From Methylomonas sp. LL1 (GTDB taxonomy: Bacteria; Pseudomonadota; Gammaproteobacteria; Methylococcales; Methylomonadaceae): DNA of 64,000 nt. The stretch spans positions 3,038,001 through 3,102,000 of the forward strand of contig NZ_CP064653.1 in NCBI RefSeq assembly GCF_015711015.1, written 5' to 3'. A model generated the notes under the pieces. That model saw only the letters and a program-made list of their open reading frames with translations. It was not told the origin of the DNA and did no database searches. Below, piece by piece: positions 1 to 64,000 of the stretch; positions within the stretch are counted from its first letter, which is position 1; each line of letters opens with the position of its first letter. The translations under genes and the position numbers were made by a program.

Positions 1-2
1 AG

Positions 3-836
3 GAACAGATTTTTATCGACATGTTCCTGCGGGAATGGCGTCTGGAAGGCCATTCGCAACCCCTGTGCACACTGGCGATAGTCGACGACAGCCCTGGTCA
101 ACAGTACATGTTGCCCGAGTTCATGCTATTTAGAAACCTGTTCGCCGCTCATCAAATCGACACGATTATTTGTGACCCATCCGATCTGACCTACCGGGAC
201 GGCCGGCTCCGGCACGGCGATAGTCCCATCGATATGGTCTACAATCGCCTGACCGATTTCGGCTTGGAACACACTAACCATCAAGCCTTGCGCGATGCCT
301 ATCTGGCCGGTTCGGTCGTCGTCACGCCGCACCCCAGAAATCACGCCTTATACGCCGACAAGCGCAATCTAGCCTTGTTGACCGACGTCGATGCCCTGGA
401 ACAAATCGGCGTCGATGCCGCCACCCGCGCCATTTTGCTGCAAGGCATAGCCAAGACGGTACGGGTCGAGACTCAAGACCAGGAAAGCCTGTGGCAGCGG
501 CGCAAGCAACTCTTCTTCAAACCGGCCAAGGGCTACGGCAGCAAGGCCGCCTATCGCGGCGATAAGCTGACGCGCCGAGTGTTCAGCGAAATTTTACAAG
601 GCGATTACGTCGCCCAAAATCTGGTACAACCCAGCGAACGCCAGTTGCAGATCGCCGACCAGGCCGTGGAGTTGAAGCTGGATTTACGCAACTATGTCTA
701 TCAAGGCCAAATCCAAGCCACCTGCGCCCGGCTCTATCAAGGCCAAACCACCAATTTCCGCACGCCCGGCGGCGGCTTCGCCCAGGTAGTCGTGGTGCCG
801 CAAGTCACCGAATCCGCGCAAGTGATTGCCGGCTAA
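3..836 (+). CDS. ATP-grasp-like protein, 5' end outside window
   Basis: The reading frame is open to the window edge: codons continue upstream of the first visible ATG at 21, so the N-terminus is missing. The visible 270-odd residues have an ATP-grasp look: a basic stretch with a glycine-rich loop (FKPAKGYGSKAAYRG) at about residue 170, followed by a C-terminal segment with ARLYQGQTTNFRTPGGGF near the end, which resembles the metal/ATP-binding end of glutathionylspermidine- or glutathione-synthase-like ligases of unknown substrate. The fold assignment is from motif resemblance only, and the substrate cannot be told. A short hairpin followed by six T residues lies just downstream. Confidence 0.6.
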   Translation, partial: EQIFIDMFLREWRLEGHSQPLCTLAIVDDSPGQQYMLPEFMLFRNLFAAHQIDTIICDPSDLTYRDGRLRHGDSPIDMVYNRLTDFGLEHTNHQALRDAYLAGSVVVTPHPRNHALYADKRNLALLTDVDALEQIGVDAATRAILLQGIAKTVRVETQDQESLWQRRKQLFFKPAKGYGSKAAYRGDKLTRRVFSEILQGDYVAQNLVQPSERQLQIADQAVELKLDLRNYVYQGQIQATCARLYQGQTTNFRTPGGGFAQVVVVPQVTESAQVIAG

Positions 837-849
837 AAAGAACCCGCCA

Positions 850-872
850 CGCCGGCTATCGGCGACTTTTTT
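850..872 (+). terminator. possible weak intrinsic terminator
   Basis: A five-bp stem CGCCG/CGGCG with a 5-nt loop (850-864) is followed by AC and six T residues. It lies 14 nt after the stop codon of the ATP-grasp-like gene and would separate it from the HD-GYP gene. Confidence 0.45.
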
Positions 873-965
873 CAACTTCATTAACGGATTTTAGTTTATG
901 CTCCTTCCGCATGGCCGGCGAGCTACCTTTGTTATCTACCATTTTGTCGGAACGAAGATTAATTA

Positions 966-2285
966 ATGCCTCTACGAAAACTCTGGCCGTTTCGGAAAAA
1001 GAAAAAAACACCTGTCAGTGCCGCCGTCGAATACAGCGTACCGCAACGCGTTTACACGCCGGTTAACCTGGTGGAAATCGGCATGTATGTGATCGAATTG
1101 GACCGCTCTTGGCTGGACAGCCCTTTTTTATTTCAAGGTTTTGAAGTGCAAACCCAGGATGAAATCCTGCAATTAAGAGGCTGTTGCGATTACGTTTATA
1201 TCGATACCACCATCAAGCGTAAACGCCGATTCGGGAAGTTCGCCACCCATAACAAACCGCTGATCGAGACCGCTTCGGATTACGGTACCCCGCCTCCCAA
1301 ACTCGGCAGCTTCGAAACTGAAATTGGCCGCGCGGAAGTCGTTTATCGACAGGTGAGTCAGTTCGTGGCGGAGACCATGCAACGCGTCAGTTATGGCGAG
1401 GCCATCGATACCAAATTGGCCAAAGCAGCGGTTGCGGAATGTGTCGCCAGCATTTTGCACTCCCCGGATGCTTTTTTATGGCTTATCCAGCTGAAAAATA
1501 GAGACGAATATACCGCTCAACACAGTTTGAACGTCTGCGTGCTGTCCATCGTGCTCGGGCGGCACATCAACCTGTCCGACACCAGTCTGCATAATGTCGG
1601 CTTATGCGGATTGATGCATGACATGGGCAAAATGCTGGTGCCGGACCAGATTTTGAACAAGCCCGGCAGGCTGGAGCCGGATGAAATGGAGATCATGCGC
1701 GGCCATACCACCAAGGGTTATGAATTGCTGCAATCCAGCGAGAACATGTATCCGGGCGCGATCAAAACTGCATTGTCGCATCATGAAATGTTGAATGGTA
1801 AAGGCTATCCAAACCAGCTAACCCATCGCCATATCCCCCTGTTTACCCGCATAGTGACCATCGCCGACATTTACGACGCCATGACCAGCGACAGGGTTTA
1901 TCAAAAAGGCCGAACCCATCTGGAAGCAACCAGCATCATGGCTGACATGAGCGGTGAAAGTCTGGAGGAACGCCTGGTCACCAAATTTATCGAATCGCTG
2001 GGTGTTTACCCTCCCGGTTGCGTCGTCATGCTGACTAACGGCGCCATCGCGATTGTGGTAGAAGTCAACGAATTTGTTCGATTGCGCCCCAAAATCATTA
2101 TTCTGCTGGATGCGGAAAAGCAGCCCCTGGCGGAGGAAGTGACCAATTTGGCGGATATGCCATTGGATGACCGAGGCAACCTGCTGACAATCAGGGGCAT
2201 AGTCCGGGCGCAAGACTATGCTATCGATATTGGTAAATTTTATCGCGAAGGTGTTTTGCAAAAAGGCTTCGCGGCGAACCAATAG
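966..2285 (+). CDS. HD-GYP domain c-di-GMP phosphodiesterase with DUF3391 N-terminus
   Basis: Predicted cytoplasmic enzyme that hydrolyses cyclic di-GMP. After a basic start and an N-terminal region of the DUF3391 type (about residues 25-140), the HD-GYP domain covers about 165-370. It shows the metal-binding MHDMGK (H218, D219), a conserved HT of the second metal site, and the signature HHEMLNGKGYP at about 272-282, followed by IADIYDAMTSDR. All hallmark residues are present, so activity is likely. The gene stands alone between an ATP-grasp-like gene and a HerA-like ATPase. A PAS-GGDEF-EAL-BLUF protein elsewhere in the window would act on the same second messenger. Confidence 0.9.
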   Translation: MPLRKLWPFRKKKKTPVSAAVEYSVPQRVYTPVNLVEIGMYVIELDRSWLDSPFLFQGFEVQTQDEILQLRGCCDYVYIDTTIKRKRRFGKFATHNKPLIETASDYGTPPPKLGSFETEIGRAEVVYRQVSQFVAETMQRVSYGEAIDTKLAKAAVAECVASILHSPDAFLWLIQLKNRDEYTAQHSLNVCVLSIVLGRHINLSDTSLHNVGLCGLMHDMGKMLVPDQILNKPGRLEPDEMEIMRGHTTKGYELLQSSENMYPGAIKTALSHHEMLNGKGYPNQLTHRHIPLFTRIVTIADIYDAMTSDRVYQKGRTHLEATSIMADMSGESLEERLVTKFIESLGVYPPGCVVMLTNGAIAIVVEVNEFVRLRPKIIILLDAEKQPLAEEVTNLADMPLDDRGNLLTIRGIVRAQDYAIDIGKFYREGVLQKGFAANQ

Positions 2286-2401
2286 GGTTTCGCTAAGCGG
2301 CGCGGCAACAGTCAGCTGGGTGAGCGGTTTTCCGGCGCTGATATTGAGCCTGTTGCCCAAGATTGCCAGCATGAAAGCGCCTCGGTAAAAAACCGGGTAA
2401 C

Positions 2402-2431
2402 CAGAGGCGCATTCGCGACAGGATGCCTCTG
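2402..2431 (+). terminator. hairpin between HD-GYP gene and yjgR homologue
   Basis: CAGAGGC (2402-2408) pairs with GCCTCTG (2425-2431) around a 16-nt loop, in the 199-nt gap between the two genes. There is no T-tract, so a terminator role is only a guess. Confidence 0.25.
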
Positions 2432-2484
2432 CGGCCGAAGCATGGTATGGTTGGTTACGTTCATTTGCTTTTAGGGAAATCGTT

Positions 2485-3984
2485 ATGACAGAGCCGCTTT
2501 TTATCGCCCAATCCACTACCGGTACCTGTTGCATTTTACCGGCCATGGCCAATCGCCACGGCTTGATTGCCGGAGCCACCGGCACCGGCAAGACCATCAC
2601 ACTGCAAACCTTGGCCGAGGCATTTTCGAATATCGGCGTACCAGTGTTCATGGCCGACGTTAAAGGCGATTTATCCGGCATCTGTCTGACCGGCGGCGGC
2701 AACGGTAAAGTCGAAGCGCGGGTAAAGGAATTGGATTTACAAGATTTCGGCTATCGTTCAGCCCCTACGTTGTTCTGGGATGTATTAGGAAAAAAAGGCC
2801 ATCCGTTGCGCTCCACCATTTCGGAAATGGGGCCGCTGTTGCTGTCCAGAATGTTGAACCTGAACGAAACCCAAGCCGGCGTGCTGACAGCCGTCTTCAA
2901 AATCACCGACGATAACGGCTGGCTGCTGCTGGATTTGAAAGACCTACGGGCACTGCTGCAATTTGCCGCCGACAACGCCTCGGAACTGCGCGGCGAATAC
3001 GGTAGCATGTCGGCTGCCAGTATCGGCGCGATACAACGCGGCTTGCTGCAGCTGGAACACGAAGGCGGCGAAAATCTGTTCGGCGAACCGGTGCTGGATT
3101 TCAACGATTTGTTGCAAACCGATGGAGGCCGAGGCGTGATCAACATTCTGGCCGCCGACACGTTGTACAATTCGCCACGGGTTTACGCCACTTTGTTGCT
3201 GTGGCTATTGTCGGAACTGTTCGAAAATTTGCCGGAAGCCGGCGACCTGGACCAGCCCAAACTGGTGTTCTTTTTCGACGAGGCGCATTTGCTGTTCAAC
3301 GACGCGCCGGCCGCCTTGCTGCAAAAAATCGAGCAAGTGGTGCGCTTGATACGTTCAAAAGGCGTGGGCGTGTATTTCGTCAGCCAGAATCCGCTGGATA
3401 TTCCCGACGTAATCCTGGGCCAGCTCGGCAACCGGGTGCAACACGCCCTGCGCGCCTTTACACCGCGCGATCAAAAAGCCGTCAAAGCCGCCGCCGAAAC
3501 CTTCAGAAGCAATCCCGGCCTGGATGTGGAAACCGCCATTACCGAACTAGGCGTCGGCGAAGCCCTGGTATCTTTTCTGGATGAAAAAGGCACACCACAT
3601 CCCGTACAACGCGCGTTTATCAAACCACCCCAATCACGCATCGGCCCAGCCAATGACGAAGAGCGCCGGCAGACAATCGAAAATTCGGTGCTTTACGGTC
3701 ATTACGAAAAACAGATCGACCGAGAGTCGGCCTATGAAATATTGAAAGGCCGAGCCGAACAGACAGCCGCAAGCGCGCAAAAGCCAACAGCGGGCAAACA
3801 ATCGGATGCCGGTATCGGCTTGGCGGATATTTTGTTGGGCAGCACCGGCCCGCGAGGCGGCAGACGCCAAGGTGTGTTGGAATCGGCCGCCAAAAGCGCC
3901 GCCAGCACCATCGGCCGCGAAGTGGGCCGGCAACTGATACGCGGAGTATTGGGCTCGTTGCTGGGCGGTGGCCGCAGACGCTAG
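2485..3984 (+). CDS. yjgR: DUF853 family HerA-like ATPase (YjgR-like)
   Basis: A P-loop ATPase of the HerA/FtsK group, DUF853 (YjgR) branch; the cellular role of this branch is not established. Walker A is GATGTGKT at residues 30-37, followed by [12 protein letters not shown], which is typical of the family. Walker B is [12 protein letters not shown] at about 260-271, and an SQNPLDIP stretch sits near the sensor position at about 300. The C-terminus is rich in Gly and Arg (GGRRQG and GGGRRR). At 499 residues it matches the usual family length. It lies on the same strand as the HD-GYP gene upstream and the phosphohexomutase downstream, but spacing does not demand an operon. Confidence 0.85.
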
Positions 3985-4040
3985 ACCAATACTACATTTC
4001 CACATTTAATTACATTATTGATTTACCCAACAAAACCTTT

Positions 4041-5477
4041 ATGACATCAATCAACATCCAACAAATGATGGCCGACAGCGGCGTGGCATTCGGCACCAGC
4101 GGTGCGCGCGGACTGGTCAGCCAAATGACCGACCAGGTTTGCGCCGCTTACACGTTGGCTTTTCTGCGGGGACTCAATCTGGCCAAACCGGGGCAAAAAA
4201 TCGCCTTGGGCATGGATTTGCGCCCTTCAAGTCCCGCCATCGTCCGCGCCTGCGCCGCCGCTATTCGCCAGGCCGGTTGCGAGGTGGATTTCTGCGGCGC
4301 ATTACCGACACCGGCCTTGGCTTACCATGGCTTAACCCAAGGCCTGCCGGCAATCATGGTAACCGGTAGTCATATCCCGTTCGACCGCAACGGCATCAAG
4401 TTTTATCGGGCCGAAGGCGAGATCAGCAAGGCCGACGAAGCGGCTATCACGCAGGCCACGGTCGAATTAGCGGACTTCAATGACGACGGCGTCATGCCTA
4501 CCATCAACCCGGAAGCCTTGGATCATTACAAACAACGCTATACCGGCCTGTTTGCTCCCGATCTGTTGCAAGGCTGGCGCATCGGCATTTACGAACATTC
4601 CAGCGTAGCCCGGGATTGTTTGCGCGACATCCTGAGCGCATTGGGCGCCGAGGTGATCGGCCTGTCCCGTACCGATACCTTCGTGCCTATCGACACCGAA
4701 GCCGTCAGCGAAGAAGACCGCCAGCGCGGTCTGGCCTGGGCCAAGGCTCATCAATTGGACGCGATCATCTCCACCGACGGCGACGGTGACCGGCCACTAA
4801 TTGCCGATGAAACCGGCACCTGGCTGCGCGGCGATATTGTAGGTTTGCTGTGTGCGCATTTTTTAGGCGCGGATACCGTGGTGACCCCGGTCAGCTGCAA
4901 TACCGCGATCGAAGCCTCGGGCTTGTTCAAACAGGTACTGCGCACCCGTATCGGTTCGCCGTATGTGATTGCCGGCATGGAACAAGCCGAGGCCGGCGGC
5001 AAGGCTATAGCCGGCTTTGAAGCCAATGGCGGTTTTCTGGCCGGCAAGGGCTTGCGGGTAGCGGACCAAATAGTAGCGGCGTTACCCACCCGCGATGCGG
5101 TTTTACCGGCTCTGGCGCTGCTGGCAATGGCCAAACGGCAAGGCATCAAGCTATCCGAGTTGAGCGCCGGCTTACCCAAACGCTACACCGCTAGCAACCG
5201 TCTGCAAAACTTTCCGGTTGACGACAGCCAAGCTCTGCTGAAACGCTTACAAAACGACGACACGGCCTATCAAAGCCTGTGGGGAACGGAACTGGGCGCG
5301 ATTTCCGAAACCGACTTGACCGACGGCCTGCGACTGACCTTTACCAACGGCGAAATCGTGCATCTGCGCCCATCAGGCAATGCACCTGAGCTGCGATGCT
5401 ACGCCGAAGCCGACAGCATGTCTCGGGCACAAGCACTGGTTGACCTCGGTTTGCAACGTATCGCGCAACGATCGTAG
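4041..5477 (+). CDS. phosphomannomutase/phosphoglucomutase family enzyme
   Basis: An alpha-D-phosphohexomutase that would interconvert hexose 1- and 6-phosphates. The phosphoserine loop reads TGSHIP with S110 as the likely phospho-acceptor (the usual form is TASHNP). The magnesium loop is DGDGDR at 246-251, the sugar-binding loop is EANGGF near 330, and the C-terminal phosphate-binding loop is RPSGNAPELR near 445. All four active-site elements are present. The TGSHIP variant is slightly unusual, and substrate choice (mannose, glucose or glucosamine phosphate) cannot be fixed from motifs. It starts 56 nt after the yjgR homologue. Confidence 0.85.
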   Translation: MTSINIQQMMADSGVAFGTSGARGLVSQMTDQVCAAYTLAFLRGLNLAKPGQKIALGMDLRPSSPAIVRACAAAIRQAGCEVDFCGALPTPALAYHGLTQGLPAIMVTGSHIPFDRNGIKFYRAEGEISKADEAAITQATVELADFNDDGVMPTINPEALDHYKQRYTGLFAPDLLQGWRIGIYEHSSVARDCLRDILSALGAEVIGLSRTDTFVPIDTEAVSEEDRQRGLAWAKAHQLDAIISTDGDGDRPLIADETGTWLRGDIVGLLCAHFLGADTVVTPVSCNTAIEASGLFKQVLRTRIGSPYVIAGMEQAEAGGKAIAGFEANGGFLAGKGLRVADQIVAALPTRDAVLPALALLAMAKRQGIKLSELSAGLPKRYTASNRLQNFPVDDSQALLKRLQNDDTAYQSLWGTELGAISETDLTDGLRLTFTNGEIVHLRPSGNAPELRCYAEADSMSRAQALVDLGLQRIAQRS

Positions 5478-5548
5478 AATTAATGTTCAGTTAAGAATCC
5501 TTGATGTACTCTGTATCCGCACCAACCACTTAACACGAGGACTGATTC

Positions 5549-5974
5549 ATGAATAACAAAATCATATTATTGACTTCATTAGTGTTTGCTTCCAGCATGG
5601 CGTTTGCCGAAACCTCTTTGCTAGAAGCCGCGGGTAAACAATTTGCCAAGGACAAAGCGGCGGAAGTTGCGCCAGACGCAGTGAAAAATGTCGAAGCTGC
5701 CGGTAACGCCGTCGATAGCGCTAAAGCCGTCAAAAGCGCGGCGGAGACAGCACCCGAGGCCGTTACCGGCCAAGCTCGGGATGCGGTGAAAAAAGCAGCC
5801 GAGGAAGAGGTTAAACAAGCCGTGCCGGCCGAAGCCTCCCAGGTGGTAGACACCGTAAAATCCAGCAAGGCCGCGGTTAAAGCCGCGCCAACATCCACCG
5901 GCGAAGCCGTGGATACCGTAAAAGACAAAGCCACTCAGAAAGCAACCGAAAAAGCATTGGATATGCTGCGCTAG
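5549..5974 (+). CDS. exported Ala/Lys/Glu-rich helical protein
   Basis: Unrecognised protein of 141 residues. It has a clear Sec signal peptide with a likely cut after AFA (about residue 20). The mature part is low-complexity, rich in Ala, Lys, Glu and Val with no Cys, Trp or Tyr, and contains repeated EAVDTVK/VVDTVKSSK-like units with roughly 11-residue periodicity. That pattern resembles amphipathic LEA-like or lipid-surface helices. It is a single-gene unit with a strong intrinsic terminator immediately downstream. The mature protein is probably periplasmic; function unknown. Confidence 0.7.
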   Translation: MNNKIILLTSLVFASSMAFAETSLLEAAGKQFAKDKAAEVAPDAVKNVEAAGNAVDSAKAVKSAAETAPEAVTGQARDAVKKAAEEEVKQAVPAEASQVVDTVKSSKAAVKAAPTSTGEAVDTVKDKATQKATEKALDMLR

Positions 5975-5990
5975 TCCACCTCGTCAGCAG

Positions 5991-6016
5991 AAAGGCCGGA
6001 ATTTCCGGCCTTTTTG
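5991..6016 (+). terminator. intrinsic terminator
   Basis: AAAGGCCGGA (5991-6000) pairs with TCCGGCCTTT (6004-6013) around a 3-nt loop and runs into a T-tract. It lies 17 nt after the stop of the Ala-rich exported protein gene. Confidence 0.85.
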
Positions 6017-6059
6017 TCTAATGCCTATCTGGTATTGTTCCGAAAGAAAGACCACCGGC

Positions 6060-7139
6060 TCAGGCTTCGAGCAGGGCAAAACTATCGTGGTCATCAACGG
6101 CGGCCGCGGCTCTTCGAATCAACTCCAGATTACTGTCATGCTGCATCATACCGCCTATCCCCAAGGTAACCGTCATGGCTTCAAACGGGTAGACCAAATG
6201 CGCCCGATAGCGCCGAAATAGTTTTTGTTCATCCAGCTCTTCGACGCCCGTACTGGCTAAATGGTTGACATACTGATTTAACAGGCTTGACTCATACTTT
6301 CGCCTGAGCCGCGGATCGAGCGCGGTCGCCAGGAAATAAGCCACGTCGCCTATGCCCTCGCCCATCCGCACCAATTGCCAATCCAGAAAGCCCGGCTCGG
6401 AATGGGTCCAGAAAATGTTGCCGGGATGACAGTCATAATGCACCAGGGTTTTGGCACCTTGAGCCAAAAAACGCTTGATTCGACGCCGATTTGCGGCATA
6501 GCGCAGAGCGGGGCCGTGGAGCTTTTTCGAGATCAAGGTTTCCGCGCGCAATAGCCCTCGTTGCATCAAGGGCGCTGCCAACAAACTACCCATCTGATTT
6601 TCCATTTGGTGGGAAAATCCATTCAACCAACGGTGACTCTTCAGTAGGGCCGGTTTGTTCCAGTAACTGCCATGCAAGCGGGCCAAATGAGCGACAACCT
6701 GGCTGGCCTGCTCATACGACAACGCATCCGCCGCTCGGCCCGGCCTAAAATCCAACTCAGTCAGATCGGTCATCACTAAAGTGGAGCCTCGTCCAAACCG
6801 ACTTTCAGCGGCCAATATCTTGGGTAATTTTACCGGCACGCTACTGGAAAGCGATTGATAGAAAACCACCTCCTTGTGCAGGAAACGCGGCAATGCGGTA
6901 ATCAAGCGGGATTTCAGTGCCAGCGACGGAGTTTTAACGAACCAGCGCGCGGGCAGAACGTCTTGCGCATCATGGGTCACCTCAACCCTTAAGCGGGTAG
7001 AAGTTCCAACATCAATCGATTGCAAATCGATGTTGGAGACCTTGGCGTTCGACACATAATGATTAACGATGTGCTGCGCCCACTGAACCGATATATCCTG
7101 AGGGCCGTGGAGCACGATATGTTTGTTTGGATTTTTCAT
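6060..7139 (-). CDS. phosphotransferase/CHK-kinase-like protein
   Basis: Protein-kinase-like small-molecule phosphotransferase of the aminoglycoside phosphotransferase/ecdysteroid-kinase-like group. The catalytic loop HYDCHPGNIFW (HxDxxxxN, about residue 233) and the metal-binding FLDWQLV about 20 residues later are intact, followed by GIGDVAYFLATALDP. The substrate is unknown; choline-like or alcohol substrates are known for relatives. The start at 7139 is the first ATG; a GTG at 7154 in the same frame would add five residues, and no clear ribosome site decides between them. It is a monocistronic minus-strand gene next to the Lon-like protease. Confidence 0.75.
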   Translation of the reverse strand: MKNPNKHIVLHGPQDISVQWAQHIVNHYVSNAKVSNIDLQSIDVGTSTRLRVEVTHDAQDVLPARWFVKTPSLALKSRLITALPRFLHKEVVFYQSLSSSVPVKLPKILAAESRFGRGSTLVMTDLTELDFRPGRAADALSYEQASQVVAHLARLHGSYWNKPALLKSHRWLNGFSHQMENQMGSLLAAPLMQRGLLRAETLISKKLHGPALRYAANRRRIKRFLAQGAKTLVHYDCHPGNIFWTHSEPGFLDWQLVRMGEGIGDVAYFLATALDPRLRRKYESSLLNQYVNHLASTGVEELDEQKLFRRYRAHLVYPFEAMTVTLGIGGMMQHDSNLELIRRAAAAVDDHDSFALLEA

Positions 7140-7285
7140 GACTATATTAAACACCGCTAATAAGCCTAAAACAATACTCCCTGCATTTACATTATGATTG
7201 GATAACGTGCAAGGTGAGCAGAGTCCGTTTCAGGCTCTTCGGGTCAGGCTGGCCGGCATTTCGAAATCTTGGAAACACCTCAAAC

Positions 7286-9694
7286 TCAGTTGCCTTTGTC
7301 GGCATCCGATTCCTTGCCGCCGAAGGCCAGTTTTAGACTGGTGAATTGGCGTAATTGTGCGTCGATCTTGCCGTTAAAGGTTGCCGGCGGATATTGACCT
7401 TGTTGGTCGGCTTCTCCTACTTCGCAATCGCTCAATAGCTCCAGCGCCTGATCGACGGTGCTGACGGCATAAATGTGAAACTGGCCGCTTTCCGCCGCAT
7501 GCACCACGTCCCAGCGCAGCATCAAATAAGGCACATTACTGGCCGGAATGATGACACCCTGCGTACCGGTCAGCCCCTTGGCCGAACAAACGTCGAAAAA
7601 GCCCTCGATTTTTTCGTTGACCCCACCGATCGGCTGCACCAGACCTAGCTGATTGACGGAACCAGTCATGGCCAGATCCTGACGCAGCGGAATTTGCGCC
7701 AAGGATGACAAGATCGCGCACAGTTCGGCCAGCGATGCGCTGTCGCCCTCGACATGGCCGTAGGACTGTTCGAATACCAGACTGGCGGACAGCGAGAACG
7801 GCGTGCTGCGCGCATAACGAGAAGCGATAAAGCTGGATAAAATCAGCACGCCCTTGGAATGAATCGCGCCGCCCAGTTCGGTTTCGCGCTCTATGTCGAC
7901 TACCTTGCCGTTGCCCATCCTGGTGGTGGCGGTGATCCGCGAGGGTTGACCAAAAGCAAACTCGCCCAGTTGCAATACCGATAAACCATTGATTTGACCG
8001 ATGACTTTACCGTCGGTGGCTATCATGATCGTGCCGCGTTGAATAGTTTGATAAAGCCGTTCACGGACCTTATCCAGCCTATGTATTTTTTGATCGATGG
8101 CCTGTTGCACGTCGCTTTGGGCAATATGGGTATGGCTGTTTTCGGTAGCCCAGTAATCAGATTCGGTCAGCAAGTCCTTAATGCTGCGCAAATGGGTCAG
8201 CAGCTTTTCGGCGTCGCCGCTCATGCGCGCGCTATGCTCGATCACCCGCGCCACGGCTTGCTGGCTAAGCGGCTTCAGTTTTTCACGGCGGGCGATGGTT
8301 GCCAACAGCCGGGCGTATTCCATGCTGTTGTTTTTTCTGTCCACACTCTCGGCAAAATCGGCCGCTATTTTGAAGAAGTCCTGAAACTCGGGGTCGTAAA
8401 AACTCAACAGGTAGTAAATCAACGGGTCACCCAGCAGGATGACCTTAATTTCCAACGGTATCGGCTCCGGCTCAAGCGAGGAAGTGCTGATCAGGCTGAG
8501 CGCGCGTTCCAGCGATTCGATCCGGATTTCGCCGGACTGCAAGGTACGCTTCAGGGTTTCCCAGGCGTAGGGCTGCATCAACACCTTGCGGGCGTCGATG
8601 ATCAGATAGCCGCCATTGGCTTTATGAAAGGCGCCGGGCTTGATCATGGTAAAATCGGTGACCAGCGAGCCCATGTGGGCCTGATGATCGATGCGGCCGA
8701 GCAGATTGCCGTAATTCGGCAAGTCCTCGCAAACCACCGGAGCCGAGCGTTTCTGACTCCGATCGACCATCAAATTGACCTGATAGCGCTTGAATGGATT
8801 GGGGTCTTGCGGCAGCTCCATGAAGGACAGGACTTTTTCGCTATGCGGGATAAAATCGCGCACATGTTCGATTATGTCTTTTTGCACCGCGTTCAAATAA
8901 TTCAACACCGGCTGCCATTTGGCGTATTTTTCCTTGAGCTCATCGATCGAGTGATTAACCGCCAGTTCCGCCACTTCCCGATTCAGCGCCTGTAATTTAC
9001 GTTTGGTTTCCTTGCGCCACACCGGAAATTTTTTGATGGCAGCCTGTACCCGCTCTTGCAGATCGAGCACGGTTTCATGGAACTTATGCTGCTGCTCCTT
9101 ATCCAGTTTGTTGAATTGTTCCGGCGTCAGCGGTTCGTTGTTTTCATCGGCCGGTAAAAAGGCATAGCCGGTGGCGGTTTCGGTGAAAATGATCCGAGCT
9201 TGCTCGGCTTCTTCCCGCAGACGATTGATTTCGGTCGCCTCCCGCTGGCGCGATTCACTTTCCAGTTCGCCGGCGCGGGAGCGATATTCGTCGCCGTCGA
9301 ACGCGGCCGGGATTGCCACGCTCAGTTCATCTATCAGTTCGGCCATATCCCGTTGAAACCCCCGGCCTTGTCCAGGTTCCAGATGGATAGCGGTAGGCTT
9401 GGCCGGCTGGCTGAAATTATGCACGTAGCACCAGTCGAACGGCACCGGTTGGCGGCTGGCCTCGTGTTCCGCCAGTTGTTTGACCGTGGTTAATTTGCCG
9501 GTGCCATCCGGCGCCATCGCAAAAATGTTGTATCCGGATTTACGAATCCGTATCCCGAATTTGATCGCCTCCATTGCTCTTTCCTGGCCGACCAAAAGCT
9601 CGAGATCTTCCAGTTCCTCGGTTGAGGTGAAATTTAATTGACCGAGATTGCAAGACTTATACAGTTGAGACGGCGATAACGGCGACTTTTTCAT
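7286..9694 (-). CDS. Lon-family ATP-dependent protease (LonB/YcbZ-like)
   Basis: Predicted AAA+ serine protease of the Lon superfamily, the soluble type without the Lon substrate-binding N-domain (similar to E. coli YcbZ/LonH). The P-loop-like segment near residue 60 reads APDGTGKLT, with Leu where Ser/Thr is usual after the Lys. A long helical region with coiled-coil character covers about 150-290. The protease domain lies at the C-terminus: S652 in GDSAS and K695 in NEKIEG form the dyad, 43 residues apart, the same spacing as in classical Lon. It sits directly downstream of anmK on the same strand with a 76-nt gap. Targets are unknown. Confidence 0.85.
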   Translation of the reverse strand: MKKSPLSPSQLYKSCNLGQLNFTSTEELEDLELLVGQERAMEAIKFGIRIRKSGYNIFAMAPDGTGKLTTVKQLAEHEASRQPVPFDWCYVHNFSQPAKPTAIHLEPGQGRGFQRDMAELIDELSVAIPAAFDGDEYRSRAGELESESRQREATEINRLREEAEQARIIFTETATGYAFLPADENNEPLTPEQFNKLDKEQQHKFHETVLDLQERVQAAIKKFPVWRKETKRKLQALNREVAELAVNHSIDELKEKYAKWQPVLNYLNAVQKDIIEHVRDFIPHSEKVLSFMELPQDPNPFKRYQVNLMVDRSQKRSAPVVCEDLPNYGNLLGRIDHQAHMGSLVTDFTMIKPGAFHKANGGYLIIDARKVLMQPYAWETLKRTLQSGEIRIESLERALSLISTSSLEPEPIPLEIKVILLGDPLIYYLLSFYDPEFQDFFKIAADFAESVDRKNNSMEYARLLATIARREKLKPLSQQAVARVIEHSARMSGDAEKLLTHLRSIKDLLTESDYWATENSHTHIAQSDVQQAIDQKIHRLDKVRERLYQTIQRGTIMIATDGKVIGQINGLSVLQLGEFAFGQPSRITATTRMGNGKVVDIERETELGGAIHSKGVLILSSFIASRYARSTPFSLSASLVFEQSYGHVEGDSASLAELCAILSSLAQIPLRQDLAMTGSVNQLGLVQPIGGVNEKIEGFFDVCSAKGLTGTQGVIIPASNVPYLMLRWDVVHAAESGQFHIYAVSTVDQALELLSDCEVGEADQQGQYPPATFNGKIDAQLRQFTSLKLAFGGKESDADKGN

Positions 9695-9770
9695 GGATCA
9701 AAATCCCTGTATGGAGGCTGAAAATGTTGGTTGAAACGGCTGCGCGGGTGGAAAGTGTAACCCAGGATGA

Positions 9771-10901
9771 CTATCGTCCGGGATATATTCCGCCCAGTAC
9801 CACGGGGACTCTGGCACCGGTGACGCTGCATAAATTGCCGGGTAAGCGATGCAGGGTTTGCTTGGCCAGCCAGGCAAAAGCCATGGCTTCGACATGATCA
9901 GGAACTATGCCAAATTCCTCGGTGGACAGCAAAGGCATGGCCAGCCGTTTTGCCAATCCGGCCATTAATTGACGGTTATGAACGCCGCCGCCGCATAGTA
10001 GAACTTGCGTGCTGTCGGCCGCATGTTCCAGTACGGCACCGGCAATGCTGCCGGCCGTCAATTCGCAGAGAGTCGCTTGAATGTCTTCGGCTTTGCAATA
10101 TCGATAACAGGCGATTTTTTGTTCCAGCCAGGCCGGAGAGAAATATTCCTTGCCCGTGCTTTTGGGCGGCGGCTGCCGGAAATAGGGGTCGTCGAGCAGT
10201 TGTTTCAGTAGATCGGCATCGACTCGTCCGGTGCCGGCCCAAGCGCCAGCGGCATCGTAGCCAAGGCCCGTATTCAGCTGGCACCAATAATCCATCAGCG
10301 TATTACCGGGGCCGGTGTCGAAACCCAGCACACTATCGTGGCGCAGTATGCTGATATTGGCGATACCGCCTATATTGATCACACTGGTGGTTTGACCGGT
10401 TTGGGCGAACACGGCTCGATGAAAGGCCGGCACCAACGGCGCGCCCTGCCCGCCCACGCTGATGTCGCGGCGGCGGAAATCGCCGATGGTGGTAATACCG
10501 GTGATTTCCGCAATCCGGTTGGGATCGCCAATTTGTAATGAAAAACCGTGACAGCCGGCCGGTGCGTGATATACGGTCTGGCCGTGACTACCGATGGCTT
10601 TAATCGCAGAGGGGGCAATTTGCGCCTTGTCGAGCAAGGCCAATGCGGCTTCGGCGAATAAACAGCCTAGTTGTGCGTCCAGAGCCCCGTAATCTTCAAG
10701 CAACACCGGCTGGCCGGGCTGGCTAATCCGATGAATTTGTTGCCTGAGGTCGGCGGGGAAAGCTTGGTAATGAAAGGCAAGCAGGCGAATCCGGCCATCG
10801 CTAAAATCAACCAGGCCAGCATCGATACCATCGAGGCTGGTCCCTGACATCAAGCCGATATAGAGCTCGGAACTACCCTTAGTCTTGTGAGTTTTGTGCA
10901 A
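9771..10901 (-). CDS. anmK: anhydro-N-acetylmuramic acid kinase
   Basis: AnmK phosphorylates and hydrolyses 1,6-anhydroMurNAc to MurNAc-6-phosphate in peptidoglycan recycling. The N-terminal YIGLMSGTSLDGIDA signature and the DTGPGNTLMDYW segment are clear, and 376 residues is the usual length. The longest frame starts with TTG at 10901, inside the last 23 nt of the upstream mepM-like gene. The next ATG falls inside the LMSGTS signature, so TTG (or a nearby non-ATG codon) must be the start. The overlap suggests translational coupling of a wall hydrolase with a recycling kinase. Confidence 0.93.
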   Translation of the reverse strand: MHKTHKTKGSSELYIGLMSGTSLDGIDAGLVDFSDGRIRLLAFHYQAFPADLRQQIHRISQPGQPVLLEDYGALDAQLGCLFAEAALALLDKAQIAPSAIKAIGSHGQTVYHAPAGCHGFSLQIGDPNRIAEITGITTIGDFRRRDISVGGQGAPLVPAFHRAVFAQTGQTTSVINIGGIANISILRHDSVLGFDTGPGNTLMDYWCQLNTGLGYDAAGAWAGTGRVDADLLKQLLDDPYFRQPPPKSTGKEYFSPAWLEQKIACYRYCKAEDIQATLCELTAGSIAGAVLEHAADSTQVLLCGGGVHNRQLMAGLAKRLAMPLLSTEEFGIVPDHVEAMAFAWLAKQTLHRLPGNLCSVTGARVPVVLGGIYPGR

Positions 10902-12195
10902 GCAACGGGTCGCCTTTGGCTTGTTTCAGTTGCGCCATTAAAGGTTGAGTTTGGGCCTTGAATTTAGCCAGCAAGGCTTTGTCCATCGGCATCGAGCGCG
11001 GCAATTTCGCCGACAGCGGGTTGACGTGCTGGCCGGCGATTCTGAACTCGTAATGTAAATGCGGGCCGGTAGCCAGGCCGGTTTTGCCGACATATCCGAT
11101 TACATCGCCTTGTTTGATCTTGCTACCGACTTTTTGGCCGGATTTAAAACCGGAAAGATGGGCATACAGCGTCGAATATTTTTGGCCGTGTTCGATTTCG
11201 ACCACATTGCCGTAACCATTTTTGACGCCGTGAAACACGATCTTACCGTCGCCGGTGGTTTTTACCGGCGTACCGATCGCGGCTGAATAATCGACGCCTT
11301 TATGGGCACGGATGGTATTCAGTATCGGATGTTTGCGATGCAAATTGAAATGCGAGCTGATTCTGGCAAAGTCCATCGGCGTCTGCAAGAAGGCCTTGCG
11401 CAAACCGTTGCCTTCCGGGGTGTAATAACCGGTATTACCGTGATTGTCTTCAAACCGGACAGCCGTGTAGGTTTTGCCCTGGTTGATGAACTCGACCGAC
11501 AACACATCACCGGTGTCGAACTCCTGGCCGTCGACGAACAGTTTTTCATAGACCACGGTAAATTGGTCGCCATCTTGTAGATTAAGGGCAAAATCGATGT
11601 CCCAAGCAAAAATATCGGCCAGTTTTAAAATGATTTTTTCGGACAGGCCCGCTTTGACGCCATCCTCGAACAACGAGGCATGTATGGTGGCCTTGGCACT
11701 GCTGATTTGGTGATCGATTTTTTTGCTGAATAATTTAACGTCGAAACCGTCGTCATTGCGGGTAGCAACCAAGGTTTCAAAGGGATTTTTGGCGTAGGTC
11801 AGTTGCTCCAACTGGCCTTCCGCATTGACTGTAACCACCAAGTCCTGGCCCGGCAGTACATCGGCAAACTGTTTGCCGGCATCATTGGCATGAATGATTT
11901 TATGCAGGTCTTCGCGGCTTAAATTCAGCGTTGAAAAGATGGTGGACAGGCTTTCGCCGGATTTGACCGTGTGCTCCATGTCTTCGGAAAATTCCGCTTC
12001 CTTGACTTCAACTGCCGGGGCAACATAGTTCGTATACTGATTGACTTTGGAAGAGATCAGCCGCTCTTGTTCTAACTTTCTGGTATCTTCAAAAAAATTC
12101 TTGTGTGGAATAAGTCCGTAACTTGCACTGGCGGCAACAACGGTGCTGGCGCCTAACAGCACCGTCTTGAGTATTCTGTTTTTCACAGCAATCAC
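10879..12195 (-). CDS. mepM: M23 murein DD-endopeptidase, MepM-like
   Basis: A peptidoglycan hydrolase that would cut D-Ala-mDAP cross-links during wall growth. Residues 1-30 hold a membrane anchor or signal segment. A LysM/OapA-like domain follows (HTVKSGESLSTIF, about residue 70). The C-terminal LytM domain has the zinc motifs HKGVDYS and GPHLHYEF. Length (438) is nearly identical to E. coli MepM. The track start is GTG at 12195 and another GTG at 12186 is possible. The gene overlaps anmK by 23 nt; this pairing recurs in gammaproteobacteria. Confidence 0.9.
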   Translation of the reverse strand: MIAVKNRILKTVLLGASTVVAASASYGLIPHKNFFEDTRKLEQERLISSKVNQYTNYVAPAVEVKEAEFSEDMEHTVKSGESLSTIFSTLNLSREDLHKIIHANDAGKQFADVLPGQDLVVTVNAEGQLEQLTYAKNPFETLVATRNDDGFDVKLFSKKIDHQISSAKATIHASLFEDGVKAGLSEKIILKLADIFAWDIDFALNLQDGDQFTVVYEKLFVDGQEFDTGDVLSVEFINQGKTYTAVRFEDNHGNTGYYTPEGNGLRKAFLQTPMDFARISSHFNLHRKHPILNTIRAHKGVDYSAAIGTPVKTTGDGKIVFHGVKNGYGNVVEIEHGQKYSTLYAHLSGFKSGQKVGSKIKQGDVIGYVGKTGLATGPHLHYEFRIAGQHVNPLSAKLPRSMPMDKALLAKFKAQTQPLMAQLKQAKGDPLLAQNSQD

Positions 12196-12219
12196 ACTTC
12201 AATAGTTGTCGAACGGCTC

Positions 12220-12249
12220 ATTGTAGGCAATTTTCCGGGATAAGGCCAA
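12220..12249 (-). promoter_or_regulatory. possible sigma-70 promoter for mepM-anmK
   Basis: Read on the minus strand: TTGGCC (complement of 12244-12249), an 18-nt spacer, then TACAAT (complement of 12220-12225). The -10 matches 5/6 and the -35 matches 4/6. It would give a 5' leader of roughly 15-30 nt before the GTG start. Confidence 0.4.
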
Positions 12250-12329
12250 TTTAAACCGGTTTAGGCGAACAAGTTTTCCGCCGCTAATTGAACCTGCAAT
12301 TCCTTAAACCAGCGGATGTGAACTATCGA

Positions 12330-15300
12330 CTAGGCCTCTCCGAGATAGCGTTTATCCAAGCCGTTTTCCCGGAATGATGTAATGTAAATGTAACTGGTAC
12401 GGGGATCCTCTGCCAACTCGGCCAAACTGAATTGGCGTTTCGGCTGGCTAGGGAAATCGATTTTGTCGATATTTTGGTTAACGTCCCGAAAACCCATGCT
12501 CCATTCCGGAAAAATCCGGTGATACTCGTTACCCTGCATGATGATAGTGAGATTGCAATGGCGAGGATCTTTTTTGATGAGTTCGAGCAGATTCAGTACC
12601 TTAGTCCGCTCGCCCTCCAGATATTGCATGAAATACCCCTGCTGGTGCAGCAGACAACCGGTGATACCCTTGCTACTGTTGGCCGAGCGGGTCTGTTTCA
12701 ATAATTCGGGGATTTGGTTTTTATCCAGGGCCGGCGTGGCCTGACTCGAGTAGAGCAGGAAAAACAGCGGTGGTTCGGGTGTAGTTTCAGCATTTTTGAG
12801 CGATTGCTCGACCGCCTCGACGAATTGGACTTCTTCCAACGGACGATAAAATAAATACCCTTGTATGTAATGGCAGCCGAAGTTACGCAACTCCAAAAGC
12901 TGCGAACGGTTTTCCACGCCTTCCGCCACCATCTTTAAACCCAATGCCCGCCCCAAACCGATAATAGCCCTAACCACCGCGCGGCTTTCAGGCTGCTTTT
13001 CGATGCCATCGACAAAAGCCCGATCGATTTTCAGGACGTTGACCGGCAGCCGAGTCAATTGTGCCATCGACGAGTAACCGGTGCCAAAATCGTCGACGGC
13101 GACCCGAAACCCCATATTCGCCAAACTGCGTAAAACACGCAGATTGGTTTCGATATCCGCCATCAACGAGGTTTCGGTGACTTCCAGCAGAATCCGCGAC
13201 GGGTCGGCATCATAGTAACTGATAGTGCGCAGGATATCGCCGATCAGGCTTTCCTCGTTCAATTGGCGGGCCGATACATTGACCGAAATATAAGCCGGCG
13301 CCTGTTCACCCCAGCGCCGACGCCATTCGGCTTCGGCACGGCAGGCCTGGGCAAATACCCAAGCCCCGATAGGGACTATGCTACCGGTCATTTCCGCAAT
13401 CGGAATAAATATACCCGGTGAAATTTCGCCCTCGGCGGGATGCCAACGCAATAACAATTCGGCGCCCATAATCCGGTTGTTATCAGCATCCACGATGGGT
13501 TGAAAGCGGACGGATAATTCTTGGCGTTCGATGGCAAGGCGCAGACCAAGGGTGATCGATAACTTTCTTTTGACTTTTTCTTCCAGGCTGCTGCTGAAAA
13601 AATGCCAGCCATCCCGGCCTTGTTGTTTGACTTCGTACATGGCGGTATCCGCCGAACGCAGTAAATCGTCGGTCGAATGAGTAGAGCCATGGCCCACGGC
13701 GATGCCGATACTGGCGCTGGTATAAAGCACTTGTCCATTACATTCGACCGGTTGGCGCATGGCCTGATTGATTCTTTCCGCCAACTGGGAGATCAGGGTG
13801 GGTTGTTCCAGTTGTTCGCACATAATCACGAATTCGTCGCCCGATAATCGCGCGACCGTATCGCCGGGACGGACCATGTCGATCAGCCTGTTTGCCATGG
13901 TTTTCAGCAAACCGTCGCCGGTTTCGTGGCCGTAAGTATCATTGATCAGCTTGAAACCATCCAAGTCGACAAACAATAAAGCCAGACTCAAGCCTTGCCG
14001 CCGGCTACGTTGCAGGGCATGGTCCAGGCGTTCGCGAATCAGATTGCGGTTCGCTAGTCCGGTCAGCGCATCGTGGGTGGCCTGCCAGAGCAAATCGGCT
14101 TGATTGCGTTTTTGCTCACTAATGTCGCGCATGGTGGCCACCAGCATCCATTGTTCGCCGTTGTGGAACTTGCCGATAGAGGCCTCGACCGGGAAGAAAG
14201 AACCGTCCTTGCGATAGCCCATCACCTCGTTACGCCGAGACATGGGGAGCTCGGTTTCCGAGCCTTGCACAAAGCCGCGCACCATCTCCGCGTGGCGTTG
14301 CCGTATATGCGGCGGCACCAATAAGTGTACCGACATACCCCGCATTTCCTCGCCGCTGTAACCGAACATGGCGCAGGCGTTGGGATTGGCCTGCTGAATG
14401 GTGCCGTTCTCATCGGTGGACAAAATCGCCATATCGGCAATCGACAGAATTTGATGCGCGGTGTTCATTTTGCGTAGGCTGGCCTCCGCTTCGGCCTTGA
14501 CCTGTTCGAGCAGGGTCGACGAGACTGAAATTTGTTGAGATTCTTGGATTTGGCTTTTGTAACGCTTGGGGATTTGCGGCGGGTTGTTGCCAAAACGCTC
14601 GATAATGCTAAAACCGCCATCTCGATTACTGCGCGCCAGAAAGGTGTTGACGCAGGCGTGGTGGGTTTTGGCATCCATCTGTACCCAGCCTTGCGGTGCC
14701 AGCACGCTGCTGTGTTCCAGGGCCTCAACCAGCGCTTCGGCATCGGTACTGCCGGCCTTTTGCGCGGCTTCGGCAAAGGCCCGGACACATAAATAGGTCG
14801 CCTCGCTAAAATTGGTTACTACTCCGTTGCCATGCGGCCATATGCCGTTCACGCCCGGCATGGTTGCCAGTTGTTGCAAGTAAAAATGGTTTTGCGGGGT
14901 GTCCAGCGACATGAAATAAGTGTTGCTGGAATAAAAGCCTTCCCTCACTTCCGGCAATAATTGTTGCGCCAAGGTTTCGTCGTAATGCCCCATAACCACC
15001 GCCATGCGCTGTTTCAGGCCCATTGCGCTGAAACGATTCAGCAAGGCGATCTGATCTGCACCGGCGAAATAAGGTACAAACACATCGGCGCCGGAACGGG
15101 CCAGCTGTTGCAATAACTGTTCGATTTGGAGCGAATCGGCATTGATAGGCAGATATTCCTCGCCGACCACGTCGCCGTCCAGTCGGCTCAGCGCCTGTTT
15201 GGCTGCGTCGATCGAGCCGCGTGGCCATTCGTAATTACTGCCGGCAAAAAACATTTTCAAGCCAAAGCGTTGCGCCATGGCCGGAATCATCTTCTCGATT

Positions 15301-15689
15301 TGTTGATTGGGAAGCGCCGCAAAATGAAAAAAATAGCGGCCGGCTATACTACCTTCGTAAAAGGAGAAATTCAGATAGGGGATTTTTAACCTTTCCGCCA
15401 CTTGATTGGCGACGGCAATACGTGAATTGGATAGCAAATTACCTATCATCGCCACGCAATGATGGCTGTTGACCAATCGCAACGCGGCCGGCACCGCTGT
15501 GGCCGGTTGGCTGCCGTCGTCCTCGACAATCAGTTCCAACGACTTCCCCAGGACCCCGCCGCTTTGATTGATTTCGTTACAGGCAATCTGCGCGGCCCGG
15601 ATGATCTCGGTACCATACATGCTCACCAATCCGGTTAAGGGTGACATCAAGCCAAGGCGTACGGTTTTTGTAGTGGACTGATCGGACAC
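12330..15689 (-). CDS. periplasmic-binding-protein/PAS/GGDEF/EAL/BLUF sensor protein
   Basis: Five-module c-di-GMP protein of 1119 residues. About 9-380 is a Leu/amide-binding-protein fold (AmiC-like, RLGLMSPLTG...) without a signal peptide or transmembrane segment, so it is probably cytosolic. A PAS domain follows at about 415-530. The GGDEF domain has SGDEF at 616-620. The EAL domain has E744 in ELL and D866-D867 in DDFGTGYSS, with the downstream Lys and Glu ligands present, so phosphodiesterase activity is plausible. A C-terminal BLUF domain has Y980, N1004, Q1022 and W1063, with the same spacing as Y21, N45, Q63 and W104 of AppA. It would couple a small ligand and blue light to c-di-GMP turnover. 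The start is GTG with no obvious Shine-Dalgarno. Confidence 0.9.
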   Translation of the reverse strand: MSDQSTTKTVRLGLMSPLTGLVSMYGTEIIRAAQIACNEINQSGGVLGKSLELIVEDDGSQPATAVPAALRLVNSHHCVAMIGNLLSNSRIAVANQVAERLKIPYLNFSFYEGSIAGRYFFHFAALPNQQIEKMIPAMAQRFGLKMFFAGSNYEWPRGSIDAAKQALSRLDGDVVGEEYLPINADSLQIEQLLQQLARSGADVFVPYFAGADQIALLNRFSAMGLKQRMAVVMGHYDETLAQQLLPEVREGFYSSNTYFMSLDTPQNHFYLQQLATMPGVNGIWPHGNGVVTNFSEATYLCVRAFAEAAQKAGSTDAEALVEALEHSSVLAPQGWVQMDAKTHHACVNTFLARSNRDGGFSIIERFGNNPPQIPKRYKSQIQESQQISVSSTLLEQVKAEAEASLRKMNTAHQILSIADMAILSTDENGTIQQANPNACAMFGYSGEEMRGMSVHLLVPPHIRQRHAEMVRGFVQGSETELPMSRRNEVMGYRKDGSFFPVEASIGKFHNGEQWMLVATMRDISEQKRNQADLLWQATHDALTGLANRNLIRERLDHALQRSRRQGLSLALLFVDLDGFKLINDTYGHETGDGLLKTMANRLIDMVRPGDTVARLSGDEFVIMCEQLEQPTLISQLAERINQAMRQPVECNGQVLYTSASIGIAVGHGSTHSTDDLLRSADTAMYEVKQQGRDGWHFFSSSLEEKVKRKLSITLGLRLAIERQELSVRFQPIVDADNNRIMGAELLLRWHPAEGEISPGIFIPIAEMTGSIVPIGAWVFAQACRAEAEWRRRWGEQAPAYISVNVSARQLNEESLIGDILRTISYYDADPSRILLEVTETSLMADIETNLRVLRSLANMGFRVAVDDFGTGYSSMAQLTRLPVNVLKIDRAFVDGIEKQPESRAVVRAIIGLGRALGLKMVAEGVENRSQLLELRNFGCHYIQGYLFYRPLEEVQFVEAVEQSLKNAETTPEPPLFFLLYSSQATPALDKNQIPELLKQTRSANSSKGITGCLLHQQGYFMQYLEGERTKVLNLLELIKKDPRHCNLTIIMQGNEYHRIFPEWSMGFRDVNQNIDKIDFPSQPKRQFSLAELAEDPRTSYIYITSFRENGLDKRYLGEA

Positions 15690-15772
15690 GGCGGTTAACG
15701 ATATATGATGTTAATTGATAAACAGGTTAATAATCGCTGATTTAGCGGCCTGTTGCCACACCCAATTCGGCT

Positions 15773-16252
15773 TTAAAGCAATCCAGCCAACCACAATCTG
15801 GCGCGCAATCCCCATTCGCTGGTGTAGCCGGCACTGGCAAACGCGATGTTGCCTTGTTGATTGATGAAAAACAACGCGGGCACGCTGCGGGCGCCATACC
15901 CTTGACTGATGGCGGCATCGCTATCGTTGACGATGGGCCAGTCGAGTTTGTGCTGTTGTATATAAGCGGACAATTGGCCTTGATCATCGGAGCGTACGGC
16001 CACCGTCAAGCCGGGATAATTGTGTAAAACCGCGCTGACATTAGCTTGCATGGTGCGGCACACTCCGCACCATTCGGCCCAGAAATACAGCAATGCCGGT
16101 CCGTGGGCAATATATGGCATGGCCTGATTTCCGTTCAGGGTGCCCCGCTTGATCACTGGAGGTTGGCCGGTCACCAGGCCGCTGCCGAGCAAAAACTGGC
16201 CGGCGAAAATGAATAAGGCGGCGAAGATATAAAAAACCGATTTTTTCAGCAT
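15773..16252 (-). CDS. membrane-anchored thioredoxin-like protein
   Basis: Thiol-disulfide protein of the TlpA/ScsD type. One N-terminal membrane segment (about residues 5-27) places a thioredoxin fold in the periplasm. The redox motif is WCGVC (C62, C65), and the cis-proline is in SVPALFF (P125). It likely reduces or isomerises disulfides; the partner is unknown. The ATG at 16252 overlaps the stop of the upstream metalloprotease gene by one base (TGATG), which implies coupled translation; a GTG three bases earlier is in the same frame. Confidence 0.8.
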   Translation of the reverse strand: MLKKSVFYIFAALFIFAGQFLLGSGLVTGQPPVIKRGTLNGNQAMPYIAHGPALLYFWAEWCGVCRTMQANVSAVLHNYPGLTVAVRSDDQGQLSAYIQQHKLDWPIVNDSDAAISQGYGARSVPALFFINQQGNIAFASAGYTSEWGLRARLWLAGLL

Positions 16253-17043
16253 CACAGGCCTAGCATCAGACTGGCGCCGTGCTGTTTCAACCAGTGTCTA
16301 TGCTGGAGATAATCCGGCATATGTTCGGACACCAGCGCCCAGAAATCCCGCGTGTGGTTCTTTTGTTTGATATGACACAACTCGTGCACCACGACATATT
16401 CCATGATCACCGGCGGCGCCAGCATCAGCAACCAGTTCAAGTTGATGTCATTTCGCGGCCCGCAACTGCCCCAGCGGCTTTTCTGGGTCTTGATTCGGAG
16501 GCTGCGCGGCAGTAGTTGATGTTTTTGACTGTGTCGATCGATCATCTGTAACGCATGTTGACGGGCCTGATGTTTCATCCAGCCTTCCAAGGCCAGCCTG
16601 ATCGAGTCGGAGCCGTGTTCCGGCAAGGTCGAATTCGGCTGATAAACCAGGATTTGATCTTGCGCCAGCAATTGCACCCGGTGGCTTTTCGCCGATGTCG
16701 GCTTGATCGCCAACTCTATCCGCCGGCCTTGATAAGGCACCAGCGCCCCCGGCATGTATTGCGGCGGAGCCAGGGAATTGACGGCTTGAGCGCGATGACC
16801 GACGCGTTTGATCGCATCCCGGATCCAATCATGTTGGGCTTCGACGAAAGCGCGGATTCGGCGTTCGGAAACCTTGATCGGCGCCACCACCTCTATTTTT
16901 CCGGCCGCGACGATAATCCGGGTTTTCTTGGCCCGCTCGCTACGGCGCAGCTGGTAAGTCAAGGAGCAATCGCCGGCATGAGTCAAAAGACTGTTTTCCG
17001 GGCCTGAATCATTATTGGCTGACATCAAGGCTATCGCTCGCAT
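16252..17043 (-). CDS. YgjP-like (DUF45/M48) zinc metalloprotease
   Basis: A predicted zinc-dependent metallopeptidase-like protein of the YgjP/WLM group. The zinc site is HELCH at 220-224, with H230 in KNHTRDFW as the likely third ligand. WGSCGPRNDINLNW just upstream is the family signature. Substrates of this family are not firmly known. Two starts are possible: ATG at 17043 (32-nt overlap with the haemoglobin gene) and ATG at 17025 (14-nt overlap). It is the middle gene of a three-gene overlapping operon. Confidence 0.85.
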   Translation of the reverse strand: MRAIALMSANNDSGPENSLLTHAGDCSLTYQLRRSERAKKTRIIVAAGKIEVVAPIKVSERRIRAFVEAQHDWIRDAIKRVGHRAQAVNSLAPPQYMPGALVPYQGRRIELAIKPTSAKSHRVQLLAQDQILVYQPNSTLPEHGSDSIRLALEGWMKHQARQHALQMIDRHSQKHQLLPRSLRIKTQKSRWGSCGPRNDINLNWLLMLAPPVIMEYVVVHELCHIKQKNHTRDFWALVSEHMPDYLQHRHWLKQHGASLMLGL

Positions 17044-17422
17044 CCTGATTGATCATATGCGTGGCCAAGTGTTGCAACGCAGCTTGAAGATTGGCGTGTA
17101 AACGCGGGTCCATCGGTATTTCGTCCAAGGCCTTGTTCATGCACAGCATCCATTGGTCGCGCTCGGATTCGCCGATTTTGAACGGAAAATGGCGAGCTCG
17201 CAGCATCGGATGGCCGAACTCCTCGATATACAGATTGGGGCCGCCCAGCCAGCCGGAAAAAAATTTGAATAACTTGTCCTTGGCCGAAGCCAAATTGGGC
17301 TGGTGCATGGCGCGTATGCCTTGCGCCTCCGGCAAAATGTCCATGTAAAAATAGAATCTATCCACCAGGCTGCGGATGGCCGGTTCCCCGCCTATAAAAT
17401 CATAGGGCGTTTGTGCTGACAT
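17012..17422 (-). CDS. group II truncated haemoglobin
   Basis: Haem protein of the 2/2 haemoglobin group II (YjbI/GlbO type), implicated in oxygen or NO chemistry in other bacteria. Seen here: the N-terminal YDFIGGEPAIRSLVDRFY, the E-helix segment FSGWLGGPNLY, the proximal-histidine region HPMLRARHFPF (H78 as likely haem ligand) and W91 (WG8), all typical of group II. Length 136 is normal. It is the first gene of an operon with the YgjP-like protease and the thioredoxin-like protein, and it diverges from the Bax-inhibitor-1 gene. Confidence 0.9.
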   Translation of the reverse strand: MSAQTPYDFIGGEPAIRSLVDRFYFYMDILPEAQGIRAMHQPNLASAKDKLFKFFSGWLGGPNLYIEEFGHPMLRARHFPFKIGESERDQWMLCMNKALDEIPMDPRLHANLQAALQHLATHMINQDASDSLDVSQ

Positions 17423-17546
17423 AGGTATTTACGCTCTCTTGGCTATTTGTTGTTTATACTAACAGTATGGACGGCAATTTTCGGAAACTCTACCGCAATC
17501 GCACAGTCCTATCGGCTACTTATCATTCAATATGGAGGACACTACC

Positions 17547-18212
17547 ATGCGTTTAAATACCGCCGTTCGTTCGGAAGCCGGCATTCTGGAGACTAATAAA
17601 GTTCTCAGAAACACCTATATGCTGCTGTCGATGACATTGTTGTTCAGCGCCGCGATGGCTGCGGTGGCGATGACATTGAATCTGCCTCATCCGGGTTTGA
17701 TCATCACCTTGGTGGGTTATTTCGGTTTGCTGTTTTTAACCGGCAAATTCAGTAACAGTGCCTGGGGCATTGTTTTCGTATTTGCCTTGACCGGTTTCAT
17801 GGGCCTGACCCTCGGCCCGATTTTAAATATGTATATTCATGCCTTCAGTAACGGCCATCAGTTAATCCTGACCGCGCTGGGCGGCACCGGCGTAATCTTT
17901 TTGGGTTTGTCGGGCTATGCCTTGACGACCCGCAAGGATTTCAGTTTCATGGCCGGATTTTTGATGGTCGGCGTGATGGTGGCTTTTTTCGCGGGCTTGG
18001 CGGCACTGCTGTTCTCGGTACCTGCATTGAGCTTGGCGGTTTCGGCCATGTTCATTCTGCTGATGGCGGGCATGATTCTGTTCCAAACCAGTGAAATCAT
18101 CCATGGCGGCGAAACCAATTACATCATGGCTACCGTGTCGCTGTATGTATCGCTCTACAATCTGTTCACCAGTTTGTTGCAGTTGCTGGGCGTGTTTGGC
18201 GGTGATGATTAA
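17547..18212 (+). CDS. Bax inhibitor-1/YccA family membrane protein
   Basis: Integral membrane protein with about seven hydrophobic segments and the family features near the C-terminus (FQTSEIIHGG, NYIMATVSLYVSLYNLF). Related YccA/YbhL proteins modulate FtsH or leak ions; the exact role here is unknown. The start at 17547 is preferred because a strong GGAGGA at 17534-17539 sits 7 nt before it. The upstream ATG at 17532 would put that site inside the gene. It is monocistronic with a strong terminator. Confidence 0.9.
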   Translation: MRLNTAVRSEAGILETNKVLRNTYMLLSMTLLFSAAMAAVAMTLNLPHPGLIITLVGYFGLLFLTGKFSNSAWGIVFVFALTGFMGLTLGPILNMYIHAFSNGHQLILTALGGTGVIFLGLSGYALTTRKDFSFMAGFLMVGVMVAFFAGLAALLFSVPALSLAVSAMFILLMAGMILFQTSEIIHGGETNYIMATVSLYVSLYNLFTSLLQLLGVFGGDD

Positions 18213-18230
18213 AATCTAGCCGTACAAATT

Positions 18231-18258
18231 AAAAAGCCCGGCTAGACCGGGCTTTTTT
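18231..18258 (+). terminator. intrinsic terminator
   Basis: AAAAAGCCCGG pairs with CCGGGCTTTTTT around a 5-nt loop, 18 nt after the Bax-inhibitor-1 family gene. It is followed by the convergent end of the RlpA-like gene. Confidence 0.9.
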
Positions 18259-18280
18259 GTGTGAGGTAAAAAGTCAAACT

Positions 18281-18682
18281 TTAAGCAATTGCTAAAATTT
18301 CAATTTTTACTTTAGTGAGCCCGGCGTGGACAAATCCAAGCTCTTTGGCGGCTTTTTTCGACAGATCAACCAAATGCGTGTTCGATTTTGCTAAGCGATC
18401 GTTGACACGTACAATCACACTACGATTGTTTTTGAGGTTGGTAACGCGTAACCGGGTGCCCAAGGGTAACTTATTATGAGCAGCGGTCATGTCGTTTTTA
18501 TCGTAGGCTTCGCCGCTGGAAGTGGCTCGACCATGATATTTGTCGTTATAAAATGAAGCGATACCCGCTTTGCGGGAATCCGCGTGATCTTGCTTTTCAA
18601 CTTTTGCAAGACTGGCGGAAAAAAAGGACATCAACGAAATTGAAAGCATGGTTTTAACTAACCATCTGTTTTTCTTTCGCAT
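18281..18682 (-). CDS. RlpA-like double-psi beta-barrel protein
   Basis: Small exported protein of 133 residues: a Sec signal peptide ending near SASLA (about residue 26), then one RlpA-like double-psi beta-barrel domain (GIASFYNDKYHGRATSSGE, LPLGTRLRVTNL, VRVNDRL). RlpA proteins are septal lytic transglycosylases. This short version lacks the SPOR domain, so septal targeting is not expected. The catalytic status cannot be judged. It is a single gene, convergent with the Bax-inhibitor-1 gene. Confidence 0.82.
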   Translation of the reverse strand: MRKKNRWLVKTMLSISLMSFFSASLAKVEKQDHADSRKAGIASFYNDKYHGRATSSGEAYDKNDMTAAHNKLPLGTRLRVTNLKNNRSVIVRVNDRLAKSNTHLVDLSKKAAKELGFVHAGLTKVKIEILAIA

Positions 18683-18862
18683 CCTCTACCTCCTTACGTT
18701 CAGTAAATGATAAAAGAGGCTTCAGGTTAACCCGCAAGGAAAGGTTTGGCAACCCTTTGACCGTCTCTAATTTGCACCAAATGTTGCTCTATAACAACAA
18801 TATTTGCCGCAAACGCCGTAAGGGCGGGTGTTAGCGGCGAGTCATTTTCAGTGAAATTTTTT

Positions 18863-19225
18863 TTAAAAAAACCAAAAAAATTGTTTGCCGCTGGCAATTT
18901 TTGCAATGATCAGCAAACAAACAATGGCAACTATCGACGCCAACCGACGTTTTAGGCCGGTTTTTCGCATCGCCACCATGCCCAGACCGATGTAAACCGT
19001 CAGCAAGATCAGTTTGGCGACTATCCAGCCATAATCCCTCGACAGTCAATCACCCTGAAAAATCAACGCGATACCGCTCAACAACAATAACGTATCGATC
19101 AAATGCGGAGTGACTTTTAACCATTTTTGCCGCAGTCGCTCGGGAGACAACTCGGCCAGCAGAATACGCCCGGTGAAACTGATAAAAACCATAACAACCA
19201 ACAGCAGATGCAGATGTTTGAGCAT
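18863..19225 (-). pseudogene. SirB-family membrane protein interrupted by an in-frame TGA
   Basis: Reading from ATG at 19225 gives 120 codons with one in-frame TGA at codon 60 (19046-19048). Both halves are full SirB/YchQ-like sequence: MLKHLHLLLVV..., then PHLIDTLLLLSGIALIF before the stop, and YGWIVAKLILLTVYIGLG... after it, with about four membrane segments in all. The start lies 3 nt after the dctM stop, so it is the last gene of the TRAP operon. The TGA falls in the loop between two membrane helices. A TGG (Trp) codon would fit there. It is a recent nonsense mutation, a read-through site or a sequencing error. Confidence 0.8.
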
Positions 19226-19228
19226 CCG

Positions 19229-20524
19229 TCACTGTGACGCTAATTGCGGGAGAAACCAGGTACTCAGCCACGGCACATAGGTAATGATAAACACCGCGAG
19301 CAACAGCATCAGCATGAACGGCAAGGTGGCCTTATACAGTTCCGTGATGGATTTATTGAAGCGATAGCTGGCGATAAACAGGTTCATGCCCACCGGCGGG
19401 GTCAAATAGCCGATTTGCATGTTGGCCAGGAAGATGATGCCCAGATGAATCGGATGTATGCCGTAACCGATCGCAATCGGCACGATCAACGGCACCACGA
19501 TCACCAGCGCCGAGAAAATATCCAAAATGGCACCCAACACCAGCAAGAACAGGTTCAACAACAGCAAAAAACTGATTTTACTGTCGATGTGCGCCTTAAC
19601 CCAGTCAAACAACCGCATCGGCACTTCGGCGTCGATTAGGTAATTGGTAAAGGCCATCGACACGCCCAAAATCAGCAGGATGCCGCCCAGCATTTGCATG
19701 GCGTCAGTTACTACCTTAGTCAGGTTGGCGAAGCGGATTTCCCGGTAGACAAACATCTCCACCACCAACACATACAGCGCGGTAGCGGCCGCCACCTCGG
19801 AAATAGCCAAATAACCGCCGAAAATCCCGCCGACGATGAACAGCGGCAGCGGCAATTCCCAGGCTATGGCTTTTATCGCCGCGAAGGCCTCGGCCCAGTT
19901 GAACTCGGTTTTGTCCAGTTCGACATGGCGATTGGCCCACAAGGCCCAGACCGACAGCAGAGCGATCATCAATAGCGTAGGCAGCAACCCTGCCATGAAT
20001 AGTTCCGGCAAGGTGAATTTTTCGCCGATGTTGATCTGCTGCACAATGACACCGTACAAAATCAACGGCACCGACGGCGGCAATAACAGTCCCAGGCTAC
20101 CGGAAGTGGTAACCAAGCCCAGGCTAAATTTAGCGTCATAGCCTTCCTTGACCAGTACCGGCAACAACAAGGCACCCAAGGCGATAATGGTCACGCCGGA
20201 GGCCCCGGTAAACGCGGTAAAGGCGGCGCAAGTCAACAATGAGATGACGGCCAGTCCAAACGGCATCCAGCCGAACAAGGCGCGCGTCAGACGCAACAGG
20301 CGCTCCGAGGTATTACTCTCGGATAATAAGTAACCCGCCAGAGTGAACAAGGGTAGCGCGACCAGCAACGGTGTGTTGGCGATGCGGTATAACTCGGCGG
20401 TGATCACCGTTAAATCGATTTCGGCGCTGTAAAAACCCAGCATGGTTGCCGCCAGGATCACCGCAAACAACGGCGCCCCCAGAAGCAACATCAAGACCAG
20501 CAGTATCGCAAAAGCAAGAGTCAT
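19229..20524 (-). CDS. dctM: TRAP transporter large permease, DctM
   Basis: Membrane subunit of a tripartite ATP-independent periplasmic transporter, which imports organic acids or similar solutes using an ion gradient. 431 residues with about a dozen hydrophobic segments. Typical features are LPLFTLAGYLLSES, the FTGASGVTI segment near residue 105 and GLLLPPSVPLILYG near 155. It overlaps dctQ by 4 nt (ATGA), and a disrupted SirB-type gene follows 3 nt after its stop. The substrate cannot be read from the sequence. Confidence 0.93.
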   Translation of the reverse strand: MTLAFAILLVLMLLLGAPLFAVILAATMLGFYSAEIDLTVITAELYRIANTPLLVALPLFTLAGYLLSESNTSERLLRLTRALFGWMPFGLAVISLLTCAAFTAFTGASGVTIIALGALLLPVLVKEGYDAKFSLGLVTTSGSLGLLLPPSVPLILYGVIVQQINIGEKFTLPELFMAGLLPTLLMIALLSVWALWANRHVELDKTEFNWAEAFAAIKAIAWELPLPLFIVGGIFGGYLAISEVAAATALYVLVVEMFVYREIRFANLTKVVTDAMQMLGGILLILGVSMAFTNYLIDAEVPMRLFDWVKAHIDSKISFLLLLNLFLLVLGAILDIFSALVIVVPLIVPIAIGYGIHPIHLGIIFLANMQIGYLTPPVGMNLFIASYRFNKSITELYKATLPFMLMLLLAVFIITYVPWLSTWFLPQLASQ

Positions 20525-21009
20525 CGGTTCGGATTCGAAGGTTCGGCCATCAGTGCGGCGGCGCCGTAGCGCAAGGCGATGACGACAAAGGCAAACGGGA
20601 TGATGGCTTCACACCACCAATTGGGAATCTCGGCGAATGCCTTGTCTCCATAGGCGTATTCCCGCATCACGAAGTCGCCGCCAAACCAAGCACCGGCAAA
20701 ACAGATCAGCGCGGTCAAGCCGTCGCTGATCCGTTGACCCAGTGTTTTCCATCGGCCAGGTAAGCGTTGTATCAAAATATCGATAGCGATATGGCCATGT
20801 TGGCGACTGGCGATCATCGCTCCTATCATCGCAATCCACAGCACGCTGATGCGGGTATAGGCATCGGCCCACAGCAAACCACCGCCTAAAAAATTGCGCA
20901 TCAGAATTTGAGCAACGGCGATCAAAATCAGCGATATTAGGATCATCACCAGCAGTAGGGTTTCGGCCTTTAGCAGCAGTTGATGCAGTTTTGCTAGAAC
21001 ACTCATCAT
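20521..21009 (-). CDS. dctQ: TRAP transporter small permease, DctQ
   Basis: Small membrane subunit of the same TRAP transporter, 162 residues with four hydrophobic segments. The segments WADAYTRISVLWIAMIGAMIA and HIAIDILIQRLP are characteristic of DctQ. It forms the membrane complex with DctM. The gene sits between dctP (2-nt gap) and dctM (4-nt overlap). Confidence 0.9.
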   Translation of the reverse strand: MMSVLAKLHQLLLKAETLLLVMILISLILIAVAQILMRNFLGGGLLWADAYTRISVLWIAMIGAMIASRQHGHIAIDILIQRLPGRWKTLGQRISDGLTALICFAGAWFGGDFVMREYAYGDKAFAEIPNWWCEAIIPFAFVVIALRYGAAALMAEPSNPNR

Positions 21010-21011
21010 GA

Positions 21012-22019
21012 TCAGGGTTTGGCTTGAGCTCTAATTTCATCCAAAAGACCATGCAGTTTGCTGGTTTTTTCCGGGCTCAAATTGGCCGTTTTCTCAAACT
21101 CGGCATTGGTGGCGGCAATTTTTTGCTTCAGCTCATCGACGTCTTTTGGTGTGGGTTTGACCAGTTGAATACCCTGGTTTTGCAAGGCGGTAATGGCTTG
21201 TTGGTTATCCTGGCGGCTATGCTGGTCGATTTCCTTGATTACGCCCGCCATTACCTGGCGAACGATTTGCTGGTCGGCGGCGGCGATTTGGTCGAAATCC
21301 TGTTTATCGATCGCCAGTACGCCAAACAGGTATAACATGGGCAGGTCGGTGATATATTTGATTTTGCTATGCCATTGCAAGGCCAGCGCACCGACCGGTG
21401 AGCCGGCCACGACATTGATCATGCCGGTTTGCAAGCCCATCAAAACGTCCCGTAACGGCAATGGAATCGGTGAAATGTCAAAGGCTTGAAAGGCACTGAT
21501 GGCGATTTTGTTGTCATCCGGCGCCCAGGCTTTCTGGCTACGCATGTCGGCCAGGGTTTGAATCGGCACGGTCGACATCATATAGGCGAAGCCGACATCG
21601 GCAAAACCCAGCGCCACTATGCCTTGCTGCTCCATGCCCAGCATCAATTCGGCGTCCATTTTTTGCCGGACATAGTCGACCTCCTGCTCGTTACGAAACA
21701 ATAGAATCTGGTTATAGAGCTGAATATCGGGATAAATGCCGTTCAAGGCCCCGCTGGTCACGGCGGCGCCTTGCAATTGATGCAGGCGCATTTTGCGCAA
21801 TACGGTGGCATCATCGCCCATCACGCCGCCCGGATAAAATTTCAAGCTCACCCGGCCGCCGGTCTGTTTTTCGATCTCGTCGCCGCCGGCTCGCATCTTT
21901 TGCATCCAGTAGGAACCATCAGGCGACAGCGTGGCGATTTTAAGGGTGAGCGCCGATGCGGTTTGGCTGCCGAGCAATAACAGTCCGAAAGCCAGGGATT
22001 TGAGTAGAGTCTGTTTCAT
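21012..22019 (-). CDS. dctP: TRAP transporter substrate-binding protein, DctP
   Basis: Periplasmic solute receptor of the TRAP transporter. A Sec signal peptide ends near residue 23 (QTASA). The mature protein begins LTLKIATLSPDGSYW, and the family features RVSLKFYPGGVMGDD and the region around residue 180 (PIPLPLRDVLMGLQTGMINV) are present. 335 residues is normal. It lies 16 nt downstream of a TatT-type lipoprotein gene, which suggests the TatPT arrangement, where a TPR protein pairs with the receptor and hydrophobic ligands are suspected. Confidence 0.92.
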   Translation of the reverse strand: MKQTLLKSLAFGLLLLGSQTASALTLKIATLSPDGSYWMQKMRAGGDEIEKQTGGRVSLKFYPGGVMGDDATVLRKMRLHQLQGAAVTSGALNGIYPDIQLYNQILLFRNEQEVDYVRQKMDAELMLGMEQQGIVALGFADVGFAYMMSTVPIQTLADMRSQKAWAPDDNKIAISAFQAFDISPIPLPLRDVLMGLQTGMINVVAGSPVGALALQWHSKIKYITDLPMLYLFGVLAIDKQDFDQIAAADQQIVRQVMAGVIKEIDQHSRQDNQQAITALQNQGIQLVKPTPKDVDELKQKIAATNAEFEKTANLSPEKTSKLHGLLDEIRAQAKP

Positions 22020-22035
22020 GGGGATGCCGATGGTA

Positions 22036-22908
22036 TTAAAAATAATCGTTGGCGCTATCCAGCAACCGACGGGCTTGCTGTTGCGCCAGGGTATTGATCA
22101 ATGTCAGACCGGGGGCCTCGGCCTGGGCGGTCAGGGTTTGTTTTAATAGATTGTCGTGCAATTCCCGTTCAAATACCATCCGGGCATAGTGTTTGGCATA
22201 TAGCACCTTGACCATCAGATTATCGGGAGCCAGTTGCGCGGCGCGTTCAAAATGTTGTTTGGACAACTCGGGCTTGCCGCCCAGCGCTTCCGGAATCAGG
22301 CTTTCCATCACCGCCAGGTAAAGATGAGCGCTACCTTGTTTGTAGGTTTCGTCCATTTCCAGAACCCGTTGCATGATCAGTTTGACTTGGGCAAGTTGGG
22401 CCACCGCGTTCCAATCGCTTTTGCTGGCCTGTATCCAGGCTGCCCAAGCCACGGCAACGCTGTAAAGTTGATCGATGTCATCAGTATCAGTTTGAGCGAT
22501 CAACGTTTGCAGGTCGTCGAACGATTTCTGCTGCAAACCGCACCAACCTTGGTTATGCGCGCAAATACCGCGTAATGCAAAATCCAGGCTTCTGCGGCTT
22601 AAGCGCTGTTTGCGTAGCTCATCATCCGGCAACAGGTTCAAGTAAGCCCCATAAAGGTTGGCGGTCGATAGCAACAGATTTTCATCGCCGTTGTCTCCGG
22701 CCACCGAAGCTTCCAACATCAGCATATAGGCCGGCAAGGCTTCGGCAACGGTTTGCGGATCGTTATGCTCCATGACGGTTTGTTTCAATCGCTCGGAAAA
22801 ATCCTGAGTTGCCGAATTGATCATAAAACCGCAGCCGTTGAGCCAGGCCGGCAGGGCTAACAGCAAAGCAATTTTGTAGTAAGTTCGGTTAAGCACGTTG
22901 TTCCTCAT
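22036..22908 (-). CDS. TatT-family TRAP-associated lipoprotein
   Basis: Predicted periplasmic lipoprotein with a lipobox ending in C26 (WLNGC). The rest is helical, in line with the TPR-like T-component first described as TatT (Tp0956) in Treponema, which forms a complex with its DctP-type partner. Position directly before dctP supports this. The last 4 nt of the pap gene overlap its start (22905-22908), so it is translationally coupled to a polyphosphate-dependent kinase. Confidence 0.8.
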   Translation of the reverse strand: MRNNVLNRTYYKIALLLALPAWLNGCGFMINSATQDFSERLKQTVMEHNDPQTVAEALPAYMLMLEASVAGDNGDENLLLSTANLYGAYLNLLPDDELRKQRLSRRSLDFALRGICAHNQGWCGLQQKSFDDLQTLIAQTDTDDIDQLYSVAVAWAAWIQASKSDWNAVAQLAQVKLIMQRVLEMDETYKQGSAHLYLAVMESLIPEALGGKPELSKQHFERAAQLAPDNLMVKVLYAKHYARMVFERELHDNLLKQTLTAQAEAPGLTLINTLAQQQARRLLDSANDYF

Positions 22909-24398
22909 TTGTTGATTTCATCCAGCATTTTTTCCAGGCGCTCGCAATAAGCCTTGATGATTTTGATGCGCGCATAATATTTATCATTGGCCTCAACCTG
23001 TAACCAGGGCGACTTACTGGTACTGGTGCGAGCGATCATTTCATTGACGGCTTTTTGGTAATCGTCCCATTTCTCGCGGTTACGGTAGTCTTCTTCGGTG
23101 ATTTTGAACTGTTTGTAACTAATCTGCTCGCGGCGCTTGAAACGCTCGATTTGCTCATCGCGATCGATATGCAACCAAAACTTTAGGATCACGATGCCAT
23201 GGGCCAACATGGCTTCCTCGAAATTAACGATCTCCGAATACGCGCGTTGCCATTGCTGGGGTTTGGCCAAACCTTCGACGCGCTCCACCAATACCCGGCC
23301 ATACCAACTTCTGTCATAGATGGTGACTTGTCCGGCGCGCGGCATGTGCCGCCAGAAACGCCAAAGATAATGGTGGGCGCGTTCTTCATCGGTCGGTGCG
23401 GCAATCGAAATGACCTGATAATGGCGGGCATCCATCGCTTCGATCAAGCGCCTGATGGCACCACCCTTGCCGGCGGCATCCCAGCCTTCGAACACCAGTA
23501 TACTGGAGCGTTTGGCGGCCAACGCATGCCGGCTCAACTCGTTCAGTTTGCCCTGGTATTTTTCCAATTGCTTTCGGTAGTCGGATTTATTCAGTTTCAA
23601 ACTCAAATCCAACGCATCCAGCAGATTGTATTGTTCGACCCGGCTGTTGGGCGGTTCAGCTTCAGCCGCCGCCGATAACCCATTGTTATACTGCAGGACG
23701 TGCTGCTCGATACGCTCCAGCACATGCTGCCCCACCGTCAGACTACTGTAACGAATGTCCGAGCCTTCCACGATCAACCAAGGCGCATGCGCCTTGCTGG
23801 TTTCGGTCAGTACTTGTTCCGCCACGCCGATGAAGTCGTCGTACAAACCAAGATGCTGCCTATCCTTGTCGGTTACCCGCCATTTAGTAGCAGGATTCTT
23901 GGCGAGCGCTTTCAATCGGTCGATTTGCGCTTCTTTTTTCAGATGCAGCCAGCATTTGATGATCAGGGTATTGTCGTCGGACAACAATTGTTCAAGCTGA
24001 TTGATCTGGATTAATTCATTTTGCAGGGCGTTGTTGTCGATTTTTTGATAGACGCGCTGGGCAATCGGATCGCTATACCAGGAGCCTACATAAACACCTA
24101 TGGTGCCCTTGGCCGGCAATGTTCGCCAGAAGCGCCAGAATTTAGGGCGCTCGCGTTCTTCATCGGAGGGAGGGCCCAGCGCAATGGTACGCATGTAATG
24201 TACATCCATCCATTCGTTCAGGCGATTGATGACGTCACCCTTGCCGCCGCCATCCACACCGGAAATGATGATGATGACCGAAAACGGACAGACCTTAAGC
24301 TGGCTCTGAATCGTCAGCAGCCTGGCACGCAACTCGGCGGATTTTTCTCGGTACACCGATTTTTCCACGGTGTGGCCTAATTCAGCAACTTCAAACAT
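22905..24398 (-). CDS. pap: polyphosphate:AMP phosphotransferase (two-domain PPK2)
   Basis: Cytoplasmic kinase that makes ADP from AMP using polyphosphate. It carries two PPK2 domains in tandem. The first has Walker A VDGGGKGD near residue 48 with YVGSWYSDP. The second has WDAAGKGG near residue 305, the lid-like RRHYLWRFW region and YDRSWYGRVLVERVEG. The C-terminal domain has the more canonical motifs, as in known two-domain PAP enzymes, where it is the active one. 497 residues is the expected size. It is the first gene of an operon that continues into tatT, the TRAP genes and the SirB-type gene. Confidence 0.9.
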   Translation of the reverse strand: MFEVAELGHTVEKSVYREKSAELRARLLTIQSQLKVCPFSVIIIISGVDGGGKGDVINRLNEWMDVHYMRTIALGPPSDEERERPKFWRFWRTLPAKGTIGVYVGSWYSDPIAQRVYQKIDNNALQNELIQINQLEQLLSDDNTLIIKCWLHLKKEAQIDRLKALAKNPATKWRVTDKDRQHLGLYDDFIGVAEQVLTETSKAHAPWLIVEGSDIRYSSLTVGQHVLERIEQHVLQYNNGLSAAAEAEPPNSRVEQYNLLDALDLSLKLNKSDYRKQLEKYQGKLNELSRHALAAKRSSILVFEGWDAAGKGGAIRRLIEAMDARHYQVISIAAPTDEERAHHYLWRFWRHMPRAGQVTIYDRSWYGRVLVERVEGLAKPQQWQRAYSEIVNFEEAMLAHGIVILKFWLHIDRDEQIERFKRREQISYKQFKITEEDYRNREKWDDYQKAVNEMIARTSTSKSPWLQVEANDKYYARIKIIKAYCERLEKMLDEINK

Positions 24399-24472
24399 GG
24401 TTTACGCTCCTGATTTTTTTAGCCGCCACTTTACCGGACAATCGCCTTTAAAACACGTTTTGAAATAATGTT

Positions 24473-24501
24473 TTGACACAAAACAAAATTAAGTGTAAAA
24501 A
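24473..24501 (+). promoter_or_regulatory. sigma-70 promoter for the small membrane protein gene
   Basis: TTGACA (24473-24478, 6/6), a 17-nt spacer, and TAAAAA (24496-24501, 4/6), in an AT-rich stretch. It would leave a leader of about 95 nt before the ATG at 24602. Confidence 0.55.
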
Positions 24502-24601
24502 ATGTCCCGTCGACCAAAAACAATACTAACTTCGACATGCAACTCGAGTTGCCCCTTAATTAAGGGCTTTATTATTACAACAATCTAATGAGGATTTAAA
24601 A

Positions 24602-24799
24602 ATGGCTGAACAAGAAAAAGATAACACAATGACCGTTGTCATCGCAGTTACTCTGATTGCAATCATCGGCGTTTTCCTGTTGAAAAAAGACGAAACCAAA
24701 CACCTTCAAATGAGCGGCGAAACCACTGCTGCTGCTGAAGCTCAAGTTTTGGCCAAACACAAAGACTTCAACAACGACGTTTTGAGCCAAGCAAAATAA
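24602..24799 (+). CDS. small single-pass membrane protein, unknown
   Basis: Unrecognised 65-residue protein. A charged N-terminus (MAEQEKDN) is followed by one transmembrane helix (TVVIAVTLIAIIGVFLL, about residues 11-27), then KK and a hydrophilic Ala-rich tail with no Cys. AGGAT sits 7-11 nt before the ATG. A consensus -35, a long AT-rich leader and a strong terminator mark it as its own transcription unit, and its codons are consistently the common ones, which suggests high expression. Function unknown. Confidence 0.8.
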   Translation: MAEQEKDNTMTVVIAVTLIAIIGVFLLKKDETKHLQMSGETTAAAEAQVLAKHKDFNNDVLSQAK

Positions 24800-24837
24800 G
24801 TAAAGCTACAAAAATAATAAGATCTTAAGTCGATTCA

Positions 24838-24872
24838 GCCACCCCTTGCCGCGGCATCGGGTGGCTTTTTTA
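24838..24872 (+). terminator. intrinsic terminator
   Basis: GCCACCC (24838-24844) pairs with GGGTGGC (24859-24865), followed by a T-rich tract. It ends the transcript of the 65-residue membrane protein, before tex. Confidence 0.85.
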
Positions 24873-24985
24873 TTTATGAGCAAGAACATTTAGCCTTTCA
24901 CCCTTCAAAAAGCGCGGCAGCTGCATTCAATTATCCGAATGTACTGTTAAAATGCCCCCCTCTTAAATACTACCTGATCGAAAAA

Positions 24986-27262
24986 ATGGACGTTATCCAG
25001 CGTATTGCCGAAGAGCTAACGGTTAAATCTCAACAAGTAGCCGCCGCCGTGGCTTTGCTTGACGAAGGCGCCACCGTGCCGTTTATTGCCCGCTACCGGA
25101 AGGAAGTCACCGGCGGCCTCGATGATACCCAGCTGCGCATGCTGGAAGAGCGTTTGATTTATCTGCGCGAACTCAACCATAGACGCTCCACCATCCTGGA
25201 AAGCATACGTTCGCAAGGCAAACTGACGCCTGAGTTGGAACAAGCTATTGTGGGCGCCGACACCAAAACCCTGCTGGAAGACTTGTACCTGCCGTACAAA
25301 CCTAAACGCCGCACCAAGGCCCAGATCGCCCGCGAAGCCGGACTCGAGCCCCTGGCCGACGCACTGATGGAGAATCGCGATCTGATTCCCGAACAAGCCG
25401 CTATCCTTTATATAGATAGCGACAAAGGTGTGCCCGACATTGCCGCCGCGCTGGACGGTGCCCGCCAAATCATTATGGAACGCATTTCCGAGGATGCGGA
25501 ATTGCTGTCCGAACTGCGCGAACGCATTTGGAACAAAGGTATTCTGCAATCGGCCGTAGTCAGCGGCAAGGAAGCGGAAGCCGCTAAATTCAAGGATTAT
25601 TTCGAATACAGCGAAGCGATCAATAAAATCCCCTCGCATCGCGCCTTGGCACTATTCCGAGGCCGTAACGAAGACCTGTTGAATTTAACCCTGAAGCCGG
25701 CCGAACTGGATCAGGATGAACATCAACTTTGCACCCAGTTCGTTTCTCTACGCCTGAATATTACCGACACCCAAAAGCCCGCCGATGCCTGGTTGGCGGA
25801 AACCGCCCGTTTTGCCTGGAAAGTCAAACTTTTTACCCGCATTGACATGGATTTAAAATTGCGTTTGCGCGAAGCCGCCGAACAGGAAGCGATTCGGGTG
25901 TTTGCCAGCAATTTGCGCGATTTATTATTGGCTGCCCCGGCCGGCCCCAAAGCCACCATGGGACTCGATCCCGGCATCCGCACCGGCGTCAAGGTTGCCG
26001 TGGTCGATGCCACCGGCAAAGTTTTGGCAACCGACACCGTTTATCCGCATCAACCGAAAAACCAATGGGACCAATCGATTGCAACGCTGGCGCGCCTAAT
26101 CGCCCAATACGGCGTGCAACTGGTCAGTATAGGCAACGGCACCGCGTCGCGCGAAACCGATCAACTGGTCGCCGATTTGATGAAACGGCATAAAGAACTG
26201 CTGTTCCAGAAAATCACGGTTTCGGAAGCCGGCGCCTCGGTCTATTCGGCATCGGAACTGGCCGCCAAGGAATTCCCCGATCTGGATGTATCGTTGCGCG
26301 GGGCGGTTTCCATCGCCCGCCGCTTGCAAGACCCACTGGCCGAACTGGTCAAAATCGACCCCAAATCGATCGGTGTCGGCCAGTATCAACACGATGTAAA
26401 TCAAGTGCAGCTGGCCAGAATGCTGGATACCGTGGTGGAAGACTGCGTAAATGCGGTCGGCGTCGATGTCAATACCGCCTCGGTGGCGTTGCTGAAGCAG
26501 GTGTCAGGCCTATCCAATAGTATCAGTGAAAACATCGTGGCTTTCCGCGATGCCAACGGCCCGTTCACCAATCGTGGCCAGTTGAAAAAAGTACCTCGGC
26601 TTGGCGATAAAGCCTATGAACAGGCCGCCGGATTTTTACGCATCATGAACGGCGACAATCCGCTGGATGCTTCGGCCGTGCATCCCGAAGCTTACCCGGT
26701 GGTCAATGCCATTCTGGATGACACCGGTAAATCGATCCGGGATTTGATCGGCCAAAGCCAATTCTTGCGCAGCCTGAATCCGGCCAACTTCACCAGCGCC
26801 GGATTCGGTTTACCGACCGTGACGGACATCTTGCATGAACTGGAAAAACCCGGCCGCGACCCTCGGCCCGAATTTAAAAGTGTGCAATTTATGGATGGGG
26901 TGGAAAAAATTACCGACCTGCAACCAGGCATGACGTTGGAAGGCGTGGTCACCAATGTGGCCAATTTCGGCGCTTTTGTCGATATTGGCGTACATCAGGA
27001 TGGCTTGGTGCATATTTCGCATCTGGCCGACGATTTCGTCAAGGACCCGCGCGACGTGGTCAAAGCCGGCGACATGGTGAAAGTTCGGGTACTGGAAGTG
27101 GATGTCGCGCGGCAACGGATTTCGCTAAGCATGAAAAAAAATGTCGATAGCAGCGACATCGTCCGCAGCGAAAAGCCGCAAAAAACCACCTATAAACCCA
27201 AGCCCCAACCGGCCGCGCAAAATAGCATGAGCAACGCCTTTGCCAAGGCACTGAAAAAATAA
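24986..27262 (+). CDS. tex: Tex RNA-binding transcription accessory protein
   Basis: Cytoplasmic nucleic-acid-binding protein of 758 residues, related to E. coli YhgF and eukaryotic Spt6. Visible in order: the N-terminal Tex domain ([15 protein letters not shown] at about residue 33), a YqgF/RNase-H-like domain starting near 325 ([13 protein letters not shown]), helix-hairpin-helix segments around 500-560 and an S1 RNA-binding domain at about 645-715 ([16 protein letters not shown]). All domains are complete. It is a single gene. Confidence 0.95.
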
Positions 27263-27332
27263 AATAAAAATGCTCTGCTATACTTTTGCTCCGACACGGC
27301 GGGCTAAGTTTCCGGTTTGATCCAACGTAGTA

Positions 27333-27368
27333 GGGGCTTGAGCGATTGCAGTCTTATCGCTTAACCCC
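27333..27368 (+). promoter_or_regulatory. hairpin in leader of the TIGR04073-type gene
   Basis: GGGGCTTGAGCGAT (27333-27346) pairs almost fully with ATCGCTTAACCCC (27356-27368). It sits 110 nt before the start codon at 27478 and has no T-tract, so it could be a leader structure or the end of the tex transcript. Confidence 0.3.
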
Positions 27369-27477
27369 GCCTAGACACCGAGCCAAATTTTAAGGCTGTC
27401 ATGTGAGTCTACCTTTCGCAATCAAGCCTGTACGACCGCTGAAATATCCGCTATCGCACCCATACACAGGAAAAGTT

Positions 27478-27870
27478 ATGAAACACACTACCCCTACCCT
27501 TGCATGCATGCTGCTAGTTGGCTCGTTCGCCGTCATGAGCCCGGTGCAGGCCGATGTTCCGGCTGAAAGTTACGGTGAAATTGTGGGGCGTAAGTTGCTG
27601 AGCGGACTAGGCAACATGACTACCGCAGTGGCGGAGGTGCCTAAAAACATCATCATCGTCAATAACGAAAGTAATTTTGCCTATGCGTTTTCCGGTGGCC
27701 TGCTGAAGGGCATACTGCATACGGTAGGCCGCATGGGGGTGGGCATAGCGGATCTGATTACCGCGCCGATTCCGACCTATCCAATTGTCCACCCCGGCTT
27801 TGTTTGGGAGGATTTTTATAGCGAAACCACTTACGGCCCCGCCATGGTAGGCCAAAGCACCAACCACTAG
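27478..27870 (+). CDS. exported protein of the TIGR04073 type
   Basis: Exported protein of 130 residues. The signal peptide ends at about residue 25 (SPVQA). The mature part has the pattern GRKLLSGLGNMTTAVAEVPKN, then a Gly-rich SGGLLKGILHTVGRMGVGIADLITAPIP. This matches the TIGR04073 family, noted in genomes with exosortase systems; its function is not known. The start at 27478 is chosen over a longer frame from 27403 because GGAAAA precedes it and a good signal peptide begins there. No exosortase gene is in this window. Confidence 0.75.
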   Translation: MKHTTPTLACMLLVGSFAVMSPVQADVPAESYGEIVGRKLLSGLGNMTTAVAEVPKNIIIVNNESNFAYAFSGGLLKGILHTVGRMGVGIADLITAPIPTYPIVHPGFVWEDFYSETTYGPAMVGQSTNH

Positions 27871-27876
27871 GCTTTG

Positions 27877-27906
27877 GGCGGCAACAGCCCGAAGACTGTT
27901 GCCGCC
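27877..27906. terminator. hairpin between convergent genes
   Basis: GGCGGCAACAG (27877-27887) and CTGTTGCCGCC (27896-27906) form a perfect 11-bp stem with an 8-nt loop, between the convergent TIGR04073-type gene and sbcC. There is no T-tract on either side, so it may slow polymerase from both directions. Confidence 0.5.
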
Positions 27907-27912
27907 AATCCG

Positions 27913-30900
27913 TCAGGCCACCATTTTCAGCTCGCTGAAGCCGTTGGGCTTTTTCACCAGCTCGATTTGAGTCTTGATGCGTTTTCTGACGCCTTCCACG
28001 TGCGAAATGACGCCCACGGTCTTACCGTGAGTCTTCAGACTTTCCAGCGTGCTCATGGCCAGATACAGGGCATCGGCATCCAGATTACCGAAACCTTCGT
28101 CCAAAAATAACGAATCGATAGCCTTACCGTTATTGGCAATTTCCGCCAATCCCAGCGCCAGCGCCAGACTCACTACGAAGCTTTCGCCGCCGGACAAGGT
28201 TTGCGGCAAGCGCCGCACATTCTTCTGTTTGGTATCCTCGATTTCCAAAGCCAAGCCAAGATCGCTGTCGCCGCTGCGCACATAATAACGGCCGCTCAAT
28301 TTTTCCAAAATCTGGTTGGTTTGCGCCAGCAGTTTATCCACCATCAGCCCCTGAATACGGCGCCTGTAACCGGCCGGATCGTCATTGATCAACCGCATTT
28401 CGGTTTGCGCCTGATCAAACAAGCGCTGCTGCTGATCGGCTTGCACCTGAATGGCTTGATATTTGTCCCGATATTGTTGCTGCTTATCCAGCTTGTTTTC
28501 CAGACTCAGGACTTCCTGCCGGGCGATGTCGAGTTTCCGGTTGATCTCGGACAATTCTCTTTCGATGTCGGCTTGCGACGACTCACCAGCGGTCGCCGCT
28601 TCTTCCTCAAGCTGTTCCTCCAGTGTCTTCAGCGATTGCTCGGCTTGGGCCAAGGCTGCGCGTTCGCTGTCCAGCTGTTGCCGAATTTGGCTTTCCCGGT
28701 CGATCAGGTGTAACAGTTGTTTTAATTCTTCCACCGATCCAAAGCCAGTCCCCACCATTTTGTCGGCCAGCATTTGCAAGATGGTTTTGTATTCGATTTG
28801 GGCAATCCGCAGATTTTGTTCTTGATCGACGATCAGCTTCTGTTTTTCAATGATCGCGATGTGTAAACTCAAGCGCTCTTGTTGGCTTAAACTCTCCAGA
28901 CTGCTGGTGATTTGTTGCTGGTAATTTTCGATCTTGTTTTCGCTGTCCAGCAACCTTTCGTTCAATGCCGTAATTTCTTTTTGCAATCCCTGTTGGCGCA
29001 GGACGTAAACCTGATAATCCTGGCGCCGGCTGGTCAGCCGGTCGAACATCTGGTTTTCCTTGCCTTTGGCCGGCAGTTTTTCATTGAGCGCGCTTAATTG
29101 TTGCTCCAACTTTTCGATCAAGGCTTTTTCCTCGGCGACACAGCTCGTGTACTGCTGCTCGATTTGGTCGTATTCCGGCGGCCGATTGTTCCAGCTGGTT
29201 TCCAATTCCAGGACCGACTTAGTCAGCTTTTCCAGCTGAGCTTGTTTGCCGGCTATATCCGCCGTCATTTTGGCGATGTTACGCTGCAATTGCGCATGTT
29301 GCTTGACCAGATCGGCGACTTTAGCCAGCTCTTCGCTTTCTTCCGCCAGCAACTGCTTTTGCAGCGACGAATTGCCGATTTCCATGCCGTCTCGCATGAT
29401 ATTGAGCCGGTTGGCCAGCGTGGTCCATTGCGAATGCATTTGCCGCAAGCGCTGCTGTCTGGCCGACAATTGCGAGCCGTATTTTTGCGCGGCCTTCAAC
29501 TGCGTGCCGGCGCTATCGATGCGCGATTTCAAGGCTTGTATTTTGCCGCGCTGATCGACCAAGGCCTTTCTGGCGTCGGTATACACCGGCGGCTTTAGTA
29601 CATACGGATGGCTAATCGAGCCGCATAAATAACAAGGCTGGCCATCCACCAACTTGGCGCGATCGCCGCTCATTTTTTTGATCAAGGCCTCGTTACGTAA
29701 TGCCTGCTCCAATACCTTGATGATGTTTTCTTCCCGGCTCATTTCCAGTTTAAGCTCATCGAAACGTGCCTGTAATTCAGCTTCATCGGGCGGAATATCG
29801 GCCTGTCTCTTAAAGCCCAACCAGCTGAAAAAGCCCTTGTTGGTCAATTTTGCCGTGACAGTAGCCAGTGATACCAACTCCTGCAAGTCGTTGACCCGTG
29901 CCTGCTGCTCCTGCTGCAACTCTTTCAGTTCATCGAAACTCTTGCCTTGCGCTATGTCCAGCAAGGTTTGCTGATCGGCTTCAATTTGAGCGGTCAAATC
30001 GGCCAGGTCGTTTTTAGTCGTTTGCAAAGCCGATTTGTTTTTATTCAACGCGGTTGAAGTGCCCTTGATCCAGTTGGCCTGAGATTTCTGCTTTTTACCG
30101 AGATCGATCTTGTCGTTTCTGAGGTTACGTAAACGGACGACATCGGGGAAATCCTCAACCAAACTAGCATCACTTTGATGTGCCCGCAGCCAAACCTCCA
30201 ATTCCGCCAATGCGGACTGATTGTCGCTTAACTGCCGCCGAATCGACTGCGACAGTTCGCGCTGCCGAGGTAATTCCATTTTTAATTCGCTGACCGATAG
30301 CTTCAAGGCATCAATGGCCTGTTTTTGCTCGGCAAGCGACTTATCCGAAGCCGGCAACGCCGATTGATCCGCATCACCGCCCAGTTGCTGTTGCAGCATT
30401 GACAATTCCTTACGGTAACTGTCCAGAGTGGCTTGGTGCTGATCGACTTGCGCCTGTTTGCTATCCAGCAAGACTACTTCAGAGCGAAACCGCAGTGCCT
30501 CTTGCCCGTCCGCGATACGCTGTAAATCCTGTTGATAATGGTCAATCTTGTTCAGCAACTCCTGCTGCAGGCGTTGCTGCTGTTGCCGTTTAATTTCGAG
30601 GCTGGCGATATTCCGCAATGTTGCCAGTTGCTGCTGGGATTGGCGTTGCTGTTGTTTAAATTCGGCAACTTGCTCCTTAAAATCCTGCAGATCGTGACTG
30701 GCGGCTTCCAGAGTTTCCTCGCTCAACAATGGAATGGTGCTTAGATCCTGTTGCAACTGGGTTAGCCGGGTTTGTGCCTGGGTAAACTGGCTTTCGGTTT
30801 GCCGGCGATAATCGGCGTACAAATCGCTGCCGCTGATTTTCTCCAAAATATCCATGCGCTCGCTATCCAGCGCATTCAGGAAAGCGGCAAAGTCGCCTTG

Positions 30901-31344
30901 CGGCAACACGATCGATTTGCTGAATCGATGAAAATCCATGCCGGTCAATTCCGCAATCCGATTGCGGACTTGATGAGGCGTTTCGGCCAAAAGCTCTTCC
31001 TGCCCGTTGATCCGGCTCAGCGTCATACTCGGTAACGGTGGCTGGGTTTCATCAATTGTCACGGCCCAACTGGAGCGGAATTTGTCCTCGCCCAGCGCGA
31101 ATTCGACTCGCGCAAAACATTCGCGAGTCTGCTTGGTCATCACATGAGCGGCCGGCTTATCAAAACGGAAGGTTTCGCCGTAGAGTCCTAGGGTAATCAC
31201 GTCCAGAATGCTGGATTTCCCCGAACCATTGGGACCCGTAATCGCAAACACTCCGCTCTCGGCAATCGGGCCTTGATCGAAATAGACCCGTCCTTCGCCT
31301 TCCAGAGAGTTGATGTTTTTGAAGGAAATATTCAGTATGCGCAT
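27913..31344 (-). CDS. sbcC: SbcC exonuclease subunit (Rad50-like)
   Basis: SMC-like ATPase subunit of the SbcCD nuclease, which cuts DNA hairpins and double-strand ends. The N-terminus has Walker A GPNGSGKSS near residue 36, then long coiled coils. A zinc hook CYLC sits at about residue 570, in the middle. The C-terminus has the LSGGES signature near 1050 and Walker B LFLDEGFGNLD near 1080. At 1143 residues it is full-length. The usual upstream partner sbcD is not here: the 269 nt before it hold no nuclease gene. Confidence 0.95.
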   Translation of the reverse strand: MRILNISFKNINSLEGEGRVYFDQGPIAESGVFAITGPNGSGKSSILDVITLGLYGETFRFDKPAAHVMTKQTRECFARVEFALGEDKFRSSWAVTIDETQPPLPSMTLSRINGQEELLAETPHQVRNRIAELTGMDFHRFSKSIVLPQGDFAAFLNALDSERMDILEKISGSDLYADYRRQTESQFTQAQTRLTQLQQDLSTIPLLSEETLEAASHDLQDFKEQVAEFKQQQRQSQQQLATLRNIASLEIKRQQQQRLQQELLNKIDHYQQDLQRIADGQEALRFRSEVVLLDSKQAQVDQHQATLDSYRKELSMLQQQLGGDADQSALPASDKSLAEQKQAIDALKLSVSELKMELPRQRELSQSIRRQLSDNQSALAELEVWLRAHQSDASLVEDFPDVVRLRNLRNDKIDLGKKQKSQANWIKGTSTALNKNKSALQTTKNDLADLTAQIEADQQTLLDIAQGKSFDELKELQQEQQARVNDLQELVSLATVTAKLTNKGFFSWLGFKRQADIPPDEAELQARFDELKLEMSREENIIKVLEQALRNEALIKKMSGDRAKLVDGQPCYLCGSISHPYVLKPPVYTDARKALVDQRGKIQALKSRIDSAGTQLKAAQKYGSQLSARQQRLRQMHSQWTTLANRLNIMRDGMEIGNSSLQKQLLAEESEELAKVADLVKQHAQLQRNIAKMTADIAGKQAQLEKLTKSVLELETSWNNRPPEYDQIEQQYTSCVAEEKALIEKLEQQLSALNEKLPAKGKENQMFDRLTSRRQDYQVYVLRQQGLQKEITALNERLLDSENKIENYQQQITSSLESLSQQERLSLHIAIIEKQKLIVDQEQNLRIAQIEYKTILQMLADKMVGTGFGSVEELKQLLHLIDRESQIRQQLDSERAALAQAEQSLKTLEEQLEEEAATAGESSQADIERELSEINRKLDIARQEVLSLENKLDKQQQYRDKYQAIQVQADQQQRLFDQAQTEMRLINDDPAGYRRRIQGLMVDKLLAQTNQILEKLSGRYYVRSGDSDLGLALEIEDTKQKNVRRLPQTLSGGESFVVSLALALGLAEIANNGKAIDSLFLDEGFGNLDADALYLAMSTLESLKTHGKTVGVISHVEGVRKRIKTQIELVKKPNGFSELKMVA

Positions 31345-31390
31345 AAGGTGTTGTTTTAATTTGGCATTGTTAATGAGCGCATGTTTAGTG

Positions 31391-31435
31391 GGTACACGCC
31401 TTGGTACACAAATTTCAATAGCTTACATGGTACAC
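31391..31435 (+). repeat. three GGTACAC direct repeats
   Basis: GGTACAC occurs at 31391-31397, 31403-31409 and 31429-31435, in the gap between the divergent sbcC and lipoprotein genes. Such iterons occur as protein-binding sites and next to integrase attachment regions, but no integrase is present. Confidence 0.5.
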
Positions 31436-31613
31436 GATGCGGCTGATTCAGAAAACAACCCAAAAGCTCGCAACGCGGGAAGAATGGCCCGCATAATTTT
31501 CGACACGGAACGACAATAGCCATTATAGATGCGATTCGCGCGAGTTCCTGATGAAAAACAGCGCCAACTGAACTACTATTGTCAACTTTCCAACCAATCT
31601 AAAAAGGATAGCC

Positions 31614-32024
31614 GTGAAACACACTAAAACATTGGCAGTCTTCGCAGCATTGATGCTGGGCGCGGGCTGCGCATCCACCAACAAAACTCCGGCGCAAGCC
31701 GAGGCTCAACCCGCGCAAGCCGGCAAACCCGCCGACTCACGCATCGATGGTAATTTTCCGGCCGACAGCCCGTTCGCAAAAATCAAACTGGGCATGGCAC
31801 AGGGCCAAGTCCACGAAATCCTCGGCCAGCCGACCGATACTAAGTCCTATCAAACCGGAAAAGCCTGGATCCCGTTTTATTTTGGCCCGGACGTGATGCG
31901 CACCGATGAGTTTTATAAGGGCGTCGGCATTATCACCTACACCGGTGCGGGTATAGGCGGCGTGCATTGGACGGTGTTCCGCGCCGTTTACAACGCGGCC
32001 GAAGACGGTTACCCGGATAATTAA
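31614..32024 (+). CDS. small lipoprotein with BamE/SmpA-like segment
   Basis: Lipoprotein of 136 residues, with a lipobox ending at C19 (LGAGC). After a Pro/Ala-rich linker (about residues 20-50), the segment KIKLGMAQGQVHEILGQPTD matches the start of a SmpA/OmlA (BamE) fold, followed by a Gly-rich strand region. It is unlikely to be BamE itself. The start codon is GTG at 31614 with AAAGGA upstream. It precedes a flavoprotein by 16 nt and is probably co-transcribed with it. Confidence 0.75.
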   Translation: MKHTKTLAVFAALMLGAGCASTNKTPAQAEAQPAQAGKPADSRIDGNFPADSPFAKIKLGMAQGQVHEILGQPTDTKSYQTGKAWIPFYFGPDVMRTDEFYKGVGIITYTGAGIGGVHWTVFRAVYNAAEDGYPDN

Positions 32025-32040
32025 GATCAGGCTACGAATT

Positions 32041-33246
32041 ATGGATCACAACATGCAAAACGGTTTCGACTTCGATGTCGTGGTGGTTGGCGGCGGCCCG
32101 GCCGGGTCGACTGCGGCCACCTTGCTGGCGCAACACGGCCACAAGATTTTACTATTGGAACGCGACAAGCATCCGCGCTTTCATATCGGCGAATCCATGC
32201 TGCCGTTCAGCGAACCGGTGGTGCAACGCTTGGGCATCGATTGGAGCGAGGGCAACCAGTTCAAGAGCGGCGCCGTCTTTATCGACGAAAACACCGACCA
32301 GCGCATGTATTTTCCGTTGAGCGTCTATCGCAAGACCTATCAACTGGAACGTGGCCCATTCGATCAGAAGTTATTCGAAAACGCCGCCAAGCACGGCGTC
32401 GAGACCCATCAGGAAGAGAAAGTACTCGAAGTGTCCTGTCAAAGCGGCGGCGTCGAAATCGTCTCCGATAAAGGCCGCTACCGTTGCCGTTATCTGGTGG
32501 ACGCCACCGGCCGCACTGCGCTGATGGGCAGGAAGGACAGGACTATCGATCGGATCGAAAACCTGGGCAAGTTTGCCGTCTATACCCACTTCGAGCAGAT
32601 TCAGCCCGGCGAAGAGGCGGACGAATTGTTCCGCTCCGGCAGCATCTATGTACTGGTGGTGGACATCGGTTGGATCTGGATCATTCCGTTGTCCGGGCGG
32701 CGCTTGAGCGTGGGCTTGGTGGTGCAGAAAGAACGCCCCAAGGACTGCGAAGTGGAGGACTTGTTGCAGCGTTATCTGGCGGCCTCGCCCATTCTGAATC
32801 GATTACTGGCAGGCGCCCGGCAATCGGCGCCGATTCGGGTCGAGGCCGATTTCAGCTACACCAACCAGAACCGCCATGGCTTGCGCTACGCCTGCTGCGG
32901 CGATGCCGCCGGCTTTTTGGACCCGGTGTTTTCCTCCGGCGTATTTCTGGCCTTTACCAGCGCAGCCCGTGTCGCCGATCGCATCCATCAGGGTTTTATC
33001 GAAGGCCGCGAAGCAGACCCGATGCTGCATGCCGTGGATGACGAAGAATATTTGCTGGGCTTTAACACCATGCGCCTGTTTGTGGAACGCTTCTATCAAT
33101 CCAACATCGTGCATAATCTATTCTTCGAGGCCCACCGAGACCCTGATCTGAAAGACCAGATCGCCAGACTATTATCCGGTGATTTATGGGTCGACAATAA
33201 TGCCTTGCAGAAAAGTTTACTGGCTAGCCGGCCAATGCCGGGTTAA
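32041..33246 (+). CDS. FAD-dependent oxidoreductase, halogenase-like
   Basis: Flavoprotein of the p-hydroxybenzoate-hydroxylase fold, close to the tryptophan-halogenase-like and geranylgeranyl-reductase-like groups. The dinucleotide site is GGGPAGS at 17-23. The motif WIWIIP at 211-216 fits the WxWxIP signature of flavin-dependent halogenases, and GDAAGFLDPVFSSGVFLA near 290 is also shared with that group. Non-halogenating relatives carry the same motifs, so the reaction is open. It lies directly after a lipoprotein gene, with no other secondary-metabolite genes nearby. Confidence 0.75.
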   Translation: MDHNMQNGFDFDVVVVGGGPAGSTAATLLAQHGHKILLLERDKHPRFHIGESMLPFSEPVVQRLGIDWSEGNQFKSGAVFIDENTDQRMYFPLSVYRKTYQLERGPFDQKLFENAAKHGVETHQEEKVLEVSCQSGGVEIVSDKGRYRCRYLVDATGRTALMGRKDRTIDRIENLGKFAVYTHFEQIQPGEEADELFRSGSIYVLVVDIGWIWIIPLSGRRLSVGLVVQKERPKDCEVEDLLQRYLAASPILNRLLAGARQSAPIRVEADFSYTNQNRHGLRYACCGDAAGFLDPVFSSGVFLAFTSAARVADRIHQGFIEGREADPMLHAVDDEEYLLGFNTMRLFVERFYQSNIVHNLFFEAHRDPDLKDQIARLLSGDLWVDNNALQKSLLASRPMPG

Positions 33247-33528
33247 ATTTTCGCCCGCTACGACGGTTAAGCTTAGAAATCACTTCACGATATTCCACCA
33301 CGGAGACACCGAGCTTGAAAACTCGCTGCTCTCCGTGACAACAGCGCTGATTATCATTCGCTGATAATGATGGCTAGACCATTTTCATTCAAGCCCTCTG
33401 CTTTAACACTATCGATCTTTTGCGGAGACCGAATTACCGAACTCCGTAACTATTCAGTGCGATAGCCCGTTTAACTTTTCCGAACATCAAGGATACCTCG
33501 AGTTAGCGGACAAGTAGACCTGAATCGA

Positions 33529-33729
33529 TCAATTCCGATCGATCTCGATATTTTCTTTGCTGCCGCTATTGGAGACTGCGAGCATGATGCCAATACCAAT
33601 TGCGATAACGACACCGATCAGGGTCCATTCTATCCCGATGCTGGCCAGTACGCCCAATTTCCAGAGCGCGGCCACAAGGCCGCCAATCAAGATAACGTAA
33701 CCCAATAGAAAAATACCAGTCCATTTCAT
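33529..33729 (-). CDS. small two-helix membrane protein, unknown
   Basis: Unrecognised 66-residue protein with two hydrophobic helices (about 5-24 and 30-52) and a short polar C-terminus. A strong GGGGGA sits just before the ATG, which supports a real gene. It lies downstream of the hyf-like operon on the same strand, but a 227-nt gap separates it from the last hyf gene, so a link is not shown. Confidence 0.6.
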   Translation of the reverse strand: MKWTGIFLLGYVILIGGLVAALWKLGVLASIGIEWTLIGVVIAIGIGIMLAVSNSGSKENIEIDRN

Positions 33730-33956
33730 GAGTCCCCCTTGGTCTGATTCAAACCTTTATGTTATCTAAGGTGATTTTTGAGAAAGTTTGTAGCCACTGC
33801 CGATGCCAAACAAGTCGCTGGCTGAGCAGACTTGTACTGAGCAAAGCCGAAGTAAGTGTATCTCTTCTTGAAGCCGGACATATACTGTTTCGTTTCATCC
33901 GTCACAGGCTGGCTCACAGACTTAAGCTGCATCGTTCGATGGGTAAGACTCTATCA

Positions 33957-34481
33957 CTAGCCGATCAAAGCCAGCAATCCCTTGATCAACGCCAACGGCG
34001 TCGGCGGACAGCCTGGAATGACCATGTCCACCGGGATCACATTGGATACAGAGCCGCAGCTGGCGTAAGACACGCCGAACTCGCCGCCGCAAGCGGCGCA
34101 GTCGCCGGCCGCGATCACCCATTTCGGATTCGGCGTGGCCTCGTAGGTGCGGAGCAATGCGGTTTGCATATGCCGCGACACAGGGCCGGTCACCAACAAT
34201 ACATCGGCGTGGCGCGGCGATGCGACGAAATGGATGCCGAAGCGTTCGATGTCGTAATAAGGATTATTCAGCGCATGGATTTCCAGCTCGCAGCCGTTAC
34301 AAGAACCCGCATCGACTTGGCGAATGGCGATGCTGCCGGCAAATTTGCGGTCGATATGCCGCTTGATTTCCATGCCCAACTGTCCCAGCTCCGCGTCTTT
34401 ATCGCTGTTTGGATGGGAGCGTAACTTAACCGGTTCGGTCACGATGCCGGTGGTGATGATTTTTTTAAACAGTCGCAGCAT
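33957..34481 (-). CDS. hyfI: HyfI/NuoB-like iron-sulfur subunit
   Basis: Small subunit of a complex-I/group-4-hydrogenase-like membrane complex. It carries the N2/proximal 4Fe-4S cluster site: C61 and C64 in SCNGCELE, C128 or C131 in GDCAACGGE and C158 in GCPPTP. All needed ligands are present, so the cluster should form. 174 residues is a usual length. Last gene of the six-gene operon; it starts 9 nt after hyfG. No ferredoxin-like (HyfA/HyfH) subunit is encoded here, so its electron donor is unknown. Confidence 0.9.
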   Translation of the reverse strand: MLRLFKKIITTGIVTEPVKLRSHPNSDKDAELGQLGMEIKRHIDRKFAGSIAIRQVDAGSCNGCELEIHALNNPYYDIERFGIHFVASPRHADVLLVTGPVSRHMQTALLRTYEATPNPKWVIAAGDCAACGGEFGVSYASCGSVSNVIPVDMVIPGCPPTPLALIKGLLALIG

Positions 34482-34490
34482 GATCGTTGC

Positions 34491-36077
34491 CTATAAATCG
34501 TTGGCCGAATACGAGCCGTTCACGGATTTGTTGCAGACCGGAAAGTCCGGCACGATATTGTTCAGCACCAGCTTTTCCAGCGCGGGCCAGTTCAGCATGC
34601 TGGGGTCACGCGGATAGAAACGGCTTATTATATTGTCCGCATCGAAACGCAAATAACTGACGATTTCACCGCGCCAGCCTTCGACAATACCCAGTCCTTC
34701 GCTACCGCCGGCAGGCTGTTGCCAGGCACTCACAATCTCGCCGGGTGCCAGCAAGTCGATAAACTGCTCGATCAGTTTCAATGCCGCCATGATTTCCTTG
34801 TAGCGTATCCAAAATCGGGAGGCGATATCGCCCTGCGTTTCCAATGCCACTTTAAATTTGACCCGGTCATACGGCGGATAGGCCGCATCGCGGCGTACGT
34901 CGAAATTCTGACCGCTGGCGCGGCCGACATAACCGACGGTGCCATAGCCAACGGCAATTTCTTCGGACAAAAAACCGGCGGTGTAAAGCCGGTCTTCCAG
35001 CGATGAATTCAGATCCAGCGCGGTGATGATGTCCGCCAATTCCTTCCGCAACTGGATGATTTCCTGCTTGATCGATAGACAAGCCGCTTCCGGCAGGTCG
35101 GATCTGACCCCACCCGCTATCACGCAGTCCATCAGCAAGCGATGACCGAAGATATGGGCATTGGTCCGTTGCCAGTTTTCCCTCAGACGGCTGAATTGCA
35201 TCTGCGCGAACACGAACGCCACATCGTTACAGATAGCGCCGATGTCGCCCAAATGATTGGCCACCCGCTCGCGCTCGGCCAACACGCCGCGTATCAGGGC
35301 CGCGCGCGGCGGAATATCGATGCCCGCCGCCTGCTCCATCGCCATGCAGGCCGCCCAGGCATGGCCAACCGTGGTATCGCCGGATACTCGCCCGGCCAAA
35401 CGCGCCAGCGACTCGGGCGTTCTGCCTTCGGCGATTTTCTCGATGCCTTTATGCACATAACCCAGGCGTTCTTCCAGGTTCAGGATGGTTTCTCCGACCG
35501 CCTGAAACCTAAAATGGCCCGGCTCGATGATGCCTGCATGCACCGGGCCGACCGGAATTTCATAAGTGCCGGCGCCATGCGATTTAACAAATTGATAATC
35601 CAGATCCGGTGGGGTAATGGCTTCCGGCGAGCCTTGCACCGGAAAATCCTTGCGTAGCGGATAACTATGCTTATCCCAGGCCTTGTGCCGGGTCCAGGAC
35701 CGATGATCGGGATGGCCGATAAATTTGATCCCAAACATGTCCTGGGTGTGGCGCTCGCTACGGTTAGCGGCCGGATAGACAGTAGCCTGGCTGGGTAATT
35801 CGGGTTTCGCATGGCCGATCGTGGTGCGCGCCAGCAAATAGATGCCCTGTTTTTCCAACAAGACATTCACAAAAAACTGCTCCGCGAGTTGCTCAGCCCA
35901 GCCGGCCGACCAACGCAGCCCTTGTTCCATGGCCAGTTCCGCCAACTGTTGCCAGTGTTCAGCGGCTACTTGCCATGACAAGATATTGCTCGTGCGCGCG
36001 CCGCCATTGACCTGAACGGCGATGCCGGACGCCATCAGTTGTTGTTTAAAAGTTTCGGTCCAATTCAAAGCCGTCAT
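34491..36077 (-). CDS. hyfG: HyfG/NuoCD-like large subunit lacking nickel ligands
   Basis: Fusion of a NuoC-like domain (about 1-150, ERHTQDMFGIKFIGHPD) and a NuoD/hydrogenase-large-subunit domain. In hydrogenases nickel is held by two CxxC motifs. Here the first reads RVSGDTT (S232 and T235 in place of Cys) and the second CNKS at 515-518 (one Cys left). So it cannot bind a NiFe centre in the normal way and should not be called a hydrogenase. It fits the energy-converting-hydrogenase-related (Ehr) complexes. The start at 36077 makes an ATGA overlap with hyfF and gives 528 residues; an upstream in-frame start at 36191 would lie inside hyfF. Confidence 0.88.
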   Translation of the reverse strand: MTALNWTETFKQQLMASGIAVQVNGGARTSNILSWQVAAEHWQQLAELAMEQGLRWSAGWAEQLAEQFFVNVLLEKQGIYLLARTTIGHAKPELPSQATVYPAANRSERHTQDMFGIKFIGHPDHRSWTRHKAWDKHSYPLRKDFPVQGSPEAITPPDLDYQFVKSHGAGTYEIPVGPVHAGIIEPGHFRFQAVGETILNLEERLGYVHKGIEKIAEGRTPESLARLAGRVSGDTTVGHAWAACMAMEQAAGIDIPPRAALIRGVLAERERVANHLGDIGAICNDVAFVFAQMQFSRLRENWQRTNAHIFGHRLLMDCVIAGGVRSDLPEAACLSIKQEIIQLRKELADIITALDLNSSLEDRLYTAGFLSEEIAVGYGTVGYVGRASGQNFDVRRDAAYPPYDRVKFKVALETQGDIASRFWIRYKEIMAALKLIEQFIDLLAPGEIVSAWQQPAGGSEGLGIVEGWRGEIVSYLRFDADNIISRFYPRDPSMLNWPALEKLVLNNIVPDFPVCNKSVNGSYSANDL

Positions 36078-37537
36078 AACGGCGTACTCCCGGAGATCAA
36101 TAAGGTCGCGCGCGAAAACCAGTCGGCCAGAAAACCCGGAATCGCCAAGCCCAGCCATAACACCAGGACCAGATGTATCATCACCGGCCATAAGTTAGCT
36201 TGAATCGGCAACTGGCCTTCGGGCCGTTCGCCGTAAACCATTGGTTGGATGTGTCTGAATAAACCGGCGAAGGCGATGCCGATGCCCAATAACAGGAAGG
36301 GAGCCAGCCACGGATACAGATGCATGGTCGCCAGCAACACCAGAAATTCACTGGTGAACACTCCGAACGGCGGGAAACCGGCAATGGCAACGGTACCTAT
36401 CAGCAAACCCCAACCGATCGTGGGCTGGGTTTTGATCAAACCGCGAATCCGCTCCATGCTCTGGCTGCCGGCCAGTTGCGCGGCGTGGCCGACGGTGACA
36501 AAGATGGCGGATTTGGTCAGCGAATGCACCGTCATGTGCAACAAGGCGGCAAAGGTCGCTAAAGGTCCGCCCATGCCGAAGGCAAAGGTCATCACGCCCA
36601 TGTGCTCGATCGACGAATAACTGAACAGGCGTTTGATGTCTTTTTGCCGGTGTAAAAACAAGGCCGCCACCAAAAACGACAATAAACCAAAGCCCATCAT
36701 CAGCAGTCCGGCCATATTATCGTGCGTGGCGCCATCGACCAGCATTTTGTTACGCACCACCGCATACAATGCGTCGTTCAACAACAAACCGGACAATACC
36801 GCCGACATCGGCGTCGGCCCCTCGGAATGTGCATCCGGCAACCAGTTATGCAAGGGCACCAGGCCAATCTTGGTACCGTAACCGACCAGCAAAAACACGA
36901 AAGCGATTTTCAGAATTTCCGGATTCAACTTATCCGCGTTTTGATACAGCACCGACCATAGCAAGGCATTTTGGCCGTCGCCGATTTGCACGGCGGCGTA
37001 ATACAACAAGATGGTGCCGAACAAAGCCTGAGCGATACCGACCCCGCACAGGATGAAATATTTCCAGGCGGCCTCGATAGCCTCCGGCGTACGGTACAAA
37101 CTGACCAACAACACGGTTGCCAGCGTCGCGCCTTCCATCGCCACCCACATCACCCCCATGTTGTTGGTGGTCAGCACCAGATACATCGCCAACATGAAAC
37201 CCTGATACATCGAGTAATACAGCTTCAAGCGCCTGTCGGTCAGTTTGCCCAATTCCTTTTCGTGCGCCATGTACGGGCCGGAAAAAATCGAGGTGGTCAA
37301 GCCCACGAAGGCGGTCAGCACAATCAGGTAGACATTGAACGAATCGACCAATAAGGCCTGCCCGGCGGAGTACAGGCTGCCGCCGTTTAATACCATGGCC
37401 GCCAGCCAAATCGATGCCAGGAAGCTGATGGCATTAAAGCCGGTATTGAGCTTGCCGGTATCGTCGCGATGGCCGGTCAGCGCGAAAAAAACGATGCCGA
37501 GCAACGGAATCAGCAGTAATACATAGGCGGCGATCAT
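36074..37537 (-). CDS. hyfF: HyfF-like proton-pumping membrane subunit
   Basis: Antiporter-like (NuoN/MrpD type) membrane subunit of 487 residues with about 13-14 hydrophobic segments. LVPLHNWLPDAHSEGPTPMSAVLSG is cut here to its key piece PLHNWLPDAHSEGPTP near residue 230, the classic proton-channel signature, and FSYSSIEHMGVM follows. It would translocate ions as part of the hyf-type complex. ATGA overlaps exist at both ends: with hyfE upstream and hyfG downstream. Confidence 0.9.
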   Translation of the reverse strand: MIAAYVLLLIPLLGIVFFALTGHRDDTGKLNTGFNAISFLASIWLAAMVLNGGSLYSAGQALLVDSFNVYLIVLTAFVGLTTSIFSGPYMAHEKELGKLTDRRLKLYYSMYQGFMLAMYLVLTTNNMGVMWVAMEGATLATVLLVSLYRTPEAIEAAWKYFILCGVGIAQALFGTILLYYAAVQIGDGQNALLWSVLYQNADKLNPEILKIAFVFLLVGYGTKIGLVPLHNWLPDAHSEGPTPMSAVLSGLLLNDALYAVVRNKMLVDGATHDNMAGLLMMGFGLLSFLVAALFLHRQKDIKRLFSYSSIEHMGVMTFAFGMGGPLATFAALLHMTVHSLTKSAIFVTVGHAAQLAGSQSMERIRGLIKTQPTIGWGLLIGTVAIAGFPPFGVFTSEFLVLLATMHLYPWLAPFLLLGIGIAFAGLFRHIQPMVYGERPEGQLPIQANLWPVMIHLVLVLWLGLAIPGFLADWFSRATLLISGSTPL

Positions 37538-38211
37538 TGATCTATCTCATGTAGACGGTTTAAACGGTCGACGTCCAGTGAATCGATGCTGGTGCGGATA
37601 TGCAGAAAAAAGATACCGAACAATACCGCCGCCACCAGTACGTCAAAGGCGACACCCAATTCAACCACCATCGGCATGCCATTGGTAGCGACGATGGCGG
37701 CGAAAAACAAACCGTTTTCTATCGACATAAATCCGACCACATGCGCCACCGCCTGCCGGTGCGAAATCATCAACAGCATGCCCAGCAATACCACGGACAG
37801 GCTAACGGCCAAGGCATTGACCATCACGGTCGACGAGGTTTGCACGATCGGATGCAGCACGTAATAGCTGAACACCATCAGACTGGCTCCGCCCATCATC
37901 ACCGCCGTATTGTTTTTTAACGCCTCCACGTCACGGTGCATGTTCATCGCCAGGACCTGCTTTCTTAACATCCATGGAATGAATATTACTTTCAGCACCA
38001 GGGTCAATCCGGCTGAAATATACAGATGATGGTTATTCAGGCTGTAAGCCGCCAGTGCCGTGGTCAAGGTCAACAGCAGGCCTTGCACCGCAAACACAAA
38101 TATCAGCCTTAACAAGCGCCCCTGTCCCAGCATCAAAAAAGAAGCCAGCCCGACCAAGGCCGCCATCGACAGGATGGCCTGCGTATAAAAATCTTGTTGT
38201 TCGATATTCAT
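37534..38211 (-). CDS. hyfE: HyfE-like membrane subunit
   Basis: Membrane subunit of 225 residues, about seven hydrophobic helices, matching HyfE: the N-terminal part is specific to the family, and the C-terminal part (SIENGLFFAAI) resembles NuoK/MrpC. It starts one base into the hyfC stop (TGATG) and overlaps hyfF by 4 nt, so translation is coupled through the operon. Confidence 0.88.
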   Translation of the reverse strand: MNIEQQDFYTQAILSMAALVGLASFLMLGQGRLLRLIFVFAVQGLLLTLTTALAAYSLNNHHLYISAGLTLVLKVIFIPWMLRKQVLAMNMHRDVEALKNNTAVMMGGASLMVFSYYVLHPIVQTSSTVMVNALAVSLSVVLLGMLLMISHRQAVAHVVGFMSIENGLFFAAIVATNGMPMVVELGVAFDVLVAAVLFGIFFLHIRTSIDSLDVDRLNRLHEIDQ

Positions 38212-39155
38212 CAGCGCGAGGCCTCCAGAATGATGTGGCTCAACATGCCCAGCAACCCCAGCAAATAAGCAAAACTGAGATATTCCTGTACTCTGAACAA
38301 GCGCATTTTCGCCAGCAAGGTTTCCGAAATGGCCAGTATCACGGCCAACACCGCCAGTTTTGCGGAGATGGCCAGCAAGCCGTAGCCTAATGCCGGCAGG
38401 CTAAAGTCTTGGGCGATGCCCCAAGGAAAAAAGATATTGGCGATCAAAACCCCATACAGCATTAACTTCAGCTGGCTGGCCCATTCGATCAAAGCCAGAT
38501 GGCGGCCGCTGTATTCCAGAATCATCGCCTCATGAATCATGGTCAGCTCCAAATGAGTGGCCGGATTATCGACAGGAATCCGGCCGGTTTCCGCGATTGC
38601 CACCAGGATCAGCGCAAACAAGGCAAATACGAACGAAGGCCGCAGCACCAAGCCTTCGTTCAACACGTGTTCGATCGCAAACGACAGGTTGGTGGTCGAG
38701 GCGGTCATGGTCAGGGTAAAAACCGCCATCAACATGGCCGGTTCGGCCAACGAGGAAATAGTCATTTCCCGCGACGAGCCCATGCCGCCGAATGCGGTGC
38801 CTATGTCCAAGCCGGCCAGCGCTAAAAAGAACCGGGCAAAAGCAAAGAACCCCACCAACACGATCACATCGGCGCTGGCCGAGGTCGGCAAATCCACCGC
38901 AATCAAGGGTACTACCGAGGCCGCCAGCACCATGGCCGAAGAAATGATGTAGGGCGCACGGGTAAATATCCACGAGGCATGTTCCGCCACTACCGGCTGC
39001 TTGCGGGTTAATTTCAGCAAGTCCCGATAAGGTTGCAGCAGCGATGGCGCTTTGCGGTTCTGCAGGTGGCATTTACACCATTTCAGCCAGCCGGCCAATA
39101 ACGGAGCCAGTCCGACAAACAACGCGGTTTGTAAAACGGCAATTAACCAGTTCAT
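38211..39155 (-). CDS. hyfC: HyfC/NuoH-like membrane subunit
   Basis: Membrane subunit that joins the soluble arm to the ion-pumping arm, 314 residues (E. coli HyfC has 315). Features: KAPSLLQPYRDLLKL at the N-terminus, GIDIGTAFGGMGSSRE-like loop near residue 115 and the acidic ETGRIPVDNPATHLELTMIHE loop near 195 (given here as ETGRIPVDNP), typical of NuoH. The start at 39155 overlaps the hyfB stop by one base; a longer frame from 39299 would lie inside hyfB. Confidence 0.9.
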   Translation of the reverse strand: MNWLIAVLQTALFVGLAPLLAGWLKWCKCHLQNRKAPSLLQPYRDLLKLTRKQPVVAEHASWIFTRAPYIISSAMVLAASVVPLIAVDLPTSASADVIVLVGFFAFARFFLALAGLDIGTAFGGMGSSREMTISSLAEPAMLMAVFTLTMTASTTNLSFAIEHVLNEGLVLRPSFVFALFALILVAIAETGRIPVDNPATHLELTMIHEAMILEYSGRHLALIEWASQLKLMLYGVLIANIFFPWGIAQDFSLPALGYGLLAISAKLAVLAVILAISETLLAKMRLFRVQEYLSFAYLLGLLGMLSHIILEASR

Positions 39156-41284
39156 CAGCTGATCACCCATAGCATCAGGATTAATGTGACAAACGAATAG
39201 CCCAGATAAACCCGGATATTTCCGGTTTGAATCCGGCCAACCTGTTTGGCCAGTTGGTTGACCCCATGCGCGATCGGCTGATACAGCCTTGGCCAACAAT
39301 GATCCTGAATCTGCAAGCGATAATGAACCGCCGCGACCTCCATATCCAATGCGCCTTTCATATCCTTGTCGATTTGTTCGTCCAGCAGCCAGACTTTGGC
39401 GAAAATCCGCCGGAACGGCATGGTAAAAGCGCTACCGCTGTATTGCATGCGCGGAGTTAAGCCGCCGAAACCGCAATCCCAGGCCGCCGCGCGGCGCATG
39501 GTTTTGGTTTCCGGATTACGGCGCAGATAGCGAAAACTAACGCCACCAGCCATCAATACCCCCACCAATACCAGGAGCGGCGAATACGAAACCTTATTGG
39601 CGGCAACCGGTGCCAACCATAACCAACTCGCCGCGCTGTCGCTGGGCAGAGAGTGGCCCAGCAATTGCCCGGCAACGCCATTGATTAGATTAATCACGCC
39701 CGAGGGGAATATTCCGAACAAGAAACATAAGCCCGCCAACAGCGCCGGGCCGTACAGCATCGATTTGTCATCGACTTCGTGGGCTTTTTCGCTATTGCGC
39801 GAACGCGGTAGGCCCAGAAACATCATGCCGAATACATTGACGAAACAGGCGGCGGCCAAGGCGGCGGTCAACGCTAATGCCGCCGCCGACACCGGAATCA
39901 AACTGCGCAACACGCCATTGTCGAGCGCGCTGACCTGTAGCGCGGTCTGGAAAGCCAACCATTCAGAGACAAAGCCATTGAAAAGAGGCAGCGAGGAAAT
40001 ACTCATACAGCCGACCAAAAATAGAAAACTGGTATGCGGCATGCGTTTGATCAAACCGCCCATGCTGTCGATATTCAAATCGTGGATTTGATGCTGCAGT
40101 ATCCCCGCGCCCAGAAACAACAAGTTTTTGAACAGCGCGTGATTGAAGGCATGAAACAGCGCCGCCAGAAAACCCAGCGCAGCCAGTTGCGGATGGCCGT
40201 TGGCCATGAAAATCATCGCCAAACCCAGCACCATGAAAATAATACCGATATTTTCCACCGAACTATACGCCAGCAAGCGCTTCAAATTGGATTGCATCAT
40301 CGCGTACAAAATGCCGCCCAGCGCGGAAACCGTGCCCAATATCAGCAATACCACGCCCCACTGCCATTGCACCTGGCTTAGCAAATCGAAACAAAACCGG
40401 ATCAGCCCATATACCGCGACCTTAAGCATCACTCCGCTCATCAAGGCCGAGATGTGCGACGGAGCTACGGGATGCGCTTCGGGTAACCAGACATGAATCG
40501 GCACGATGCCGGCCTTCATGCCGAATCCCAGCAAGGCCAGCACGAAGGCGATATTGGCCCAGGTTGGAGACAGCGCGGCTTGGCGCAAGGCGTCGAAAGT
40601 AAATCCATCGGTAAAACCCGCCAATACTCCAAAAGCCAAAATAATGGCCAAGGCCCCGACTTCGGCCATCAACAAGTAAATAAACGCGGCGCGGCGGTTG
40701 GTGGAATATTCGTGCTGAAACGCCACCAGAAAATAACTGGCAACCGACATCAATTCCCAGGCAATCATGAAAAAGAACGCGTCGTCCGCCAATAGCACCA
40801 ACAACATGCCGGCCACGAACAAGCCGGTAAACAAACCCAGCACGGCGAAAGGGTGTTGGCTTTCCTGGTAATCGGCCACATAGGCCGGACCGTACAGGCT
40901 GACAGCGCCGACGCCGATGCCGACGATCAGGAAGAAAAATCCCGACAAGCCGTCAAAGCGCACATGCCAGGGCAACCAAGGTAAGCCCAACGGAATTTGG
41001 CCGCTGAAAACCTGTTGGCTAATCAACACCGCCAGGCCGGCCAACACGGCAAACAGTCCGGACAGCCCCAGCAGTACGAACACCGCCTTCCGCAACAGTA
41101 ACGGGTAACGATTTTCGTCGAGAGAATAGTCCAAAACCAACCGGCGGCGAGAGCCATCGGAATATCGGGCTAAATAACGCCGATCCAGCGCCAGCAGTAG
41201 CGGACGCCGATTCGTCAACAGCGCAAGCAAACCGGAAGCAAAGCTGAATAACACGGCGGCATAGGCCAGCATTAAAACCATCAT
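39155..41284 (-). CDS. hyfB: HyfB-like antiporter membrane subunit
   Basis: First gene of the operon: a NuoL-like proton-conducting subunit of 709 residues with about 15-16 hydrophobic segments and a long C-terminal tail. VPIHVWLPEAHPVAPSH near residue 260 and LLAYSSVENIGIIFM near 325 are the typical channel motifs. E. coli HyfB has 672 residues. The C-terminal region (about 580-709) runs on as a soluble stretch and last helix. A GGTGAG lies just before the ATG. Confidence 0.9.
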   Translation of the reverse strand: MMVLMLAYAAVLFSFASGLLALLTNRRPLLLALDRRYLARYSDGSRRRLVLDYSLDENRYPLLLRKAVFVLLGLSGLFAVLAGLAVLISQQVFSGQIPLGLPWLPWHVRFDGLSGFFFLIVGIGVGAVSLYGPAYVADYQESQHPFAVLGLFTGLFVAGMLLVLLADDAFFFMIAWELMSVASYFLVAFQHEYSTNRRAAFIYLLMAEVGALAIILAFGVLAGFTDGFTFDALRQAALSPTWANIAFVLALLGFGMKAGIVPIHVWLPEAHPVAPSHISALMSGVMLKVAVYGLIRFCFDLLSQVQWQWGVVLLILGTVSALGGILYAMMQSNLKRLLAYSSVENIGIIFMVLGLAMIFMANGHPQLAALGFLAALFHAFNHALFKNLLFLGAGILQHQIHDLNIDSMGGLIKRMPHTSFLFLVGCMSISSLPLFNGFVSEWLAFQTALQVSALDNGVLRSLIPVSAAALALTAALAAACFVNVFGMMFLGLPRSRNSEKAHEVDDKSMLYGPALLAGLCFLFGIFPSGVINLINGVAGQLLGHSLPSDSAASWLWLAPVAANKVSYSPLLVLVGVLMAGGVSFRYLRRNPETKTMRRAAAWDCGFGGLTPRMQYSGSAFTMPFRRIFAKVWLLDEQIDKDMKGALDMEVAAVHYRLQIQDHCWPRLYQPIAHGVNQLAKQVGRIQTGNIRVYLGYSFVTLILMLWVIS

Positions 41285-41805
41285 CGTTTCTCACCTTCTA
41301 AAATCCGGTCGGCGACAATACACTCAGCCGAGAGCTGTCTCATCTTATGAACACCTGTTAAGTTCGAGCATACCGCTAGCCGCGGCCCTTGTCGTTATAT
41401 ATTCATGGCCACGAAAACATTTGCGCCACAAGCCAACATGACGGCAATCATCCACGCCGAAGGCAGATGAGATTCAGCAAGGATCAGGCCAAACAAAAAT
41501 CATCATAAAAATAAGTGGGTTACAAAGCCTATGCCGCCGTACCAGCCCGATTGCCCGGATTAATGGTTGGCTTGAACCGATGACTGGTTGTGCTGAACCG
41601 CAGGTGTTGGCTGTTGATGCTTTCAACGCCCATCGTGCCATTTTGGCCCGTTAGGAAACTTAACCTATTGCCGACCTGCCGCTTTATCATGCTTTAACAT
41701 GGACAGCCTTAATCATCCGCGTATAATTTCCGCAATTGCCGATGCGACCTGCTTGAGCCGCTGATGCGAACAGTCAAAAATCAACCCTAATCTTCCTGAG
41801 TTTCC
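41285..41805. other. intergenic region between hyfB and trkA
   Basis: 521 nt between divergent genes with no credible coding sequence. The trkA promoter sits at 41700-41727. No promoter for the hyf operon could be picked out with confidence, and no sigma-54 site was found. Confidence 0.6.
41700..41727 (+). promoter_or_regulatory. sigma-70 promoter for trkA
   Basis: TGGACA (41700-41705, 5/6), a 16-nt spacer, and TATAAT (41722-41727, 6/6). The transcript would start near 41734 with a leader of about 70 nt. Confidence 0.65.
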
Positions 41806-43161
41806 ATGAAAATTGTCATTCTTGGCGCCGGCGTCACCGGCTCTTCGGTTGCCGGCGCGCTAGCCAGTGAAGAAAACGACATTGTGGTGATCGATCAAAA
41901 GCCGCATCTGTTGTCCGCGTTGAAAGGCCGACTGGACATCGCCACCATCGAAGGTAACGCGGCCCACCCCAGCGTACTGGAGCAGGCAGGGGTCGGCAGC
42001 GCCGACATGGTCATCGCCGTCACCGATAGAGACGAAACCAACATGCTGGCCTGTCAGGTCATCAATACTTTGTACGATAAACCCAAAACCATCGCCAGGG
42101 TTCGGGCCATCGACTTTCTGAACCACCCGGAACTGTTTCAGCCCGGCGGCATCGACATCGTCATCAGCCCCGAACAAGTCGTCACCGATTCCATCCGCAA
42201 TTTGATCAAATATCCCGGCGCATTGCATGTTTCCGATTTTGCCAATGGTCTGGTGCGGCTGTTTTCGATTCGGGTGGTGCCGTCCGGCTTCTTGACCGGT
42301 AAACGCATCCAGGCCGTCAAGGAAAAACTGGCCGACAGCATGATCCGGGTAGCGGCGATATTCCGCGACGGCAAAGCCATCGCGGTCAATGGCGAAGCGT
42401 TGATCGCCACCGGCGACGAAGTGTTTTTTGTCTGCCCGCGCGACAAGGTGCGTAAAACCCTGGTGGATTTGCACAAGCTGGAATCGCCGATCAAATCCAT
42501 CATGCTGGCCGGCGGCGGCCATGTCGGCAAACGCCTGGCCATGGCCTTGGAGAACAATTATCAGGTCAAGGTCATCGAGCAAGACATCAATCGGGCCAAG
42601 GAAATTTCCAACGATCTGCGCAATACGCTGATCTTGCATGGCGACTGTACCGACGAATCCCTGTTGCAGGAAGAAATGATCGAAGATATCGATCTGTTCT
42701 GCGCCATTACCAATAACGACGGCATCAATCTGATTTCGGCCGGACTGGCCAAAAAACTCGGCGCCAAAAAAGCTATTTGCTTGATCAACAATAATTCCTA
42801 TCTGAAATTACTGGACGGCACCGACATCGATCTGGCCATACAACCCAAACTGGAAACCTTGGGCGGCATCTTGAAACATGTCAGAAAAGGCGATGTGGTG
42901 GGCGTCAGTTCGGTATGCGGCGGTAGCGCCGAAGCGATTGAAGCGATTGCCCACCGCAGTTTGACTGCCGCATCGGTGGTCGGCTTACGGGTCGATCAGA
43001 TCAATCTGCCCGACGGGGTTATTCTAGGCGCGCTGATTCGGGAGAAGGAGGTGATTCCGGTGCATCACGACACGGTATTCGCCGAAGGCGATCATGTGGT
43101 GATGTTCGCGTTGGATAAAAAGCTGATCAAAGCCATCGAAAACTATTTTCAACCGATTTAG
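41806..43161 (+). CDS. trkA: Trk potassium uptake regulator TrkA
   Basis: Cytoplasmic NAD-binding gating subunit of the Trk potassium transporter. It has two tandem RCK units, each an NAD-binding Rossmann domain followed by a TrkA-C domain: the first begins VILGAGVTGSSVA (GxGxxG), the second near residue 231 with LAGGGHVGKRLA. 451 residues is close to the E. coli protein (458). The TrkH/TrkG channel gene is not adjacent. Confidence 0.95.
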   Translation: MKIVILGAGVTGSSVAGALASEENDIVVIDQKPHLLSALKGRLDIATIEGNAAHPSVLEQAGVGSADMVIAVTDRDETNMLACQVINTLYDKPKTIARVRAIDFLNHPELFQPGGIDIVISPEQVVTDSIRNLIKYPGALHVSDFANGLVRLFSIRVVPSGFLTGKRIQAVKEKLADSMIRVAAIFRDGKAIAVNGEALIATGDEVFFVCPRDKVRKTLVDLHKLESPIKSIMLAGGGHVGKRLAMALENNYQVKVIEQDINRAKEISNDLRNTLILHGDCTDESLLQEEMIEDIDLFCAITNNDGINLISAGLAKKLGAKKAICLINNNSYLKLLDGTDIDLAIQPKLETLGGILKHVRKGDVVGVSSVCGGSAEAIEAIAHRSLTAASVVGLRVDQINLPDGVILGALIREKEVIPVHHDTVFAEGDHVVMFALDKKLIKAIENYFQPI

Positions 43162-43218
43162 GCGATTCTTTAATATAGGGTTCGCGGAGCGCGAGCCGGG
43201 TCAAAGCGAACGACAATA

Positions 43219-43755
43219 TCAAGCGTCGCCATCGATAAACGCCAAAGTCTTTTGCGGCAGACTCTCGCGACCGTCATTCTCTAATGATAGCAAGCTATCC
43301 TCATGCACGGCCGTCATGAATTGAATCAGCTGCATTTCAATCTTCAGTTTTTCCTGGGCATCCTGCTCGTCCCACATCCGGTTAAGCAATAGCTTGGCAT
43401 GATGGTGAATAGTGAAGGCTACCGCTTCCGGCAAATGCACATAACTGGCCCGTAATGATTGCTTGAGTTTGTCCAGCGACTGCAAATATTGCTGATAGTC
43501 TTTTAAATCCTGTTTGCACTGCACTTTTATCATCGCCAGTTCGTTACTGTTTCTGGCCTCGGCAACGGCCAACTCATGCGCCAACTGTTGCTCCTGCTTC
43601 TTCAGTTGCGCCAACAACGCCATTTCGGACAGCGCCTTGGAACGCTGCAAGTTAGCCACATCGTCCTGCCGGTTCAAGCGCCAATGCAAAGCTTCATCCC
43701 GCTTGTCGCGCCAAAGCTCCCAAGCTTGGTTAAACCACTGGCCTAGTATCGACAT
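43219..43755 (-). CDS. coiled-coil protein, unknown
   Basis: Unrecognised protein of 178 residues, soluble, highly charged and mostly helical. About residues 40-110 form a long amphipathic stretch rich in Gln, Leu, Glu and Lys with coiled-coil heptads. There is no signal peptide. Its start overlaps the end of the upstream membrane coiled-coil gene by 13 nt, so the two products are probably made together and may interact. Confidence 0.65.
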   Translation of the reverse strand: MSILGQWFNQAWELWRDKRDEALHWRLNRQDDVANLQRSKALSEMALLAQLKKQEQQLAHELAVAEARNSNELAMIKVQCKQDLKDYQQYLQSLDKLKQSLRASYVHLPEAVAFTIHHHAKLLLNRMWDEQDAQEKLKIEMQLIQFMTAVHEDSLLSLENDGRESLPQKTLAFIDGDA

Positions 43756-44270
43756 AAGACCTGATCGCGCAATGCCAGCATCGCTTCGGGATTGGCTTGG
43801 CTGTGATGCTGTTTCAAACTCTTATGCAGCGATTTCTCGCCGCCGGGTAGGCCATCATGCCCTTTCAATTCGACACTGATGGCATTGAACAATTCGCGGC
43901 TATGCTGCTTATTATTGGCCGCCAACAGACGCTGACGTTTTAATTGGTTTAAGTAATATATCTGGCGCTTTTCCAGCATCAGCCGTTGTTTGGCATCCCG
44001 CTGGCGTACTTGCAACATGATCACTCTGCGCATGGCCATGGCTTCGCGGCGGAAATAAAGCACTATATTCCGGCAACAAACCCGTATTAATAGACCGACG
44101 CCCAACAGGAACAATACTCCAAAAGCCAGCAGGATGATTTTGGTAGCCAGCGGATAGAGCACGCTCGCCAACCAGACTAGGCCGAGTTGCCAAGCGGCGA
44201 AACCGGCGACAAACATTAGCATTGCCAAGCAGAAAGCCATCAAAGCTCCGTGGAGCAATATTTTAGACAT
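43743..44270 (-). CDS. membrane protein with helical tail, unknown
   Basis: Unrecognised protein of 175 residues: two N-terminal membrane helices (about 7-28 and 35-62), then a basic, Gln/Arg/Lys-rich helical cytosolic region. The start at 44270 is preferred: it lies 5 nt after the VOC gene stop and begins right at the hydrophobic segment. The longer frame from 44414 would overlap the VOC gene. It is coupled to the downstream soluble coiled-coil gene. Confidence 0.65.
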   Translation of the reverse strand: MSKILLHGALMAFCLAMLMFVAGFAAWQLGLVWLASVLYPLATKIILLAFGVLFLLGVGLLIRVCCRNIVLYFRREAMAMRRVIMLQVRQRDAKQRLMLEKRQIYYLNQLKRQRLLAANNKQHSRELFNAISVELKGHDGLPGGEKSLHKSLKQHHSQANPEAMLALRDQVLCRY

Positions 44271-44275
44271 GTCTA

Positions 44276-44653
44276 TCAGGCCGGCCGTTCGATAAATTCT
44301 AGCGCGTTGCCGTCCCTGTCCCGGCAAAACAAAGCCTTGCGTCCGGAAATACTCATCGTATAAACCATGCCGGCCTTGTCCAGGTCTGCGCGCAAGGCGT
44401 CGACCGAACTGCAATGCAAAGCCACATGCCGATCGCGTCCGCCATGTGCGGGGCGGCCGGTCGTTGGATCGGGATTATCCAGTTCCAGTAAATGAATCTG
44501 CTGTTCTCCGATTTGCAGCCAGGCACCCGGAAAAGGTAGGGGGGGGCGCTCGGTGGGTTGCATGCCCAATATATCCCGATAAAACCGCAAGGATTGCTCG
44601 GTATCCGACACGATCAGGCTGGCATGATGAATGGTGAGATTGAATTTAGACAT
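44276..44653 (-). CDS. VOC-family (glyoxalase/dioxygenase fold) protein
   Basis: Vicinal-oxygen-chelate fold protein of 125 residues: HHASLIVSDTEQSLRFYRDILGM at the start (key piece DTEQSLRFYRDILGM), IHLLELDNPD, HVALHCSSVD and the C-terminal GNALEFIE. Candidate metal ligands H9/H10, H80-region His and the terminal Glu are present. The substrate is unknown. It is the fourth gene of a six-gene minus-strand operon, 30 nt after hydroxypyruvate isomerase. Confidence 0.8.
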   Translation of the reverse strand: MSKFNLTIHHASLIVSDTEQSLRFYRDILGMQPTERPPLPFPGAWLQIGEQQIHLLELDNPDPTTGRPAHGGRDRHVALHCSSVDALRADLDKAGMVYTMSISGRKALFCRDRDGNALEFIERPA

Positions 44654-44683
44654 GATAACGGCCCGTGGTTTAACGCGCGCGGA

Positions 44684-45481
44684 TTATAGCGCGACTGAGA
44701 GTTTCGCCCGACCGGTTTTCAGCCAGTCCAGACTTTCCGAAGTATTGCCTAGTGGTTTGTATTCCGCCCCCACCCAACCTTGGTAGGGCGAATCGGCTAT
44801 CAAATCGAACAATTGCTCGAAATCGACATCGCCGGTTCCTGGTTGGCCGCGGCCGGGACAATCGGCAAATTGGATGTGGCCGACTTTATCGGCATGCCGG
44901 GCTAAAAATGCCGCGCAATCTTCCCCCATCCGGCTCATGTGGTAAACATCGTATTGCAGGCGCAGATTGGGATGATTGATTTCAGCCAGTAACGACAGCA
45001 TCTTCGGGCTGCCGTCGACGATAAAACCCGGCATATCGTGGCTGTTCACCGCTTCGAACACGGTCGTCACGCCGACTCCGGCAAACGTATCCGCGGCAAG
45101 GCGCAAATTGGTTTTAAAAGCTTGCAGATACTCATCCAGACGTTGCGGATTCAGGCAACAACCGGGCAAGACGTTGATCGCCTCAGGCTTTAACAGCCTG
45201 GCATAGGCTAGCGTTTGCTCTACCGCCGCCTCGAATTGCACCCGTTTCTCAGGCACGGCCGCCAAGCCTTCGCCGCCCCGCAGCAGGTTGTCGGCATCGA
45301 CATTGAACAGCACTAGTTTGAGATTATATTCATCCAACGCGGCCCGGATGTGTTCGGCCGGCAAGTCGTAGGGAAACTGAATTTCCACCGCATCGAATCC
45401 GCATTCCTTCGCGGCCCGGAAACGTTCAAGCAACGGCAATTCGGTGAACAGCAGACTCAGATTGGCGGTGAAACGCAGCAT
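44684..45481 (-). CDS. hyi: hydroxypyruvate isomerase
   Basis: TIM-barrel isomerase that interconverts hydroxypyruvate and tartronate semialdehyde. 265 residues, close to E. coli Hyi (258). It begins LRFTANLSLLFTELP, with AKECGFDAVEIQFPYD, NVLPGC and the C-terminal QFADCPGRGQPGTGDVDF, all family features. The start at 45481 overlaps the reductase stop by one base (TGATG). A longer frame from 45655 would lie inside that gene. The product feeds the neighbouring tartronate semialdehyde reductase. Confidence 0.88.
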   Translation of the reverse strand: MLRFTANLSLLFTELPLLERFRAAKECGFDAVEIQFPYDLPAEHIRAALDEYNLKLVLFNVDADNLLRGGEGLAAVPEKRVQFEAAVEQTLAYARLLKPEAINVLPGCCLNPQRLDEYLQAFKTNLRLAADTFAGVGVTTVFEAVNSHDMPGFIVDGSPKMLSLLAEINHPNLRLQYDVYHMSRMGEDCAAFLARHADKVGHIQFADCPGRGQPGTGDVDFEQLFDLIADSPYQGWVGAEYKPLGNTSESLDWLKTGRAKLSVAL

Positions 45482-46356
45482 CAGACTTTCCGGTAAAGCT
45501 TGATCAAGGTCGATGGATCTTGCTCCAAAAATCCCCGGCCACCATGCAATTGCATCATTTGGGCCGCCAAACCGGACATCGGTATCGCATTGCCCTGCTC
45601 GGCCGCCAATTCGACGGCCATGTTCAAATCCTTTAACAGGGTTTTGACTCGCCATTTCACCGGCTCGAATTGATCCGCCGCCATTTCCGGGCCGATGATT
45701 TGCAACGGTTTGGAATCGGCAAAACCGCCAGCCAAGGCTTCCGGAATTTTTGCGCTATCGACGCCAGCTTGTTGAGCAAGCGCCATCATTTCCGCGATCA
45801 CCAACACATTACAACCGACGATCATTTGATTACAGATTTTTGTGGTCTGCCCGCTGCCGACCGGGCCCATGTGGGTCAAGCGACTATATAAAGGTTTCAA
45901 TACTTGGCGGGCCACGGCTATATCTTCGGCATCGCCGCCGGCCATGATGGCCAATGTGCCTTGTTCGGCACCGGCCGTACCGCCCGACACCGGCGCATCG
46001 ACCCAGTGCATGCCCGATTGTTTGAGTCGGACCGCCAGTTGCCGGCTGGTTTCCGGATCAATACTGGATAAATCGATCACTAGTTTGCCGGATTCAGCGC
46101 AAGGTAATATCTGTTGTTCGACTAGGGTTTCGACCACGGCCGTGTCGGCCAGGCACAACAAAATCACATCCGAACGCATCATCAGTTCGGCGATGTTCTC
46201 GCATACCCGCGCGCCGCCCTGTTCGAGCGCCGCCAGTTTACCGGCACTGCGATTCCAGACATTGACCTCGAATCCCGCCGCCAGCAGGCGCAAGACCATG
46301 GGCTTGCCCATCAGGCCGATGCCGATGAAGCCGAGTTTATAGCGTTGTTGCGTCAT
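45481..46356 (-). CDS. garR: 2-hydroxy-3-oxopropionate (tartronate semialdehyde) reductase
   Basis: NAD(P)H-dependent beta-hydroxyacid dehydrogenase that reduces tartronate semialdehyde to glycerate. It shows GFIGIGLMGKPM (Rossmann GxGxxG), the substrate loop DAPVSGGTAGAEQGTL near residue 120 and the catalytic Lys in TTKICNQ near residue 170. 291 residues is normal. Other members of the family (3-hydroxyisobutyrate dehydrogenase) cannot be excluded from sequence alone, but the coupling to hyi favours this call. Confidence 0.85.
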   Translation of the reverse strand: MTQQRYKLGFIGIGLMGKPMVLRLLAAGFEVNVWNRSAGKLAALEQGGARVCENIAELMMRSDVILLCLADTAVVETLVEQQILPCAESGKLVIDLSSIDPETSRQLAVRLKQSGMHWVDAPVSGGTAGAEQGTLAIMAGGDAEDIAVARQVLKPLYSRLTHMGPVGSGQTTKICNQMIVGCNVLVIAEMMALAQQAGVDSAKIPEALAGGFADSKPLQIIGPEMAADQFEPVKWRVKTLLKDLNMAVELAAEQGNAIPMSGLAAQMMQLHGGRGFLEQDPSTLIKLYRKV

Positions 46357-46358
46357 AC

Positions 46359-46904
46359 TTATTCGTACAGGGCGTCGCTCAAATCCGGCGCTTGCGGCAA
46401 GGTTTCCTTGGCTATGCGCTGACCGTAATCGTGGCTGGTGCCGCCGGCTGGAGCGTGACTCTTGATCAAATTGGCATGCACGATATTAAAAGCTTTGTCG
46501 AAATCGGCATTGATAAAGCCGCGAGATAATTGCTCGCAGATATTGTAAAGCGCCGAATAATGAATGCTCTCGCCGGATGAGCAGCTATTGATCTTATCCG
46601 CCAGCACCCGCATCACCGACAACACCGATCCGTCCTGGCGCCAACGTACCGATGTCGCGATCACATCATCGCCGCGACAGGCAATGGCCGCCAAGGCGTT
46701 ATAAGCCAGATCCACCAGTCCGGCCAATATCTTGGCCAAGTCGCCGGCGGTAATGGCTTTGAAAGTCTCGCTGCCGCAATCCATCAACAAGGCCTGGCGC
46801 ATGACAATATCCATGTCGGACAAATGAGTGGTTTCCGGGTAATCGGGTTGCTCGATCCCGAATTGCTCGTGAAATGCTCTGACCAGTTGCAAATGTTTGT
46901 TCAT
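46359..46904 (-). CDS. MazG/HisE-like all-alpha pyrophosphohydrolase-fold protein
   Basis: Protein of 181 residues whose first 85 positions match the all-alpha NTP pyrophosphohydrolase superfamily: FHEQFGIEQPDYP, MRQALLMDCGSETFKAI and GDLAKILAGLVDLAYNAL. The usual paired metal-binding Glu residues are partly replaced (only E in SETF and D in LVDL are clear), so activity is uncertain. The C-terminal half is not recognised. First gene of the six-gene operon, 2 nt before garR. Confidence 0.6.
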   Translation of the reverse strand: MNKHLQLVRAFHEQFGIEQPDYPETTHLSDMDIVMRQALLMDCGSETFKAITAGDLAKILAGLVDLAYNALAAIACRGDDVIATSVRWRQDGSVLSVMRVLADKINSCSSGESIHYSALYNICEQLSRGFINADFDKAFNIVHANLIKSHAPAGGTSHDYGQRIAKETLPQAPDLSDALYE

Positions 46905-47019
46905 GACACACCCCCAATCAATATAAATTGATCAGGCATGGTACAGGGTGAAACTGAAAAGCGCAAAAACCAGGCTTATGAAGTTCAGGTTTTTTATCGG
47001 GCAAAACCAACCGCGGTGT

Positions 47020-47053
47020 GCGAAGCGGGCGGAGATTTCTCTGCCCGCTTCGC
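47020..47053 (-). terminator. long hairpin after the TonB receptor gene
   Basis: GCGAAGCGGGC (47020-47030) and GCCCGCTTCGC (47043-47053) form a perfect 11-bp stem, extended by a GAGA/TCTC pairing in the loop. It lies 19 nt past the receptor stop codon. No direct T-tract follows, so it may be a terminator or an mRNA-end stabiliser. Confidence 0.5.
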
Positions 47054-47072
47054 GTCAAATAGCAGGCAAATC

Positions 47073-49307
47073 CTAAATATCGAAGTCCAGTTCAAAACCG
47101 CCGTAGGCGAATAAGGGCATGCCGGGACGTGGACCGTAGGGTTGACGTGAAACGATGTACTGTTCGTTGGACGCATTTTGTACGCCGCCGAGCACCTTGA
47201 CGCCTTTGGCAACCTTATAATAGGCGGACACGTCCATGATCACGTATTCATCGGTTTTGCCGAAACGGGAATCCGGCGCGCCTACACCATTGAGTTGCTG
47301 ATCGGTATTGTTGGCGCTGGTAAAGGTCTCGCCGACATAATTAGCCGCCACTTCGACCCCCCATTTCTGGAAGTGCAGCCCACTGCCGAAACTCAGCGCA
47401 TACTCAGGAATATAAGGCACTTTGTTGCCTTTCTTGCCGTAGCTGAATATCGATTCGGCATCGGTGGACGCGGCATCGTTCAGTTGTTCGGTATCGGTAT
47501 AGGTAAAGGATAGGAAGTACGGATTACGGAAGCCCCAACCCATGGCTTCGCCGGCATCGAAGTTCATCGCCAACTCGACACCTCTAGTATCGACCATGCC
47601 GAAGTTTTCACTCGCCCCGGTTCCGGTACCGCCGATGCTGCTGACCACCAACAGATTTTCAAACTGGGTGTAAAAACCGGTCACTTCGGCACTGAAAGCA
47701 CCGTGCGTATAGCGACTGCCTAATTCATAGGCATTGCTGGATTCTTCATGCAACTTATCGACCACGGCATTTTGCGGGCTGGGCGGCGAAAATCCGCGAT
47801 GGGCACTGGCAAACACCATCAAATCGTCGTTGAAGGTGTAATCCAAACTACCGCCACCCGCATACAGATCAAGCGAACTTCTGCCGTTGGTGTTGGGACT
47901 AAGATTATTGACATATTCTTGATTCAAATGCTCATAGCGGATACCGGGGGTAAAGCCCCAATTTCCCAACTCGATTCTATCCTTCAAATGAAAAGCATAT
48001 GCATTGGTAAGCCCTGAGCGGTCATCCTGGCTGCCTGGCGCGCCCACTACGCTATTGGTAATGGTTCCAGTGGCTGATTGTGTATATCGGGTGTCATGCT
48101 GAAAACGAACCTCCTTATCCTCGTGATAACGGAAGCCCCCATTTAATTCGTGATGCGTTTCCCCCAGATCGAAGCGATACGTCGCAACGTTTTCCACTCC
48201 GGCGGCATAATAACTACGATTATTATCCCGTACCGTGAAATTACAAGCGCGCGTTCCCTTGAGGCAGGCCAGATTGTTAAGGTTGGTGACACTGCCGCCC
48301 GCCAATGCCTGTGCCCACTGGTTACCATCCAACTTGGCCCAATTCCGATCGAATTCCCTGTAATAAGCCGTGGTAACGATGTCCAGATTATCGGTCGGAG
48401 ACACGAAATAGCGGGCAAAACCGCCGATTTGTTGGCTTTCGATATTGTCGAACCGCGTCGCCGCATAACGACGGTAAGGATCATTCTGGAAATCCTGCTC
48501 ACTCAAGCCCAAATAAGTCTCGTCAGCGTCCATGCTGGAATAGCCGAATTTGACTTCCAGTTTCTGATACATCGCCGTATCGGGCTCCCAGGACAGGCGC
48601 AGCATGGGTTCGGTTTGCTGGAACCCCGTCTCGTCGCCATTGCGAAAATCCGGCGTGGTGTCGATGGTTTTGAAACCGTCGGAGCCACGATAATAACCCT
48701 CGACCAGATACCCCACCTTGCCATGCGCGGTATCCAAGGTATCGCCGACAAAACCGTGAGCCCGAAACTCGCCGTAACTGCCGTATATGGTTTTTAAATA
48801 GGCTTTACCTTCATAGGGAATAGGCGTGGACTGATAATTCATCACCCCGCCGGTGATGTGCGGGCCGTATTTGATCTGGCTGCCGCCTTTCAAGACTTCG
48901 ACGCCGCTCATTCTGCCGCCGGCCGGATTGAAATAGGCCGCGGGCGCGGAATAAGGCGCCGGCGCGATCATCACACCGTCTTCCATCACGGTGATTTTTG
49001 CGCTACGGGTAGTATCGACACCGCGGAAGCTAATATTCGGGAATAAGCCGAAACCGTCTTCCTCGCGAATATTCACGCCTGGCGCCTTGCGTAGAATCCG
49101 ATTGATGTCGCTATAGCTTTGGTCGCGAATTTCCTCGGTACCAATATAAGTAGCCGATGCCGGCAGATCCTTGACATCTTCCGCATCACCAACCACGCTG
49201 ACCAAATCCAATGCCTCGGCCTCGGCATTCTTTTCGGCGGCCTGCGCCGCTGTCGTGGAAAGCCATATCAGCGACATAGCCCCGACAAGTCGTTTAGATT
49301 CGAACAT
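47073..49307 (-). CDS. TonB-dependent siderophore/ferric-citrate-type receptor
   Basis: Outer-membrane receptor for energy-dependent import, probably of ferric chelates. A signal peptide ends at AAQA (about residue 23). The plug domain follows (ILRKAPGVNIREEDGFG, NISFRGVD, GGVMNYQSTPIP), then a 22-strand barrel that ends in an aromatic-charged strand (FELDFDI). 744 residues. The start at 49307 is chosen: it has GGGGA 7 nt upstream and begins the signal peptide; an upstream ATG at 49379 would put non-signal sequence first. A Fur box lies 74 nt upstream, so iron repression is likely. Confidence 0.92.
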   Translation of the reverse strand: MFESKRLVGAMSLIWLSTTAAQAAEKNAEAEALDLVSVVGDAEDVKDLPASATYIGTEEIRDQSYSDINRILRKAPGVNIREEDGFGLFPNISFRGVDTTRSAKITVMEDGVMIAPAPYSAPAAYFNPAGGRMSGVEVLKGGSQIKYGPHITGGVMNYQSTPIPYEGKAYLKTIYGSYGEFRAHGFVGDTLDTAHGKVGYLVEGYYRGSDGFKTIDTTPDFRNGDETGFQQTEPMLRLSWEPDTAMYQKLEVKFGYSSMDADETYLGLSEQDFQNDPYRRYAATRFDNIESQQIGGFARYFVSPTDNLDIVTTAYYREFDRNWAKLDGNQWAQALAGGSVTNLNNLACLKGTRACNFTVRDNNRSYYAAGVENVATYRFDLGETHHELNGGFRYHEDKEVRFQHDTRYTQSATGTITNSVVGAPGSQDDRSGLTNAYAFHLKDRIELGNWGFTPGIRYEHLNQEYVNNLSPNTNGRSSLDLYAGGGSLDYTFNDDLMVFASAHRGFSPPSPQNAVVDKLHEESSNAYELGSRYTHGAFSAEVTGFYTQFENLLVVSSIGGTGTGASENFGMVDTRGVELAMNFDAGEAMGWGFRNPYFLSFTYTDTEQLNDAASTDAESIFSYGKKGNKVPYIPEYALSFGSGLHFQKWGVEVAANYVGETFTSANNTDQQLNGVGAPDSRFGKTDEYVIMDVSAYYKVAKGVKVLGGVQNASNEQYIVSRQPYGPRPGMPLFAYGGFELDFDI

Positions 49308-49380
49308 ATCAATCCCCGTTAAGTCATTGCAAAATGTAAAAACATGTAAACATGGGTCACATGATACATTTGACATCAAT

Positions 49381-49399
49381 GAGAATCAATATCATTTTC
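49381..49399 (-). promoter_or_regulatory. Fur box upstream of the TonB receptor
   Basis: On the minus strand GAAAATGATATTGATTCTC matches the 19-bp Fur consensus at 15 of 19 positions. It is 74 nt before the receptor ATG, where it could cover the promoter. Confidence 0.7.
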
Positions 49400-49581
49400 A
49401 TGCAAAGGGAATTTACTTTCCCATCGCTATTTACCTACAACCGAAACCTCCAAAGATTGCTTATCGGCAACCCTGGAACTCGTTCCGAAGAAATATGGCA
49501 GTTGCTAGTCTTTTAACTTTTCGGGCCAGCCCCGCAACGAGCAGTGGTTCTGTGCTATCGGCAACCGAATGATAGCCTCAT

Positions 49582-49848
49582 CTATTTCTGGCTGACCTCG
49601 GCCTCCGCAATCAAAGCCTGCTTTTTCATCCGAGAGAGCTTTTTAATCGTACTTTCCCGCTGACTGGCGCTGGCGCGCGTGAAGCCAGTCTCGCGATAAG
49701 CAATTGCCAGTGGTCTTCGGCCTCTGAAAAATTTTGCGCCCTTCCCGGTCTGATGCTGACGAAACCGCCTTTCAACGTCGGTGCTGATACCGGTATACAA
49801 GCTGCCATCACTGCATAAAATGATATAGACCGACCAATTCGTCCGCAT
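49582..49848 (-). CDS. GIY-YIG nuclease-fold protein (UPF0213/YhbQ-like)
   Basis: Small GIY-YIG protein of 88 residues. The signature is VYIILCSDGSLYTGIS at residues 8-23, with the conserved Arg in ERRFRQHQ and a later Glu in RESTIKKL. The whole length is the catalytic domain. Related YhbQ proteins are suspected DNA-repair nucleases. Last gene of the methyltransferase-rnhA operon, 4 nt after the small membrane protein gene. Confidence 0.88.
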   Translation of the reverse strand: MRTNWSVYIILCSDGSLYTGISTDVERRFRQHQTGKGAKFFRGRRPLAIAYRETGFTRASASQRESTIKKLSRMKKQALIAEAEVSQK

Positions 49849-49852
49849 CGAA

Positions 49853-50128
49853 TCAATCAGCGGACTTATTCAGCCACAAATTCACCCCGGCCGCCGCCAT
49901 CAAACCGACTGCGATATAAGCGTAGCGAACGATAAAAATCAGCAAACCGCTCTGGTTATGAATGGCGGCGTCCTTGACACCCGGTGTCACAATCAGACTC
50001 CACAACAGCGCCGCCAAAAAATACACCACCACGCCCGATACTCCCCATGAAACCGGCGGACGTCCTGAACGCGATGCCGTGCTGTAAAACCAAACCCCAA
50101 CCACTGTTGCCGCAATAACTCCCAACAT
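49853..50128 (-). CDS. small membrane protein, unknown
   Basis: Unrecognised protein of 91 residues with three hydrophobic helices and a short polar end. ATG at 50128 is preferred because GGGGGA precedes it by 7 nt; the frame is open further upstream only from a TTG at 50143. It lies between rnhA and the GIY-YIG gene with very small gaps, so it is in the same operon. Confidence 0.65.
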   Translation of the reverse strand: MLGVIAATVVGVWFYSTASRSGRPPVSWGVSGVVVYFLAALLWSLIVTPGVKDAAIHNQSGLLIFIVRYAYIAVGLMAAAGVNLWLNKSAD

Positions 50129-50149
50129 AAAACTATCCCCCAACTTGTT

Positions 50150-50593
50150 TCATTGTGAACCTGATCGGCTTATGCCCAGATTAGCCAAGCTGTCGGCCCG
50201 TTCATTGCCATCATGACCGGCATGGCCTTTTACCCAAATCCATTCGATCGTATGTTGCTGAATGGACTGATCCAATCGACGCCATAAATCTTCATTCTTG
50301 ACCGGTTTATTCGCGGCCGTTTTCCATCCGCGTTTCTTCCAGTTACTCATCCATTCGGTGATACCTTGCAACACATATTTTGAGTCGGTGTGTAATTTAA
50401 CCGCGCACGGCCGATTCAAAGTTTCCAACGCTTGTATCGCCGCCATCAATTCCATTCGGTTATTCGTGGTTTGCGGTTCGCCACCGCACATCTCTTTTTC
50501 CTGCCCCTTGTAAGCCATGCAGACCCCCCAGCCACCCGGTCCCGGATTGCCCTTACAAGCGCCATCGGTATAAATCGTCACAATTTCAGTCAT
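50150..50593 (-). CDS. rnhA: ribonuclease HI
   Basis: Endonuclease that removes RNA from RNA-DNA hybrids. The four catalytic positions are at the same numbers as in E. coli: D10 ([10 protein letters not shown]), E48 (NNRMELM), D70 (LHTDSKYV) and D134 (ERADSL), with H124 in KGHAGH. 147 residues. It overlaps the upstream methyltransferase gene by 8 nt. Confidence 0.97.
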
Positions 50594-51368
50594 GTTGTCT
50601 TTCTGTCTTGAGTAAATTCGACTCCAAGCCCATATTGGCGGTCACCAACTTGGTTTTACCTTGGGTAACCGGGGTCAGTGGAATCAACGAATATTGCCTT
50701 TTTACCGCTTTTAAACCATAAGCCATCGAGAAAAAAGCGCTTGCCGCCGATGCGAACCCCCCATGAGTAATGATGAAGGTATCCAGTCCAAATTCGGCCG
50801 TGTTCAATAACTCAAAATTTAATAATTTGAGCCAATCCAAAACCCTGGCTCGCGACATAAAATGCGCTCGCCAGGATTCCCCCAGTTTTTTATCCCATAA
50901 AAACTGAAATCGCACATAGAGACTGATCGGATTGAAATTCAACACGACCAACTCGCCGCCAGGCTTTAAAACCCGATGCACTTCCCGCATCGTCCGAAAA
51001 CGATGCGCATCAAATTCCAACAGATGCGGAATAATCACCAAATCCATCGATTCGGTCTGGACAGGCAAACTGTAGGCTTTGGCGTTCACCTTCAGAGCCT
51101 CCCCGGCGCCCATGCCCTTGCCATCGAGAATCAGATAATTTCGATACAAGGAACAATCGACGAATTCGCCCTCCCAGCCCAGCCCGCCGACTTGCAGCTG
51201 TTTTTGCTTGCAGCTAACGGTGATGCAGCGCTTTAGATACTGTGCTTCCATGGTCTGCAACAGTTTGCCGCGCGGCGTTTGATATAGGGTAAACAGAAAT
51301 TCTCTTTTCATTGGATACTGCCCAAATGGGTAGGTTTTTTGGCTTTCAGGCGTAAGCCATGGTAGCAT
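50586..51368 (-). CDS. class I SAM-dependent methyltransferase (YafS-like)
   Basis: Predicted methyltransferase of 260 residues. A weak SAM-binding region (LQVGGLGW) is followed by [17 protein letters not shown] and [18 protein letters not shown], as in YafS. In E. coli yafS also sits between rnhA and the mltD-gloB pair; gloB is absent here. Two starts are possible: ATG at 51368 and ATG at 51311 (the first matches the YafS-type start better, [15 protein letters not shown]). The substrate is unknown. Confidence 0.8.
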
Positions 51369-51397
51369 CTGATTCTTTTATTTTACGAGTAAAGACA

Positions 51398-52990
51398 ATG
51401 CCCCGCTCAATTTCAAAAAAATCGGCCCGACATCTGTCCTATCTGCTGCCTGTTTTGCTGGTAACTGGATGTAGCCAAACGGCTCATAAAGACCCGCTAA
51501 CACAAGGCTCAACCAGTAAATTCTCGGTTTTCACCCGTAATCACAACAGCCATCTTTCCAACAAAAAATCGGGCGAATTAAAAGATAACGCCACCATTTG
51601 GGATCGGATGCTGTCGCTCTATGCACTACCCGAAATCGATAATGCTCGAATTGATCGCGAGATCAGTTTTTATCTAAAAAATCCCGAGTATTTGAGCCGG
51701 GTTCAGCAACGCGCCGAGCCTTATTTATACTTCATTCTCAACGAAATCGAAGCCAAAAACATTCCCGGCGAGATGGCATTGCTGCCCGTGGTCGAAAGCG
51801 CCTTCAGACCGGATGCCGAATCACCGGCCCAGGCTTCCGGACTTTGGCAGTTCATTCCGCCAACCGGCCGCCTCTACGGGCTGGAACAAAACAGTTGGTA
51901 TGACGGCCGCCGTGACGTCGTGGAATCGACCCGGGCCGCCACGACCTTTCTGAAACAACTCAGTGAAGAATTCAATAACGACTGGCTGTTGGCGCTGGCG
52001 TCATACAATGCCGGCAAGGGCAATATCCGGCATGCGATAGATAAAAACCTCGGCCAAGGCCAAGCCACCGACTACTGGTCGCTGGACTTAAACAGCGAAA
52101 CCGCGGCTTACGTCCCCAGACTATTGGCAGTTGCCAAAATTTTCGCCAATCCGGAAAAATACAATGTCAATTTACATCGGATTGCCAACGCACCCTATTT
52201 CGAACTGGTTGACGTTCAATCCCAAATCGACTTGAGCAAAGCCGCGGAGATGGCGCAAACTCCGCTGGACGATTTCATTAAATTGAATCCCGGATTCAAC
52301 CGTTTAAGCACGGCCCCGGACGGTCCGCACCGTCTGCTGATTCCGGTTGAAAAGGCCGATGGCTTTAAGGAAAAACTAGCCGAATTGGCCCCGCATGAAA
52401 GAATCCAATGGGAGCACCATGCCGTCGGCAAGAGAGAAACGCTGCAAAGTATTGCTCAAACACATCACACCAGTGTCGAGCAAATTCAGGAAGTCAATCA
52501 TCTGGATAGTGATGAGGTTGCCCAAGGTAAAACCCTGCTGATCCCGATGTCGTATAAATCGTCCAAGGGGCAGTCCGAGTCGGCAGTCGCCTCTTCCGAA
52601 CCACAAACACCGCCGCCACCGCAGGTCAGCAAGCAGACTTATACCGTCAAGAAAGGCGATACCCTTTGGAGCGTCTCTCAACGTCTATCAGTGGACAAAG
52701 ACGACATCCTGAGCTGGAACAAACTATCCAAAAAAGCCGCCTTGAAACCCGGCCAAAAACTGACTATCAAGAAAACCGGCGGCAACATTCAGGTGGCGTC
52801 CACCGCGCCAAGCTTCAAACAAATCAGCTATACCGTCAAACCCGGCGATACCTTGGCGAAAATTTCCAAAAAATTCAAAGTCAACGTCACCGATATACGC
52901 AAATGGAACAACGTGCCTAAAAACCGCGCCGAAATCAAACCCGGCTCGAAGTTAAAAATCACGGTCGAAACCGGCCAGTCTTCATCGTAA
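51398..52990 (+). CDS. mltD: membrane-bound lytic murein transglycosylase D
   Basis: Outer-membrane lipoprotein that cleaves glycan strands. The lipobox is LLVTGC near residue 27. The goose-lysozyme-like domain has the catalytic E133 in VVESAFRP, then SGLWQFIP and ALASYNAGKGN. Three LysM repeats follow (near residues 345, 420 and 480 onward), the last two with YTVKKGDTL and YTVKPGDTL. The start at 51398 gives the lipoprotein signal; an in-frame ATG at 51359 would overlap the divergent methyltransferase start. Confidence 0.93.
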   Translation: MPRSISKKSARHLSYLLPVLLVTGCSQTAHKDPLTQGSTSKFSVFTRNHNSHLSNKKSGELKDNATIWDRMLSLYALPEIDNARIDREISFYLKNPEYLSRVQQRAEPYLYFILNEIEAKNIPGEMALLPVVESAFRPDAESPAQASGLWQFIPPTGRLYGLEQNSWYDGRRDVVESTRAATTFLKQLSEEFNNDWLLALASYNAGKGNIRHAIDKNLGQGQATDYWSLDLNSETAAYVPRLLAVAKIFANPEKYNVNLHRIANAPYFELVDVQSQIDLSKAAEMAQTPLDDFIKLNPGFNRLSTAPDGPHRLLIPVEKADGFKEKLAELAPHERIQWEHHAVGKRETLQSIAQTHHTSVEQIQEVNHLDSDEVAQGKTLLIPMSYKSSKGQSESAVASSEPQTPPPPQVSKQTYTVKKGDTLWSVSQRLSVDKDDILSWNKLSKKAALKPGQKLTIKKTGGNIQVASTAPSFKQISYTVKPGDTLAKISKKFKVNVTDIRKWNNVPKNRAEIKPGSKLKITVETGQSSS

Positions 52991-53005
52991 GACACCGTTC
53001 CCAAG

Positions 53006-53053
53006 AACGCAAAACGGCGTGGTCATCATAAACTGGCCACGCCGTTTTGCGTT
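53006..53053 (+). terminator. 17-bp stem hairpin after mltD
   Basis: AACGCAAAACGGCGTGG (53006-53022) pairs perfectly with CCACGCCGTTTTGCGTT (53037-53053) around a 14-nt loop, 15 nt after the mltD stop. The stem itself carries the T-run. Confidence 0.75.
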
Positions 53054-53188
53054 TCAACATAGCGGACAAATCCCCCGATCCCCATTGCCCATGCGGCTCG
53101 CATTATCGGCCACCATCAGAAATGGGGCACGCGTCATGGTTACCGCATTAACCCGCCATTCCGCCTAATCCTGCTTTACAATAACGGC

Positions 53189-55309
53189 ATGAACACCGAT
53201 GCCGCTAACGTCAAATCACTTTTCCCAGATCTCTCCGAAACCGATCTCGATTTGGTTAACGCCGCGTTGTCGTTGGTCGAACAGGCTTGTGCAAACGATT
53301 CGGCCGCCGGTAGCAGCGCCCGCCCTCGTGGCATTGACGTGGCCAGCATTCTGACAGCCGTCCATATCGACCTGTATTCAATTCTAGCCGCCGTACTGAG
53401 CGATTCACGGCTTGAAGGCCATGCGGACCAGGCGTCCATCACCGCGCAATTCGGCCCCGTGGTGGCGTCGTTGGTCAAGGACGTGCAATGGCTGAATAAA
53501 GTCAGCATTTATAATCCGGAAATGGCTAATCAGCCCAACCAGTCGGAAATTCTGCGCCGGATGTTGCTGGCGATGACCCACGACGTGCGTTCGGTGTTGA
53601 TCAAACTGGCTTACCGCATTCAGCGCTTGCGGGGCTTGGGCCGGGAAAACGAAGACATACGCCGCTTCATCGCCCGCGAAACCCTGGATATTTACGCCCC
53701 CCTAGCCAACCGTCTCGGCATCAGCCAGTTCAAATGGGAACTGGAGGATTTGGCTTTCCGCTACTTGGAACCCGAACGCTATCGCGGCATCGCCCAATCC
53801 TTGGCCGACAAGCGGGTCCAACGCGAAGCCTGCATCGAGACTTTTCTGCATGACTTGCGTCAAGCCTTAGCCGAACACCATATCGACGCCAAGGTCTATG
53901 GCCGCCCCAAACACATCTACAGCATCTGGTGCAAAATGCGCCGCAAGCAACTGCCCATCGACGAACTCTACGATCTGTTGGCGGTGCGGGTAATCGTGGA
54001 CGATTTGACCGCCTGCTATACGGTGCTGGGACTGGCGCACGGCCAATGGCAATATATTCCGAAGGAATTCGACGACTATATCGCCAATCCCAAGGAAAAC
54101 GGTTACCAATCGCTGCATACCGTGGTGGTCGACAAGCAAGGCAACCGTATCGAAATCCAGATTCGCACCCGCGCCATGCACGAATTCGCCGAGTTGGGGG
54201 TAGCCGCGCATTGGCGTTACAAGGAAGGAGGCCGGCACAATGCCGCCTCGGAGAAAAACATCACCTCGCTGCGCCTATTACTGGAAGATCGCGGCCACGA
54301 CAATCTGCTGGAAAGCTTTCATACCGAACTGTTTTCCGATCGGGTTTTCGTATTAACTCCGACCGGCAAACTGGTCGACCTCATCAAAGGCGCCACCCCG
54401 CTGGATTTCGCCTACGCGATTCATACCGACATCGGCCACAGTTGCCGTGGCGCCAAGGTCAACGGCCAGATCAAACCGCTAACCTATATTCTGCAATCCG
54501 GCGAACAAGTCGAAATCATTTCCGTCAAAAACGGCCACCCCAATCGTAATTGGCTCGATCCGAATCTGGGGTATTTGAAAACCCCGCGCGCCATCGGCAA
54601 GGTCAAAAGTTGGTTTAAACATCAGGAATACAGCGACAACATCGCCGCCGGCAAAAGTCTGCTGGACAAGGAAAGCAAACGCCTGGGCCTGAAACACATT
54701 GAGCTGAACGACCTGCTCAAGCACTTCAAAATGCCGGATGCCGAACACCTGTATCAGGCATTGGGACGCGGTGACATCAACAACCGGCAGCTGGCCAGCG
54801 CATTAAAAATCCCGGAACTGGCACCGGTCTCGTTCAAACTGACCGCGCCCAAAACCAGTCCCCAATCGGCCGTTACCGTGGCCGACATGGATAACGTGGT
54901 CACCACCCTGGCGCACTGCTGTTCACCGGTTAACGGCGATCAAATCATCGGCTTTATTTCGCACAAACGCGGCATCACCATCCATCGGGTCGACTGCGAC
55001 AATATTCTGCACTTAACCCCCGAGCAACAAACTCACCTGCTCAAGGCGGAATGGAGCGGCAGCCACAGCGCCCGGCATAACGTACCGATTGTGATCGAAG
55101 CCCTGAATGCGCAAAACCTGCTGATTGAGGTCTCGCAACTATTGCACTACGCCAAGGTACAGATTACCGACGCCTCGCTAAAAACCCACGCCGACCAGTC
55201 CGCGACCCTGACCATGCAAATCCAGATCGAAAACACCGCCCAGTTGAGTTCGGTGCTGGGCCGTATCAGCCAATTACCGAATGTGGCCGAGGTCAAGCGT
55301 AAGGTCTAA
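53189..55309 (+). CDS. relA: (p)ppGpp synthetase RelA
   Basis: Ribosome-associated stringent-response enzyme of 706 residues. The hydrolase region (about 30-190) has no HD pair (the HALLHD-type site of SpoT is absent), which marks it as synthetase-only RelA. The synthetase domain is at about 230-350 (GRPKHIYSIWCKM, ELYDLLAVRVIV, NGYQSLHT). A TGS domain (VFVLTPTGKLVDL) lies near 390, a Cys-containing zinc-finger-like region (TTLAHCCSPV) near 575, and an ACT domain at the C-terminus. Confidence 0.95.
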   Translation: MNTDAANVKSLFPDLSETDLDLVNAALSLVEQACANDSAAGSSARPRGIDVASILTAVHIDLYSILAAVLSDSRLEGHADQASITAQFGPVVASLVKDVQWLNKVSIYNPEMANQPNQSEILRRMLLAMTHDVRSVLIKLAYRIQRLRGLGRENEDIRRFIARETLDIYAPLANRLGISQFKWELEDLAFRYLEPERYRGIAQSLADKRVQREACIETFLHDLRQALAEHHIDAKVYGRPKHIYSIWCKMRRKQLPIDELYDLLAVRVIVDDLTACYTVLGLAHGQWQYIPKEFDDYIANPKENGYQSLHTVVVDKQGNRIEIQIRTRAMHEFAELGVAAHWRYKEGGRHNAASEKNITSLRLLLEDRGHDNLLESFHTELFSDRVFVLTPTGKLVDLIKGATPLDFAYAIHTDIGHSCRGAKVNGQIKPLTYILQSGEQVEIISVKNGHPNRNWLDPNLGYLKTPRAIGKVKSWFKHQEYSDNIAAGKSLLDKESKRLGLKHIELNDLLKHFKMPDAEHLYQALGRGDINNRQLASALKIPELAPVSFKLTAPKTSPQSAVTVADMDNVVTTLAHCCSPVNGDQIIGFISHKRGITIHRVDCDNILHLTPEQQTHLLKAEWSGSHSARHNVPIVIEALNAQNLLIEVSQLLHYAKVQITDASLKTHADQSATLTMQIQIENTAQLSSVLGRISQLPNVAEVKRKV

Positions 55310-55456
55310 AACCTAATAAGTTGACTTGCCGGGAGAGCCACTCTCGCCACTGACTTGCCCCACGTTTCAGCCAAGTTTCAAATCGATTTATTCATCCCTC
55401 CTTGAAAAATCCCTTCCTCGTCCCCAACTCGCCCCAGTCCCGTTTTTTTAACTTGC

Positions 55457-57403
55457 ATGAGTGTAAATATGACTGTTGAAGCAAAAAAAGAAACCTTGGG
55501 TTTTCAAACCGAAGTGAAGCATCTGTTGCATCTGATGATTCACTCGCTGTACAGCAACAAGGAAATCTTCCTGCGCGAGCTGATTTCCAATGCTTCCGAC
55601 GCCGCCGACAAATTACGTTTCGAGGCGCTGGCCAACGACAGCCTGTACGAAGGCGACAGCGAACTGAAAATCCGCGTCGATTTCGACGAAGCCAAAAAGA
55701 CCATCACCATCAGCGATAACGGTATCGGCATGACCCGGCACGAAGTGCAGGATCATATCGGCACCATCGCCAAATCCGGCACCAAGCAATTCTTCGAAAA
55801 ACTGACCGGCGACCAAGCCAAGGACAGCGAACTGATCGGCCAGTTCGGCGTCGGCTTTTATTCGGCCTTCATCGTCGCCGACAAAGTCACGCTGACCACC
55901 CGCAAGGCCGGCGCGGCGCATGAAGAAGGCGTGCGCTGGGAATCGGCCGGAGAAGGCGACTACAGCATCGAAACCGTCGATAAAGCCGGACGCGGCACCG
56001 AAATCGTGCTGCACATCAAGGAAGGCGAAGAAGAGTTTTTGAATAGCTGGAAGCTACGCTCCATCATTAAAAAATTCTCCGACCATATCTCCCTGCCCAT
56101 CATCATGAGCAAGGAAATCCCGGCCGAGAAAGACGACGAAGGCAACGAAACCGCACCGGCCCGCGTCGAGGACGAAACCGTCAACAGCGCATCCGCCCTG
56201 TGGACCAAGTCCAAGGACGACATCAGCGCCGAGGATTACAACGAGTTTTACAAACACGTCGCCCACGATTTCCAAGACCCGCTGGTACACGTCCATAGCA
56301 AGGTCGAAGGCACCAACGAATACACCTTGCTGTTGTACGTCCCCGGCCGCGCGCCGTTCGACTTGTGGGACCGCGACGCCAAGCACGGCGTCAAGCTGTA
56401 CATCAAAAAAGTCTTCATCACCGACGATGCCGAGCAACTGATGCCGCGCTTTTTGCGTTTCGTTCGCGGCATCATCGACACCGACAGCTTGCCGCTGAAC
56501 GTATCGCGCGAAATCCTGCAACAAAGCAAACAAATCAGCAACATCAAGGCCGGCGCGGTCAAAAAAGTACTGGGCATGCTGGAAGACTTAGCCGAAAATG
56601 ACGCCGAAAAATACCAAACATTCTGGGAACAATTCGGTAACGTGATCAAGGAAGGCCCGATCGAAGACCACAAAAACAAGGAGCGCATCGCCAAACTGCT
56701 GCGCTTCTCGTCCACCCATACCGACGACAAGACTCAAAACGTGTCGCTGGCCGACTACGTCAGCCGGATGAAGGAAGGCCAGGACAAAATCTATTTCGTC
56801 ACCGCCGACAGCTTTGCCGCCGCCAAAAACAGCCCGCATCTGGAAGTATTCCGCAAGAAAGGCATCGAAGTCTTGCTGCTGTGCGACCGCATCGACGAAT
56901 GGCTGGTATCCAGCCTGACCGAATTCGACGACAAACACATGCAATCGATTACCAAGGGCGAGCTGGACCTGGACAAATTCGACAGCGAAGAAGAGAAGAA
57001 ACATCAGGAAGAAATCAACAAAGACTTCGAATCGGTGCTGAAACAAATACAGGAAGCCTTGAAAGACAAAGTCAGCGAAGTACGCGTCAGCCACCGTCTG
57101 ACCGATTCGCCGGCCTGCCTGGTCACCGGCGCCTACGACATGAGCTTGAACATGGAGCGCATCATGAAGGAAGCCGGCCAAGCCATGAACATGATGGGCA
57201 TGGGTGGCAGCAAACCGATCTTCGAGGTCAATCCGGATCACGCCATCGTCAAGGCGTTGAAAAACGAGCAGGATGATGCGCGCTTTGCCGACATCAGCCA
57301 GATTCTGTTCGACCAAGCCATCCTCAGCGAAGGCGGCCAGTTGGATGATCCTTCGGCGTTTGTGCATAAGTTGAATGGGTTGTTGCAGGGGTTGTTGAAA
57401 TAA
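55457..57403 (+). CDS. htpG: Hsp90 chaperone HtpG
   Basis: ATP-dependent chaperone of 648 residues. The N-terminal GHKL ATPase has [23 protein letters not shown] and [15 protein letters not shown]. The middle domain has the catalytic-Arg loop region ([15 protein letters not shown]), and the dimerisation domain ends the protein. ATG at 55457 is used; an in-frame ATG at 55469 is also possible. No heat-shock promoter could be recognised in the 147 nt before it. Confidence 0.96.
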
Positions 57404-57418
57404 CCTGTTTTTGATTGG

Positions 57419-57445
57419 AAAAGGCCGGGGAACCGGCCTTTTTTA
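57419..57445 (+). terminator. intrinsic terminator
   Basis: AAGGCCGG (57421-57428) pairs with CCGGCCTT (57433-57440) around a 4-nt loop and is followed by T residues, 17 nt after htpG. Confidence 0.85.
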
Positions 57446-57545
57446 TGGTTGTTGTGCTAAAGTCGCCCTCTATATCCGTTAGTTTGGGATGATATACAGA
57501 TCCATTTAATTACTTGTTGGGCGGTATAGGGAAAGTGGTACTAAG

Positions 57546-57977
57546 ATGAAATACTACAATACAGAAATCAACTGGAAAGGAATTGGTGATTATATTTCAG
57601 CAGCACGAACTATCTCGCAGCATGGAACAAGTAATACATCTGGACCTCGAATCCATTGCCAAGGACTGGCGCTAGAGTTAGCGCTAAAATATTACCTTTG
57701 GGACAAGAATGGAGCCTATCCTGGAACGCATGACTTAGAGGCGTTGGCATTCAATAAATGCCAAGATCTTAATTTCTCTGACGAGGAAATAGTCGGAATA
57801 AAGAATCTAAATAGCCAATACTTAGTAGATGGGGAATTCCCATACCCATCTCGTTACCGTCCTTCGGCTGGGAGAGTTTTTGTGTCCATTTCTCAAGACG
57901 TTCTTGAGATAGTGATTTCAAAAATAATCCAAAATACTAGTCACCCGGAGTTAGTGAAACGTATTTTGGCAAGGTAA
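57546..57977 (+). CDS. HEPN-like domain protein, unknown
   Basis: Protein of 143 residues. The segment HCQGLALELALKYYLW followed by GTHDLEALA and NSQYLVDGEFPYPSRY resembles HEPN proteins (nucleotide-binding or RNase folds common in defence loci). The RNase-type Rx4-6H motif is not evident. The gene is visibly more AT-rich than its neighbours and has GGGAAAG upstream. No minimal nucleotidyltransferase partner is next to it. It is probably acquired. Confidence 0.55.
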   Translation: MKYYNTEINWKGIGDYISAARTISQHGTSNTSGPRIHCQGLALELALKYYLWDKNGAYPGTHDLEALAFNKCQDLNFSDEEIVGIKNLNSQYLVDGEFPYPSRYRPSAGRVFVSISQDVLEIVISKIIQNTSHPELVKRILAR

Positions 57978-58052
57978 AAAATATAAACTTAACACTTATT
58001 GAGATTGAAATGAGAAAAATAATTTGTGAATATCGCCTAACGAATAAGGTTA

Positions 58053-58154
58053 GTCAGGTAGGTCACGTTGCCGCGATAGCGGTTACGTGACATTTCAAAG
58101 TCATGGGCCCAAAATTTGTCAGGGAACGCTATCGCGCACCCTGACCTACGCGAC
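58053..58154. repeat. REP-like imperfect inverted repeat
   Basis: The stretches 58053-58082 and 58127-58154 are imperfect inverted copies of each other; the shared core is GTAGGTCA...CGCGATAGCG. It resembles dispersed intergenic palindromic elements of proteobacteria; copy number cannot be seen here. Confidence 0.55.
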
Positions 58155-58203
58155 TTCCAAAATATTAATTGATTTCAAACTCCGTGATGGGTTTTCTCCC
58201 GTT

Positions 58204-58610
58204 ATGCCGCGCCGAGCACCGGAGGGTTTGAGCGGGTCAGGACCATAGGATGTGCTGAACGAAAGTGAAGCGCATCGGTCGAGGAACCAAAAATTTATTT
58301 CGCTGCCGCGAAACCTAATTTAACGCCGGTTCGCGGACCGGCAACCGCGATACTTTTCTTTGGACGGCCAAAGAAAAGTATCCAAAAGAAAGGCCGCCCC
58401 ATGCCGCTTAGCTCACTCAGCACATCCATGTGCCTCGCCCTTCGGGTGCGATGCATGCAAATCGGCTATCCTGCCGATTTGTCCTGCGCTCCTCGGGTTT
58501 GAACGGGGTTTTTCGAAGGGGCATCCCAGCCCCCGCGAAAAACGCGCGGCTTCCCTGCCGCGCCCCTATCGGGCAAATCCGCTCAAACCCTCCGGTGCTC
58601 GGCGCGGCAT
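58204..58610. repeat. 407-bp element with perfect 32-bp inverted repeats
   Basis: 58204-58235 and 58579-58610 are perfect inverted copies (32/32), starting ATGCCGCGCCGAGCACCGG at the left end. The 343-bp interior is GC-rich and contains the stretch CTTTGGACGGCCAAAGAAAA. That wording is familiar from dispersed intergenic repeats of proteobacteria. No transposase is encoded. A shortened copy of part of the interior lies at about 59911-59956. It may be a non-autonomous mobile or structural repeat. Confidence 0.65.
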
Positions 58611-58760
58611 CAGGGGAATGAAACCCTCTCTGCGGCATAAGGATCGTCGATCAAAATTCTTTGGTCAATGACTGCATTGCCACGAGGCACGTAGGGACGA
58701 AAAAACTGTTTTGGGGTCCCATAGGCTACCCACGCGTTAATCGCTCCGCGCCTATGGGTC

Positions 58761-58815
58761 GCAAGCAAAAAAATATCGTGCAACCGGCCTTTTCGCCTTT
58801 ACAAAATCTTGTCCG
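58761..58815 (+). repeat. imperfect direct repeat, left copy
   Basis: GCAAGCAAAA..., then GCAACCGGCCTTTTCGCC and TTTACAAAATCTTGTCCG. A closely similar stretch lies at 60385-60437 in the same orientation. The two copies flank the prlF-yhaV segment. Confidence 0.6.
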
Positions 58816-58830
58816 CTGCTATCGGCAATT

Positions 58831-58859
58831 TTGACGAGACAATGCAGATGCATTACGAT
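58831..58859 (+). promoter_or_regulatory. prlF-yhaV promoter with palindromic operator
   Basis: TTGACG (58831-58836, 5/6), a 17-nt spacer and TACGAT (58854-58859, 4/6). The spacer is nearly filled by the palindrome AATGCAGATGCATT (58841-58854). This is a likely autoregulatory operator for the AbrB-type antitoxin. Confidence 0.6.
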
Positions 58860-58891
58860 TTAAGGAGTTTACTTTTACCCTGGAGGGTGTA

Positions 58892-59221
58892 ATGCCAACC
58901 ACACTCGAAATCGAATCCACGTTAACCGATCGTTATCAAACTACCGTGCCGGAAACCGTTCGACGCGCACTCAAGCTGGGAAAACGCGACAAAATCCACT
59001 ACTCGATTCTTCCTGATGGCGCGGTTCTAATGAGTCGCGCCACGCAATCACAAGAAGATGATCCTGTTCTTGGGCGTTTTTTAGGCTTTTTAGCCCGCGA
59101 TATCGCTAATCATCCCGAACACCTCCAATCGATCAATACAGACCTTGTCACACGGCTCCAGTCACTGACCGCTAATATCGAGGTCGATCTCGATGCGCCA
59201 CTTTCCGCTGATGACGAATGA
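58892..59221 (+). CDS. prlF: PrlF-type antitoxin (AbrB/SpoVT fold)
   Basis: Antitoxin of the type II PrlF-YhaV system, 109 residues (E. coli PrlF has 111). The N-terminus has the AbrB-like DNA-binding pattern (STLTDRYQTTVPETVRRAL, then DKIHYSILPDG). The C-terminal half would bind the toxin. GGAGG lies 7 nt before the ATG. It overlaps yhaV by 4 nt (ATGA). The promoter just upstream carries a palindrome. Confidence 0.92.
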   Translation: MPTTLEIESTLTDRYQTTVPETVRRALKLGKRDKIHYSILPDGAVLMSRATQSQEDDPVLGRFLGFLARDIANHPEHLQSINTDLVTRLQSLTANIEVDLDAPLSADDE

Positions 59222-59727
59222 GTCAACCTTCATCGACTTTTTTGGTGATCAATGGTTGGTCAATTTTTGCCCATCCTTTATTTCTCGATCAGCTCGATAT
59301 TTTAATCAAGCAGGTTGAAGCATTGCGTGAGAAAGCACCTGCTGGATACGGCCGCAAAAATGCCAGCAAACGCCTCGCAGCAATCGCCAAATTAGCATTC
59401 GAAATTATTCCGCAAGATCCGGCTAGAGCTGAATATCGCCAAGGAAATACACTTGGCGAAGAGCACAAACATTGGTTCAGAGCCAAGTTTTTTCAGCAAT
59501 ACCGCCTATTCTTCCGCTACCACGCCCAATCTAAGATTATTGTTTACGCTTGGGTCAATGACGAAAATACCAAGCGAGCATATGAGAGTGACTGTGACGC
59601 TTATCGGGTCTTTCGTAAAATGCTGGAAAGCGGACACCCACCTGATGACTGGAATAGCCTAATGCCTGAGGCTAAAGCCCATTCGGCTCGTTTGCAATCA
59701 GCGACTGAGCAGGCAATTCAATTATGA
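59218..59727 (+). CDS. yhaV: YhaV-type toxin (RNase)
   Basis: Toxin of the PrlF-YhaV pair. In E. coli YhaV is a ribosome-dependent mRNA nuclease of RelE-like fold. Here 169 residues: INGWSIFAHPLF at the N-terminus, KRLAAIAKLAFEIIPQDPA, EYRQGNTLGEEHKHWFRAKF and the C-terminal VNDENTKRAYESDCDAYRVF. It looks complete; the coupling to prlF is typical. Confidence 0.92.
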   Translation: MSQPSSTFLVINGWSIFAHPLFLDQLDILIKQVEALREKAPAGYGRKNASKRLAAIAKLAFEIIPQDPARAEYRQGNTLGEEHKHWFRAKFFQQYRLFFRYHAQSKIIVYAWVNDENTKRAYESDCDAYRVFRKMLESGHPPDDWNSLMPEAKAHSARLQSATEQAIQL

Positions 59728-59741
59728 TTCCATGAAACTGT

Positions 59742-59897
59742 ATGAAAGCTGAAGAGTTCGGCAAACAATTCGACGACGACATCGACATCAGCCACGTCCT
59801 GGATTTGTCGCAAGCTCAACGGGTTATGCAAACCCAAAAGCGCGTCAACGTCGATTTCCCAACTTGGATGATCGAGTCGTTAGACCGCGAAGCCTGA
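59742..59897 (+). pseudogene. truncated BrnA/CopG-type antitoxin remnant
   Basis: A 51-codon frame reading MKAEEFGKQFDD..., then QKRVNVDFPTWMIESLDREA and a stop. That ending is the core of the ribbon-helix-helix antitoxins of the BrnA/CopG type, which normally continue for about 25-30 more residues. The break is followed 14 nt later by a partial copy of the 407-bp repeat element. No BrnT-like toxin is beside it. It starts 14 nt after yhaV. Confidence 0.7.
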
Positions 59898-59910
59898 TTT
59901 GCCGCGTTGA

Positions 59911-59956
59911 TCCTATGCTCCTCGGGTTTGAACGGGCAAATCCGCGCTCTAACCGC
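59911..59956 (+). repeat. partial copy of the 407-bp element interior
   Basis: GCTCCTCGGGTTTGAACGGG at 59917-59936 is identical to 58488-58507. It then continues as CAAATCCGC, which in the larger element comes about 65 nt later (58574 onward). So this is an internally deleted copy. Confidence 0.6.
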
Positions 59957-60115
59957 AAAACTTCATTTGATACAGGCCACTGGCATCAAGCATTAGGCAT
60001 TTAAAACTGCCTCGAAGGCGCATCTTTTCAGGAGATTTAGACTTCCGGTCACGGTATTGGTCTATAAAGTGGCCGCGAAGGCATGCTGCATGGAGCCGAT
60101 GGCATATAAAAATAT

Positions 60116-60304
60116 CTTGAAGCTACCTTCGAGGAATCGGAACACGCCTTCGGCTGCGTTGGATGCGCCTTCGAGACTTTCGGGCATACCTTCCAGGTTT
60201 GCCGCCATGCCTTCGCGGTCTGTTAGAGTGCCTTCGCGTTCAATGGGAATCCGCTCGGATTCATCGGAAATCCTTGCAAACCAATTGGCTATACCTTCGC
60301 ACGA
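60116..60304 (-). repeat. nine 21-bp units encoding heptads, open on both strands
   Basis: 189 bp made of nine degenerate 21-bp units. On the minus strand they translate within a 99-codon frame (60062-60361) as heptads with Glu-Gly at positions 3-4 in seven of nine units, for example DREGMAA, NLEGMPE, SLEGASN. On the plus strand a 97-codon frame (60057-60350) reads as PSR heptads such as APSRLSG and IPSRFAA. Neither frame has a convincing ribosome site. It is either a small repeat protein or a non-coding tandem repeat. Confidence 0.6.
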
Positions 60305-60384
60305 TTTTAAAATCCATTGGGAGCGCTGGATGAGTTCGCCCCTGCAATGAATTAATTCCAACCTAATCCTGATCAGTTAACCTG

Positions 60385-60437
60385 GCAAGCAAAAAGCCCT
60401 TGCAACCAGCCCTTTCGCCTTTACAAAACCCTGTCCG
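60385..60437 (+). repeat. imperfect direct repeat, right copy
   Basis: GCAAGCAAAAAGCCCTTGCA followed by ACCAGCCCTTTCGCC and TTTACAAAACCCTGTCCG. It matches 58761-58815 at most positions. Confidence 0.6.
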
Positions 60438-60547
60438 GGACAACATTCTGATTTACCTCAAACCCTCGTTCCTCGGGATGGTTATAATGCCCGCCTTTTA
60501 ATTAACCGTCCGCCCCTGCGCTTTAACCGAGTAACAAGCTCTTTATT

Positions 60548-61060
60548 ATGAATTTATTACTGAAATATCTTTCAAGTTGCTGGTTCCTGAACGATCCAAC
60601 CCAGTTAACCCCGACCAAATCGTTCATGTGGAAAAACGTGACGTTTTATTTCATTTCCGGCTGCATCGTCGAAGGCCTGATCGCCGACCCGGCCGACGGC
60701 ACGCTGGAAGTGACGGGTCGCACCATCATGGCTTTTACCACGGTGGCGTTGCTGCTGTTGCTGGAGAAAAAATGGCATTTCTACAGCCGTTTATACACTT
60801 CGATTTTCGTCTGCGAGAACTTCATCATGACTCTGGCGGTCGGCGCGGAGATGTTGGACTTGTGGATGACCATGCAGCACATCGAAAACCGCGAGGAAAT
60901 CAATATTGGCGCGGCTACATTTCTGGTGACCTGGTATATCGCCATCGTCAGCTACATTTTCCGCCGCTTTTTTGCCTATCCAACCAGCGTCAGCATCATT
61001 TACGCCGTCGGTTATTTCGTGATGACCTACGGTATCCCGATGCTGCTGATGGACATTTAA
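60548..61060 (+). CDS. membrane protein, unknown
   Basis: Unrecognised integral membrane protein of 170 residues with four to five hydrophobic segments. The loops are short, and a charged stretch HIENREEIN is near residue 112. No cysteine pair or catalytic motif stands out. A hairpin with a T-run separates it from tgt, so it is probably its own unit. Confidence 0.7.
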   Translation: MNLLLKYLSSCWFLNDPTQLTPTKSFMWKNVTFYFISGCIVEGLIADPADGTLEVTGRTIMAFTTVALLLLLEKKWHFYSRLYTSIFVCENFIMTLAVGAEMLDLWMTMQHIENREEINIGAATFLVTWYIAIVSYIFRRFFAYPTSVSIIYAVGYFVMTYGIPMLLMDI

Positions 61061-61063
61061 AAC

Positions 61064-62236
<1,173 letters not shown>

Positions 62237-62414
62237 AATAATGCTTTAGGACTGAAACGGTATTTGCTGAAAAGCAAACCCGATATCCCCGGAGGGAGCT
62301 AACGTTGTCTCCGGCTTTCTAAAAGGCTCATGCTTGATGCCTACCGTACAAAATCAGGTGGGGCGCATTGGCAAGTAGATCATCCCTTGACCATCCACTT
62401 GCCGTCAAAGCTGC

Positions 62415-62963
62415 TTATTCCTTAGGTTCCGGCGGGGTGGCCAATACCTTGGCATCCGGTCCCATCGGGATTGAAAAGTCATTCGAGGAGATGATGTTTT
62501 GGCTGGCCAATTCGACTACCCGCAACGATACATAGACGTTTTGACGTCCCGCCGCATAGGTGCCTATCACCAAGGCGCTTGCATGCACATTGTCCAAGGC
62601 TTCCCTGGTTTTTTCCGGCAGTTCTAAAATACCTGCTTCATTTTTACTGAAAATTTCAGTCGGCAGTTCCATGCCCATTACCCGATAACCGGCGCGATGC
62701 AGCGCCGAAGATACCTGGTCGGAGACGATACGGCCAAACGGCAGGGTTTGCCCCATATCATTGACATTGACCAATGAATTGATGACGATCAGGCTACCTC
62801 GGGGCAATGGCTGTTTCAAGTTGAGCAGCAACTGGTTGACAGTCTCGTAACTCACTTCCACCAAATTGTCGTCTTCGATTTCGCTGTGCCGGTAATATGG
62901 GCCGCAACCGTTGAGTAGGGTAAGCGCCAACAAAGCGGAAACAAGCGTTCGATTGTTATTCAT
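62415..62963 (-). CDS. FlgO-like outer-membrane lipoprotein
   Basis: Lipoprotein of 182 residues with lipobox LLNGC at about residue 20. The mature part (VSYETVNQLLLNL, GSLIVINSLVNVNDM, FGRIVSDQVSSALHRAGY, and VIGTYAAGRQNVYVSLRVV) matches the FlgO domain. In Vibrio, FlgO is linked to flagellar function, but no flagellar genes are near, so the role may differ. ATG at 62963 is chosen because the lipoprotein signal begins there; a longer frame starts at 63035. Confidence 0.8.
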   Translation of the reverse strand: MNNNRTLVSALLALTLLNGCGPYYRHSEIEDDNLVEVSYETVNQLLLNLKQPLPRGSLIVINSLVNVNDMGQTLPFGRIVSDQVSSALHRAGYRVMGMELPTEIFSKNEAGILELPEKTREALDNVHASALVIGTYAAGRQNVYVSLRVVELASQNIISSNDFSIPMGPDAKVLATPPEPKE

Positions 62964-63088
62964 AAGACATCTCCTGTTAATTTTGAGGGTATTAAGTGCT
63001 GAAAATAGCCGGTTAGTCAATGTTACTTGCGCCAAAGCCGATCAAATCCCAATCGTCTCCAGCCGTTATCCCTTGGTAATATACACGG

Positions 63089-63271
63089 ATGAGCACAACA
63101 CCCAAAAAACCGAAAAACCCGTTATTCAAGCCACAAGACCGTTATTTCGTTAACCATCGAGGCTGGTGGTTTTATACCGTGGATAAAATCAGCGGCCCTT
63201 ACCCAACCAAGGCGGATTGTGTCGATGCCTGCCGTTTGTATATTCAACGCCGCGACGGGGTTTTATCCTAA
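63089..63271 (+). CDS. small basic protein, unknown
   Basis: 60-residue protein with no membrane segment: a Lys/Pro-rich start, then aromatic HRGWWFYTVDKISGPYPTK and ADCVDACRLYIQRR. It resembles small conserved hypothetical proteins (DUF6316-like). Its end overlaps the convergent YcxB-like gene by 9 nt. The ribosome site is weak. Confidence 0.55.
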   Translation: MSTTPKKPKNPLFKPQDRYFVNHRGWWFYTVDKISGPYPTKADCVDACRLYIQRRDGVLS

Positions 63272-63784
63272 ACGTTCGATCATGCTTTCCGCCTGCTTGG
63301 CGAAAGCTTTTAAATCACCGGTTTTGACCGTTTCGCGCGGTATGACGATGGCCGCGTCAATAGCAATGTAAATGTAGACGTAATCCTTGTGTTTCTCGAC
63401 CCGCAGCATATCGCTCCAGAGCGTTTTATGTTTGCCGCCGGGCGACTTTTCCAATAAATGCTCGGGTTCTATCTTCAAGCTATGAATACCGAACATGGCC
63501 TTTTTTTCGGCTTCGGTATATTTATCGAAAAATTGACGGCGTAAGTCGATTTTCATGATGAACGGTGAAGCGATGCCCCAGCCTATCGCCAGCAAGGTAA
63601 TATAGGCGGTGGTCATCATGTCGACATAGTAAACATAATAAAACAAGCCGAAGACCAGCATCACGCCCGGCACCAACATACGGTTTTGACGAAGCTTTTT
63701 TTGCAATACCGGATCGCTTGCCAACCTTAGCTCGTTAAAGTGAATCAGGTCTTTCTCGCGGAATTCGTATTCTATTTCTAACAT
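63263..63784 (-). CDS. YcxB-like membrane protein
   Basis: 173 residues. The N-terminal soluble strand IEYEFREKDLIHFNEL is followed by two membrane helices (about 36-80), then a soluble beta-rich C-terminal domain (GIHSLKIEPEHLLEKS, VYIYIAIDAAIVIP). That layout matches the YcxB-like family. Function unknown. It may be in an operon with the partial gene upstream (24-nt gap). Confidence 0.7.
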   Translation of the reverse strand: MLEIEYEFREKDLIHFNELRLASDPVLQKKLRQNRMLVPGVMLVFGLFYYVYYVDMMTTAYITLLAIGWGIASPFIMKIDLRRQFFDKYTEAEKKAMFGIHSLKIEPEHLLEKSPGGKHKTLWSDMLRVEKHKDYVYIYIAIDAAIVIPRETVKTGDLKAFAKQAESMIERLG

Positions 63785-63808
63785 TCAGATGTCTCGCTGG
63801 GTTTAAAG

Positions 63809-64000
63809 TTAGTGCATTTTGATTTTTGCGTGCGTGCTGCGGCGGAATAAATTCGACAAAGTCAGCATCGTGGTGCGGAAATAACCGTGAATCGCGACTT
63901 GGTGCATTTTGTACAACGACAGATACACCACATAGGCGATGAAACCGCCGACGCTGACCGTGCCCATCAAGCTGCCCATCAGAGAGCCGACCGTGCTGAA
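63809..64000 (-). CDS. partial membrane protein C-terminus, unknown
   Basis: The last 63 codons of a minus-strand gene whose start is beyond the window. It shows Gly/Ser-rich membrane-like sequence (FSTVGSLMGSLMGTVSV), a helix (GGFIAYVVYLSLY) and a basic end (HGYFRTTMLTLSNLFRR). Not recognised. Confidence 0.6.
   Translation of the reverse strand, partial: FSTVGSLMGSLMGTVSVGGFIAYVVYLSLYKMHQVAIHGYFRTTMLTLSNLFRRSTHAKIKMH

Follow-up and report, generated by a model that had tools for sequence, protein, structure and literature searches.

A conserved Peripla_BP_6-PAS-GGDEF-EAL-BLUF protein family represented in Methylomonas sp. LL1, a putative three-input c-di-GMP enzyme

The window analysed here, a stretch of 64,000 nucleotides from Methylomonas sp. 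LL1 (contig NZ_CP064653.1, positions 3,038,001 to 3,102,000), contains on its minus strand an open reading frame that starts with GTG at 15689, stops at 12330 and encodes 1119 amino acids (Table 1); frame 1 of the plus strand of the same segment is interrupted by many stops. The first-pass annotation had described at this place a single protein joining an AmiC-like binding domain with PAS, GGDEF, EAL and BLUF. Its coordinates are correct, and Pfam recovered the five domains in this order, all above the cut-off. The copy in the protein database (P0001) begins at Met24 and has 1096 amino acids; such a start would remove the first beta strand of the binding domain. Since 98 of 120 aligned rows begin at query residues 1 to 7, the longer GTG start appears more likely. 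The full-length structure model has a pTM of 0.41 and therefore does not predict how the domains are arranged.

Table 1. Features of the five-domain gene (window coordinates)
Feature	Position	Strand	Basis and remarks
Whole gene	12330..15689	minus	1119 aa from a GTG start; range includes the stop codon
Peripla_BP_6 (AmiC/UrtA-like) ligand-binding domain, residues 9-358	14616..15665	minus	Pfam, E 1.1e-66
Linker, residues 379-418	14436..14555	minus	Low confidence in model; no hydrophobic segment
PAS (PAS_9), residues 421-525, probable heme type (H466, R486)	14115..14429	minus	Pfam, E 5e-15, and conserved residues
GGDEF, residues 537-693; SGDEF motif at 616-620, I-site R607-P-G-D610	13611..14081	minus	Pfam, E 1.8e-48, and alignment
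EAL, residues 716-950; nine checked catalytic/metal-site residues present	12840..13544	minus	Pfam, E 3.4e-71, and alignment
BLUF, residues 975-1066; Y980, N1004, Q1022, W1063	12492..12767	minus	Pfam, E 7.9e-28, 96.9 bits against a cut-off of 25
C-terminal tail, residues 1067-1119, probable BLUF helical cap	12333..12491	minus	Helices 1089-1092 and 1096-1104 in model; role as cap by analogy with other BLUF proteins

Among 8000 candidates scored in the protein database, 1006 proteins match at an E-value of 1e-3 or better, and a domain-architecture check of the best 120 of these (own copy included) found the five-domain order in 116, the four others being without BLUF. A query restricted to the binding domain brought up further proteins with this core but no BLUF, plus a single histidine kinase. 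The combined set of 161 rows comprises 125 proteins with the full order, 32 running from the binding domain to EAL (counted by alignment occupancy, and including the misaligned kinase P0157 and some truncated rows), two without the binding domain and two ending after GGDEF. The core tree and the catalytic counts given below use 149 of these rows, 12 having been set aside (rows whose C-terminal end is truncated or odd, P0157 as a kinase, and the two rows without the binding domain). Members from Gallionella, Sideroxyarcus, Rhodocyclaceae, Azoarcus, Marichromatium and a Myxococcota MAG lead us to reject the idea of a Methylomonas oddity. Within the genus, near-full-length matches with BLUF occur in 9 of 37 genomes (own included), of which G027 lacks the opening 41 residues in frame and G011 carries a flag for a single TAG within the match; G019 carries a form ending after EAL. 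In the G027 locus (L002, about 4735-5911), the binding domain's opening ~44 residues are found about 1.2 kb off in another frame, as if separated by an insert.

A whole-genome search with the binding domain at E 1e-60, which has no bias toward the output domain, detected members in 11 of the 369 genomes searched for the class and in 18 of the 398 searched for the phylum (the genome of the window counts in both, and the two samples overlap). The 28 members found besides that of the window were sorted, with a kinase profile built from four of the kinases themselves, into 16 histidine kinases, 6 GGDEF-EAL proteins without BLUF, 3 with BLUF and 3 incomplete forms (truncated or cut off). Pfam identified kinase ATPase domains in all six kinase forms submitted to it (L031, L032, L034, L051, L054 and L056), three of which are among the 16, and one genome (G484) has the same binding domain in two settings, on a histidine kinase (L098) and on a GGDEF-EAL enzyme (L085).

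The enzymatic core matches the NCBIfam DosP model over residues 526-953 at 3e-110, below the cut-off of that model. In the EAL domain, we found E744, N804, E836, E839, D866, D867, K887, E923 and Q943, nine catalytic or metal-site residues; together with the I-site, they are conserved in 148 or 149 of the 149 rows. In the GGDEF domain, the metal-site Asp (D575) and the RPGD motif are present and SGDEF replaces GGDEF. The first position of this motif is S or A in 145 of the 149 rows, and among the 125 BLUF-bearing rows nine have S or A in place of G617; cyclase activity is thus possible without being certain, and may be weak or serve regulation only. The proposal that three inputs act on both the synthesis and the breakdown of c-di-GMP is partly supported.

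The best matches of the PAS domain among solved structures are FixL (1.2e-11) and then DosP. A control PAS domain without the aligned histidine (L016) also matches DosP first, so we rejected the PDB ranking as proof of heme, and the case for a heme domain is built on a His/Arg pair. A second control (L012) instead matches 3ewk ('Sensor protein') together with LOV proteins and many PAS chains of histidine kinases, and a short control piece of L018 gave no PDB match. LOV-type light sensing by the PAS domain was rejected, the cysteine motif searched for being absent. H466, aligned with the heme histidine of FixL, is conserved in 160 of 160 rows (the 161-row set minus the kinase P0157), and R486 follows it in 157, always 20 residues further on. 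The same spacing separates H77, the axial heme ligand of DosP, from R97, which holds O2 (PMC4263535). The invariant Met483 stands at +17 from H466 and the distal Met95 of DosP at +18 from its histidine, so that the sixth ligand may differ.

Among 33 other PAS domains of the genome that passed a coverage filter, taken from 30 loci around PAS_9 matches, the histidine stands at the aligned column in six and both residues in one; a bare His-19-Arg spacing occurs anywhere in four of the 33, and the string was seen once in a smaller sample of 12 non-family PAS matches from ten loci. Of the 26 c-di-GMP forms of the family taken from genome sequences, 22 carry the string R..H-19-R, among them all 14 that bear BLUF. 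It is absent from L023, L050 (cut by a contig end), L052 and L053, all without BLUF, so that the heme input, if real, would not be universal. In the kinase relatives, it occurs in the first PAS of 0 of 19, L054 carries it in full in its second PAS, and the bare His-19-Arg spacing appears somewhere in residues 376-530 of 10 of 19. The bare spacing is not specific for heme PAS domains.

From these alignments, the PAS domain is probably of the FixL/DosP-like heme type. PAS domains located between a sensor and GGDEF can be relays, and an enzyme controlled by light and ligand only, with a PAS that dimerises and relays but binds no heme, would agree with the moderate FixL match, the unspecific PDB ranking and the four c-di-GMP members devoid of the exact string. 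We regard it as a serious alternative, though an unlikely one, given the near invariance of the His/Arg pair in the family against a single case among the 33 sampled genome PAS domains; moreover, its absence from the first PAS of the kinases indicates that the string is not needed to relay the same binding domain.

The first 380 residues, suspected from the start to form a ligand-binding fold, do contain a two-lobed periplasmic-binding fold of the AmiC/UrtA type, whose nearest structural relatives are urea- and amide-binding proteins. The absence of a signal peptide, also noted in the first-pass annotation, agrees with Kyte-Doolittle hydropathy: over the 161 rows, the highest 19-residue mean reaches 1.50 at the N-terminus and, in the linker between the binding domain and PAS, 1.48. 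A stretch of at least 1.6 exists somewhere in 119 of the 161 rows, with centres in EAL (95 rows), PAS (33) and GGDEF (23), and none is centred on the N-terminus, the binding domain or the linker.

The family resemblance to UrtA raises the possibility that the binding domain senses urea or short amides, tying nitrogen supply to c-di-GMP. S122, E146 and Y190 of UrtA are indeed conserved as S87, E112 and Y153. Urea is hydrogen-bonded in UrtA by S122, Q144, Y190 and N246 (PMC10392092), and two of these four aligned positions differ here: Q144 aligns with F110, a placement that hinges on a gap, and N246 with A209. W120, Y141 and F192 are likewise replaced by L85, N107 and W155. The replacements are nearly invariant, L85, N107, F110 and W155 being found in 29 of 29 sequences and A209 in 28 (this count leaves out three loci, one being the copy from the window itself and two being duplicates, and includes four added rows), and the score with the NCBIfam UrtA model TIGR03407 is 159.1 bits, below its cut-off of 492.75. 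Sensing of urea or amides is rather improbable. A pocket that is nearly invariant across the family and unlike the urea site suggests, from the alignment, that the ligand is probably one conserved metabolite other than urea. Neighbouring genes gave no clue to the ligand: in ORFs of 28 loci (a few representing the same genome twice), no cluster present in at least three loci reached beyond the Methylomonas loci, the gene itself excepted. Genes at window positions 19229-21009, whose translations resemble the membrane parts of a TRAP-type transporter, have homologues close to the sensor gene in six loci (that of the window among them), and these loci all come from the Methylomonas group.

In the BLUF domain, the spacings between Y980, N1004, Q1022 and W1063 (24, 18 and 41) are exactly those between Y21, N45, Q63 and W104, the photochemistry positions of AppA, in agreement with the original description of the gene; the AppA match covers ranges of equal length on both sides (22-113 and 12-103). 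In the 120-row alignment, Y and Q are present in 116 of 116 BLUF-bearing rows and N and W in 115, a conservation that points to selection for photochemistry where BLUF is kept. Mean pairwise identities over 600 random pairs of BLUF-bearing rows are 75.7% for the binding domain, 67.8% for PAS, 76.2% for GGDEF, 74.8% for EAL and 49.8% for BLUF; the binding domain is thus as conserved as the enzyme domains, and BLUF is the fastest changing of the five. Of the three BLUF matches in the host genome (4.9 Mb), two lie outside this gene, in open frames of 150 and 159 aa. The genome also has 47 EAL and 146 PAS_9 matches, so the gene belongs to a large c-di-GMP network. Other BLUF combinations were encountered in related genomes. 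In G013, of the Methylomonas group, a 292-aa protein (L103, 1501-2379) fuses BLUF to a PsiE (phosphate-starvation-inducible) domain, with BLUF frames of similar length in G014 and G016. In G021, a frame of ~1258 aa (L119, 769-3279, minus strand; 837 aa within the locus) combines BLUF with a cNMP-binding domain and a weak match to pyridine-nucleotide oxidoreductases; BLUF frames of similar length occur in G003, G027 and G046.

Intact BLUF residues and the existence of established light-activated BLUF phosphodiesterases (PMC8846402) would also suit a protein in which light is the sole live input, the binding domain being a structural or vestigial cap and PAS a relay. Such a BlrP1- or BldP-like enzyme with extra domains is quite improbable in view of the conservation of the binding domain at the level of GGDEF and EAL, of its presence on histidine kinases, and of the 24 rows out of 149 that are without BLUF and retain the binding domain, PAS and EAL residues. 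That BLUF is a chance addition, non-functional and decaying, as its rapid change and its absence from many relatives might suggest, is very improbable considering its near-invariant photochemistry residues and its distinct grouping: in a BLUF tree, 29 family BLUFs (two from proteins without the binding domain) stand apart from 20 other BLUFs of related genomes with an SH-aLRT support of 94 (97 columns, weakly resolved, eight duplicate loci left out).

In a FastTree phylogeny of the core without BLUF (149 rows), BLUF presence changes at least 16 times, 13 of these changes being forced by supported branches. It changes 11 times (7 forced) in an IQ-TREE phylogeny of 55 rows, i.e., the query, 22 rows without BLUF and 32 BLUF rows drawn at random, five further long-branch rows having been dropped. 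A single BLUF fusion followed by repeated loss fits best, although trees alone cannot separate loss from gain. We tentatively propose, as a possibility slightly short of an even chance, that domain swapping carried a cytosolic solute-binding module with one conserved ligand to c-di-GMP enzymes as well as to histidine kinases. Here, it would have been joined to a heme oxygen sensor and a blue-light sensor, so that a single soluble protein would compute a metabolite/oxygen/light decision on c-di-GMP in bacteria including methanotrophs and Gallionella-type iron oxidisers.

Our preferred reading of the protein, to which we assign a probability of roughly 55%, is that of a soluble, cytosolic and probably dimeric c-di-GMP enzyme integrating ligand, oxygen/redox and blue light. 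The AmiC/UrtA-fold domain would close on a small cytosolic molecule, the FixL/DosP-type PAS would bind heme and sense oxygen (or redox state), and the C-terminal BLUF would bind flavin and sense blue light, the three inputs converging on a GGDEF-EAL core equipped with the I-site and residues for c-di-GMP hydrolysis. The most likely net output would be that of a phosphodiesterase, with ligand and oxygen setting its activity from the N-terminal side and blue light increasing it from the C-terminal side. Domain content, fold similarity, residue conservation and modular evolution are observed directly; the binding of heme, flavin and ligand, the dimerisation, the sign of the inputs and the net phosphodiesterase activity are predicted.

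Known systems share parts of this scheme. AmiC, the Pseudomonas amide sensor, and the urea-binding protein UrtA share 22-27% identity with the binding domain; here, several pocket residues are replaced and the domain is fused to an enzyme. E. coli DosP (Ec DOS) has two PAS domains and is not known to carry a binding domain or BLUF. Its c-di-GMP phosphodiesterase is fed by a heme PAS with a His-Arg spacing of 20 (PMC4263535); the present protein has the same spacing, and its heme is predicted. BLUF adjoins EAL in Klebsiella BlrP1 and in E. coli YcgF (BLUF-EAL) as it does here; BlrP1, listed as a light-activated phosphodiesterase in a review (PMC8846402), has only two domains with BLUF at the N-terminus, whereas the present protein has five with BLUF at the C-terminus. 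RmcA of Pseudomonas aeruginosa is likewise a c-di-GMP phosphodiesterase that senses light and has a domain of the periplasmic-binding clan, but this domain belongs to another family (SBP_bac_3) and light acts via PAS instead of BLUF, according to the same review (PMC8846402). A table of the review reports that blue light raises the activity of the BLUF phosphodiesterase BldP of Allochromatium vinosum and Magnetococcus marinus (PMC8846402). BldP, compared here by this description only, could belong to the present family and is the strongest contender for a relative that has been studied before. The family includes a Marichromatium member (P0123), from the same bacterial family as Allochromatium.

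Our literature search, mainly of open-access papers, found no description of the Peripla_BP_6-PAS-GGDEF-EAL-BLUF architecture. According to the review, SBP_bac_3 is the only member of the periplasmic-binding clan studied in c-di-GMP networks, where BLUF is rare (PMC8846402). In a 2014 survey, 64% of BLUF proteins are short and 34% are associated with EAL, and one BLUF-GGDEF/EAL protein is listed in Methylomicrobium alcaliphilum (PMC4844311), so that the association of BLUF with GGDEF-EAL in methanotrophs had already been noticed. The proteins described here form a real, conserved family, best read as three-input c-di-GMP enzymes made of known kinds of domains in an architecture that is new as described within the literature searched. 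Natural versions with and without the light input, in addition to versions with kinase output, make the role of each input separable, and the conservation of the pocket suggests a single signal still to be discovered, which biochemistry could reveal. Should the three inputs act jointly, these proteins would link blue light and oxygen with a cytosolic metabolite within a single enzyme and offer a starting point for optogenetic c-di-GMP tools.
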